Assembly: GCF_000004075.3 (NCBI RefSeq)
Contig: NC_026660.2
Location: forward strand, 28,151,498 to 28,215,497
DNA: 64,000 nt
Source of the DNA: Cucumis sativus
Taxonomy: Eukaryota; Streptophyta; Magnoliopsida; Cucurbitales; Cucurbitaceae
Direction: 5' to 3'
Under the pieces are notes generated by a model. The model had not been told where the DNA came from. It searched no databases and saw nothing but the letters and a program-made list of their open reading frames with translations. The translations under genes were made by a program, and so were the position numbers. Position 1 is the stretch's first letter, and each line of letters begins with the position of its first letter. This document shows positions 1 to 64,000 of the stretch, one piece after another.

Positions 1-447
1 TGTTTATTTTGTGTGCTATCGAAATTACGTAAATAATAATAATGATTTTAGATACATGCAACTATATTTTTAAAATTTAAAGTAAAAATACTAAAATGTA
101 ACTAATAGTAGTGCGTATATTTCAAATTTATTAGTAGTGTATAATCTAAAATTGGAACTAAAAGTGAATAAGTTTTCGTGTATTTAAATAAAAATGATAT
201 TTTAATAAAAACTTTACATTATTCTTATTTGTCTTTTATCTATTCTTTTAATTAACAAGAGATATAGAAATTCAAACATTTCATCTAATAGATAATATAT
301 ATTAGATTTGAACTAGAATTAAAATTCAACTTGACGTGAATTTGTTATGGAATGTTACACCACAGAAGAAAAAAGAAAAAAGTTATATAAAGTTTTTTAT
401 ATTATAAATAGAATATTGAAATAATTTGCTACTCATTGGGGCTTATT

Positions 448-471
448 CACGCGCTTGCGCAGCCGCGCGTG
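448..471. promoter_or_regulatory. CGCG-box palindrome
   Basis: A perfect 7-bp inverted repeat, CACGCGC ... GCGCGTG, flanks a 10-bp GC-rich centre inside strongly AT-rich DNA. CGCG cores are the known recognition sequence of CAMTA calmodulin-binding transcription factors in plants. Binding is inferred, and the nearest recognised gene start is almost 3 kb away. Confidence 0.3.
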
Positions 472-1855
472 GGGAAAATATGTTTCTTTTCTCTGTTTAT
501 TTGCCATAAAGTTTTTGTATTTTACCTTTGGAGAAGAGAAATAATAATACGATTTGTATTTATTGGGTTTTTTTAAAAAGAAATAACTATTGGATTTCTT
601 GGTGTAATTACTTACTTTGTTTTTTCTTTCTCGAAGTCTTTGTTTCTTTTCTTTTCTTTCTTTTTTAAAGGTAATTTTGGTTTTTACTTAATTGTGGATG
701 GCAATTGTTATTATCATTGTTTGACTTATAGATTAGTCTATGATGGTTAGGGCTTATTTTTCATCATTGTAGAAATTCAAATTTTAGCAAGAGCCAAAGA
801 TATGATATGATTAACTAATTTTGATCAAGAAATTGAGATTATTAACTAAATTTAAAAAACAAAAGATGAATTTTTAAATTTTTGTTTAAGATTCAAATTT
901 TGACTGGGTGGTACAAAATAAATAACAATTGAAACAGTTAGGATGTTAATAATTGAAATATATTGGAATGAAGGCATTATTGATAGAAGAAAGTTGTGAA
1001 AATATTATATGTATATAATTTTGAACCAAAAGTGCAAATGGCGCCCCTAAAAGAACAATATAATATAATAGTAAGAGAAGAGCGTGGTGTGGTGTGGTGT
1101 GGTGATATTGAATTGCCAGGTTGTCCCCAGTAAAAGGGGTGCCTCCAACGTGCCATTGCCTTTCCTTTTTGAATCATATGATGCCAATGGCTCTCAGAAA
1201 GAGGCCTCCTTGGCTCCTCCTCACTCACTCACTCACTCCCACCTTCCATTAGAGTTTAATTTCATTCAAATTCACATCATGATTTTCTAAGGATGATTAT
1301 TATTTTTGTACTAAAAAGTAATACAAACTATTCTTTGGTTACTTTCAAATATTTTTACAACATGCTATTTGCTTTGAATATAAGTCTTCTAGTTGTTTCA
1401 CCCAAATACATAGTTCACATTTTAAGTCCTCCTAAATTTTATAAAACCACTCAATTTTTAACAGTATTTACTACACATTACTAAATTATTTATTAATTTA
1501 ATATTTGTCTATTTCGTGCAAGGAAGTTTTATTATATATATATAAAACATAACTTCAATATTTTATTAATTTTGATTATAAAAATAAATTTTCGTTTTTG
1601 TTTTTTAAGTTTAATCTAACGTGGCCCTTCCCTGGTGTCTCTAAAATTTAGAAAAATTTTAAAAAATTATTTTAGTTATGGAAGGTTATGCTTATTACTA
1701 GTATGAGATCAATTAAACTCAGCTCAAAATTCAATCCACTGATTAGAAACAAAACAATACAGGTAGGCTTTTATGCACATTAAATTAGTCATTATATATT
1801 TATGGTAATTATATTTAATGGTCATTTTAGCAATAATATTTAAGAATATAACAAC

Positions 1856-1997
1856 GTTTTAAAAAAAATTGCAAATATAGCAAAACTATCGCGGATAGAC
1901 TTGTATCGCTGATAAACTCGTATGGATCTATAAGTGATAGACCAACATTGATAGAACTTGACAAAACTTGCTATATTTGTAAATTTTTTAAAATGTT
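1856..1997. mobile_element. Short MITE-like element with about 30-bp terminal inverted repeats
   Basis: The left end (1856-1886, TTTTAAAAAAAATTGC then AAATATAGCAAAAC) is the imperfect reverse complement of the right end (about 1967-1997, TTGCTATATTTG then TAAATTTTTTAAAA). The centre contains several GATAGAC/TATC inverted motifs. Size, inverted ends and lack of coding capacity fit a non-autonomous DNA transposon or a foldback element. No clear target-site duplication was identified. A region at about 22040-22190, inside an intron of the SAC gene, has similar GATAG and CTATATTT words and may be a degraded relative. Confidence 0.45.
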
Positions 1998-3295
1998 ACT
2001 ATATAGTTAATTATTTTAAATCTAATTGCTAAATTTGCAACTATTCATATATTTAATGTGATATAATATTGTGATTGGTATAAAATATTTTAGTATAAAT
2101 AGAAAACAATAAATAGTGTAATAAATAATAGCAAGTGTTGTAACATATAGTTTAAGAAATATTATAGTTAATTACAAGTAATGATTGAAAAAATCAACTA
2201 TTATAATTGGATGAAAGCCCTAAAACATAACACACTCCATCTACTTTCAAATAGAAGCCCAAACACCCACTCTTGTGGGTTGAGATGTTATTAATGTTAA
2301 AATTAATTAAGAAAAAATTATATATAAACTACCTACGAAAAATATGAGTTAATTACGACGGTTGACAAAATACATCGGTATAATTGTTCAAATTGAAAGT
2401 TAAAAAGTATAATTGTAAGTTTGTAACCAATTCTTCTGTTATGGCTGGTTTTTGCATTTATGATACGCTCTCATATTCTTCAAAATAGAGTTACAATTTA
2501 TTTTTATTTTTTAAGTCCAAAAGATAGCTATAAAAAATCGATTGAACAATTATATATGCATATATATTAACAATGAAAAAAAAATTGAGAGCTAGAAAGA
2601 CTCACTCTAATGTCCACAAGCATAGCTCATTTAGTTAAGATGCATGTCTATATAAACAAAAGTCTTAATAAGATTTAATTTTTTCTTCTAGAGATCTATA
2701 GATAATCGACAATTTAGATAATTTGTTGGGTATAAATTGAAATCTCACTCTAATAATTTTAAACATTAACTTCACAAACGTATAACTAGTTGATAATCTC
2801 AACATTAGACTGGCATGGACTTTTTTTATATAACCACAAACACACATGTGTTAGACATTTATATATATATTGCAGGGGCATATAAACAAGAAATATTTAA
2901 CATGTTTAAGCAAAGGTTAAGTTCAAATTCCTCTTTTTCACAGAATATCAAACCATAGAGTTTACTTACACCAAAAATTGCTTGACCGGAGGAATTAAAA
3001 GAACTGGCGGGTGATCTAACTGAGTGGTTGCTTGCCGGTCGGGTCGGCAATGAGTGAAAAAAAATGAATCGGTGGAATCTGCAGTTTGCATGCATGTATC
3101 TACGTAAAGTTGGTTCATGAGACTAACAAAAAGTTGCACCTCTTCGAAATGGAAAGACATGTATGGAAACTCCTCGGTCAATGGAAAATAACTGCCCATA
3201 ATTCAATATTATATAACTAAACTTTTTTTTTTCTTCACTTCCATGTAAATGTATACTCATGAAACTCTCTTAATTCCCCCCTTGTTGCCAATTTG

Positions 3296-3916
3296 ATGGA
3301 GAAGGACGACCATGAGAAAAGCTCACCGTCCGGTTCCAGCAATGGAGGTGATGGTGGTGATACTCCTTCTAAGGCCATCGCCGATACTCATGAGGACGAC
3401 GTCGCAGTTTCGTCTTCGGCTCCTGTAAGGAGTAGTATTGATATTACGTTGACTTTATCTCCACAGGAGTCTTATGGGAGGAAGAGAGGTCGAGGGGAAG
3501 ATCATGGAGGAGGGTCGAGTAGTGGGAGTGGGCAGAAAGGGAAGAAGAAGGGGGAATTGATCGACCCACCCTCCACCGATCCCAAATGTGCCACGTGTGG
3601 CAAGATTTTTGGGTCGTGGAAGGCGGTGTTTGGGCACTTGCGATCCCACCCGGAACGGGACTATCGTGGGGCATTCCCGCCACCAAAAATTTGGGAGGAG
3701 ATGCTGCAACAAGAGACGTTAAGGCGGCAACATGGTCAAGGCGAAGGTAGTAGCGGTGGGAATGTCGAAGGCAGGGCGAGGTTGTCGTCTCTACCGTCGG
3801 GTAGGGGTATTGGAATTGATCTGAACGACCCGGAAGCGCAAGAGGGTAACAAGGATGAGTTTCCTTTTGATCTCAATGAGCCTGCACCAGAGAATGAGGA
3901 GGAGGATGACAAATAA
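3296..3916 (+). CDS. Single C2H2 zinc-finger protein with EAR repression motifs
   Basis: Intronless frame of 206 aa. The ATG at 3296 is the first in-frame ATG (a TTG precedes it). One C2H2 finger lies at about residues 98-118, with Cys98, Cys101, His114 and His118 in C-X2-C-X12-H-X3-H spacing. Its helix reads KAVFGH where most plant fingers of this class have QALGGH. An LxLxL-like stretch (DITLTLS, about 49-55) and two DLNxxP elements (DLNDPE, about 175-180; DLNEPAPE, about 192-199) match EAR motifs, which in this family recruit TOPLESS-type co-repressors. A basic cluster (GRKRGRG, then QKGKKKG) could be a nuclear localisation signal. The protein is therefore probably a nuclear transcriptional repressor; target genes cannot be inferred. 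The acidic C-terminus (ENEEEDDK) and Ser/Gly-rich linkers look disordered. Confidence 0.85.
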   Translation: MEKDDHEKSSPSGSSNGGDGGDTPSKAIADTHEDDVAVSSSAPVRSSIDITLTLSPQESYGRKRGRGEDHGGGSSSGSGQKGKKKGELIDPPSTDPKCATCGKIFGSWKAVFGHLRSHPERDYRGAFPPPKIWEEMLQQETLRRQHGQGEGSSGGNVEGRARLSSLPSGRGIGIDLNDPEAQEGNKDEFPFDLNEPAPENEEEDDK

Positions 3917-4588
3917 TTGATCTCAGAGGGTTTGTATGATTTTTTTTCAATAATTTCCCCTCTAATTTCTTCATTCTCACCTTCCATGATCTGAATAATA
4001 AATGGTTTTTGTTATATGTTATTCAAGATTTTGTAGGTTCTTTTTCCTTTATGATAATTGATAATTATTTCAAGGGATTAAATCTTGCATTGATGAAATA
4101 TTTTAGTACACAGTTAGAATAATAAGGAAATTTGTATAGTTTGATTATGTACACACTACAAAGAAACTAAAGTGGTCAGATTTGATTTGACTCGAACAAT
4201 ATATATTTGTTAATTGTTTCTCGATCTTGGAATGTTTACAACGAAATCTTGAATAACAAATTGAATCAATATATGATTTGAATACAGATATATATTAGAT
4301 GGGCAATAATTAGGCATGTACTTAACCAATATAATAGGAAATCATAATTAGATATTTACTTCTACCTATGAATGAAAAAATGGTATAAGATGTCTTACTA
4401 AAACAATACTATATATATATATTATCAAATCAATAAATTCTAAATGAACTAATAATTTGAACAAAACCATCCCCTAAGAATGGACCCGTCCCAGAGTGCA
4501 TCAGTTGGCAAGTTTGAAGTCGTCCGGCGTGGTTTCAAATCAGCAACATTGAATACATTGTATGAATGGTCTATAATTGAATAATAAA
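3917..4588. other. Intergenic region with a tRNA-like insert
   Basis: 3' flank of the zinc-finger gene, followed by the 3' flank of the minus-strand F-box gene. No coding capacity was seen. Positions about 4443-4470 and 4555-4588 match the 3' flank of the second F-box copy (about 6386-6475), so the tandem duplication includes flanking DNA. The segment between them (about 4468-4553) has no counterpart in copy 2. Confidence 0.55.
4468..4553 (+). repeat. Possible tRNA-derived insert (degenerate tRNA or SINE head)
   Basis: This segment interrupts sequence otherwise shared by the 3' flanks of the two F-box copies. It contains TGCATCAGTTGG (4497-4508), close to a pol III A box, and GGTTTCAAATC (4531-4541), close to a B box with one extra T. 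The spacing is about that of a tRNA gene. The T-arm stem does not pair well and no clean anticodon arm was found, so a functional tRNA is unlikely. A decayed tRNA copy or the head of a SINE fits better. Chance resemblance remains possible. Confidence 0.25.
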
Positions 4589-5659
4589 TTATACCAATTT
4601 GATAAACTTTCTATCTTTAAGATCAAATAGAGCATCAATAGAGGAAGTCCCCCGCCAATCTTGAATCCTATTAAAGTAAATACAATTCCTTTTAACTCCT
4701 TCATCAACACAGAATGAACAATCTTTCCTCAAAACAAACGAATAATTCCCCAAATTATCCACATAAACCCATCTTCTCTCTTCTTCATCCAACCTATAAA
4801 CTTCAAAATTAATCACTCGTAAACTATAATCCACCAATCGATTCACCACATAAATCTCCCCGCCGCACTCCACCAGATGTTTCTGATCCCCATTACCACA
4901 CGGTGTTCCATTACCACACGGCGGAACACGTAATTTTATCAGTTCCATACTCGAATCAATGATCTTGAAAATCTCTCCCAATCGAGTAATTGCATAAATC
5001 TTCTTCTTGTGTTCGATTAAATCCTCGTAATAGTTTTCACCAATAAAGGTTATGTTCAGCCATGCATCATTACCTTCCTGTTTTGTAAATCCTAATTTTC
5101 CGCCTGGGCAAACCAGCGTAATAATACCGGGAAAATTAGGAGAAACTATGATCTTACGGATTCTAGGAATGTATTTAATCGTATAAGATTCAGCTACTTT
5201 GTTGATTCGAAAATTGAGCAAGTTTAGTTCCGATTCTTTCCCACGGGCTTCGTTGTCGTACATCAACCGACTTGAAAACAGTTTCGTAAAATGCAACTTA
5301 CTCTGCTTATTGCTGCTGCTACTGAAGTAAGTTCGACGACGACGGATGGGAATGAGATGAAAGATTGTCTTACGGTGGGGTGTGAAAATAGAGGAATAAT
5401 CGTAGTAGAAAAAAGGAAGAGAAACTTCTTGTCGCCATAAAGTACAAACACTTCGGAATCGGATGATGTCAATCTCGGTTTCAAGCCGATTTCCGATGAG
5501 CTCCCAAAGTTCAGAAGGTAGATCGGACCAGGGTACCGGAGATTTCGTTGTTGCAGTAATTGAAGCGGTTCCATCACAGAGATGAAGACGATGATACCAT
5601 AAACTCCAAATGGTTGTAGAACGAGAGCAAGCAGAACAACGTATGAAAACACGCATCAT
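4589..5659 (-). CDS. F-box protein with DUF295 / KIB-type C-terminal domain
   Basis: Single-exon gene, 356 aa from the tandem ATGs at 5659-5654. The frame stays open upstream to about 5818, but that extension is low-complexity Phe/Ile-rich sequence from AT-rich DNA and is probably 5' UTR. An F-box lies at about residues 44-80 (WSDLPSELWELIGNRL, then RFRSVCTLWRQ). The rest is the beta-rich DUF295 domain found in plant SKIP23/KIB-like F-box proteins, including the typical end 'SIDALFDLKDRKFIKL'. F-box proteins bind SKP1 and act as substrate receptors of SCF ubiquitin ligases; the substrate here is unknown. The gene is one of a tandem pair with the damaged copy at 6472-7452. The family expands rapidly in plants and many members are poorly conserved. 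Confidence 0.75.
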   Translation of the reverse strand: MMRVFIRCSACSRSTTIWSLWYHRLHLCDGTASITATTKSPVPWSDLPSELWELIGNRLETEIDIIRFRSVCTLWRQEVSLPFFYYDYSSIFTPHRKTIFHLIPIRRRRTYFSSSSNKQSKLHFTKLFSSRLMYDNEARGKESELNLLNFRINKVAESYTIKYIPRIRKIIVSPNFPGIITLVCPGGKLGFTKQEGNDAWLNITFIGENYYEDLIEHKKKIYAITRLGEIFKIIDSSMELIKLRVPPCGNGTPCGNGDQKHLVECGGEIYVVNRLVDYSLRVINFEVYRLDEEERRWVYVDNLGNYSFVLRKDCSFCVDEGVKRNCIYFNRIQDWRGTSSIDALFDLKDRKFIKLV

Positions 5660-6471
5660 TTTACTCTCAATTCTTTTTTTAAAAAAATAAAAAAATCTAT
5701 ACCAAAAAATCGTTTCAAATTTCATTAATATATAGAAAATAAAACAAAGGAATCCTATTCCGAAAAAGATTACATAATATATCAATAAAATTATCTGAAA
5801 GAAAATTACATTAAACAATAATTTTTTAATTACAAAATGTAGATTTAGATGTTATGTATTCCAGTTTTATTTTAAAAAATCATTGATGCATTTTATTTGA
5901 AAATTAATAGAATTATTGCAAATCTAAAATCTATAAGTAAATAATAACAGTAATTGTTATTATAGATATATGGAGTAATTTAATATTTATTATAAAAATT
6001 AAATCATATTAACCACCTTAATTTATCATTGATCTTAATCTTGGTTATTATTGTTTTTTTTAATAATATTGAGGTTCCTTTTTTAATTTTTATCTCACCT
6101 TTTAAATTTTTTCTATCTTTGTCCATTAATTTTATTTCAAATATAGGAATTAAATTATTTGCTAACTTTATTCATATTTCATTTTATTTTATTTTTTAAA
6201 ATTTTTATGAGACTTTATAATTAAAATTTTATTTTATTTGAGATTGGAATGAAAATAAAATATTAGAAATCTAAATTTTCACCATATAACTAAATTAAAA
6301 ACGTTCCCTTTTCTTCTTTTAATTAATTTAATGTTGTTAACATGCTCCCTCTAATTGTCCATAATAGATATCAAATTTGTAAAATCAAATCAAATAAACT
6401 AATAATTTCAACAAAACTCTAAATTGTATATGAATAGCATCTAATTATATTGAATAATAAAAATAAATAAA

Positions 6472-7452
6472 TTATAACAAATTGATACACCTTCCATCTT
6501 TAAGATCAAATAGAGCATCAATAGAGTAAATCCCCCGCAAACCTTGAACCCTATTAAAGTAGATACAATTCCTTTTAACTCCTTCATCAACACAGAATGA
6601 AAATTCTCTCCTCAAAACAAATGAATACTTCCCCAAATTATCCACATAAACCCATCTTCTCTTTTCTTCGTCCAACTTATAAACTTCTAATTTTTCTTTA
6701 CTCTCATCCACCCATCGATTCACCACATAAATCTTCCCGCAGCACTCCACCAGATATTTAAGATCTCCTTGCCAATACTCAGGCGTCTTCCCACACAGCG
6801 GAACATGTAATTTTATCGCTTTCATCTTCGATTCATTGATCCTGAAAATCTCTCCCTTTCGATTAATTCCATGAATCTTCCTCTTCTGCACGATTAAATC
6901 CTCGAAAAAGTTATAACCTATTTTGGCATGCCGCCATCCATAATTATTATCAACATCTTCCTTACCACCCTCTTTGTAAAACGATAAATTTCCGTTTCTC
7001 CTAATTCCTGTAATAATAACAGGAAAATTATGGGAAACTATGATCCTACGTAACGGGAATATAGGCCACATAGGCCAGTCTTTAAACGTATAAAATTCAG
7101 CTACTTGTTTGATTCGAAAATCGAGCAAGTTTAGTTCCAAATCTTTTCCACGGGCTTCGTTGTCGTACATTAAATGACTTGAAAACAGTTTCGTAAAATG
7201 CAACTTACTATGCTTATTGCTGCTACTGAAGTAGGTTCGACGACGACGGATGGGAATGATATGAAAGATTGGCCTACAACACGGAATGAACTTACAGTAG
7301 GAATTGTAGAAGATAGGAGGAGGAAGAGAAACTTCTTGTCGCCATGAACTACAAACACTCCGGAATCGGATGATGTCAATCTCGATTTCAAGCCGATTTC
7401 CAATGAGCTCCCAAATTCTTTGTTCAAAAGCAAATGGATACCAAAAATGATT
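6472..7452 (-). pseudogene. Truncated tandem copy of the F-box/DUF295 gene
   Basis: This frame aligns along its whole length with the gene at 4589-5659 and shares both flanks with it. It is open back to a TGA at 7455-7453, but the section carrying the start codons and first half of the F-box is missing. Between the shared blocks GAGCTCCCAAA and TTCATTAATA, copy 1 has 212 bp and copy 2 only 43 bp, a net loss of about 170 bp. What survives begins in the F-box core (WELIGNRLEIEIDIIRFRSV). The first in-frame ATG lies well inside the DUF295 part (the M of LMYDNEA, about 7170). Downstream there are no frameshifts or stops. It is either a young pseudogene, or a gene now making an N-terminally truncated DUF295 protein without a complete F-box. 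Confidence 0.8.
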
Positions 7453-7455
7453 TCA

Positions 7456-8848
7456 GATTTCATTAATATATAGAAAACAAAACACAATAATTCTATTATG
7501 GAAAATATTACATAATATATCAATAAAATTATTTTATTGACTTTCCCATTATTGAAATTTTATTTTCTTAATTAAATTTAGTTGTCAATGTTTACTATAC
7601 TATTATTTTATTCATCTATAGCTTTTTATTATAAACTATTTGCAACTAGTGTGTAATGTATAAATTGAAATACGAGATTTACAACAACCAAAAAATTGTA
7701 TTAAATTTGATCATCATTCTTTTCTGTATATATATATATATGTAATTTTAAAAAATAAATTAATATATAAAAAATGAAAATTTTCCAAGTCGAATATTTC
7801 TTTCGTTGATTTAAATATTTAATAGCAATATAGGTGTCAGTTGAGCTAAACTCATGTTGGCCGTGTGCTATTTTTTATTGTAGGCATGGATTTTTTCGTT
7901 TTCAAAATATTTTGCGATTCCCTTCATAAATATTTATTTATTTTTCATGCATACATATCAAATTGCTTTAATAATAATTAATAATAAGAGGAGATGAAAA
8001 GTGATAAACCTATAACCTTCTTATTAGATCACATTCTTAAGTTCATTTGAGTTGTATTCAATTTGAGGAATGGATTAAAATGTTAAATTTCAACACTCTA
8101 TTAAAGAAAAAGCGATTTCACAATATCTACCCTTTAAATATTAACGACTCTAATTTGAATTTGTGCAAAAATAATTAATTAAATGAAAATAGATTATATT
8201 GAGAAAAAGTATAATAACACACTATAAAGTAAAGTAGTTGTGTAATATGTGTCAATCAGCATCTTCTCCACCTAATATTAATGAGGTAATAATGTTTACC
8301 ATGTCAATTAAAGAAAAGAATATGAATCTAAAACAATAATGGCAGTTGTTGTATTGATGAACAACAAATATTAAAAGTAAAAATAAAATAGAGAGAAAAA
8401 AGAAAAAAGAAAAAAGAAAAAGGATTGATGATAGGCAAAAGGAAGGAGAACCACCCGCCACCAGCTGCCGCAGGAAGAGGGAAGGTCTGAAAATCACACA
8501 GAGTAAAAAGTGGGGAGAGAGTTGTGGGGAAGAGAAGAGCAATCCCAAACCCCACCATTCAATCATCCATCAAAAATTAGAACTTTCTTACAGTGTTTTT
8601 GGTATATATAATATAATCTGTTTGTAATTATCTTTGATTAACCTTACAAACTTGTGATTGTTTTACAAGGAAACTTCCCCTTTTCCCTCTTTTTCTTCTA
8701 TCTTCTTCTTTCTTTCGTCTTTCCAATCCAAACCCATTCAAGGAATCCACCTAGAAGAGAGATTCTTACCTTACCCAGATCGACCCTTTTCAAACCCTGA
8801 TCCGATCGGATCGGATCGTTTTCGATCTGAGCAATTTCAGATTGTAAT
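7456..8848. other. Intergenic DNA and SRPK promoter / 5' UTR
   Basis: Up to about 7545 this is duplicated F-box upstream flank. The rest is AT-rich, with a TA microsatellite at about 7729-7742 and an A/G-rich run near 8393-8422. From about 8570 it becomes the 5' leader of the kinase gene, with a TATA-like TATATATAATATAA at about 8602-8615 and a pyrimidine-rich leader with a repeated GATCGGATCG word before the ATG at 8849. No coding gene was found. Confidence 0.55.
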
Positions 8849-11816
8849 ATGTCTTGTTCATCTTCATCTGGGTCTGAGGATGATGAGGGAATCGATTCTT
8901 ACAGGAAAGGAGGGTACCATGCTGTCAGGATCGCCGATCATTTCGCCGGTGGCCGTTATGTTGCTCAGAGGAAGCTCGGTTGGGGTCAATTCTCCACCGT
9001 CTGGCTCGCTTATGATACTCGTACCTCCGTACGGTTTTTCCAATCCCATCACACGTTTGATCGTTTTGCTTTGATCTTACTTATTCTCGCGAGTCTTGAT
9101 TTTATCCTGTTATTAAGAGTTTTGCTCGAATCTTTGTGTTTTGCTGGATTTTGTGATCATCTATGAACTTGTGTGGTTTCGTTGGATCCGGACTGGGATG
9201 GCCATTTCTGGCATCCGTTTCTTTGCTTAGTTTGTTAGATCCTTATGATATAACTCGCATTTATTTCTGTTTTCTTCCTGTTTATCATTAATTGGATGTT
9301 TTTGTTTTCTCCTCTTACGCTCCGCCCACATGAAACGTTTAGTGGGTTTTGATGTGGGGTTCTCTTTGGACTCTTTCTATTATGATAAATATCCCCATTT
9401 TCCATTTATGGATGTCCGTTTTTTTTTAACCTTAGTTATTGATCTCACTGAGTTTTCAAATTTATGAAATGTTATTGAAAATGTCGATTGATTATTTCAA
9501 GCTCTACAATGTAGATCAGGAAATAGCTTAGTGGTGAGGGATAGCAGGGTTTCTGTTTGTTTTTAATGTTTGAAGAGCTAGGCTAGTATTTCTTAGCAAA
9601 GGAGATGGTTATACTGGGACTTGACTACCCATTTTTTTCTATCAACTTGCAAGAGGACCTACTTGTAAAAGTGCTTCAGGATGACCTCAACCATCTGTTT
9701 TTTTCAGAATATCCTTCTTTTTGTGGAAGAGAAATGTTGTATTAAAGAGAAGGTAGGGAGAGGCAAACTTGCTAAATTAGCCAAAAGGTTTACATAGAAC
9801 TTTCCAGTAGACTTGAATGTCAAATGAAGTGAAATAGTTATTTAGATCAGGAAAAAATACTTTTGTTGGGTTCGATTTATATTGTTGTGAGTTTTAATCT
9901 TTGGTGGTTATAATTTATAATATTGTTTCTGGTTTATATTTCTAAATTGTGGTGGTGGCAGTATATTTTTCGGTTTTCTAATTTTTTTTTCCTTCCTTTT
10001 CTTAGAAATATGTATCACTTAAAATCCAGAAAAGTGCTCCCCAATTTGCTGAAGCTGCACTTCATGAAATTGAAGTTCTTTCGGTAATTTCAGATAGTGA
10101 TCCATCAAGCTCCAAGTGCATTGTGCAACTGATCGATCATTTTAAGCATGCAGGGCCAAATGGGCAACATCTGTGTATGGTTCTTGAATTCCTTGGTGAT
10201 AGTTTACTTCGATTGATCAAGTATAACCGTTATAGAGTTCTTGAGTTGAATAAAGTCAGGGAGATCTGCAAATGTATTTTGGTTGCTCTGGACTATTTGC
10301 ATAGAGAACTTAATATTATTCACACTGATCTGAAACCTGAAAATATTCTTCTATTATCCACCATTGATCCTACCAAAGATCCTGTGAGGTCTGGACAGGC
10401 TCCTATTCTTGAAAGGCCTGAGGGGAACCCAAATGGTGGAACAACCATGAATCTTATTGAGAAGAAGTTAAAGAGAAGAGCAAGGAGAGCAGTCTCTAGG
10501 ATCTCCGAAAGGAGAGTTTCTATGGGAGGAGCAACCCCAAAGCCTGAAGATAGAAAACTAGATGGTATTGATCTAAGGTGCAAGATTGTAGATTTTGGTA
10601 ATGCATGTTGGGCAGATAGGCAGTTTATGGAAGAAATCCAAACAAGACAGTACAGAGCTCCTGAAGTCATACTGCAATCTGGATATTCCTACTCGGTTGA
10701 CATGTGGTCATTTGGTTGCATTGCTTTTGAACTCGCCACGGGTGACATGATGTTTACCCCAAAAGGAGGACAAGACTATAGCGAGGATGAGGTAAGGATG
10801 ATTGCTTATATGATATTCTTGGAATCCTATCATCATTAGCTGATTGCAAATACTTGGTTGTCCTTCCTGTCAATTAAGGAAGTGAAGAGAGAGATAGGGA
10901 AGAAAATGCCATTCTATTTTTATTGTACCATGTTATGTTTCATTCTTATTTTAAAAAAAGATCAGTGAGAAGATTTGGCCAATATATATGTCACAAGCAT
11001 GTCCTCTAATTTTGACGTGTAAAAAATATTAACCAACTACCTGAAACTAAAATGTTTATTAGGATTGAAGCAAATTCCATAACTTGTGTAAAAAATATTC
11101 ATGTTTCTGTGTTAATATGCACATATGGCAATGCCTGTTTAAGTGTCAATAGTACTACGGCTGATGAGGAAGTGAGGGTTGGAAGGTTAAGGGAGCAGTT
11201 CTTTTGTTTGATAGGCTTTATCTTTACCAGCATTTTGAGCTTCGTTTAGTTGATAACTGTATGCAAGTAGCGAAAATGTGAAAGGTACAAGTTTGATATT
11301 TCATTCCATTATCAAGTTTATGTTTTGGTCATGTGTTTGAATTCTTCAATGTACTGGTTTCAGGATCATCTTGCATTGATGATGGAACTCCTTGGGAAGA
11401 TGCCTAGAAAAGTAAGTACAGCACATCAAACTTCTCCTCATAGTTTCTTGATACCTATCAATTTCCATTTCCCTTATGTTTGGCTTGGCACTCAGATTGC
11501 AATAGGAGGAGCTCGATCGAAAGACTACTTTGACAGGCATGGGGACCTGAAAAGGATTCGAAGGCTGAAATTCTGGTCTCTCGATCGACTGCTGGTCGAG
11601 AAATATAAATTTACAGAAGCTGATGCTCAATCTTTTGCTGAGTTTCTCAGTCTCGTTCTCGATTTCGCACCTGAGAAGCGACCAACTGCTCAGCAATGCC
11701 TTCAGCATCCTTGGCTCAATCCTAGGAACTTGCCTCAAACCGAAATGAAGAATAAAACAGAGGTTGAAAAGGTGAATGTTGGTATGAGCAAACTCCAGAT
11801 TAGAGTGGGAAAGTGA
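8849..11816 (+). CDS. SRPK: SRPK-type serine/arginine-protein kinase
   Basis: Four exons, all junctions in phase 0: 8849-9028, 10006-10791, 11364-11411, 11496-11816; 444 aa. SRPKs phosphorylate RS domains of SR splicing factors and control their nuclear import and activity. Visible landmarks are the glycine loop (LGWGQFSTVW), catalytic Lys66 in VSLKIQ, the SRPK-specific HTDLKPEN in place of HRDLKPEN (Asp168), DFG as VDFGNACW (about 256-258), RQYRAPEV in the activation segment, and the C-lobe ending RPTAQQCLQHPWL. A basic spacer of about 70 residues (about 178-245, with KKLKRRARRAVSR) separates the lobes, shorter than the spacer of animal SRPKs. The acidic N-terminus (SSSGSEDDEG) resembles other plant SRPKs. 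The first intron is 977 bp. Alternative isoforms were not assessed. Confidence 0.93.
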
Positions 11817-13345
11817 AGAAGAATGGATAGGCGGTGGCGCTCATTTGACTGCGGACCAACACTATTTTCAGGTTCTTTCCTTTGTCTGACTGTCAGACCG
11901 TAATTTTCATCCCGATTACAGGTCCATTTTTTTGTTGTTTTTTAAATGAATTGATTTTTTATTAACTAATATAGCATGTAAAAATTAGTATCGTTTTTCC
12001 AAGACATTGACATAAGAGAGTGAAATATTGACTACTACGGACAATAGGAACTGTTGGTGGGATCAGGGATGTGCTCTAAAGTAGCACCCAAAAAAATCAC
12101 TGATATATATATATATATTCTACATGCTATCAATATGATTGTCTTCACTCCACAGACATACCTACTCATTCAGAAAAATATGCTTTATTAGTTTCATTCG
12201 AATTGTTTTAGTTTTATTCGAATATCAAATCTTCGTTTCCACATCAGGATCGTCCTAGACGAATGTTTGATGTAAAGTACGAACATCGATGTAATGTAGT
12301 TGATACTTTATTCGTTAGGTGGTTGGGGGAAATTTTGAAAATATTTTTGGATCATGCATCTGATTGATATGAGGGTGATACAGTGACGAATAGATAAAAC
12401 GAGTTCTTCTGAATCCATGATATATTTGTGGTTGAACCATTGGTTGGCTTAGTTTTCAAACTCTGAAAGGGTTCGTTTGATAATAACTTTGCTATTAGTT
12501 CTGTTTTTAATAATTTAATTTATTCTCCTTACCATTCCTTTTTTTCGACTTTTACAGCAGCAAATCATTGTTGTTTTCTTTTTTAAAAAAAAACATGGGA
12601 AATTGTCAAAAATATTATAATTTTGTCAAATTTCAAAAACAAAAAAGTCATTTATTTTTTCTTTTTCCTTTAACAGACTCATGAGTGGTCATATTTTCTT
12701 CTTTCATTGGAGATCAATATCTAATTCCTCAAGTGTCTAAATTGACTAGAGAGAGAACATAAAAAGTAAATGGATGATAAACAAATTCTGGTAATAAATA
12801 ATGAAAAATGAAGGCCACATTAGTTTGAAGTGTTGACTCAGCATTTGTGACCAATATTTAGAAGCTTATTGATGTCAAAAGGATTTGGAATTGACAAGTT
12901 ATTAAAGTATGAGAATGCTCTTGAAAACTACATGGGAGAACATTAGTTTCACTTTAGTGACTCAAAAATATCCCCAAGGATTGGGTTCCCTCTAAAGGTA
13001 ATTAGTATACGTATTCTCTCACGTTCAAAGTTCAAAGACTCATTTTTTCTTATCTTGCCAGACTAATATTTTATTTCAAAAACAATTTCTTTAGATAAGG
13101 ATGTTTTTATTAATCTCACAAGACTAATATTTTATTTCAAATACAACATGATCAAAAAGATAAAATAGCCAATTCATTAATGAAACTTGGTTGATAAATT
13201 TTGCAACAAATAGATTGATTTATATTTTTTTTAAAGTTCACTATATATATAGTGAGAACTCGGGTTCTCCAATTTCATCCTGAAAGATGAGTGTAAATAT
13301 TTTAATCAAATGAATAATCTCAAGTTGGCTAAATTAGTTTGTATT

Positions 13346-13455
13346 CACGTCTCATTTTTAAAAAGTGAATAAGAATTGTGGTAAATTATTCAATAACTTT
13401 CACGTCTCATTTTTAGAAAGTGAATATGAATTGTGGTAAATTATTCAATAACTTT
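13346..13455. repeat. Two-unit 55-bp tandem repeat
   Basis: Two head-to-tail units, 13346-13400 and 13401-13455, each start CACGTCTCATTTTT and end with ATTCAATAACTTT. They differ at only a few positions. The repeat lies in non-coding DNA and has no evident function. Confidence 0.85.
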
Positions 13456-14085
13456 CCTGCATTGTTATTTTCAATTACAAACTATTGCACAAAGTAGACC
13501 AATTGCATTTTAAAAATACTTTTTAAAGTAAAACAATTCTAAAGTTTAAATTTTAATATAAACTAAGTTAATTTTGATCTTACCAATTTAATCATTACAA
13601 CATTATCTTGATTTCTTTTTAGTTTTACCAAGAATTTGAAATAAAATTACAAAAGGAATATATTAATTTATAAAATATTGCAATTAAGAAAAAGTAAATT
13701 AAAGTAGCATTTATTCCTCAAATGCATGCTTCTTGATGATCACATGTTATATATATATATATACAAATAAAGTGATATATTTGAAATTTTCATATTGATA
13801 GCAAATTACTAATATTGATTTTATCAATTCCTATGTTGATAGTACTATTTTGATTTGTATATGTTCGATTATTTATTTTAGTTTATATATTTTAATAAAT
13901 TTTAAATTTAGTTTCAAACTATGATGATGATTATTGTTATTATTATTTTTGCAGAAAATATTATTATTATTTTATTAAAAAATTTGAAATTGTGAAAGGA
14001 CAAAAATGGTATATTAGCGTTTTTATTATATATAGAAGATATTTTTGGGAGCTGTAAACTCCAAATTGGGTTAATAAAAATTATA

Positions 14086-14151
14086 AAAAAGAAAAAAAAA
14101 GAAAAAGAAAAAAGAAAGATAAAAAAGAAAAAAAAAAGAAAAAAAAAAGAA
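14086..14151 (+). repeat. Polypurine (A/G) tract
   Basis: About 65 bp almost entirely of A and G (GAAAAAAAAA-type units) on the plus strand, 300-360 bp upstream of the hnRNP start codon. Such tracts exclude nucleosomes and can form triplex DNA. Here it may be part of the promoter or simply a microsatellite. Confidence 0.6.
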
Positions 14152-14228
14152 TTGTTGGGAATACCATTTATGGGGGAAGGGGTATTTGAGTAATTTGAGA
14201 AAAAGGCAATCAAAGTTACGAAAGTTTT

Positions 14229-14326
14229 AACCCTAGTTTGTGTTTTTTGTGTTGAATTTGGGCGGTGGAATCGGAAGCCAAAATCGAAGTTCAGAATCAA
14301 TCCTTCGTAATCTTGGTTAGGGTTTT
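14229..14326. promoter_or_regulatory. Pair of telo-box motifs upstream of the hnRNP gene
   Basis: AACCCTA at 14229-14235 and the inverted form TTAGGGTTTT at 14317-14326 flank the probable transcription start. Telo-boxes are a known promoter element of plant genes for ribosome, RNA-processing and cell-cycle functions, which fits the downstream RNA-binding protein. Function is inferred from position and motif only. Confidence 0.4.
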
Positions 14327-14450
14327 CTTTTTCCCGCTTTCTTCTCTTCTCTTTCCCTTTGAATCCACTTCCTTAATCCTTCACAGTCCCTCCAATTTAT
14401 TCCTTTTCCTTCCATTATCAGAGTGTAGCTTTTGGAGATTCAACACAATC

Positions 14451-16159
14451 ATGTACGGACCCAGAGGGTAAGTCTAGAATTTCTGACCTTTCTCTCTTCG
14501 CTCTTGTCTTGTTTCATTTGGATTTTCATGGGTTGTTCTTGAATTTGTGTGCTGGGATTGAGAGCAGCTGGATTGAGGGATGAGTTCCTCTGTTATTCGT
14601 CTTGGTGTTTTTTTTTTTTTTAAATTTTATTATAATTGTTATCAAATGGGGTTTTTTAGTAGAACATATTCTTTAAACAACAACTTATGTTTTTGTTAAT
14701 GTAATTCAAATTGAGGTCCTTTTTTTGTTTTATAAATAAAATGAAGGCGCGATTTATGAAACCATCTATGTGTTGCATTCTATTTACTTGATTCTCTTCT
14801 TTAGATTTGAACTTTAAAATCAACTCAATACAGTCGGTGGTTTTTCTTCGATCGGGTCGATTATCAGGAATCTCGTAGGATGCCATATATCTGAGTCGTA
14901 TTAGGATTTGATTTTTCTTTTCTAAGTTTTAACCAGAAAGCAAGAATTTGAATGTTGTATCGGTGTCTTATGACCTGTCTCGTTTTTTTTTTAATACCAC
15001 TATCAAATTTAGAAGAGGCTTTTGCAGCGTTATTTAAGCTATGGAGGCCAGTGATTTAATTGGTTAATTAATGTTCTCGTGAATTGTCTTTACTTTAACA
15101 TGAAGGGCTTAAACTTATATGAACATTGGGAAATCATTTTCTACTGCTTGATGGGTTGGTGTTCACTGAGTCTCAAAATGCCTTTTCTGCTGGTACTTTT
15201 AGAAAGTCTTACTTATTCTATATCTAGTTAAATTGTTTTGTTTATAGGAGTGGTAATGGCATGTAACTTCATTGACCATAAATCGTGTACACCAATAGGT
15301 TTTAGAGGTGTAGGTTGGGCTTGGTTTTATTAACTTGCTTGAGTGGGGATTTTTCTTTTCTTTTTTCTGGGTTGGTAATTGAAGGGCAATGTTGGGAAGC
15401 GGGGGGGTTTCGGATGGGTACGAAGTCGGCTCAAAAAGACAAAGAATGATGGAACCGAATCCCTACTTCGCAGTTAGCAGCAGCACTGCTGGATTTCAAC
15501 CTTACGGCTATGGGAGTTTTCCACCTACTCATGCCTTCCCTGTGGTTCGCCTTAGAGGACTTCCCTTCAACTGCACTGACATTGATATTTTCAAGTTCTT
15601 TGCTGGACTGGACATTGTGGATGTGCTGCTTGTCAACAAGAATGGACGGTTCATGGGAGAGGCCTTTGTTGTCTTTGCTGGCTCTGTGCAGGTTGAGTTC
15701 GCATTGCAACGGGATCGACAGAATATGGGACGTAGGTATGTAGAAGTCTTCAGGTGCAAAAGGCAGGATTATTACAACGCTGTTGCTGCAGAAGTAAATT
15801 ATGAGGGTATTTATGATAATGACTACCACGGAAGCCCTCCTCCTCGACAAAAGAGGTTCAGTGACAAGGACCAGATGGAATACACTGAGATACTGAAACT
15901 TCGTGGTCTCCCCTTCTCTGTGACAAAATCCAACATCATTGAATTTTTCGGAGAGTTTGACCTTGCAGAAGATAGGATACATATTGCAAGTCGCCCAGAT
16001 GGGAAGGCTACCGGGGAGGCCTATGTGGAGTTTGCTTCAGCAGAGGAGGCAAAGAGAGCAATGAGCAAGGACAAGATGACAATTGGATCGAGATACGTGG
16101 AGTTGTTTCCTTCAACCCCAAATGAAGCAAGAAGAGCTGAGTCAAGGTCAAGACAGTAA
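14451..16159 (+). CDS. hnRNP F/H-like RNA-binding protein with two RRMs
   Basis: Two coding exons, 14451-14467 and 15385-16159; 263 aa. The first exon codes only MYGPRG, with the sixth codon split by a GT-AG intron of 917 bp. RRM1 spans about residues 58-135, with RNP2-like VVRLRGLPF and RNP1-like GRFMGEAFVVF. RRM2 spans about 175-248, with LKLRGLPF and GKATGEAYVEF. The paired 'RGLPF' signatures are typical of the hnRNP F/H / GRSF quasi-RRM group, which binds G-rich RNA and influences splicing and polyadenylation. The N-terminus is Gly/Tyr/Pro-rich (FQPYGYGSFPP) and the C-terminus is short and basic (RRAESRSRQ). A nuclear role in pre-mRNA processing is inferred from the family; no specific target is suggested. 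Confidence 0.9.
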
Positions 16160-17857
16160 AGTAGGTAAACTTGGTCATGGAGTCTAAAAGGTTCTCTGTT
16201 GCTATATTTTTGTGCCGAGGCTTTGCCGTTCTTGTACTTTTTTCCAGTTTGTAGGATGACTATCGATGTGGTATATTCTCTGCAGTTTTTGCTGAAACTG
16301 TGGAGTAAATCGATACTGCATTTTGAGATTGAAATGTTAGTCTTATGGTTAAAGCACTGATCTTCTTTTCCTTCTTTTTCCTATTTCACCGCATTTCGTT
16401 TTCCATTGAGGTACCCTTTCTTTGTAGGGTTTACTTCAAATATGCATGAGATTAGGAATTTAGGCTACAGTTGTTGGAATTCAATTACTCAAAGTACTGC
16501 AAAAGGCCCATACATTAATGGTGTGGCAGTGGTTGACATTAATGAACAATAGCCAAAATTAAAAGCTGTCGTGAATTGTGTACTGTTGTTTATCATTTAC
16601 CATTTCTCGTACATTCAACAAGGGGACTTTGATTGAATTCATTTGAAAATTAAATGCACTTCAGATCCTACCATTTAGTGTACTTCATCCTTTTTTTTTC
16701 CTCATGGAAGACATATTCTTTCTTTTAAAAAATTTCCGAGATAGTTTTTAATAATAATAATAATAATAAAATACAAAATAAATAAACGAATTGTTAATTA
16801 CATTTTTATCGTGAATAAGAATGATGTGATTTTTCATGGGATCCTTGGAGTTGGTATATGAAAATTAGCCATTCAGAAAATGTCAGCTGACAACTTTCTA
16901 GTGATTTGGACATCTCAGCCAGAGGAAGTAAAAGTATGAAATGTATTTGTTTATTTTGAAACATGTGTGGATATTGGTTTCAACGAGGGTAAAATTGAAA
17001 TCAATTACACAATTTAAGTACGTTTCATGTTATATATAAGAGTGTTGATATATAATTTTTGTAAGTTATCATAAGATGTTCTGCTGGCTTTGAATCTACC
17101 AATCCTGTTTGTGATCACAATAACATGTCATTGCCAATTCAACTAAAATTTATTATTATTATTTAAGAATATAACATCACATGCACAAGAAGGTTTAACT
17201 TTTGAGTTGTGCCAATGCCCAATAACTAAAACCGAAATAAACACATGTTGTAATGATATTTAATATCTGTAAACAAGTTACAATAGTGAACAGTGAATCT
17301 TGAAATGTAAAATCTTTGGCAACCCTAAAAATCATTATGAGTTTTAGGTATGTAAAAGATGACCAACAGAAAATGGCAATTTGTGTGTGATTGTGAAGCT
17401 AAATGACAAAAAACTTGAACCTCCCCTCTCATGGTCCACACCCTCCATCTCTGTCCCTACTGTCCAAAACAAACCACTTTTTTGGTTCTTTCTTTATTCT
17501 CTAATTGGAGTTTTCTTCTCTTTAAAATTGGCTTCGTGGTGCAACAAAAGAGATCAAAGAACAGACTTGGTTTCTGTAAAGAGCAGCTTCTATGTAAATT
17601 GGAGGATAATATAAGAGATGGGCCCAGTAAAGGGCTTATAAGTTCTCACTGGTAACATTTCTTAAGTAGGGTTTTTTCTCTTTTCATGGAAGTTTCTGGC
17701 ACATGCATGGTTTGAATCTGTTGTATGATCTCTCTTTTTCTGCTTCTCTGCTTCTCTGCTGTCACTTTGTCCTGTTGTTACTGCAAACATCATTTGTTAG
17801 ATGATTACAGATAAAAGTTTTTGACTCAGCACAGAAATTCATAAAGTTTCACATGAA
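16160..17857. other. Intergenic DNA and probable RKD upstream region
   Basis: Contains the hnRNP 3' UTR and an AAT microsatellite at about 16750-16770. The rest is AT-rich, with no independent gene recognised. Short open frames at about 17380-17655 resemble no known protein. Part of this stretch may hold a 5' exon of the RWP-RK gene, because its frame runs back through a possible acceptor (GACTCAG, about 17824-17830). Confidence 0.5.
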
Positions 17858-18641
17858 ATGAAGAATGGTCATCTATCTTGTTTTCCCAATGGAGAGTTAT
17901 GTCAGCTAAAGAATGGCAAATCTCATCAACCAAGAAACTTGCCTCTACTTGATCAGGATCTTAACTTCCTTCCTTGTTCAGTTTCTGTATCTAAAGAATC
18001 TGGGAATCAAATGGAGGAGTCCTGTGCATCAGGTTTGGCTAAAACTCTCTTTATAAAGGGAATGTTATGAAGTTTTTTTTGAACAACTAGAAATAGTAGT
18101 TCATATGAAAGTTGACTAAACAGGTGGGGAATTGATAGGTATTGTAGAAAAGAAAAGGAGGGCAACAAGTGAGCACATTGCTAGAATTACTTTATCCGAT
18201 CTGGCTAAAAATTTTGGTGTTCCGATCACAGAAGCTTCAAGAAATCTAAATGTTGGATTAACAGTACTGAAAAGAAAATGCAGAGAATTTGGCATTCACC
18301 GCTGGCCACACAGAAAGATAAAGTCTATTGATGGTCTAATTCGAGATCTTCAGGTTATCCCTTCTTTCCTATTTTGTATCTAGAACTTGATTGCAACTTA
18401 GAAAGGCACATAGTTTGTTTATGGAAAAGGGTGTTTGTAGGAAGAAGCAAAGCATAGGGAGGAAGATCACAAAGCTTTGATGGCAGTGACCAAGAGGCAA
18501 ATGATGTTGCAGAATGAAAGAGAGAGGATAGAGAGGACACCATTTAGGGAGCTGGAGAATGAGACCAAGAGATTTAGGCAAGATGTTTTCAGGAGAAAGC
18601 ATAAAGCTAGAGCTCTAGAAAGTCAGAGTCCATCAGTATAG
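17858..18641 (+). CDS. RKD: RWP-RK domain (RKD) transcription factor
   Basis: Three exons with consistent phases: 17858-18032, 18124-18353, 18441-18641; 201 aa from the ATG at 17858. The RWP-RK domain runs from about residue 70 to 125 (ITLSDLAKNFGVPITEAS, then LKRKCREFGIHRWPHRK), with the diagnostic RWPxRK as RWPHRK at about 118-123. A charged helical tail rich in Glu/Arg/Lys (about 136-195) follows and probably forms a coiled coil. There is no PB1 domain, so this is the RKD type and not the NLP nitrate-sensor type. RKD proteins in plants are DNA-binding regulators best known from egg cells, early embryos and gametophytes. The length is on the short side for the family, so an upstream coding exon may be missing from this model. 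Confidence 0.82.
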
Positions 18642-19082
18642 TTTGCAGGCATTAGTAATTATATGCATAATATTGAACTAAATAACTGGCAAAGTAAGAT
18701 GCTACTTTATAATCTCATCATGACATACCTCACAAGTTCTTGTAAGACCTGTACCAGCAATTTTCATATGGAACTTTCGGTTTTTTTCAATGAATATTGT
18801 GTTTAAATAATTGCTACAATAGTATCTCTCTAAAATGTATATTGTTCTGAGTCAGATAGGATATAACACAGACAATGAATAACATAAACAACTGATATTC
18901 TAAAAAACAGGAGTAATCAGAAAAGGGAACTGTAATAACATTCTGTGATAGCGGTCCTAATGAGTAACTGGGCACTTCAGATGGAACAAAGAAAGAAACT
19001 CTATAAACGACTGAAAATCTTCCAAAGAAAAATTGAATTTCAATGAATAGTTAGCTGAATTCGCCAATCTCTGGAACCAGAA
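18642..19082. other. Convergent intergenic spacer (3' flanks of RKD and SAC genes)
   Basis: The RKD (+) and SAC phosphatase (-) stop codons face each other across 441 bp. No gene was seen. The two 3' UTRs probably occupy much of the interval and could overlap. Confidence 0.5.
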
Positions 19083-22000
19083 TCATGATCGAGGTTTATG
19101 TAGACGAGGCCGATTACAGAAAATCCGGCCGTTTGCCCTTACAAAACCTGCAATAGCTATGCTCAGGCTTGCCCACAGGATAGAAAAGAACAAGTGCCGA
19201 AGATCATAGCGAGCTGCAAAAGAGAAAGAAAAGAGGTAAATAAATAAAATTGAATTTGCTGTTGGCCGTAAATAAATGAAAGTGAATTTGCTGTTGGCTG
19301 TTCTTCAAACTACTTGACAAGCTAAAAATGAGAGAGAGAGATAGACAGAGACTCACCTTGTCTCAATGACAAGGCTGCAAAAAAGAATCCTGTCAACACC
19401 AGTGAAAAAGCCAGTGGAAAGGACTGTACCAGAAATGTAAATAAGGTTAGTATATAAGAGACCTGAAGTTCATTTAACATTTTATAAACTAAAAATAGAT
19501 CTACTGCTTGATAAGCCCTTTGATTGACTCCTTTTCCTGCAGAAGTTAACTGCTATTTTAAATTTTACTCACCGCCACAGCTTCTAAGCCTCCCTTTTGA
19601 GTTGTGGGCGTCATATCCCGACTAACTGAAACGATATAGTGTCCTTGCAAGAGATCGATAGCATCCTTCACCAAAGTCAAAGTGCAATTGAGGTCCAATT
19701 GAAAAGATTGTAAATTTAATGATCTCTTTTCTTTTAAAAAAATGAAAATGGAGATGGATCCTACCTGTTTTGTTCCATCAACAAAGTTATTCAAATAATA
19801 GCGTAGGAGAGCATTCCAACCATCCTTCATGATCCCTTGAATCGTCCGTTGGCCATACCTTCAACCAAATCACACAGAGTGATATAATATATATATAAAT
19901 ATATATAAAACAAAACATTAAATAAAACCACATGCTCAACATTAACAATGTAACATCAAATATCCTCTCTCCCAATAACGAACGGCAAGAAGAAGAGAAT
20001 GCAGTTTAATATAAAAAATGAGACGGTGAATTATCAGTCCGAAGTAGATTATCTAACATGCAATTGATTAATGTTGTAAAAAGATGAGCCCACTAAAATT
20101 TGCTACTAATTGAATGGCTTGACCACCTCACAAGAAATCTTATCTTTAAATTTTTACATAAAATGCTCGTTAACATGTATTTAATGGTAACTACTGCATT
20201 GGAAATTTTTGATTCATAAAGGATAGATTCAAAACTTAAAGATAAAGAATGAATCTGAAAAGATATAATACTTAGCCATTTAAAAAGACAATACAGTTGG
20301 ATAGAAGCTATCGGAAGTAATCTTTAATCAACATGAAACTGTACGCATAAGACTAGATGCAAGTGCATTAGCTAAAAAATATTGAAAGATACTGAGGTAG
20401 GACATAGGAGTACCTAACAAAATCTCCTTTCAAAGCAGGAGTGCCAGAATATTGGGTACTTATATCATCTCCATGATTAGCCCAAACTGAATAGGGGAAA
20501 AAAACAGTAAGGTACAAATTTATTGCATGGAAGGATAAGCTAAAACTTTCAAGAAAAATTGCAATCAACATGAATATGCAACAAACTTAATGTCTTATGA
20601 CGTTAGTGAGCAAATTAAACAAATTGCCATCCAATTGACTCACTGATTTTAAAACTTTCATCTAGGTTTGGATGTGAGCTAATAGTTTCTTCAGCAGCAA
20701 AAATTCCAAGCCTCCTGAGTTGGGATTCCATCATCTTTCGGGCTATCATACTCTGCAACCATATTAAAATATAAAAATACTAACAAAACAATTGCAAAAT
20801 GACAATCTGGCAGAAAAATTATATCCATTATTGATTTAACGTATACACAACAGCAATGAGACTTCTTTACAAATGGTTCATCCATAACTTTGATAATTTC
20901 CCTGCTCGCCAAAGCTTAAAAAAGGCAAATCCTAGAAAACCGAGGGTGCTATTATTGACAAAGAAAATGGACAAATTTTGAGAGCACTAAGTTTGTAGCT
21001 TATTTCATCATTCAACAACGCTTAATTTGTTCAGCTAAGCTACCTGGGTAACATTTGTGCGGTCCAAGCAATCAATGCAATTCGTCCTCGCAACTCCGAG
21101 TTGTTCCTTCATTTTCTCACCCTTGTCATTCAATAACATGTATCTATATATTCCAAATAGTAAATAAACATGTGAGGTCAGAAGGAAAGGTAATCTTTAG
21201 CAGCACAATAAAGTTTCCAAATGAAAGTAACAGGAAGCATAACTATAAAAATGAAATATAAGGTCGTTTCATAATTCATGAAATAGAAGAGTGAGAGGTG
21301 GAGGAACTTGCCCATTTTGATCAAGGAAGTCTGAGATTTGTTCATAAAGGATCGAGAGGCGCTCAAAATGAACATGCCCGCAGATGTGATGGAAGTCAAA
21401 ATGCAGGTATCTAAAATATTTTTTAACTTTCAATTTGGGCAAATGATAGGCTCCAAAGCAAAAATAAATAGAACAAGGTAGAAAACTGTACCTTACATCA
21501 TCACCAGTAATCTGTTGCACGGCATTTGCGAATTTTTCACTCAAGCGCCCCTCAGCTCCATGCTAATAACAGAACAAGGTGATATAAAAATATTAACCAT
21601 AGCAATTACATTGCTAGACACGTGCATACACAATACAAACACAAAAATAGATAATTAATGACTCACCCCGTTGACAAGATCAACAGCCAACACAGCCCCA
21701 TACTTTTTCCTTAAATCGAGAAAATGCCGGTCAGCTACTCGAGGCTGGAAGCAATACAATAGCCAATCAATCAATACTATAGTAGTCCACATCTGATGAA
21801 AAATACCAAGCAACAGAAGATACTCACAGATTCTTCTAGTTTCACTAATTCAAATTTGGGCTTGTATGTCAAATCAACAATTTGTTCCCATAGTAATGGA
21901 ATTGATCCCCGAACCTACAAAATTCAATGTCAAAAGTGAGATAAAAGTCATGGGTGCTATAAAGATCTAGAAAATTTCGCAAATAAAATATTTAGATTCT

Positions 22001-25000
22001 GGCTGCATCCTAGGATGCCCTCGATTAGGATCAATTTTTTTTTATCACTGAACATTTGATACAGATCGACAGCAGATTGATAGTCTGTATAGACACTAAC
22101 ATGCTACCTATCAATGTTTATTAGGGATAGAATCGGAAATTTTACTATATTTTGGTTCATTATGCTATATTTGAAAATGCTCCATATATATAAGTAGTAA
22201 TTATTCATAAATCATAAACTAGTCGAGTAAAAATATATTAGGAAATTGTGGTGTGACTTAGATTTCCAACCAATGGCAAGAAGGATATGCTCATGAAAAA
22301 TACACATTGATGGTTTACATGGTGTGTTACCTGAACAAATGATGCTGTGAAGCCATTCAATTGAATAATTTGCTCACTTTCCACAAAATTAGCGACATAT
22401 CCATCAGAATCGGCTCCTCTTCTCCACAATCGAGTTCCTTTCAGAACATGCAGGTCAACAATTATAAGATAAATCTCTTTTTTTTTTCTAATGAAAACAA
22501 CCACTTTCATTGAGAAAGAATGAAAGATGTTATAAATTTCTTTTGAATTGCCAGCTATTGGTGAATCAACATTTTGCAACTTCTTAAAAATGACTACAAA
22601 ATACTCAGTTTTTTCTTGCAACTTCTCACAAGTTAAGCTTTCATAGTATGAGAGTAATAACACCTCATAATGTTGTTTTTTCTTTCTTTCTTTCTTTACA
22701 ACTTAATAAGAATTCATACTAGAATCACTTTCTTCCTTTATCAATGAAAACCATGATCAGAAGACTCTTTAAGATCTTACAACTTCAAAATATGTCAAGT
22801 ATTCGAGAAAGTTGGAACCTCTACTCTCCTAATATACATTCAAACCTAAACTTACTAAATCAATGCCTACCGTCACCCTTTGCTTCTCATTCTGTTTATA
22901 TTAAGTCTCTTCCCACAAATTCTTAGCTAGTTACTACTAACATACCCTCAATGCCTGAATAATATTCCTAACTCTATCCCAATACCATCACCAAATTCCC
23001 AGTTTCAATTCTTCCTCAACATCATTAAATAATATCTCTGGTTCTTTCAAAGCAATCATTTTAGTTTTGACCCAGTTTGCTTACTCGTACTTATCTCATT
23101 CAGACAAAAAGAGTAGCTGGTATAACAAACATAATGTTCGATCAATCTTTGAGAGCCCCAACTAATCCTACCCTCATCTAGTGGCAAAGTTTATGAGTCC
23201 AGTTTGTTTTATCTGACAGATCCCAACGTAGAATAAAATATTTTAAAAATGTTTAAGGATAGCATTTTGCTCTTTGATCCTTCTGGTCTCAACTTATTTT
23301 TTTGAGGCGATAAAAGAACTAAACTTTCCATTGATGATATGGAAAATACAGAAGGAAACCAAAGTAGATTACAAAAAGGCTATTCAATTGGTGTCAAAAG
23401 CAAAAGAATTATAGTTACAAAAGAGAATAAAAGGGCACACCTACTTCCAAAGCTTGCTTTTTATTTTATTTTTTCTTACTGTTGGTGCAAAATATTTTAA
23501 AAATATTACTAGGGCATCTGGCAAGTTTGAGTCAAACATGGATAGTAACCCTGGAATATTAAGTCAGATATTCCATTCATAACTCTTAAAGGAAGAGACA
23601 GCCAACACTCAACACAACACTTCAAAGATACCAGATTGAAAACTGAGAACCCATTCGCCTTATTCAATTCTATGTTAGTTTTGGTCTTTTCGGAGAACTG
23701 AAAAAGTTGACTGAACAGAAGAAAAGGATAAACCAGGTTAGCAACAAATGTTAAAACTCTGGTTTTAGCCATATTTTTAAATTTATTATTAAAAAAGCAT
23801 AATGATTTTGACGTTCTGAGATACAATTAGTGATTTTAGAAAAAATACGAAAACCACACCTTCAATAAAATAAAAAGGGAATACCTGTTCTCCTTGTGCA
23901 TCTCCGAGCAATCAGAGTTACATCAACAATATCTTTTCCAATGGCAGCCTGGAAATTCTGGAAGCCTGCAACCTATTAAGGAAGACTGCCCAGAGAAATA
24001 CTGATAGCTCAAACAGGTTCAAGCAAAATTTTGACTAAATAAAATAAACTGCAAAAGTTCTTGACATGCACACATAGCTAAAAGGACTGAGTTGAGAATT
24101 ATATAAGGATACTCCCTTGGATAACAGGAAGTAAATATGGATCAAGCTGCAAATATGAGAAGATAGTAGTTAGCAGAGAGAACTTCATGGTGCAAGGTGT
24201 TACGACCCCAAGGGGTTACAAGCAAAGGAATGACAGATGACAACTAAATTTTTATTTTCCCAACCTTACTATCAATGAGCACTTCCAACAAGTAATTGTT
24301 CCAAAGAAATCTTGGTTCCGCCTGCAGGCAAAAAAATTGTTTGTCGAACTCCTAATTCTTTGAAATTTAGGACACTATAAAACCAACACAATTTTTTTAC
24401 TGAAAATATAAACTAGAGGTGGAAAAAAACAAATCAAAATGAGGGCTAACCTGTCTCCATAAGGGTAGTAACTTTGATTCATCACCCAAGGCGTGCAATC
24501 TTTGTGCACTGCAATAAAAAGAAAGAAAAAGAGAGATAAAGAGTGACAGAGAGAGATCAAAGCCCATACCCATACCCCTTGAGTAGGGTAGAGTAATGAC
24601 TTGAGCAACGGATAAAGATGTAAAAAGGTTAAGATAATTGAAGTTTGTGCATGTGTGTACATCAAAACACACAAACAAAAGGACAAATCTGGCAATCGTT
24701 AACCATTGATGCAATTGCTAGAAATTAATGCAAAAGATATGATGATGAGGAAATGAGGAAATCACTTCACCTCAGTGTTAAATTGGTATCATAGGAAAAA
24801 TAAAGACCAGAAGTCTTCTCTGCTACATTCAAGAGTCCAGAGAACTCTGCCTCCATCTTTTTCTGCTAAACATTGTCTAATTAGTTTAAATGGAGTGATA
24901 TTGTCAATTCAATACTATGTGTTAGAGAAGAAAACAAGCTATAGAGACTTACCTGCTCCAAAGGAGAACTGTTTACCGAATGATCGCATGGAAAAACTTT

Positions 25001-26792
25001 CAAGGATGTAATTCTAAACATGGGGTGCCCCAAATAAGACCCCACACTCTCACGGTCGGTAATGACAATTAAATAGGATCCTGAAAGATGGCAGGCATAG
25101 TGGGACATCTAATCATATGAGCGGCTTAGTGTAGAAAAATTAAAATACAGCTGATCCATACACTGTTTATCAAAATATGACATAGACGCAGCAAAGAAGA
25201 CCACTCGATAGCTGACTAAAGTGACAAATCTGAATTATGAAAATTTGAGCTATGAATATAAATTGTTCTGGTATAAACTTGCTTCGAGGATTTCAGGTTT
25301 GGTTTTTGGTGGACCAGCTTACTTCTCTCTATTGATGTAAAATTGGGTTGGAACTTACATTTTTTTTCCTTACAAAATAAGATTGAACTGCATACACTAT
25401 AACACATGACACTAATGAAAATTAAGGCCCCGACTAAAAAAATTGGGACATTTTGGACAGCATACAGTTTATAGCATGTTCATCAATTAGGAAAAGGAAT
25501 AAGTATTAATCCTCTTGATACCCATATTTATTTTAAGAATCATATTCTTTTAAAAAGTGGAGTAAAATAAGGGAGCATTTGAAATTTGCCTTTGGTTGTA
25601 TCAAATTTACGAAGTTTATGCATACAATTTAGGAAGTTTAATGCAAGTCATATTCTGTGATCAGAATGTAGCCTTCATGCATTCAAACAAGAAATTATGC
25701 TATACTCATTAGCAAAAGATGCATGATGTAGTAGAAAAACATTAATATATGAGTGCAGTTGCAACTTTTGTTACTATACTACACTTAAGGAAATCCTAAA
25801 AATCAATCTCATTCTCAAGAAGGCTAAAACGCAATTGGTAATTTATGTGTGCATTTTGTATGCCTTGTATTTCTTTCATTTTTCTTAATAAAGATTCGGT
25901 TAAAGAAAAAGGTTCAAGCTCTACCTCAATCCCACTAAATTCTTTGTGGAATACTAGATCTCATTCCAAATATCAGTATGACACTGTAGCAAGAAATTTT
26001 CTTCATTCTGATTCTGGTTCCAAGATTATTTTAATTAAAACCCTCCAATCTCGCCAAAGCGAGATTAGCTCCACGGAGGTACCAATCACAGCACCAATTG
26101 TTGTACTAAAAAACCTCCAATCTTATGTTTGCTTTCATTTTGGTCCTCTTTCAAACTTAACATGCAAATATACGTTCTCTACAGCTTTGTTCTCCATGAA
26201 AAATTTTAATCCTCGTAATGTGGTAGTCTTATATCTTCTTGCGTCAAGAATTCTTAGCCAACAGGGTGAAACAATATCACAAAAGGTATGGAAAAACAAT
26301 GACAAGATGCATTATTGCGTAAATAAAACTTTGATCATTCATCAATGAACTGAAAAAATTGCAATCAAATTTCAACGTTAAGAAGAAGTGAATAATAGAA
26401 CTTCTCGAGAATTTGTCACCTGCAACTAGTTTCAGCAAGCCAATTACTCCAAAAATTGTCCTTATCTTTGGAACCCTGATAGAGCTGCACTGAGGAAGTT
26501 CATCTAGAGCAGCAAAAAGGAGAATTGTCGATTTGGTATAACATTCAGAATCAGCAAAATCATAAAACACGAAAATCAACAAAAATTAAAAAATGAACAA
26601 GCACATGAATCCAGCCAAAACAGGGTAAAACTCCCATCACCAACCTATAAGTTTCATGGATCCATCGACACGACTGACTGACAGAGACGAACCACAAGAG
26701 CCATCTGTCGGCTCTATAACATACTGATCCGGAAATTCCCATAATCGCATGCGGGTATACAACTTTTGTGCAGAATCAGCCCTCTCCATCAT
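19083..26792 (-). CDS. RHD4: SAC-domain phosphoinositide phosphatase, RHD4/SAC7-like
   Basis: Twenty exons, all phases closing to 596 aa: 26645-26792, 26420-26503, 24953-25080, 24771-24862, 24451-24508, 24265-24321, 24113-24146, 23885-23965, 22331-22437, 21828-21914, 21667-21744, 21492-21562, 21312-21410, 21044-21143, 20644-20752, 20414-20486, 19765-19858, 19573-19665, 19357-19423, 19083-19213. It starts MMERADSAQKLY. The catalytic CX5R(T/S) motif is CIDCLDRT (Cys397-Arg403). Two C-terminal membrane segments (about 533-551 and 560-578) precede the end NRPRLHKPRS, the architecture of yeast Sac1 and Arabidopsis SAC6-8. The enzyme removes phosphate from PI4P and related lipids on ER, Golgi or post-Golgi membranes; RHD4 is required for root-hair tip growth. 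Assignment to SAC7 over SAC6 or SAC8 is tentative. The intron after 21312 has a GC donor. Introns 25081-26419 and 22438-23884 are long and repeat-like. Confidence 0.93.
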
Positions 26793-28560
26793 TATTTGGA
26801 TCCAACCCAACTAACTACTAACAAATAAATCAGAAACCCAGTTACCAAAAATCCATCCAGAACCAAAAAACATAAATATAATCAACCAAACCATACCGAT
26901 TAAAAGATGCTCTGAAAACCCTTTTGAGCTGGTACCAGGTAGAAGAGGATGAAACGGTAGAAAGAGAAGAAAAGAGAAAGATCCTCTCGCGGAGAGAGGT
27001 CCGATCCAGAGAGTAGAAAAAGTGGAGGCAATGAATGTGAGGAATTGAGCAGCTGAAGTTAGTTGAATTCTCTTATTTCCAAAATGGGTATTGTAAAAAT
27101 TTTGGAATTTTTGAGCGGAAAGGTCTCGATTGTTTAACTGAATTTAAGCTTCAGGTGAAGGATGGAGTAACGACCTTTCCCGAAGTATCGGACAAATGTT
27201 AAAAGGAAAGCCACATTGTTCTTCGCGGTCGTGCGACCCACCACCATCAACGGATCCCCCACTCTCTTCTCTTCACGTTCCGATGGTATTCGATCTTAAC
27301 GCTCTATAATTAACTTACAAAAATTCCTACTTTTCTTTATTCATTTTTTCCTACAATCTTAACAAACATAAGTTTGATAAGCTTTTGTTTTGTTCTTCAC
27401 TAATCACTATGTTATCTATTTTTTCCAATCTCTCTTTCTTAATTCACAACATAAAACATTTCTAATCATACCTTCACATTTTGATCTATAACTTCAATCA
27501 TCAATTTTTATTGATATATTTACAAACATTGAGTATGTAAATAAAATGAATTTGGCATCTCCAACTCTATTTTATTTATTATAACGTTTCGTTTATTGTT
27601 TTAAATTTTAGATCAAAATATTAGAAGTTTGAATTGATATTCTACATTTATCAGAATTTTAAAATTTAACATCAATCTCTAGTTTCACATATGGCACATG
27701 TGTTCTAATCCTCCTCGAACGGTTGAAGCTCTAGTATTCAAATTTATAATTTTATAAAGTTTTCTATTTTTTTTTAGGTGATTGTATTACTTGAACAATA
27801 GGTTATTGTCATTCAGAGCATTGAAAATGTGTCTTGTAGGTAGAAATATCTATAGATTGGATTGGACCTCCTCATGCTTATCATCCTTCAACTCCCATTT
27901 TTATTCTCCATTTGATTTTGTGGATGTTGAAAAGGGGATTCCGTTAAAAGATATCTTAATTGTGATTAAAAAAGACCAACTAACTTTAAACATTACCATT
28001 CAAATAGTAACATAAAATTTAAAGAAAAATTAATCAAATTTGAAGATATACTTACCTACAAAACCATATACATATATATTGAAGTATAATATTTATATAA
28101 TAACAATAACAACAGCACAATAATAATTGTTGCAATAACTTAAAAAGAGTAAAAGGAGGTGTGGATGAGGGTAGAGAATACATTGTATTTGCCTTTTTAA
28201 AGGTGAAAATTATGAACATTTGAAAACATCGTGAAAAATACTTACTTTATAAATTAAACTCTCTTAAATTCAAGTGTATATGATTTTGAGAAAAAGAATA
28301 CGTTTTTATCGAATTCCATCCAGAATTCAATTTTAATAAATTAAATATATAAGTCAATTTTTACTTCACTTTAAAAAAATATTATTTTTAAAAACAAACT
28401 ACTTTGTTTTTTTACATATAATTTGATGAATGAGAATCCAAAGAAGAAAAATAGGCAAAACCCCAGTTGAAATTTGGCCCCAAAATGATACTCCAACTCC
28501 ACTACCATGAATTTTGACACGAGAGTTTTAATGTTCCTAGTGTTACTGATCCTAGTGGAG
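26793..28560. other. Divergent promoter region between the SAC and GLR genes
   Basis: The SAC phosphatase (-) and the glutamate receptor (+) are divergently transcribed from this interval. About 26793-27100 is likely SAC 5' UTR, including purine-rich sequence at about 26960-27020. The centre is AT-rich. No gene was recognised; a 77-residue open frame at 27782-28015 resembles nothing known. Confidence 0.5.
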
Positions 28561-28751
28561 GGTGCGATTGCGAGTGTGCGCACTGCCCACGAAGAAGGAG
28601 CAATATTTGTTTGTGGCTGAAAAGGGTAGCGTGCGCCTTGTGAAAGCTACTTTTTTGGGCCCCAAAATGAGCGATGATTGGCTTTCCAGCAGAACTACTG
28701 AGCCGAGGACTTCAACTCTCTTTCAAACATTTTGGAGCCTCAGAGCTTAAG
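28561..28751 (+). other. Probable non-coding 5' UTR exon of the GLR gene, with a small uORF
   Basis: A GC-richer block ends in a strong donor (TTAAG then GTAAGT, exon end 28751). An acceptor TTTTGACAG at 29622-29630 lies 40 bp before the receptor ATG. This predicts a 5' UTR intron of 879 bp. The block contains an ATG at 28667 opening a 27-codon uORF that starts MSDDWLSS and stops at 28748-28750, one base before the splice site. The upstream boundary of the exon is not defined by sequence. Transcript evidence is needed to confirm it. Confidence 0.45.
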
Positions 28752-29670
28752 GTAAGTTTAATGGGCACTGGATATTTTCAATAATCGAATGCTTTTATGT
28801 TTTTCCCTTTTGGTTTGTCCTCTAATGGCTCTGTACTAGTTTTGGAGGCTATCTGTATCCACATGAGAAGAATCTCAACCAGTCCAAGTGGATGGAGGTG
28901 GCCCATCCTTTGCTCACGAGCTAATATTTTCCTGGTTTGTTATTGTGGAAGTGGGTTCTGTTTAAAGATATCTTCACTGGGACGAGGTTATTAATCTTGA
29001 AGTTTATGTAGCTCAGTATTGGATTCTGCGAATTTGGTTCTAGTTGGCTTGCAACTTATCTGAAGTGTGTGAGACTTGAGTATCTAATCTGAGAATGCCC
29101 TTTGAATATTTAGGGGTTTTGTTTTTTTAAGTTTTATCCTTCTTCCTTTTCCTCTAACTGGAGGATTGTTTGTAGCTGATGTTTTTAATTTGGTAATATT
29201 TTTTTATTCTTTGATTTAGGTTCCTTCTTTGTTTTGATTGGAATAACACCCATAAATGTCTTTTCCCTTTTTGACTTCTCAAAAGTTTCACTAACCGCCT
29301 TTTGATCTTTTTCATCTGTTGTTAATTCTCTAAATCTTGCTTTAAATGATATTTTTCCGACGTACTTTTGTGCGTATTTGTAGCAGTTTTATGCTTATGG
29401 GTATCTTATTTTCCTGTCTTAGGTCAATTTGTGGAAATTTATAGAGTAGAGAAGACTATGATTTAGAGTTATTATTTCATGTTTAATGTATTTGGATTAT
29501 TTACTCGTGCAATTCTATTCTTGCTTTCATATTTTCAGGTGTTTTTTTCTTCTCAAATCTGAAGCATTAGATCTTTGACTGTGCAGCTTTTATTAATCAT
29601 TATTTTTTTCTTTTCCTCATATTTTGACAGACTGAATTCAATTTGAGGAATAGTGATTATCCAGTTCACT

Positions 29671-32964
<3,294 letters not shown>

Positions 32965-33008
32965 TTCCTATAGACTAACATATACGGATACAATTTAGAA
33001 TAACATAT

Positions 33009-33851
33009 AATATTAGTGCTTATTCGATTTTCTTTAACAATATCGTCCAGTTGCTTGTAGAATTCGATAAGTTGGCTAGCTATTATAAGAAAAATGAAGT
33101 TCTACAAACATTTGAACTCTTGTTCTATGTTAAGTACGGAATTTTCATAATCATGTACAAATTATAGTTATTTGTAAACTGTACACAAGATTTATTTCAG
33201 CTATATTTACAGTTTGTATTTGATAATTTAGTATACATGACTTTTGAAGTACTTCTTGAAGCATTCTTCATGCCTACAAAAACAACTTGTGACTTTGTAA
33301 ACTTCAATCAAAAGTTTTGGAAACCTTGTAGTAAAGTAGTCATCAAATCCCTCCGGAATGGATCCAACAAGCTCCTGCAATAGTGAATAAACACAAATCA
33401 AAATAATAGAGTAATTGGCAGAATGCAAAGGTGCAACAATACTTACAATTGACCATGGATACCAATCTTCAAAGAGAGTTATAACACTTGTTTGTTCACT
33501 ATTGCAAGAGCTTTGTTAGAGCGATTTTGAAGGGATTTTATGTACTTTACTACAAGGTTTTCAAAACTCTTGATTGAAGTTTACAAAGTTATAAGTTGTT
33601 TTCGTAGGCAGGAAGAATGCTTCCAGAAGTACTTTAAAAGCTATGTAGACTAAATTATCAAATACCAACTGTAATAGTTGAAATAGATCTTCGGTACAGT
33701 GTACAAATAACTATAATTTGTACACGATTACGAAAATTCAGTACTTGACAATAATAGAAGTTCAAATGTGTGTGGAAGTTCATTTTTCTTATAATAGCTA
33801 ACCAACTTATCGAATTCTATTGTTAAAGAAAATCGAATAAGCACTAATATT
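33009..33851. repeat. Large inverted repeat built from the IRE1 last exon
   Basis: Left arm about 33009-33397, right arm about 33486-33851, spacer about 88 bp. The left arm holds the IRE1 3' flank, its complete last exon and the preceding acceptor. The right arm is the same sequence in opposite orientation, from TGTTTGTTCACTATTGCAAGAGC to GAATAAGCACTAATATT. Similarity is high by eye, with scattered substitutions, small indels and one gap of about 15-18 bp. The right-arm copy of the coding part carries a 1-nt deletion and substitutions, so it is a pseudo-exon. The whole right arm lies in the last intron of IRE1, so both arms are in the same primary transcript. Confidence 0.93.
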
Positions 33852-36800
33852 TTCTTATAATGGTCATTTGACAAGTACTAATTGACCATTTGACAAGTGA
33901 CTATAAGCATCGTCAGAGTTAAAACTAACATTCTCCAATCTAAATATGCATTTATATGTGATATAAATCATAAAATCAAAGAGAGTTAAAACTAACCATC
34001 TCCAATCTAAATATGCATTTATATGTGATATAAATCATAAAATCAAAATGATGTCATGATATTAATTTATGCTAATTGAAAGGAACCATAAAAGAGAAAA
34101 GGAAACCTGAATTTCTTTTGGCAGCTCTCTATAATGATTCAACTTATTGCGCATAACTCGCAATAAATCTCGAACACTATCGTACTTGTAACGCCTATAC
34201 CGACCAATGTTAGCGATGAAAATTGGTTCCAACTTTTCATTCCATTTAATGCCTAAAGCTATTTGTGCAGTACTCTCTAATGCTTTCAAGAGATTACTCT
34301 CTCGGTCTTCCAATTCTATTCTGTCACTAGTATCGCGAAGAAAAGAAAGTCGCATCTCTGGACTCCAAAATAAAGGATGTTGTAACACTTTTGATGCTTT
34401 CGGTCTGGTGTAATCAATGAAAATTATCGAGAGAAATGAGTACATATATGTTTTAAACTTCAAATATAACGCAAATTGATACAAATGAACGTCAAATACA
34501 CAATATTATTCAATTTCAATAAATGAAAATGAAAACTAATAATTACGATTTTTTTAGTCTGTGAACAATAATTTCTTACCTTAAACCAGGATTGGGATTT
34601 AATAATCGACAAATAAGATCTACAACTTCGGGGATGTTGTCCACCAATAACAAGTTCATCTTGTTGTTCACAATATTGACATCACGCTCAAGACTATCAC
34701 CAAATGGATGTCTACCACCTGTGATGCAGAAAAAGAGAACACAACCTAAACTAAACAAATCAACTGCACGTGTTTGTCGTTCATGAAGAAGTTGTTCAGG
34801 GGCTTGCCAACCAGAACTCCCACAACCTATAATAATTTTACCCATTTGTATAGAGTTAAAAAACTTATCATCAACAAGGAGTATTGAAGTTCGCACGACC
34901 TATAATAGAATTTTACCCTTACCCATTTCTATAGAGTTAAAAAACTTATCATCAACCAGAAACGGAGTATTGAAGTTGGGAGATAAAAAGGATACTTGCC
35001 AGTGGCATGATGTCCCAACGATGATACATTGGCTGGAAGACGCTTGCTGATTCCCATATCTGAGAGCTTTGAGCATATAGATTTTTGTTTAAGTATCAAC
35101 ACATTTTGTGGCTTCAAGTCTCGATGAATTATCCCCAACTCATGCAAATGCTTAAGACCAACTACTATATCTCTGCAATTGACCAACCAAATCTTGGGTT
35201 TAAATGCATATCTATACATAAAGATATAATGTTTATGAAAAAAAAACATATTAATTTCTAGTCCATAACTTTCTCCTTATAATGTAAATCATACCAGTAC
35301 ACAATACAGGTCGGTAAGAAACAATAAAACAACGATATGAGAACTAAAACAACGATAAGAGGTTTGATACACATAATTAAATATTTTATTGGATAGGATA
35401 AAAAGTTGTTACTTTGGAAGAGTATAGAAAACCTCATGAGTTTTAGAAGAATCGAAGATGGACGACCATTTTCATTCCACAATTTCAAATTTGGCAGAGC
35501 AACTTTGATCGACTCCAAATGTATATTATACCCATCCATGTGTCCACTATCACGATCTAAGCCAAGCACAAAGTTCTTGGGGAGATCAGAATAAATTTGA
35601 ATCAAATCATAAAGGTTACAAGTACATCGTTCCAACGAAAGATATACAAAATCTTGATCACTCTCCATCCCATACCAACGAACGATGTTTGGGTGACGAT
35701 CAGAAACAATCAAATTTTGAACTTCCTTAGAGGCAACATCATGGTGAGTCTTCACTAGGCGTTTCACAGCAACTGGTCTCCCTTCGTAGATTCCCTCAAG
35801 AATAACTGTGCCATTACTACCTGTGGCTATCTTTTTGTTGGTTATCCATAATTTACCAATGTGACGTCCGCTAATAAGATTATTACCATGAAACCCGCTA
35901 TTAAGATTGTTCTCACGTTGGAGAAGCATATCTTCAATTTCTGATGAAATAGATACCTCTCTTTTGCCGGAACTTTTTTTCAACTTTCTAGGTTTGTTTT
36001 TTTTGGAAGAGTTATCTCTTGAATTAGAAGTACCCAAAGACAATTTCTCTTTTAATAAAAATTGCTTTACTTTTTCAGTCAATGTCCTGCCATACCTCAT
36101 CAATCCCACTAGCATGGTCAATAAAAATACAAAAAACAATCCAAAAGCTTCCGGTAGAATCCCCATTTTTTGTTTCTGAATGATATTTGATTCATTAATT
36201 TTCATAGAAGGCAATGGATCTACCGCATAAGAGGTATTGTTAACAAGCCCATGAAACATGAACTTTCCCGACTTAGCGTTTATATGTTTACCAATTTTCA
36301 ATTGGGAAGGAAGGAATGAACCAGACATATTATCGCTATCATGAGCCTCTGATGATAGTATTTTATATCCAGACGGTCCTGACAAAAAATGGCTCCGATC
36401 ACGAAAGACAAGTGCTTTTGATTGGCAAGACAATGGCACACCATAATCAATTCCAAAACTATTATTATTTTGAAGAGTCCAAGGTATGCCTTCTATTGGA
36501 TTCTCGACATCTGGACAAAGTAAGGTAGCTCCGATTTCAGCAACATTCAAACTCCACGAAGCTTCTTCGGAGTTCGAAAAAGATGATTTCAGAGAATAAT
36601 CTGTCCTTGTGATGTACAGACGTGGCTCAACAGAGTTCATCGATTGCATCAAATCCTTAATGTCCATATTATGTTTAGATTTATAACTAACCTGCTCTTC
36701 ATTGCTTAGCCCAGATGATAAAAATTTAGACATGTGATTACGAATAAGCTCTCCAGTCACAAGATCAACCTCAAAAACTGCAGTTTTCCTTGAACCAGTC

Positions 36801-37646
36801 ATCACTGCACCATCCTCAAATATGTAAGGTGTATTTCTAACAACCTCATCAATCGTGCTAGGTAGTTTCTGAAATGTCATAGAGAAAAAATACATTAATC
36901 AAAGTTGAAGCTATTTTTCATACTTCCAATATATTGAGACAATACATGTGATTAAGGAAACAGGAAGGATACAAATTTTTCTGAACTAATTGAGAGAGCC
37001 AATTACAATTACCAACTTCGAAAGAGAACATTAAAAACATGATGGGTGTTATTAATTCACTAAATTTTACCATTTTACCATGCTCAGTGTGTATGTAAAG
37101 CTCCCAGTCATCCCCACAATCAAAAAAGAAGGAACTGCCCACACCTGAAGCATTTTCTTGATTGGGTTCATGATTGATATTAGCTTGATATGACGAATAG
37201 ATTGGTGGTCCAGAACTAAATGACCAAATTATCTTCATAGAATTACTATCCACCAAATGAATTGCTCCATCCAAAGCAGCAATAAGAGCAGTACTACTTT
37301 TACCTTTCCTACAATAGTAGCACTCAATTACATTGATTTACAAGTTCATTGTAATAAGCCTAAAATTTGAACCCTAACTAGACGATAGACATAGGGATGA
37401 TAGGCATGAGTATTCAATCCCCCAAGTCCAAGTCATAATTCAGTACTAATTAATAAGGAAACTACAGAAACCACGATTAAAGACTCACAGTGGGAGAGAC
37501 AAGAGAGATCTTCCGCCAATTCGAGTCACTCCTTCAGAATTGCCTCCATACAGATTCAAAACAGAGAGTTCTGAATTCGATGAGACAAGAAAACTCCAAA
37601 ATCTTAAAATTAGCAATAAAAGTAGGCAAAAGAAACGGCAATTCAT
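33228..37646 (-). CDS. IRE1: IRE1 ER-stress sensor: luminal domain, kinase and RNase
   Basis: Seven exons closing to 898 aa: 37489-37646, 37071-37308, 35433-36868, 35000-35172, 34580-34826, 34107-34404, 33228-33374. A signal peptide (MNCRFFCLLLLLILRFWS) is followed by the luminal unfolded-protein sensor (ALIAALDGAIHLVD, PYIFEDG), a membrane segment at about 373-390, and the kinase (Lys501 in VAVKRL, HRDLKPQN with Asp629, DMG as SDMGISKRL). The KEN RNase domain is at about 770-898, with Asn837 and His841 in RNKLNHYREL matching known catalytic positions. In plants IRE1 cleaves and triggers unconventional splicing of bZIP60 mRNA and degrades ER-bound mRNAs. Exon 35000-35172 ends in a GC donor. 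The last exon (48 aa), essential to the RNase fold, forms one arm of a long inverted repeat. The locus also holds a duplicated intron end and an upstream fragment. Confidence 0.95.
33915..34048. repeat. Two-unit 67-bp tandem repeat in the last IRE1 intron
   Basis: Units 33915-33981 and 33982-34048 each begin AGAGTTAAAACTAAC and end ATAAATCATAAAATCAAA, and are nearly identical. The repeat sits between the inverted-repeat right arm and the penultimate exon. Confidence 0.9.
34826..34979 (-). repeat. Tandem duplication copying an IRE1 intron 3' splice site
   Basis: Two units start CCTATAAT at 34826 and 34899 (73 bp apart), and both contain GAGTTAAAAAACTTATCATC and GGAGTATTGAAGTT. On the minus strand each ends in a TATTATAG acceptor, so the intron has the real 3' splice site at 34826/34827 and a decoy copy 73 nt upstream. 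The second unit has small extra insertions. Confidence 0.8.
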
Positions 37647-38428
37647 TGGAGAGAATAAGGGTGGACCAAAATGAGAGATCTGGAAATGGATACAAATGGG
37701 ATGAGATTTGAAGTGGAATCTTTGAATAGAAAAGAAAATTTAGAAGAGGATTAAAGAAAAGATGGCGGCAATTGAGAGATTCCAAGCTTCTTCCATTGAA
37801 TGTGATCTTGGAATTACCAAAACCTTGGGATTTCTCTATATGCAGGTGCAATCCAAGATTCCTAACTCATTTTTTTTCTTTTCAATCCAATTCTTTAATA
37901 CCTTAGTTAATGTCCATCTCTTTCTTTCTTTTTTCTTTCTTAAATTAAGCCATATTCCATAGAAACTATCAAAATTTAAAAAAATCTAATAAAAAAGAAA
38001 GAGGCCGAGAATACATTCCCGTGTTTATATATATATATATATATACATAATATATGTCTACATAATATGTATCTATATATTTTTTTATTTATGGATGAAT
38101 AAATGTATAATGTAAATTTATATTTTTCTACGGCAATCCGATCAGTGATAATTCCACACCATTCCTCGCAAAAAAAAGAAAAAAAAGAATACATAGGGAT
38201 GAGGAATAGGGAATGGGAAATGGACGGGGACGGGAACGGGAAGCGCATTACCAATGAGACTTCGGCCTTTGTAAGATTATTATCATGAAAACAGTTATTG
38301 TTTAGTTATTTTTAATAAATGGAAGAGTATTTAAAGTCCTAATTAGTAGGATATGAGGTGCTTCTATGTGTAATTTCTCAAATGCACCCTTCTACATTAT
38401 TAGTGTTTAATTTGATTGATGGAGAGGT

Positions 38429-38631
38429 GGCTCAATAGGGTTCATCGCACTAGATTGCATCAAATCCTTGATGCCTTTAGATTTATAACTATCAAGCTCT
38501 TCATTGCTTAGTACAGATAACAAGAATGTAGACATGTGATTACGAATAAGCTCTCTAGTCACAAGATCAATCTCGAAAATGATACTTTTTATAAAACCAG
38601 TAATCACTACACCATCTTCAAATATGTAAGG
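38429..38631 (-). pseudogene. Displaced fragment of the IRE1 luminal domain
   Basis: About 203 bp match IRE1 exon 3 at 36624-36829 in the same orientation, about 780 bp upstream of the IRE1 start codon. The conceptual fragment still reads in frame (YIFEDGVVITG, then ELIRNHMSTFL, then KDLMQS) but has several substitutions and small indels. It lacks every other IRE1 exon. The flanks on both sides are unrelated AT-rich DNA. It is a partial duplicate and not a gene. Confidence 0.9.
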
Positions 38632-38639
38632 ATGATAAT

Positions 38640-41600
38640 TAATGTGGTGAAGAGGTGGGGAGCACATAAGATGGGGTGAATGGAGTTTTTTTCATACGTA
38701 ATCTAGAGCAATCATTCATCATTCGTAATGAATTTATTGCATTATAACAAAATACTAAGAAACCACCCTTTAACAAGCATTTAGATTTCTCAAATTATGG
38801 CCTATATGCACCGTAGACCAAATCCCTAAGGTTGATTTGATTCTCTAGCGTAAAATTTTCAAGTAACATTTACTATTCACTTTTCAACCTCATAAAATCA
38901 AAATTGATTTTAAATAATAACAAAAGAACATAATTGAAACCTCAAACTTACTTAAAAAAAAAGAATCTTTTTATTTATTTATTTTTAACAAAATGCTAGT
39001 TAACAAAAAAATAATAATAAATTTCTTATGAGTCAAAATGTTTGGCCCTAAACAAAACGATAGACCATCTTATGGATGATCCACCTCCTAATATCTTGGC
39101 ATAAATACTTTTGGCTTACGGTTTAGGGTATTGGATATTGGAATTGTCATGTATAAATAAAATTAAAATAAAAAATCAACTTGAAACTAGAAGAGCTTAA
39201 CAACACAATTTTATTTGGTGTAGTCTTGTCTGACTATACGAGAGTAATTTTTTAATGCACTTGATACTCACTTTGTTAGTTTGTTCTTTATTAATATTTT
39301 GCAAAATACTCGTGAACATAATGCATCAATTATATTTCTAAAATTTAAAAATTTTCATCTATACTTTTGTCTGATTATTGCGAGGAACATAAATCAATTG
39401 ATACGGAGTATGAGTTAGTGGTTTACAATTTAAACTTTTAATCATTATATTGAACAAAAATTGACAGGGTTGCTTTCGAATAAAAATGAAAAAAAATATC
39501 TGGTATTGTTCAATTTATAACAATAATGACATGTTAACTCAGGTTGTGTGTCAACTAATTTTTACATGTTGGTCATTTAATTTTTCACCCAAAAAATTAT
39601 GCAATAATTATTTTATATGAAAAATTCATTAATAAATTGAGAAATTAAGGCGTTTTTCTAATAAGTTTAAACTTTCATCCAACTGTTTTTAGTTATTCGT
39701 ATTTTTATGATTAATTATTAAAACTTAAAAATATAAAATTGTAAAAAAATTAGTGAAATCAGGTAGTCCATATTATTATTTAAGTCGTTATCAAGTAGTT
39801 AACCTAAACCATCTATTGTCAAATATTATCTAAAATAAAAGAGCTATTTAATCAAAAGATAATTGTTTTCATTGGAATAAACTAAAACAATTTCACATAT
39901 TTAACTTAAACACACAAAACTAACTGAATAATTTCATTTAAATTGCTATTCAAAATCCCTTAATTGATTTTATTTATTCTATTTTAAAAAAACCCATTTC
40001 ATTGATGCTATAAACAATGTTTTGATAAACTATAAAGTAGTGGAAGGGAATAAATGTGTTAGGTATGGGTGAAATGTGACAATATGCTTTTTCCTTCTAT
40101 GATACTATAAGACAATAATCAAGTTTTTTCCCTTAAAAAAAACCAACTTTTATTTAAGTATTATTATTTAAAAAACAAAAAAAAATCAAGTTGGTTTTTT
40201 TAAAACTAAAATGTGGAAAAGAATTATATTTCTTTCCATGATTGACTCTGCCACTCCTATCCATATCCTCATGAAAAATCCAATTGTAATACAATTAACT
40301 TTTGATATGATTTTAAAAAATAAATAAATATCTTTTTTATTATTATTTAGAAGGAAAAGAAAAAGCCGCCAGACAATTTTATTTACTTATAAAATTTCTG
40401 TACGATGGGATAATTTCAATATAGTTTTGTTAACTGATGTTTCTATCATTTAAGCTTCATTTTAGTTTAATATTTATAGACTAATTCAAATCTTACAAAT
40501 CATCACTATAATACTTTTACTTATCTACTTCAATTTTTTGTTAATAAATTAATATAGTTAATCAAAACTAAACTCAACAAATAAGTTTTATTTATGCTTT
40601 TAATTGTTTTGTATTCTTGTTTGAAGACAAAAGCAGTACACATGATTATATACATAATATTTAATATTAGATAACTACAAAAATAATTAGTCTCAGAAAG
40701 ATAAAAAATATTAATTAAAAGAAAATGTGTGTATATATATATATAATCAATATACTAATTGTGGATTTTTGGAATGAGAAAAAAAAAGGGAAAACCTTGT
40801 GGGCACTTTGCCCAACTTTCTTCTTCCAAATATCACAAATAATTAATTATATTCCCTTTTTTCTTTTTATATAATTAAATTCCTCACGTGTGTTAAGATA
40901 GCAATATAATGCCATAAAAAAATGTAACCTAAATCCTTTACTTAATTTTTAATCCTTTAGTTTTAGTTTTCAAAATAATGAAAAACAAAATGTACTCAGT
41001 TTGATTTTCAAATGAATTTATTATAATTTTTAAGCCTATTTGTTCATTAATTTAATAAATCACAATTAAGTTAATTATTCAAATAATAATATACCAATTT
41101 ACATTGGTGAAAATATCTATTTGTAAATTTTAATAGGAAGAAAAATACTTTGAAATTCTTTAAAAGATTAAAAATACAAAATTTATATTTAATAACTTAA
41201 AATTTCATGGACAACTTGTCATATTTAGCAAAAAGAAAAAAGAAACTAAAATAATTGGTTAGTCACTCAAAATGCTTACCTATGTAAATACTGACTGTGA
41301 TGTGCATGTGTTTGTATGTATAAATAATAATTATAACAATAAATAAATAACTCTTTTGTAACATTAAAAAATTAGAGATACATGAATTTATAAGAATTAA
41401 AAACTATAGCTTAATTTTTTTTATAACATGTTACGTATACACATCAGGTGGTTGAACGTGTAGACTCATGGAGTAGTTATATATTAATACATAACTATGC
41501 CTTTTTACTGCAAGTTGTAATTGTAAATTAATTCATTTTTTGATCCATGCCTTTGAAAGTCTTCGTTTTCAAAACCTATTGGAAATTTCAATCCAATTTG

Positions 41601-43742
41601 ACATATTAATTTATGGTTTAATTCGAATTATTTGTAGTAAGATTTTGTTTAATGAATATTTATTCAATTGAATAAAGTCAATGTAATAAAAAAAATGAAA
41701 ATATCTAGTCATAATTCTTATTTTCTAGCCAGGAGAAGGGCAAGTAGGCAAGTTGTGGGTATTAGGTTAACAAAAAAGACTTTGGAATTATAACAAGTCA
41801 ACTCATACGAACCATTTCGACATTTGATTTTTTCAGTTTAGAATAAAAAATAATAATAGAAGTGAAGAGTTTGAATTATCGACCATCGAAATGAAAATAA
41901 GTAAAAAAAAAACTTTAATTTACTAAAAAGTAATAAAAATGATAGAGCGATTTTTGGTACGTAGGATGAGACAACCCTAATTTGATATGTAGTATGGTTT
42001 TGTATATTTGAAAACGTTATAATAAAAAGTGAACGTATTGAAAAGGTGAGAAATGATATACATAATGGAATAGTTCCTTTCGAGATAAGACAAATTTAGT
42101 CAACTATATGATTAATTTTATTGATTGATTGATGGAAGATGTTTATATATATATTATTGGAATGTACCAAGAAAACAAATGTAAGAAAATTGATTATAAA
42201 GTCATATATGGTTTTTTCTTGATTAATATAAAAATTGAAATGGAATTATTGTTTGAGAGAGACTTTTTGAAATTGAAATGGTATGCAAAATATGAAATTT
42301 AGTTTAGTCATAATATTTTGAAAGTTGGTGAGAAAATAAAAACTAGATCTAAAATTGAAAGTATGAGTATTAAAAAAATTCCAAAATATTAATTTTTTTT
42401 TTCCCAAAAAATGAATAACAACAACAATAAAAACGAAAAAGAAATGAAAAAAATAAAAAATAGTTGATGTTATTTATCGTTAGAATTTGAAAGACAACGT
42501 GTAAAGATTTACGTAGGAAAAAGATTGATTGATATTTAATAGAATAGGATAAAAAAAGTTCATCAAATTTTTTATTAAAAAGATTGCAGTAGAAAAAACA
42601 ATAAACATTTAATTGAGGAAGTAAAAACATTTTTAATATTGATATTACATTTAATAAATGATTTAAGTGTAATAAAAGTTGAGAAAGAATATATAGAGAA
42701 CGAAATAAATTGTGGTCACAATCATAATTAATATTTGGTTGTTGGGTAAGTTATAATTCCACAAATATAGTGATGAAAGTGATTGATCTTTTTTGGTAAT
42801 AAATCTGCTGTTATATCTAAACCCTTTTTAACACCATCACATGTCGTGATAGAAGATGACGAAAAGTTTAAATGGAAACTTTTTAGTACAAACAAGTCAA
42901 AATGAAAATATCTCACCCTATAAATTTACGTTAGATTGAAGTTTTTGATTTTTACTTCACCAATTGTCACCTTTAATCTAGGCGTTGTACTTATTTGACA
43001 GCTCAAACGTGTGGACTGTGTAACAGTGAAATCAAACAAACGTTCATCCAAAATTGAAAAATATTTTGCATTTGTTTCGAACGGATGCAATCTCTTAAAG
43101 TAAAAATATATATATATATATATTGCAAAAGTGTAGTGGTTTCCTAATCGATCATTCTTCACCATAAAAGGTCAAAATTGGCTGATTTTTCAGATATAAT
43201 TTAACCATACGCAGCCGCCCAATCTTCAATTACCTTCCTCCATTGACCGGATTCTTCACCAAATTTCTCAAATCCCCATAAGAAATTTAATACAGTTTAC
43301 TGTTTAAAAACCCCCCAGGTTTTGCAGTTATGGATAATCGAAGGAAATTGACTCTGTGGACCCATCTTCTATTTCTTCTTCTTCTTCTTCTACTTGTCGC
43401 CTTACCCTTAACAGTTCCATAATGACCGCGTTTCGCTTCACACGAACAAGGGTTTTGTAGGGTCTCTGTTAATTTAGTCAAATTTTTATTAGTTTAATGC
43501 AAAATCGAATGTGCCCCCAATAAGCTGTCTACGACTACTACCCCACCTAAAGGGACGACTTCTTCTTGCCTTCTTGCTTTGCTTTTAACCTCTTTTTCTA
43601 TTCTTATATATATTTGGCTCTATTCTTTGAGATGCTACTTCATTTTATTTTTGTTTGAGGCTGACCCAATTTGACCCATCTTCTTGATTTCTTCATTCAT
43701 CCGTGTTTGTTTGCATTTGGGTTTGTGTTTTGAAGCTGAGAA
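38640..43742. other. Long AT-rich intergenic DNA and MLO 5' leader
   Basis: About 4.5 kb with no reading frame resembling a protein and no obvious LTRs or transposon genes. Short AT repeats occur, for example TA runs near 40733-40743 and 43107-43121. From about 43200 the sequence becomes less AT-rich and is probably MLO promoter and 5' UTR. That part has a TTC microsatellite near 43373-43391 and a short upstream ATG frame of eight codons plus stop at 43632-43658. Confidence 0.5.
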
Positions 43743-46700
43743 ATGTTGCTGGTTGTTTATTATTTGTGTTTGAGCTTGTTGTGGGGGAAATCGTGGGGGG
43801 CTCCGGCCAGCGATGGCACCACGAGGGAGCTCGATCAGACTCCGACATGGGCTGTTGCTGGTGTTTGTGCTATTATTATCCTTATTTCTATCGCCTTGGA
43901 GAAACTCCTTCATAAAGCTGGAACGGTGGGTTTGTTTTCCTTTATGCTCTTGATCGTGAAATTTAGAGCTTTTTAGTTAGTTGGAATTGTGTTACGGTTC
44001 ATCGTGTTGTTGTTATTCTCGTTTCGTCTCATTAGACAATACCCAGTTGAGTTTCTGTCCTGTATTTGCTAGTTTTAGACTTCTTTTATGTGTTGAATTC
44101 TGGGTACCATGGGTTTTTCTCTTTGATTTTTACATGTCTCATTTGCCTTTAATGGGGATGGTTGAAATTTAAAATGCTCATCAGTTTAATTTGGATTATG
44201 GATTTTTGATATCTTTGCGTTCCTGTGTTTTGGTCATTTAGTGGCTCACGGAAAAGCACAAGAGAGCTCTCTTTGAAGCTCTGGAGAAAGTTAAAGCTGG
44301 TGGGTTCTACAATAACTCTAAAAGTCAATTCAACTTCTGTTCTTTTGTCTTTCCATTTTTGCATATAACATTTGGTATATCAGTAAATTCGAACAAGTAA
44401 ATTTACAACTACGTTTTTGGTTGCAGAGCTGATGATTCTGGGTTTCATTTCACTGCTCCTCACCTTTGGACAGAACTACATCATTAAAATATGCATTCCC
44501 ACAAAGGTTGCAAATACTATGTTGCCATGTGCTGCCAAAGAGGACAAATTGGAGAAGGGAGATGAAGGCGAACATCATCGACGACTTCTAATGTATGAAC
44601 GGAGGTTCCTGGCTGCTGCTGGTGGCGCTGTTAGTTGCAAAGAAGTAAGAACCTTTATTTGGATACAAAATTCTTTGGCTATCTTAACTTGGTCGTCTAA
44701 ACTCGCTAGCATATTTTGGAAAAATTCTCAAACTAATTGATTATTGTTTTGTAAACAGGGTCATGTGCCGCTTATATCTATCTCGGGATTGCATCAGTTG
44801 CACTTGTTTATCTTCTTCTTAGCCGTATTTCATGTGGTATATAGTGCCATCACAATGATGCTTGGGAGGCTAAAGGTATGGGAATTATTTGTATGCTCAA
44901 TGTTAAGCTCTAATTGTAAGTTACCTCTATTGTAGTTTCTCACTAAACCAAGTTTTGGCTGTTAACCATAATGGCTAATTAAGTAGAAAATTGATAATCT
45001 TAAAATTTTTGAAAATGGGATTAATTGTGTATAAAAAATTTAAAATATCGACTATCATAAGATGAGAATAGAAAGTTTTGATAATGTTGTCTTTGTTAGT
45101 TGTTAAATTCTTTTAGTGTCTATGTTTATACATTACTTTCATTTTTGTGCACAGATTCGAGGTTGGAAGGCATGGGAGGAGGAGACCTCAACTCACAATT
45201 ATGAGTTCTCAAATGGTATGCCACTAACCTTTCCTTTGAAAAAGCTTTTTCTTTTAATAGCCTAACTTTTGCATGTCCTGCCCCAAACTTAAAGTTTAAT
45301 GATTTATTTTCTCATGGACGGACCAACCTTTCCTCTTTGGAACTAAACTAGATGAACTTGTTTTGCAGATAATGCACGATTCAGGCTTACTCACGAAACA
45401 TCATTTGTGAAAGCCCACACGAGTTTTTGGACAAAACTTCCCGTCTTCTTTTATATTGTAAGTAAAGTTTCTCCCAAGCTAGACAACTCTTATTTCCTTT
45501 GTTGTGGTTTTTCTCCATGGGATCTAGAAACAATAATACTGTAAAATCACATTAAAACACTATTGTTCAATAAGGCAATGCTCGATTATTATGCATGTAT
45601 TGAGATGGAGTGCTGAAGTGGAGAGAATCAAACTCTTTTTATTTTAGACATTGCAAAGGAATATGGGCTATGTACAACCACACATCCCTCCTCTATCACG
45701 AGGACAAAAATGAGAATCTTTGGTCTTGATTAGAGATATGGATATCGTGGTTCAAACTTATAATACTTACAGTTGATTTCTTATAGACATATGAAACACC
45801 TAAAATATGTTATTTTGTTTCAGGGATGCTTCTTCCGACAATTTTTCAAGTCCGTTGGTAAGGCTGACTACTTGGCATTACGTAATGGATTCATCGCCGT
45901 GAGTTTCCAATTCCTAACTACCTGCTGATCATGAACCACTTATTTGTTCTTTTTATGACAGTCCTCTTTTATGTTTAGGTTCACCTTGCTCCAGGAAGTA
46001 AATTTGACTTTCAAAAATATATCAAAAGGTCTCTAGAAGATGACTTCAAAATAATTGTGGGAGTTAGGTAAAAAATAGATTTACTATACACTCCTCTTCC
46101 CAAATAGTACCATGTTTCCATGGGTGGATCATTTCTTCCAAATAATCGAACCTGTAGTCGTCCTGATTTATTTACTTAATGTTGTTGCAGTCCCGTGCTT
46201 TGGACATCGTTTGTGGTCTTCTTGCTCATAAATGTTTACGGTGAGCTAGTTGATTTGTATTACGCTCTTTTAAAGCCCATGGTTTTTGAAAGTTAATCAA
46301 GTATGGTTTATTAATTAATGTATGCACTATCTTCATTACAGGATGGCAAGCATTGTTTTGGTCATCCTTAGTTCCTGTGATCGTAAGGAATCTTTTCTTA
46401 TTGGAGAATCAATCTAGGCTTGACTGATTATTATGAGTCTTTAACAACTTCTATCAATGACAGATAATCCTAGCTGTTGGAACCAAGCTTCAAGGAGTTA
46501 TGACAAAGATGGCTCTCGAAATTACAGAAAGACATGCTGTTGTCCAAGGAATTCCTCTCGTTCAGGCATCAGATAAATATTTTTGGTTTGGCAAGCCTCA
46601 GCTGGTTCTTTACCTCATCCACTTCGCTTTATTTTCGGTAATAATGAGCAAGATTCTTGGCATCGTTTATAATTTTCTGTGATTTATGATGATAAATCTC

Positions 46701-48201
46701 TTGTTTTATTGGGCTTAGCTCATTCCTAGGATTTAACTAATGTTCTTGCTCTCTTTTTTTTTTCAAATCCTTTTTTTTTTTGTATGTGGTACTGATGATT
46801 GAAGTGATGTGTTTAGTCTAATTTCATCAAGCATGTTAAGATTACAGTTACACAAAGTTTGGAAGTAATTTGATCTATTTTCGAAGTTTTTTTTCTAAAT
46901 ATAGTAAACCTTGATTCTAATTAGGCCTACATTCTTGGAACTAACTGATCAATTACTTTGCTTTTGCAGAATGCATTCCAAATAACATACTTCTTCTGGA
47001 TTTGGGTAATTTCTTCTCCTTGATAACCGTTCTATTCTTAATCTGTCCTTTTAAAAAAAGCATAAGCTTATATCCTCACCTTTTTCTTCCAATACCTTAT
47101 AAAACATTGTAAAAGTCTTAGAAAAACAGAGAAAATCTAAAAATAGTAATTCCCCAACGCCAATTTGTTTTTGAAGTCTGGCTATGAATCCGAAGTATTG
47201 TTAAGGTGAAAAAATAATTTGTGAGCAAACAAGTTTAGTTCTGGAAAATGAAAATTTGAAAAGAAATTATTATCTAACAAGATGATATTGTCAATGAGTG
47301 ATATAAAATCATTCTCGTTGCTCAAAATGAGTTCTTATGCTGAGTTGTAACTTGAGAATTGTCGTCATGTGCAGTATTCCTTTGGGTTAAAATCCTGCTT
47401 CCATACTGATTTCAAGCTCGCAATCATTAAAGTTGGTCTCGGGTAAGCCCAACTCCATTAAATGCTACTCGTATGACATGAAGTGAGGATTTTCTGGCTG
47501 AAAATGTCTGTTTTGGATGCTTTTCCATCTCAACTCGCATACATTTACATATATATTTATTTCTTACACATACTTAATTTATCATTGTGTGAGACCAAGA
47601 ACATGGATCGTTTTAAGTTAATTGAGCTGCATTTTGATGGTGGATTTGCAGGGTTGGCGTTCTCTGTCTCTGCAGTTATATAACTCTTCCACTCTATGCT
47701 CTTGTCACTCAGGTACAATTTCTTTGTTAAAATTCTTGCAAATGTGTAGCAAACGAGTTCTTTAGTTTTGAAACTGTTTGATTAGTATAATTTTGCGGGT
47801 CTTGTGGGATATGGCTGACTTGGTCGGTGGCTTTGCAGATGGGTACGCGTATGAAGAAGTCAATCTTTGATGAACAAACATCGAAGGCTCTTAAGAAGTG
47901 GCACATGGCTGTTAAGAAGCGACATGGGAAGTCCCCAACTCGAAAACTAGGGAGTCCAAGTTCATCACCAATTCATCCATCATCAGGATACGCATTGCAT
48001 CGTTTCAAGACCACAGGTCACTCAAACAGATCATCCATGTATGATGAGAATGACGCATCAGATTATGAAGTCGACACTCCAAATTTTACAGTTAGAATAG
48101 ACCATGGTGATGAACATCAAGCTGAAATAATTGAACCCCAGCATACAGAAAAAAGGAATGAAGACGATTTCTCTTTTGTCAAACCTGGACCAACGAAATG
48201 A
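43743..48201 (+). CDS. MLO: MLO family seven-transmembrane protein
   Basis: Fifteen exons, all phases closing to 560 aa: 43743-43925, 44242-44299, 44427-44644, 44759-44875, 45155-45215, 45369-45457, 45824-45898, 45979-46067, 46191-46240, 46342-46382, 46464-46637, 46970-47005, 47375-47442, 47652-47712, 47839-48201. After a hydrophobic N-terminus ([17 protein letters not shown]) comes the family signature [10 protein letters not shown] with the first membrane helix. Invariant blocks include [20 protein letters not shown] and HLAPGS. The C-terminal calmodulin-binding site is [12 protein letters not shown]. MLOs are plasma-membrane proteins linked to Ca2+ signalling; some clades are powdery-mildew susceptibility factors, others act in pollen tubes and synergids. 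The RELDQTPTW start, the signal-like leader and MLPC loop recall the Arabidopsis MLO5/8/10 clade, while the DDFSFVK tail is a motif stressed for the susceptibility clades. Clade needs a tree. Confidence 0.94.
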
Positions 48202-48497
48202 CAATGAAAAATCTCTTGGCTTGTGATTAAATCTTGACTTGTGTATCTTTTTGTGCTGGATAATTTTCCAGTCTCACACTTAGGAAACAGAATGTAGCTC
48301 ATGATTTGTATATTCTTGCGGTTGTTTATAAATTGTTGGATGATCATTGTTCAAAATTTTACTTGAAATTTCAATATGCAAACTGAACATATGTTCTATA
48401 TGATGAATGAATATCTCGTTATGAAATTTCAGGAAAATATTCATAAATTCTCGCCAAAACATGGATTCTAATACAACCAAAATCTGATACCAAGTTG
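48202..48497. other. Convergent spacer between MLO and TST stop codons
   Basis: The MLO (+) and sugar-transporter (-) stop codons face each other across 296 bp. Both 3' UTRs must lie in or cross this interval, so overlapping 3' ends are likely. Nothing else was recognised. Confidence 0.5.
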
Positions 48498-51221
48498 TTA
48501 ATCAGCCTGTTTTGCGCCCACTGCGAAGAAGTCAGAGATCACCTCCAGAGGCATGCCCTTGGTCTCAGGAACTTTGAGAAAGACAAATATCCAAGAAATG
48601 ATGCATATAATGGCATAGGCACCAAAAACTCCACCGAGTCCAATGGAATTAAGCATCACTGGAAGTGAATAGGTGACGATGATGTCTCCGGTCCAGAATG
48701 TGAGAGCACACATAGCAATGCAGAGGCCTCGAACTCGAGTCGGAAAGATCTCAGAGCAGAGGATGTTAGGGACTGGACCAAATCCCATGACAAAGCAACA
48801 GAAGTACGCTATAACACTGATGGTTGAGATTGTTGCATTGGCAACTGAACCCATGTCCACCATGCTACCAATGACGAGTACGATAAGTGATATTATCAGT
48901 ACAGGAATAGTAGATAGCAGAAGAGACCTGCAAGAAGAAGAAAGCTCCATGCTCATATTTGAGTCACGCAGGTAACTCGAAAACCATTTTGAAGAACAAT
49001 GGACAGTTGATTTTTGTTTACCTTCTACCAGCTACGTCCATAAGTCTCATGGCAATGCCTATGGAAGGAAGCATCAGTAATGTAGTGAGAGCACTTATAA
49101 GCAGTGATGCAGAGGTTGAACCAAGTCCCAAATTGGACAAAAGCACTGCAACTCCTGCCTGTTCTAGAATCTGAGGTGTGTAATAAAGTACACCATTTAT
49201 ACCTGAAAACTGCATTAACAAAAGAGAATTTTGTCCATGATTGGGAATGCAAAAAGAATATCCAGAAAGGTTTCATTTAAATGGAATGATTGTGTAGTGA
49301 ATTTAAAAAACCACCTGCTGAAGAATCTGAATTCCTATCCCAACAAACAACGCTCGTTTAACTCCTGGCTCTAAGATCTCTTTCCATGATGATCGTTTAG
49401 TGGCTTTATCAGTTGGACGCATGATTTCTGGTCCAATAGGATGACTCCCAATCCGGAGTGCTGATTGGCTGACTAGACCAGCTGCTTGAATACAGTCTCC
49501 CTCTCCTTGCATTTCAGCTCCAGGAACAGAAAGAGCAGATCCATGCTGATGCCCATCTGCGCCATCTTGATGCAAGTATATCCTTTGGTACCCCTCTTCT
49601 TTTTTCCCAGTTCCATCAACTCGCTCGGTTTTTTTCCACATCAGTTGCCAGCCACCACCAATTCCGGTAGCACTAACAGCCTCACCAGCAGCATTTGTTC
49701 GCATCATGATGCTGCTGCCTCTCCTTGAGACAATATCCTTGTCCATTGCGGCTGATGTCTGACGTGAGAGCAATGGGCTCTTCAAATTATCCTCAGATTC
49801 AGCTTCAGGATCTGATGCATAGCCATCACCATCCTTCTGACTTTCCATATCCCAGTGATCTTCTTTCCCTTGTAGAATACAAAAGCTACTATCAAATATC
49901 AATGCACCTTAACCAGGCAATTGAAATAGAATATCGATACCACTAATAGATTAATATATAAACATATCAATGAACAAACTTCATAGGTCAATTTATATGG
50001 CAAAATTTTAAGGATTATTAATTTGGAAACAGATATAAATACTTCATTACACGGCAATTCATATCTGGGACATAGAAATTATCTAATTCAATCATAAATA
50101 TTCAAGAGAGACTTCAACAATGGTGAAACTTTATCTGCGTACCTTGCTGATCACTCGTCATGTTATTGAACATGCTTCCAAAATTTGGAAGAAGCATACT
50201 GCGCAAACTTCCTACCTCACCAGGAACTTTCTCGTGGACACTGCCAAAGAGAGTTACCACAGGATCTATCAATGGCATACTCTGGTTAAAAATGCTACCA
50301 TGGCGTGATGCTATGCCAATTGAACTCTGTCCAGCGACAGGTTTGGCAATATAAGACTGGCCTCCCTCAGTTCCATACAACCTGATCTGACCCTTCTCAG
50401 TACTCGATTCTCCTGTTGCCGGGCCAATTATGTACTCTTGTACCGATGTGTCTTCACTTGAACCCAGACCCTCAACCAGCAGGGCTAGCTCCCCTGCAAC
50501 ATCCTCCCTCCCACGAAGTCTCTGCAAAACCTTCTTGGCTTCATTCATTCGGCCTTTGCTAACAAGCCAACGTGGAGATTCGGGGAGAAACATAACAGTT
50601 AAAACAAGATAAATAAGAGATGGCATAAACAGGAGACCAAGCATCGTTCTCCAGCTAGGTGATTTGGTCAAGGACATTCCAAAAACCATACAGTACGACA
50701 AAAACATTCCAATGGAACCAGTGAACTGAGGTAAAGTGTTTAACAGCCCCCTAATCTCAGCTGGGGCAGTCTCAGAAATATAAACAGGAACTAAGGTAAC
50801 AGCAAGTCCAACTCCAAATCCATCTAATAACCTAGCTAATAACAGAACATGAACATCAGGTGCCCACAACATAACAAGACCACTAGTGAAATAAAGAATC
50901 GAGGATGCTATCATCAAAGGACGACGACCCACTGAATCAGATAAAGGTCCTGAGAATGTCGTAATAACAGTAGCTCCAATTAGTGACATGGCCACAATTA
51001 GCCCTTCAGTTGTAGGATCACCTTCCAATTTGAATTCCTTCTTGATGTACATAACAGCTCCTGAAAATTCATTACCCCTAAACCTCAATAAAAAAAAAAA
51101 TTCTAAAGATTACACACATAACTTACATTCTATTGATCATACCTGCAATGGTTGCATTATCCCAACCCTGCAACAAATTCCCGATTGCAGCAGCGATTGC
51201 AACGAGAACAGCTCCTCTCAT
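48498..51221 (-). CDS. TST: Tonoplast sugar transporter (TST/TMT, major facilitator family)
   Basis: Five exons with consistent phases: 51143-51221, 50143-51060, 49315-49868, 49022-49209, 48498-48927; 722 aa. It begins MRGAVLVAIAAAIGNLLQGWDNATIAGAV, a typical first helix. Sugar-porter signatures are present: GRRP after helix 2, PESPRWLVSKGR after helix 6, FSGINGVLYYTPQIL in helix 7, DVAGRR, and PETKGMPLE near the end. A very long hydrophilic central loop (roughly residues 220-490, rich in Gly, Ser and acidic residues, including SPLLSRQTS) separates the two six-helix halves. That loop separates TSTs from plasma-membrane hexose transporters and is a phosphorylation target in the family. TSTs are vacuolar sugar/H+ antiporters that load glucose, fructose or sucrose into the vacuole and affect fruit sweetness in cucurbits and other crops. 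The paralogue (TST1, 2 or 3) is not resolved. Confidence 0.95.
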
Positions 51222-53273
51222 CCCTACCAATGCTGTGAATTAGAATAACTATACTAGCAAGCAAAAAGGAGTAATGGGTATGGTGACTGATTGTGAAGAT
51301 GTGGGAAAAAAAGAAGAGTATGAAAAAACAGAAGAAACTAAAATGAAATCGGAGAAGACAGAGTTGGGAGTAAAGACTAAGTCTGGAAGGAGAAAGCAGA
51401 TGGCAATCCATGGCAATGGCCGAGAAAGATGGTGCTGTGATCGATTTTCCTCCATTTGTGTGAGCTTCAAATACGCTGCCGATTCGAATTTGAAGGGAAA
51501 ATAAAATTTTCATTTTATATTAGTGCCAATATATATACACAAATTTAATTACATATAACAAAAGTATTAAAAACAATTAAACTAAACAACTTAATTACTA
51601 AGCTAATTAATATCTAATGGATAATTCCAAATTCTACTCTTTTTTCTTTACTTTATGAGCAAAATGATTTTATTATTATTTTTTTGGATAATAATTGTAG
51701 ATATGAAATTTCAAATTGTGATCATTGTGATGAATATTCTGCCTTTTATTTTAACCTTATTTTTCTAAAAAAAAAATTATTCCTTTGTAAAGTTTAGCAT
51801 TTACTTTAAAAAAATGTTTTCAATATTTTAATCAATTGTACTGTGGAAATCAGTCAAGCATTTTTTCCAACGTTACAAACTTCATCCTTACCCTTTTAGA
51901 TATAGAGTAATTAAATAAATTAGATTGAAAATGAGTATAGTAGAATTGGTCTCAATCAATTTTAATCTTTATACTTTAAAGAGAACAAATTTAGTACATG
52001 TACTTTTAATATATCTAAGTTATGATTTTCTTTTTTAGAATTGGCTAAATAATAATAAGAAGAAAATTTATTATAAATGATAAAATTAGTAAAAATATTT
52101 ACAAATATATCAAAATATCAAATCCTAAGGTCTATTAAAAAGTTTGTTATATTTTTTTGTAAATATTTTGGTTTATTTGGTTGAATTCGAGAATGTTGTT
52201 AATAATAATTATCATTTAGAATAAAAGGTGATGTGAACATATTTTAAAAATTTGTAGAAGAAATAGTACTTGAAACTAATATTTTTATTTGGAAAAAGTC
52301 AACATTAAACTTAGAGACTATTTTTAAAAATTAATATTTTTTTGGTATCCATAAGATATTTTTTATAACTTATCACTTGAATTCTTAGTTAAACTAAACA
52401 AATAATTTTGGGAAGTGAAAAAGCGAAATAGTTAGCCAATGAAACTTAAATTTGGTATCCATTTATTAATTTTATAATGGTTAATTAATCAAATTCTATA
52501 GTTACATTTACTTACATAATGAATGAATTCCACCTTTGAATATTCAAATTCCAAATCTTTGTAAATAAATATTTGTTCTGGTCTCCAGCATTAAATTTTT
52601 CTGCTAATTAGAACTTATTTCTAAATTTGATACCAAACTCAACACATTAAAATTAGAACACCAAGTTGACATAATATTAAGAAAAGTGATATTTTTTAAT
52701 GGAAAAAACAAAAAGCTGAGTTATAGAAAGGCCATATTCCATCATTTTATTGCCATTTCAACGTTCATTCATTTTTGCTCTATTTAAAGTTGTAAACTTT
52801 GCTCACTAAAACCCAAGTGGAAAGTATATATCAGTATTTTCCCTTTCCCCAACCATTTACAACCTGAATTATATTCATAACCATAAAAATCCTAAAATAC
52901 AAAATTCACAAAGAATGATAAAGTTACAGAGAGGGAGTGGGGGAAGGAATATCCTCTATGCTGTGATGCACAATAAGTTACATTTTTGGCAATCGATCCC
53001 AAATTTGATATGCAGTTGACTCATTACTCGAAGACCAGCTTGGCTTGTGATTCCTCATAATCCTGTAAAAACACCATTAACGGATCTATTTAAGCTTACT
53101 AGATATTTCCTTTTAAGTTTATTTTCTATTTAAATTCATGGGGTTTCCTCGAAACTACGTACTTTTTGTTCTAATTCAGGATTAAGAAACATCAGAATTA
53201 TACATATAACAATGCGTTTCAACTTACTTATAGGGAAAAGATGACTTCTTCTTGTATACAATTATGTAAATGA
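51222..53273. other. TST promoter region and PIRL 3' flank
   Basis: The right of the TST start codon is its 5' UTR and promoter. About 51500-52700 is AT-rich with nothing recognised. About 52850-53270 is probably the PIRL 3' UTR. An acceptor-like TTTACAG on the minus strand at about 53063-53069 suggests a possible 3' UTR intron. Confidence 0.45.
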
Positions 53274-55192
53274 TTAAGCCCTCATGTGGTTTATTGGATC
53301 ACTCTGCCTTTGGTTTGAATTGCATGAGTTGAACATATGCCACCACCTCCTTTTTCTTCGCTTAACTGGTTCTGTTCTGACATTTCTATTCTCATGTAGA
53401 TCAATCATGTATTGAACAACAGCCTGAGATTTGGTGATAGTAAAAGGCAATGAGTTAGTTGGACAATTCCAGATCGTGTAAACAGTTTGTTAGAAGAGAA
53501 CGTCAAGTAGCGTTCTTTACCTGTGCGCCTTTTTCGAATATATGTCTTGGGGGTACTTCGAAAGGATTCTCTTCTGCTCGGAGGACTCGAAGGCGAGTCA
53601 GCATTCTGAAGGAATCAGGAAGAAACCGTATCTGGTTATTGCTAATATTCAGTTCTTCGAGCATTTCTAGGTTCCCGATAGACTTAGGAAGCGATTGCAG
53701 ATCAGCAAAGTTGTTTCCGATGTTCATCTTGACAAGGTTGGTGGCAAAACATAAGCTCTCTGGCACAGATTCAAGCTCATTGAAACTTACATCAAGCTCC
53801 CTCAGATTGGCAAGAGAGGCCATGGTTGTTGGCAATTGTTTGATGTTATTGTAACGTACAGACAATATCTCTAGAGTCTCAATCTTTCCTACGGCTTCAG
53901 GCAGTGCTTTAAGCCGGTTATAATCAGCAGTCAGCTCACGTAGAGACGCACACCGACCAATCGTATGAGGGATCTCCTCAATATTATTGGTTTCCAAATT
54001 CAATTTTCTCAACTTCACAAGATTACCAATGGATTCCGGAAGTGAAGTGAGCATATTTGAACTGAGATCAAGCTCCTCAAGATGAATCAGCTTCCCAAAA
54101 GAAACAGGCAGAGATACTAATTGGTTTCCCCTGAGGTCCAAATAGACCAAACTAGCAAGATCTGTGAATGAGCTTGGAAGTTCACTGAGCTTGTTGGCAT
54201 GTAAATCCAATTTCTCCAATTGGGAAAGAGCTCCAATGGCTTCTGGCAGAGTTGCCAGACGATTCTCAGATAAATCTAAAGAAACCAAATTAGTCAACTT
54301 CCCTATAGACTCAGGAAGCCATTCTACTTGGTTCATCAGCTTGTTTCTTAGATCAAGAGCGCTACTTCCTTTCTTTGCTTTCTCAATAACACTAGCCAGA
54401 GCCATTAAATTATACTTTTCACCATTTTCACCTATGCATACAAAAAGACTTCTTGTTAAAACGAAAATGTTGGAAGAATGGAAAAATGGAGCTTTATTCA
54501 ATCAAAACTAGAAAATGAGACTACCCACCTGAAGAAGTTGCAAGTTTTAAGGATGGATCTCTTATAAGGGGTGAAGAAGAAACGCCTGGTCTAGCTCCAA
54601 ATCCATCCATATAAGACGCTGGCTGGCCTTTTGGGATATAACTGTCATCTCTAGAGAATAATGGAGTGGTGGATTTTGTGGGTCCTTTCTCAGAATTGTA
54701 CAACAAGCTTGAAGGGGTTGTGGTTGAAGTACTGACACTCCCAGAAATAGAAGGAACAGCTGAGCTTCTATTCAAATTAGTGGTAGAAGATGAATAGAAA
54801 GAAGAGGAGACGGCATTGGGAGTTTGTGCTGAGATTGAAGGAGGAGTAGAAACACACTTTGAAGCTCTTTGAAGCAATTCGTCGAACAGGTAATAGACAT
54901 CTTCAATTTCCAGCAATTTCAATGCTTCCCATTTATCTTCTTTGCTTTTGAAAGCGATGAAATTCCTTTGCATCTCGAGCAAGATCTGGAAAAGCTCTTC
55001 TGGGACTTCTTGATTCTTCGTTTGTCTTTCAATGGCTTCGAGTTTCATTTGGACTTCTTTATCTACATTGCTGATTAGAACTCTAGCCCCTTCAACTTCT
55101 TCAATTCCAGGTCTGAGAGGCAAAGATCTGTGGAGTTTCATAATCTCATCCACCACTTCTTGTGTTGTTTTAGGAGAAATTGACACCTCCAT
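53274..55192 (-). CDS. PIRL: Plant intracellular Ras-group-related LRR protein (PIRL)
   Basis: Three exons: 54529-55192, 53521-54431, 53274-53423; 574 aa. The N-terminal part (about 1-120) is helical and charged, followed by a Ser/Thr-rich linker (about 120-220). About 11-12 leucine-rich repeats of 23 residues (about 245-510) have the SHOC2/Ras-suppressor pattern LxxLDLSxNxLxxLPxxIGxL. The C-terminus is basic (VKRRKRRWWHMF). PIRLs are a plant-specific cytosolic LRR class resembling animal SHOC2; known members act in pollen and gametophyte development, with unclear biochemistry. There is no signal peptide or membrane segment, so this is not a receptor. The long N-terminus fits the PIRL4/PIRL5 subgroup, an inference from architecture. 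The last intron (53424-53520) is short. Confidence 0.9.
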
Positions 55193-58100
55193 TTCCTCCC
55201 AAAATTCAATTTAATCTCTAAAACACCGACAAATACCCAAAATTAAACAACCCTTCAAGAGTTGAAAAAATCCATTATTTTTCTTTCTTCTTTCTTTTGA
55301 CCGAAACCAACGAAAAAGAAGCCTTAGATCCACAAACAAGAAAGACAGATTGACCTACTGAACAGAAAAAAAAATAAAAATAAAAAGTTCTTTAAATTCC
55401 GAAAGAAATTAAATTAAGCCACCCGTTCCTCACTACACCAAAAACTTCAATCAACTAACAAAAAAACAGCAACAACAAGAACAAGAAGAAGAACAACAAC
55501 ACACAGAAAAGAACAAAACCCCACAAAGATCAAGAAAAAACCGCAGAACTTAAAAAGTTTAAAAGATTAGAGGAAGAAGTTCACAAAATGGGGGAAAACG
55601 AACAACCCCACTTGAAATTCAACAGAAAAAGAGTAGATTAGTGGAAATGGGTAATGGGGGAAAGAGAAAAGCCGAAGAATACAGCGAAATTGAGATGGGT
55701 TTTGGAAGAGAAAAACGAGCGCCAACAGAGAACTGCAAAAAATAAATTAAAAAAAAAAAAGAAAGATAAAAAAGATATATGGATTGTGAATTGATAAATG
55801 AGAATGATTCAATTGAATATATATTCACCGATACCTTTTAAATTAGATTCAGTTTGAGGTGTGGGCTTCCAATGTTTTACATTACAAATCCAGCTATTTC
55901 CATGCTGCCCTCTGCCCCGTTGTTTAACCGTTTGTTCTTCTGTCCTCAATGCTATATTTATATAATATGTATATATACACACACATACATACACATATAT
56001 ATATATATGATATATTTATATCTGATGATGATTTTTGTACACTTGATGAGATTGACGATAGAGTTTATAGGATACGTAATGTTGTTAATTTGAAAGTGAT
56101 GGGAAAGGACTTAATAATATAATGATCAAATGTTAATAGGATATATATGTGTGTAATATTTATTTAGTCTTTTTCATGATGGTGAAGAGAGAAGTAAATT
56201 TTAGAGATGAAGTTGACTAAAGAGTTGGACATTATGATTTGGTTCAAACTTTAATGTTATGATTAAATAAATAGTTAGTGAGTTTTTCATTATGAAGTTT
56301 GTTAAGAGTAATGAGAAGTATGACAATAATGTTAAAATCAATGTATTTTCTATCCTGATTTCTTCACCTTGACCTCAATTACTATATAGTGTTAGAGTAG
56401 ACTTATGATTCACCCCTTTCATTTACATACATGCACATACGCATACATACGTGTATATAATTTTAAATTTTTTTAGGTTTACGAATTGATAACCTTTTTA
56501 ATTAAAGTAAAATGATCCACTGATTATCATCTAAATGTCAATGATCTAATCATCAATCCTACGATTATTAGACTAACTAAAATAATAAGAATAAATTTTA
56601 GAAACGGAGAATTAACCCTAAATTATTTTATTAACGTTCATAAAAAGTAGAGTGAAAAAACTGCGTCTAATTTTTAAAATAAACAAAATATAAATTTAAA
56701 CACACTTTATGAATTGAGTCATCGTTAGTGAATCATGATAATCGTACGCACCTTATTATCTTAGAGTATTAATGAGATTAGATCAAAATTGAATTACTAT
56801 TTTTATCGAAGGTTGAATTATAAAATTCATTTCGGGAAGTAAACTTTTATTCGTGTGTGTAATTATAAGTTTTTAGGTTTTAATTTTATGATCTACTAAA
56901 CATTTTTTTTTTTTAACGAAGAATTACCACGTGATTATATATAGTTTTGAAAGATGAGTAAGAGATTACACACAATTGAAAATTCAATGATTAGACACTC
57001 TTTAACTCAATGAATCTATTAGATACAAAATTAACTCAATCAATCTATTATATACAAAATTAATAGTTTAGAGATTTATTACACTTTTGAATATCAAAAT
57101 TTTAGTTGATACAAAATTACAAATTTAGATACCTATTAGACTATTTTAAAATATATAGATTGAATACAAAATTCAAAATTCAAAAACTTACTAGATAATG
57201 CAAACTCTCAAAGTGTATAAACCTTAGATCAAATCTACTTTTCGAATTAACCCTCGTTAACGAATTTGGATAGTTTTTTTATATTTACATTTTCTTTACA
57301 CTGTTGATCTACTCATATTGCTACCCACACGAATATATATACAAATTTTGCTTTTGGTTTTAATGAATTGGGATGAGATGTGATAGAGACTTTGGTGAGT
57401 AATGAAGGGAAGAAAAAAAGATCCATTGTCGAGGAGTTTGAGCATTTCCTCTTCAACGTTGTGTGTTGAGTTAGGAAAATTAATTAACGTAGCTTTCACA
57501 TCACCATTGATATCTTATAGACGGTTGGATGTATAATAAAACCATATATTTTAAATAAAGTTTGAAAAAATTTAATTTTTAAAGAATGTATGAATTAAAA
57601 TCGTAAACTTAAATTAGTTTTCACCCTTTTTTTAGATTTGGATTGAAAAGTATAATGTGAGTAATTTAATTATTTTCACTTAAACTTTTAAAGTGAAAAT
57701 TTTGAAAGTTTCATAAGATGTAAATTCTTTTATAAAAAAAAATGAATAGTTGAGTTGGGATGAGGGAAGAGTGTGACAGGCGTTTCTAATTGGTTTGTGA
57801 CGGATGAGGTCTGAAAGGTTTATTCTTTTTTCTTCTTCCTTTACACAAACTCAACACCACACATCGCTGTTCTCAAATAACAACAAAAGCTGTCTTCATG
57901 TGCTAATGTTTATGCCAATAACCATTTCTATTTAAACACTTATTATATATATAGAATATATATACACTTTTTAAAAGTGTTTCGTTTTAATAATATACAT
58001 CAACTTGAGTTGAGCTATATATATATTCATAAGAAGGTTCGTTAGATTGGAAGAACAACATTTTTTATACTAATAATTTATGATATTGTTTTAGAAAATA

Positions 58101-60759
58101 AACGATACTACAAGTAAGAGTCCAAACATATTATCTTAAGATAAAAGTAAAGTAAATCATCTAAGATAAGAGGTAGAAAGTTGACGACTATGATTTTAAA
58201 CTTCGAAACGAACCTCGACAAAGTCATGGACTCAAAGCTAAGTAATTGGGGGAATTGTGTCTTAATATTATTCCAAACTTTTCAAAATGTAACATGGGAA
58301 AAGAAGAGGAAGAAAAGCATAAAATGAAAAACTTTTATTGTTTGTGGACTTTTTGAAAATATAGTTTTTAAGGGACAGAAAAGTCTTAAAAGTAAATAAT
58401 ATATTTTTGTTTTTTATATAACAAAAAGAAAACTTTAATTTCCCAAAGTGATTTCCCTAAACAGCAATCTCATGCATCATATCAAAATTTGAAGATCTTT
58501 TTGTTGGATCCATTGGAAAGGATATGTTATGTTCTGAATCAATAATTAATTCTTCTTATATTAATATTTTGTATAAATAGGGCCCTTCATCTTCACTTTT
58601 GTCCCTTAATTAATCTATCTTAATTTTTAAATAATTCTAATATCAATATCCCACTTACTATATTAATTCTTCCATCTTCTCGATTCAACTAACATAACCT
58701 AAAACTATCTACTTCAGAGTTTGAAATTCAATCTCCTATATATAAAAAAAAAATACATCATATGACAAAAACATTTAGAAAAAGTAACCCACGACACATT
58801 TTTGTGTGTGCATATTACGAATATGAAAAATATGACAAGTAATTAATAATATCAAACGGCTATTGAATGGTTATATACTTTTATATTTGCTACTTTTACA
58901 AATTGTTGCATGGGCTCTATTAAGTAAGTAATATAATGCTTTAAAAGAGAACTAGAGTATATATATTTTTTTCTAAGCTGATTTTAATGATTATTTTTGA
59001 TATTTTTCTACGATAGTAGAAAAGATATCGTTGGTTGAAAGACTATCGATTCACCGCTTATATCGATTTAAGAAGGAAATGAATTTAAGAAGAAAGGGAA
59101 TCACATGTGTGGGAGATGGAAATGGAGGGTGAGGAGTGGCAAAAAGAGATGTCGTCATTGTCTGAAAAGAAGACAGCGAGAGTCAGTGGTGGGTGGTGTG
59201 GAGAAAGGAGTGCCTTTGGTGACCATCATACGCTGACGGACCAATCAGATAGGAGAACTAGAAAAATATTAGAAGTTAATTTTTTTTTTAAAAAAAAGGG
59301 GTATCCACGTGTCCATCTTTTGCTGGACGACACGTGTTGGTTGTTGCGCTCACCATTCCTGCCAACCCTATCCAGCTGTCACCCTTGTTCACGCTATAAC
59401 CGTTTCTTTATCTCCTCTTTTTCATGACACATCGGCCTCCAAATCATTTTTCTTTTCAAGATTTTTTTAAACTATAAATACGTTGAATTACACGTCACTG
59501 TCTAATAACTGCTTTAATCTTTTTAGTTTTCTATCTAATAAAAATACTTTTAATTTTAACTAAACCCAAGTTGCTAACTATCATTAACATATGCATCAAT
59601 TTGACTTCTATTTGTATTTACTGCATACAAACTTATACCAATGTTAAAATTCAAACATCAAACTTATATAATTGCAACGGTAGTCTTAGTCTTGATCTAA
59701 AATCTTATATATTAGATGTATTATGAGAAAGAAAGAAAGAAAGAAAGAAAGAAAAAAAGATGGACATTAATTGTGAAGGACTGGGTCACGTGGGGTGTTA
59801 TCTGGTATGTCGCTGCTACACGCTACAATGCACAAACAAAAACAACCTTCAGATCACAATATCACATGCTATAGAGATTGGCTTAATGCTCCTAAATCAA
59901 ATTCCTTGATGGAACTTGTCCCCTTCCCCAACCCCACAATCCCCCAACTTCATTTCTTCATTCACCATTTTCCTCTTCCCTTAACAAATCATAATCATCA
60001 ATCAATTCTCTCCACTACTAATAATAACAATATTAACTGTTTTTGTCTTCTACTTTCACAGTTCAAACTACTTCCTGCTACTGCTAATAAATCTAATCAT
60101 AATTCTACTGTAATACACTAACAAAAAAAAAAAAAAAAAAAGAAGAAATGAGATACTCGTCAAAATCCATACAATAAATCTATATAATCGTCGTTTTCTT
60201 ATAAACATAGATAGTTTAAGTACCAAAAGAGGCAAGAGTCTAATGCATAGTAGTACACTAGTAGTTGTGATTGGTTGTTTCTGGGACGCTTTATCATCTT
60301 CTTCAATACAAAATCAATACATCCAAAGAGACATTGGCTTCTTTTTATACTGTGATTCGGTTTCAGATGGCGTTTGGTGTTGCTTACAGGTATGGCTGTT
60401 AATGAACTTATCGGCTTTGACAGTTTGAGCCCACCATGAGTAAAGGCTGAAGAGGGATGGTGATGATGATGATATGAAATGGACTTCCATTTTGTTTTTT
60501 GTTTTGGAAGGGAAATACTTCCTCATGACAATGCCTCTTTTTAAGGTATTACAAAGTCTCTTGTACTCAACTGCTGGCCTCCTCGACAAAATCCGAGTCC
60601 CTTTCGTCCTTCTTCATCTAGTTAGTCAGATAATATGATTATCAGGACTTGAAATGCTAAAAAAAGTATCCCCCACATAAGTCCAGCTAATCAGTCAGAA
60701 ATATCAGAAGTTGGAATAATACTAAAAACATCCCCGCATCAGTCCATAAGTCACTTCCT
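55193..60759. other. Gene-poor DNA with a promoter-like cluster
   Basis: 55193-55850 is PIRL 5' UTR and promoter (A-rich). 55970-56000 has CA/TA microsatellites. 56100-59000 is AT-rich with nothing recognised. 59100-59500 is less AT-rich and promoter-like (CCAAT at about 59240, a G-box pair, TATAAATA at 59473-59480), yet no convincing gene follows on the plus strand. A GAAA microsatellite lies at about 59729-59758 and an A20-like run at about 60122-60140. About 60400-60759 is probably TRAPPC11 3' UTR. Confidence 0.5.
59306..59336. promoter_or_regulatory. Inverted pair of G-box / ABRE-type motifs
   Basis: CACGTGTCC (59306-59314) and GGACGACACGTG (59325-59336) form an imperfect dyad around a 10-bp centre. 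Each holds a CACGTG core with the flanks of ABA-response elements. A third CACGTG occurs at 59787-59792, and CACGTCAC lies at about 59491-59498, just after TATAAATA at 59473. Such cores bind bZIP (ABF/HY5) and bHLH (PIF) factors. The regulated transcript is unknown. Confidence 0.45.
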
Positions 60760-63700
60760 TCAAGAAAGGCTGGTGGATACTGGACCACAAGTCTCTGGTC
60801 CTGCGTCTCCATTCTTAGCCAACTCACAAGGGGGTTTTGATGGAAACACAAACACAGTAGATTCAGCCATTGATGGCTGAAAGCTAGCAGAATATCTTGC
60901 TGAGGTTAAAGTAAATCTGGGCAACTGTAGCATACCTGAAGCCAAAGGAACCAGCTTGTAGCTAAGGATGTGCTCGGATTTAGGAAGTATTGAAATTGTA
61001 TCATCATGAGAACCAGATATCACAAAACTCTGTACATCTGCTAAAGAAAACTTGATTTCTTGTAATAACTTGGATTGATTTTTAATCTTTATAAAGTATG
61101 TGAATGGTTCTCCAAGGATGGCATAAGGAGGACTCTCCATGCACACGATTAAAGGTGAAAACTCTATATCTACATCAGGAAGCCTCTGCGTGGTCAAGAC
61201 TGAAGCAATATTAGAATCATGTTGGTCTTTAGTCCTCGAGTATCTTTTCCACCTAAGTAACACATTTCCTAACCTAATCTTTGATGAATTTATCTCAGAA
61301 GTGACAGTGAAAACCTTCTTAAATTCTTCCCCAGGCACAAGAAGAGCCCGGTCTACAAGGTTGCTGCTAGCAGTTTGTATGGAACATGACTTTTCTTCAA
61401 TCTCGTCATTATCTGCTTCAATTGACATGGATACTAGTTGCAGTGGGACCTCGGTGCAATTCCGGGCACTGATCACAAGTACGCAAGGTTCGTTTAGAGG
61501 CAGAGATAGTGACTGGTCAGATGGAGGGTTTGCTTTAGTCCTTGAAAGCAACAACGGGTCCCACCGGAAAGGCAGCAAAAAGTGATGACCAATTGTGACG
61601 GCAGGCTTTCCGTCAATCTGCAAGCTCCTGTGGACATTGATTTTTTGAGCATTTGGTTCATTGCTAAGTGGAGAATAACCCAGGGATACATAAAGCATAA
61701 TGGGCTTAGGTCGATGCCACTTAATTTGCAGTTTGCAGGACCAAGACTCTCCACTTTTTAGAAATGGAACAGAAATCAATCCAAAGGACTGTTTAATCTT
61801 CATTTCTTCATCGGAGATCAAATGTGATTCTGCACCATCTTCAACACAAGAAATGCCAAGAAGCTCAACATGATGGCTATCAGCAATGTGTTCTGTTTCC
61901 CTTGGGCTAAATAAACCACCTCCTCGCACATCAACCAGGTTGATCTTCAACTCACCAGCGTGGATATCAGGACCCTTGGAGACTACTGTTACAGGTACAA
62001 TGAAAGTCTCTCCAACTAATGCAGGGGTAGAAGCACTTAAAGTAAGATCTACTTCTGGGTCAAGTTCTTCAACCTGGATTGACCTCAGGCCAGAAAAGGC
62101 TAGAGCAGGATCCTTGGTTGGGAGTGTCTCCACATGATCTTCAAACTTCCAGAGAGGTAAATCATCCATTGAAACAGGGCTTTCAGCTCTGCAACAAATT
62201 GTAAAGTTTGGTCGTATCTTTGCAATAACAGAGGTGCATTCAAGTTTCCCACTTTGATCTGAAGGGAAAAAAAAACATTAGCGTAATCCTCTAAATTATA
62301 GCCACATTATCATCAATATGCATACATGCATAAATATACATGTTATTCTCTCTCTCTCACTCCCTCCCACGCACACATGTATCAAAAATAGCAATCTACT
62401 AACAAAAACATAACCTCTTGGATCACGACATGCAGAGGAAAAAAAACTGAAATAGTTCATATATTCAGAATGTAGTAAGATGAGACAATGATAACAATAT
62501 CACATATCCAATCATGCCAGGATAAAAAAAAATTGATTCTAACATAAATATATGTCCAAGGTTTCATCTCCTTCCGAATATCCAGTATTTTGGAACAATT
62601 ATGAACCTTAATAATAATAAAAATAAATAAATAAATAAAATCGTACACACTTTGCAGAGCCGTTAGGAACATGATAATTGATATAAAATCAAAATCCCCC
62701 TAGGCTTCATGGGCATACCAGAATCTCACCTCTTTTTTTTGGGTATATCTTAACCTCTTTGATTTGATGTCTGTTTACCATTAAAAAGAAAATGAAAAAG
62801 AAAGAGATAGAAAACTAACATACAATAAAAAATTCAAGAACTCGTGAGAAAGAATCTAAGTTACCAGATTTTATTTGATATGTCATCCGTAGCCATTTAT
62901 TTGAGGAAAGTGCAAGAGAAGGAGCTTGCTCAACTCTGTTATCATGTTGATCACCCTCCATCATAGCAGAAGGAAGTCTTTCAGCATTCATTATGATAAA
63001 GTTACACTCTGGTTGATTAAATTGAACTTCTAATTGATCAAGTTCAATGGTAAGGGGCAAGTGAGATAGAAGTGACACGGTAATCAAAGTAGTCATCCCG
63101 GGCTTGATTACTTGTTCATGAAAAGCAACTGAAGCAAGAAGTACTAATCTAAGAGGGCTCACTAGATCAATTTCAAGATGTACAGGATTGTCTCCTGTTA
63201 CTTTGAGCTCTTTGCCATGTTCAACTGAGGTCAATACTGATTTTTCATGAACGAGATTAAATACTTCGTTGTGGATTTTTTCCCTCTGTTCTAGAGTTGC
63301 GGGGCCCACTGGGCAGCAATCTTGGGATCTGAGAGAGAGCATATGAAAATCAGATGATATGGGCAGTGCAGCCATTTCAAGAGAGTACTCCAAATAATCT
63401 TTCACAGTACCATGTTTCCTAGACAACTCTCGCAGGTAACCAAGGACTTCCCATAACAAAGTGGCCCATCCCTCTCTCCTATATAAACTCGCAACACTGT
63501 CAAAATGTTTTTTTGCATCTTCTAAATCATCCATTGCATAATGCTCTTTAGCTATCTGGAATGCACAAAAGGAGCTCGTTCTCTGGGCTTTGGCATGACT
63601 ATATGACTCGTAAGCTTTTTTGAGAAGAGTAATCATCTTTAATGGATCTTGATGTTTTTTCTCTTCGGCAATGGTATTGTTCAAAAACTCTTCATCGGTA

Positions 63701-64000
63701 ACACTGCATGTACAAGACAAGTTAAGGTTTGGGTATAACGATTATATATAAATGATCAATTGAGAACTTACTTCTTCAGTACTTACGTTTGCATAACCAT
63801 TACATCAACTTGTTCACGTAACCTAGAATACTGCCCCACATATACTGATGGCACCAAAGACTCAGTAGTTTTTTCCAATTCATCCGCATTAATATACATT
63901 GACAACATAAACTCAAAAGATGATCTCTTCTGCTTCAGATAATTAGCAGCTAACTGTTTCAAGAGTAAATTTCTGAATCAAATACATTACCTTCCTGACT
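60760..64000 (-). CDS. TRAPPC11: TRAPPC11 (foie gras-type TRAPP subunit), C-terminal part
   Basis: Partial gene; the 5' half lies beyond the right edge. Exons here: end of one exon at 63991-64000, then 63787-63953, 62865-63703 and 60760-62258, with consistent phases and a TGA at 60760. About 835 residues are visible. The first part (LAANYLKQKRSSFEFML, later FQIAKEHYAMDDLEDAKKHFDSVASLYRREGW) is the helical foie-gras region with TPR-like pairs. The remainder is a string of beta-sandwich segments typical of the gryzun/TRAPPC11 C-terminus (VPVTVVSKGPDIHAGELKI; CVLVISARNCTEVPLQL). In plants this subunit belongs to the TRAPP tethering complexes acting at the trans-Golgi network in secretion. There are no signal peptide or membrane segments in the visible part. 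The final exon of about 1.5 kb is unusually large for this gene-rich stretch. Confidence 0.92.

Follow-up and report, generated by a model that had tools for sequence, protein, structure and literature searches.

The last intron of the cucumber IRE1 gene contains the gene's last exon and 3' flank a second time, as an inverted and partly decayed copy. On balance, this is probably a neutral local inverted duplication, the inserted copy of which is decaying; the transcript can form a hairpin, to which we ascribe no selected regulatory role. The repeat lies in a 64 kb window (bases 28,151,498-28,215,497 of contig C6; positions given without a contig are counted from the first base of the window), where self-BLAST (E<=1e-6, low-complexity masking) detected no other inverted repeat. 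An alignment of the two arms confirmed the claim of a preliminary description of this DNA that 33486-33851 is the reverse of 33009-33397: over 390 columns, 25 of which contain gaps, 325 of the 365 aligned bases are identical (89.0%), and the 40 mismatches comprise 25 transitions and 15 transversions. In a repeat search with a minimum length of 30, the pair was recovered as ungapped blocks of 132, 77, 61 and 34 nt with identities of 91, 88, 93 and 100%, respectively. The palindrome scores 751 bits, a value that counts both arms twice as the palindrome is aligned to itself, whereas the maximum among 100 dinucleotide shuffles of the 10 kb between 30000 and 40000 is 42.8 bits; a chance origin of the arms was rejected on these grounds. 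The other coordinates of the preliminary description also held, namely the loop of 88 nt (33398-33485) and, in our gene model, the intron between 34106 and 33375 followed by a last exon for 48 residues (Table 1).

The IRE1 gene and its surroundings

The preliminary description had named the host gene as IRE1, and the domains, the motifs and a full-length model all bear this out. By prediction, the gene is complete on the minus strand, with seven exons that encode 898 residues with no internal stops, and the kinase domain is followed by a Ribonuc_2-5A (KEN) domain, as expected of a member of the IRE1 family. Exons 6 and 7 match PF06479 above the family cut-off; the exon-3 piece, taken alone, matches Pkinase with E 1.2e-6, which is under the curated cut-off. 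The kinase and RNase parts can be aligned to yeast IRE1 (3fbv) with E 1.4e-86, and the kinase lysine (AVKRL), the HRDLKPQN loop and the catalytic RNase histidine (RNKLNHYRELP) are all present and aligned with their yeast counterparts. In 3sdj, the position of the catalytic histidine of the aligned IRE1 is occupied by N, which we take to be an RNase-dead mutation. The exon within the left arm still codes for ELVGSIPEGFDDYFTTRFPKLLIEVY..., a segment conserved with respect to yeast IRE1. When the genome (226.6 Mb in 88 contigs, the same that was searched for copies of the repeat) was screened for the RNase-domain family, five matches were obtained: two exons of IRE1, two exons of a paralog located at C6:24.63 Mb, and the right arm. 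For the codons of exons 2-7 that can be aligned between IRE1 and this paralog, Ka/Ks is 0.29. In keeping with a cucumber genome, a plantacyanin fragment encoded in it agrees with cucumber basic protein (PDB 2cbp) in 61 of 65 residues.

Two further features of these genes are recorded here as side observations. The intron after exon 4 starts with a GC donor (GCAAGT, 34994-34999) and is the sole GC-AG intron in the predicted IRE1 model. About 5 kb past the last exon of the paralog, at C6:24638389-24638466, there is a fragment resembling the IRE1 luminal domain, with 58% identity over 26 aligned residues and 83% identity over 59 nt.

A glutamate-receptor-like gene, recognized in pieces, converges on IRE1 from the opposite strand. 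Its last open piece (32467-32961) has no Pfam match and was assigned by position; its TGA stop (32962-32964) is separated by 263 nt from the stop of IRE1. Plant poly(A) signals are loose; the first AATAAA past the stop on the receptor strand is found at 33386, inside the last intron of IRE1, and from 33009 onwards the 3' flank of the receptor gene belongs to the duplicated block. Elsewhere in the window, the minus strand harbors a tandem pair of KIB1-4 beta-propeller genes (4583-7559) with about 80% DNA identity over 4583-5508 and 6466-7415, the first of which also has an F-box-like match below the cut-off. No known RNA family reached the gathering score in the window, and no tRNA was detected in it with bacterial settings.

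Table 1. Positions of the IRE1 gene, of the inverted repeat and of the convergent gene, counted within the window
Feature	Position	Strand	Remark
Whole predicted IRE1 coding region	33231..37646	-	Gene model without transcript evidence
Predicted IRE1 exons	37646-37489, 37308-37071, 36868-35433, 35172-35000, 34826-34580, 34404-34107, 33374-33231	-	Gene model
IRE1 exon 6	34107..34404	-	Encodes the larger part of the RNase domain, with the catalytic histidine (RNKLNHYRELP)
IRE1 last intron	33375..34106	-	732 nt; donor GTTTCC, acceptor TTGCAG
IRE1 last coding exon	33231..33374	-	48 codons; end of the Ribonuc_2-5A domain
IRE1 stop TAA	33230-33228	-	Read from the sequence
AATAAA in the left arm, possible poly(A) signal	33191..33196	-	Sole AATAAA on the IRE1 sense strand within 33000-34120
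Left arm, functional copy	33009..33397	-	IRE1 last coding exon with the adjoining intron end and the 3' flank
Spacer, loop region of the predicted hairpin	33398..33485	.	88 nt
Right arm, decayed copy of the left arm in inverse orientation	33486..33851	+	Wholly within the IRE1 last intron
17-nt sequence at the inner end of the right arm	33469..33485	+	94% identical to 33976-33992 (one mismatch)
Two tandem 66-nt units, 97%	33915..34047	.	Last intron, near the outer side of the right arm
Glutamate-receptor-like gene, in pieces (ANF_receptor, Lig_chan)	29647..32964	+	Convergent with IRE1

Origin and decay of the inverted copy

The damage is distributed unequally between the arms. With the last exon of the paralog as the outgroup, 13 derived substitutions are assigned to the right arm and 6 to the left one, with 3 remaining ambiguous; both indels of the exon part, a 1-nt insertion and a 2-nt deletion, are on the right; the splice acceptor of the right arm is broken (CAG to CAA, i.e. 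AG to AA); and its RNase-domain match contains one in-frame TGA. Since the derived changes, the exon indels and the broken acceptor are concentrated there, we identify the right arm as the inserted, decaying copy. A local inverted duplication would have placed a reversed copy of approximately 390 bp from the end of IRE1 (the last exon, the intron sequence just before it and the 3' flank after it) within the gene's own last intron, with the original copy remaining functional and constrained and the inserted one decaying as a pseudo-fragment. As to how this might have occurred, the stretch matched by the 17-nt sequence at the inner end of the right arm (33976-33992) falls at the junction of the tandem 66-nt pair. 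The match possibly represents a junction homology of the duplication and, if so, would be compatible with the repair of a break by copying of nearby sequence backwards between short homologies.

The distance between the arms (K2P 0.12) is small compared to the Ks of the paralogs (0.75 over exons 2-7), hence the duplication must have been much later than the split of the paralogs. At a substitution rate of 7e-9 per site per year, its age would be about 8.5 million years, close to that of the split between cucumber and melon, a rough figure that would be falsified by gene conversion. Such conversion may have taken place. The outer end of the repeat (33009-33084) is more alike between the arms than neutral decay predicts, with 1 of 59 aligned bases differing there versus 35 of 284 in the exon and the other flank (p=0.01, for a boundary picked post hoc and a part that includes a 17-column gap), and this might be due to arm-to-arm gene conversion near that end. 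Divergence in the exon part is no lower than in the flanks (18/142 versus 18/201, p=0.29), and the 18 exon differences are spread over codon positions 1, 2 and 3 as 10, 2 and 6, a pattern that bears no clear mark of one constrained arm and that is also a poor fit to plain neutral decay.

Inverted repeats as a class are not rare in this genome. In a small control, namely the first 15 stretches from a list of 80, three of the random 10-kb stretches contained an inverted repeat of at least 150 nt with at least 75% identity. In a separate set of 38 sources (225,470 bases; 30 of them 3-kb loci around one gene family), such repeats were present in two, the locus L041 and the window itself; the loci L001, L004, L005, L007 and L040, which repeat the window, and L002, L003 and L006, which repeat the region of the paralog, were left out of this set. 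Two of the three control repeats belong to dispersed families, with at least 63 matches (40 of 383 candidates scored) and at least 46 matches (40 of 112 scored), and the third one is a local pair.

That two of the three control repeats are dispersed is an argument for a transposable element or a MITE having brought or made the IRE1 repeat as well. The IRE1 repeat is set apart from these controls, however, because it is made of a coding exon with its flank and because dispersed copies of it were not found: a genome-wide search with 33009-33851 returned the block itself and the last exon of the IRE1 paralog, and the adjoining intron (33852-34060) matched only itself, within a DNA search that passes over very common words, such that a short common element at the junction could escape. 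A transposon origin was therefore rejected as the best reading, and we regard it as very unlikely. A still more improbable explanation is that the right arm is a product of assembly and is not present in the plant. Palindromes are open to mis-assembly and the analysis is based on one assembly, but an artefactual copy would be nearly identical to its source, whereas 40 of the 365 aligned sites are different between the arms, in addition to the gaps, with most of the damage on the right arm.

The locus contains one more duplicated piece: upstream of the gene start and on the same strand, 38423-38631 is a direct, partial copy of a part of IRE1 exon 3 (36618-36829) with 80% identity. Besides these two segments, a genome search with the exon-3 fragment listed only the paralog's own exon. 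Thus, the IRE1 locus has duplicated its own pieces more than once.

The predicted hairpin and its possible effects

The unspliced IRE1 transcript can, according to folding predictions, form a long imperfect hairpin. For the minus-strand (sense) RNA of the block, the predicted free energy is -443.5 kcal/mol compared to a mean of -157.8 for 20 shuffles (z -41), and the predicted stem includes about 329 arm-arm pairs in 28 uninterrupted runs, the longest one of 41 pairs. The preliminary description had proposed a stem of roughly 370 bp; a very stable hairpin is indeed predicted, but with 328-329 arm-arm pairs, the figure of 370 being close to the length of an arm. By prediction, then, the locus shares one feature with proto-MIRNA or hpRNA loci, namely arms derived from a protein-coding gene that are inverted and able to fold.

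In most transcripts, splicing would part the arms, the right one being removed with the lariat and the left one being kept in the mRNA, and owing to this separation IRE1 production would be normal. Dicing would affect, at most, a minority of RNAs that stay unspliced or read through, and would yield low-level siRNAs as a by-product. Any effect of the hairpin is, accordingly, probably limited to weak dicing, and the hairpin probably has no function.

The strongest competitor of this reading is a functional hpRNA or proto-MIRNA, the Dicer-like siRNAs of which would lower the level of IRE1 mRNA or the cutting of which would destroy the pre-mRNA in cis. We consider it possible but rather unlikely. 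The extreme stability of the predicted fold is in its favor, and so is the match of the right-arm 21-mers to the left arm (of 346, 19 are perfect and 66 have one mismatch); the perfect ones, however, are confined to the 3' flank, with none wholly within the coding exon. For an RNA that terminates past the AATAAA, at 33180-33150, 189-218 arm-arm pairs are still predicted, but the arms themselves would be physically separated by splicing. The literature bears on both sides. According to PMC9263138, hairpin transgenes with mismatched or G:U pairs remain effective for RNAi in plants and escape self-methylation, with approximately 18-25% of the bases changed in those designs compared to the 11% that differ between the IRE1 arms, and yet the efficiency of RNAi falls as duplex stability is reduced; in Arabidopsis, siRNAs from an inverted duplication (siRNA02) are known (PMC350667). 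Selection for RNA structure was sought as an excess of pairing-preserving changes and not found: among the 25 transitions, which come from two arms of one genome and give the comparison low power, 11 are compatible with G:U pairing in the sense RNA and 14 produce A.C (p=0.69). The suggestion of the preliminary description that IRE1 silences itself through siRNAs thus describes something that could happen, but most right-arm guides are mismatched, no perfect 21-mers lie in the coding exon, and the pairing bears no sign of selection. Targeting of the paralog was rejected: each 21-mer of the exon part of the right arm (the first 180 nt) has at least three mismatches to the last-exon region of the paralog, and the one left-arm 21-mer that matches this region perfectly is sense to both genes.

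Considerably less probable is a switch based on intron retention, whereby the stem would hide the last acceptor and give rise to IRE1 lacking the last 48 residues. The last acceptor is part of the predicted stem, as the preliminary description had noticed, and lies there in an uninterrupted 17-pair run, the donor (GTTTCC) is weak, and a retained intron would lead to an early stop, the product reading ...RELPKEIQ and then 14 foreign residues, VSFSLLWFLSISIN. However, going by its title, a study cited in PMC6581728 (Liu et al. 1995) found that splicing in Nicotiana plumbaginifolia is not inhibited by hairpins over a 3' splice site. Furthermore, the donor of the paralog (GTTATT) is also weak, although a repeat of this kind was not found in the stretch of the paralog that was examined, so that the weakness of the IRE1 donor cannot be attributed to the repeat. 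Hence the acceptor is within the predicted hairpin, but the retention that was supposed to result lacks support. The postulated "RNase-dead, kinase-active" form is plausible in view of the early stop, but, because the catalytic histidine is encoded upstream of the lost exon, what this form would lose is the conserved end of the RNase domain. Nor is the proposed autoregulation by IRE1's own RNase supported: an IRE1-type cleavage loop was looked for in the stem and not found, as the sole loop-like CNGCNGN motif of the pre-mRNA, with a 4-bp stem, is at 36783, outside the hairpin.

A more elaborate possibility makes use of the convergent gene. The stem holds the 3' flank of the receptor gene, and therefore siRNAs derived from it would be antisense to IRE1 and, from the other strand, to the receptor 3' end, provided that the receptor transcripts reach that far. 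One can imagine a self-limiting sensor in which the pre-mRNA, while it still has its last intron, folds the last exon into a substrate for Dicer and splicing and dicing compete, such that IRE1 output tracks the speed of splicing, and the siRNAs couple ER stress to the receptor gene; this we offer as a speculation that is, if anything, even more doubtful than the retention switch.

Taken together, the one-sided decay, the young age relative to the paralog split, the intact host gene, the failure to find dispersed copies, the pairing that appears unselected and the second local duplication lead us to prefer a neutral relic over these alternatives.

Known systems and significance

Seen as a genomic structure, the IRE1 repeat is of the kind envisaged by the inverted-duplication model for the origin of plant MIRNA genes. 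In that model (Allen et al., as presented in PMC3237417), a gene fragment is inverted and gives a long hairpin with arms that resemble the source, and the same is seen in IRE1; unlike in the model, the IRE1 fragment, known here from its sequence, sits in its own source gene, and precursor and target are one pre-mRNA. The repeat is less usual in having the last exon itself as one of its arms. Another parallel is miR838, an intronic hairpin in DCL1 that, according to PMC3661559 (citing Rajagopalan et al. 2006), is proposed to maintain the level of its host; the same paper gives 65 (42%) rice intronic miRNAs with the potential to target their hosts. Like the predicted IRE1 hairpin, that of miR838 involves an intron and belongs to the gene of an enzyme that cuts RNA, with host self-control as the proposed outcome; however, the miR838 hairpin is contained within the intron, whereas one IRE1 arm is the last exon with the 3' flank, so that the hairpin would be undone by splicing and its dicing would cut into the IRE1 coding region. 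Sirtrons, i.e. siRNA-rich introns (Chen et al. 2011, as cited in PMC5260113), are similar in that double-stranded RNA potential is encoded in an intron of a plant protein-coding gene, but they are defined by small RNAs, together with methylation of the host gene, and the IRE1 case is known from its sequence. The Arabidopsis siRNA02 locus (PMC350667) likewise consists of inverted copies, one of which lies in a (hypothetical) gene, and has the potential for dsRNA; there, 24-nt siRNAs were demonstrated, and about 2.1 kb lie between the two sites, compared to the 88 nt between the IRE1 arms.

Among the titles listed in literature searches, none was on cucumber IRE1, which does not prove that nothing has been published; among those listed for IRE1 and intron retention, none was on the cucumber gene, and among those listed for intronic or inverted-repeat siRNAs and for cucumber, none was on an IRE1 hairpin.

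In practical terms, small-RNA or RNA-seq reads from the last exon of IRE1 could be mis-mapped between the arms. If the repeat is only a relic, it would represent an early step on the way from an inverted duplication to a hairpin RNA gene, with the source, the copy and the host intron all within one gene. If it is diced, it would be a natural case of mutually exclusive splicing and dicing acting on one RNA, in a conserved sensor of ER stress.
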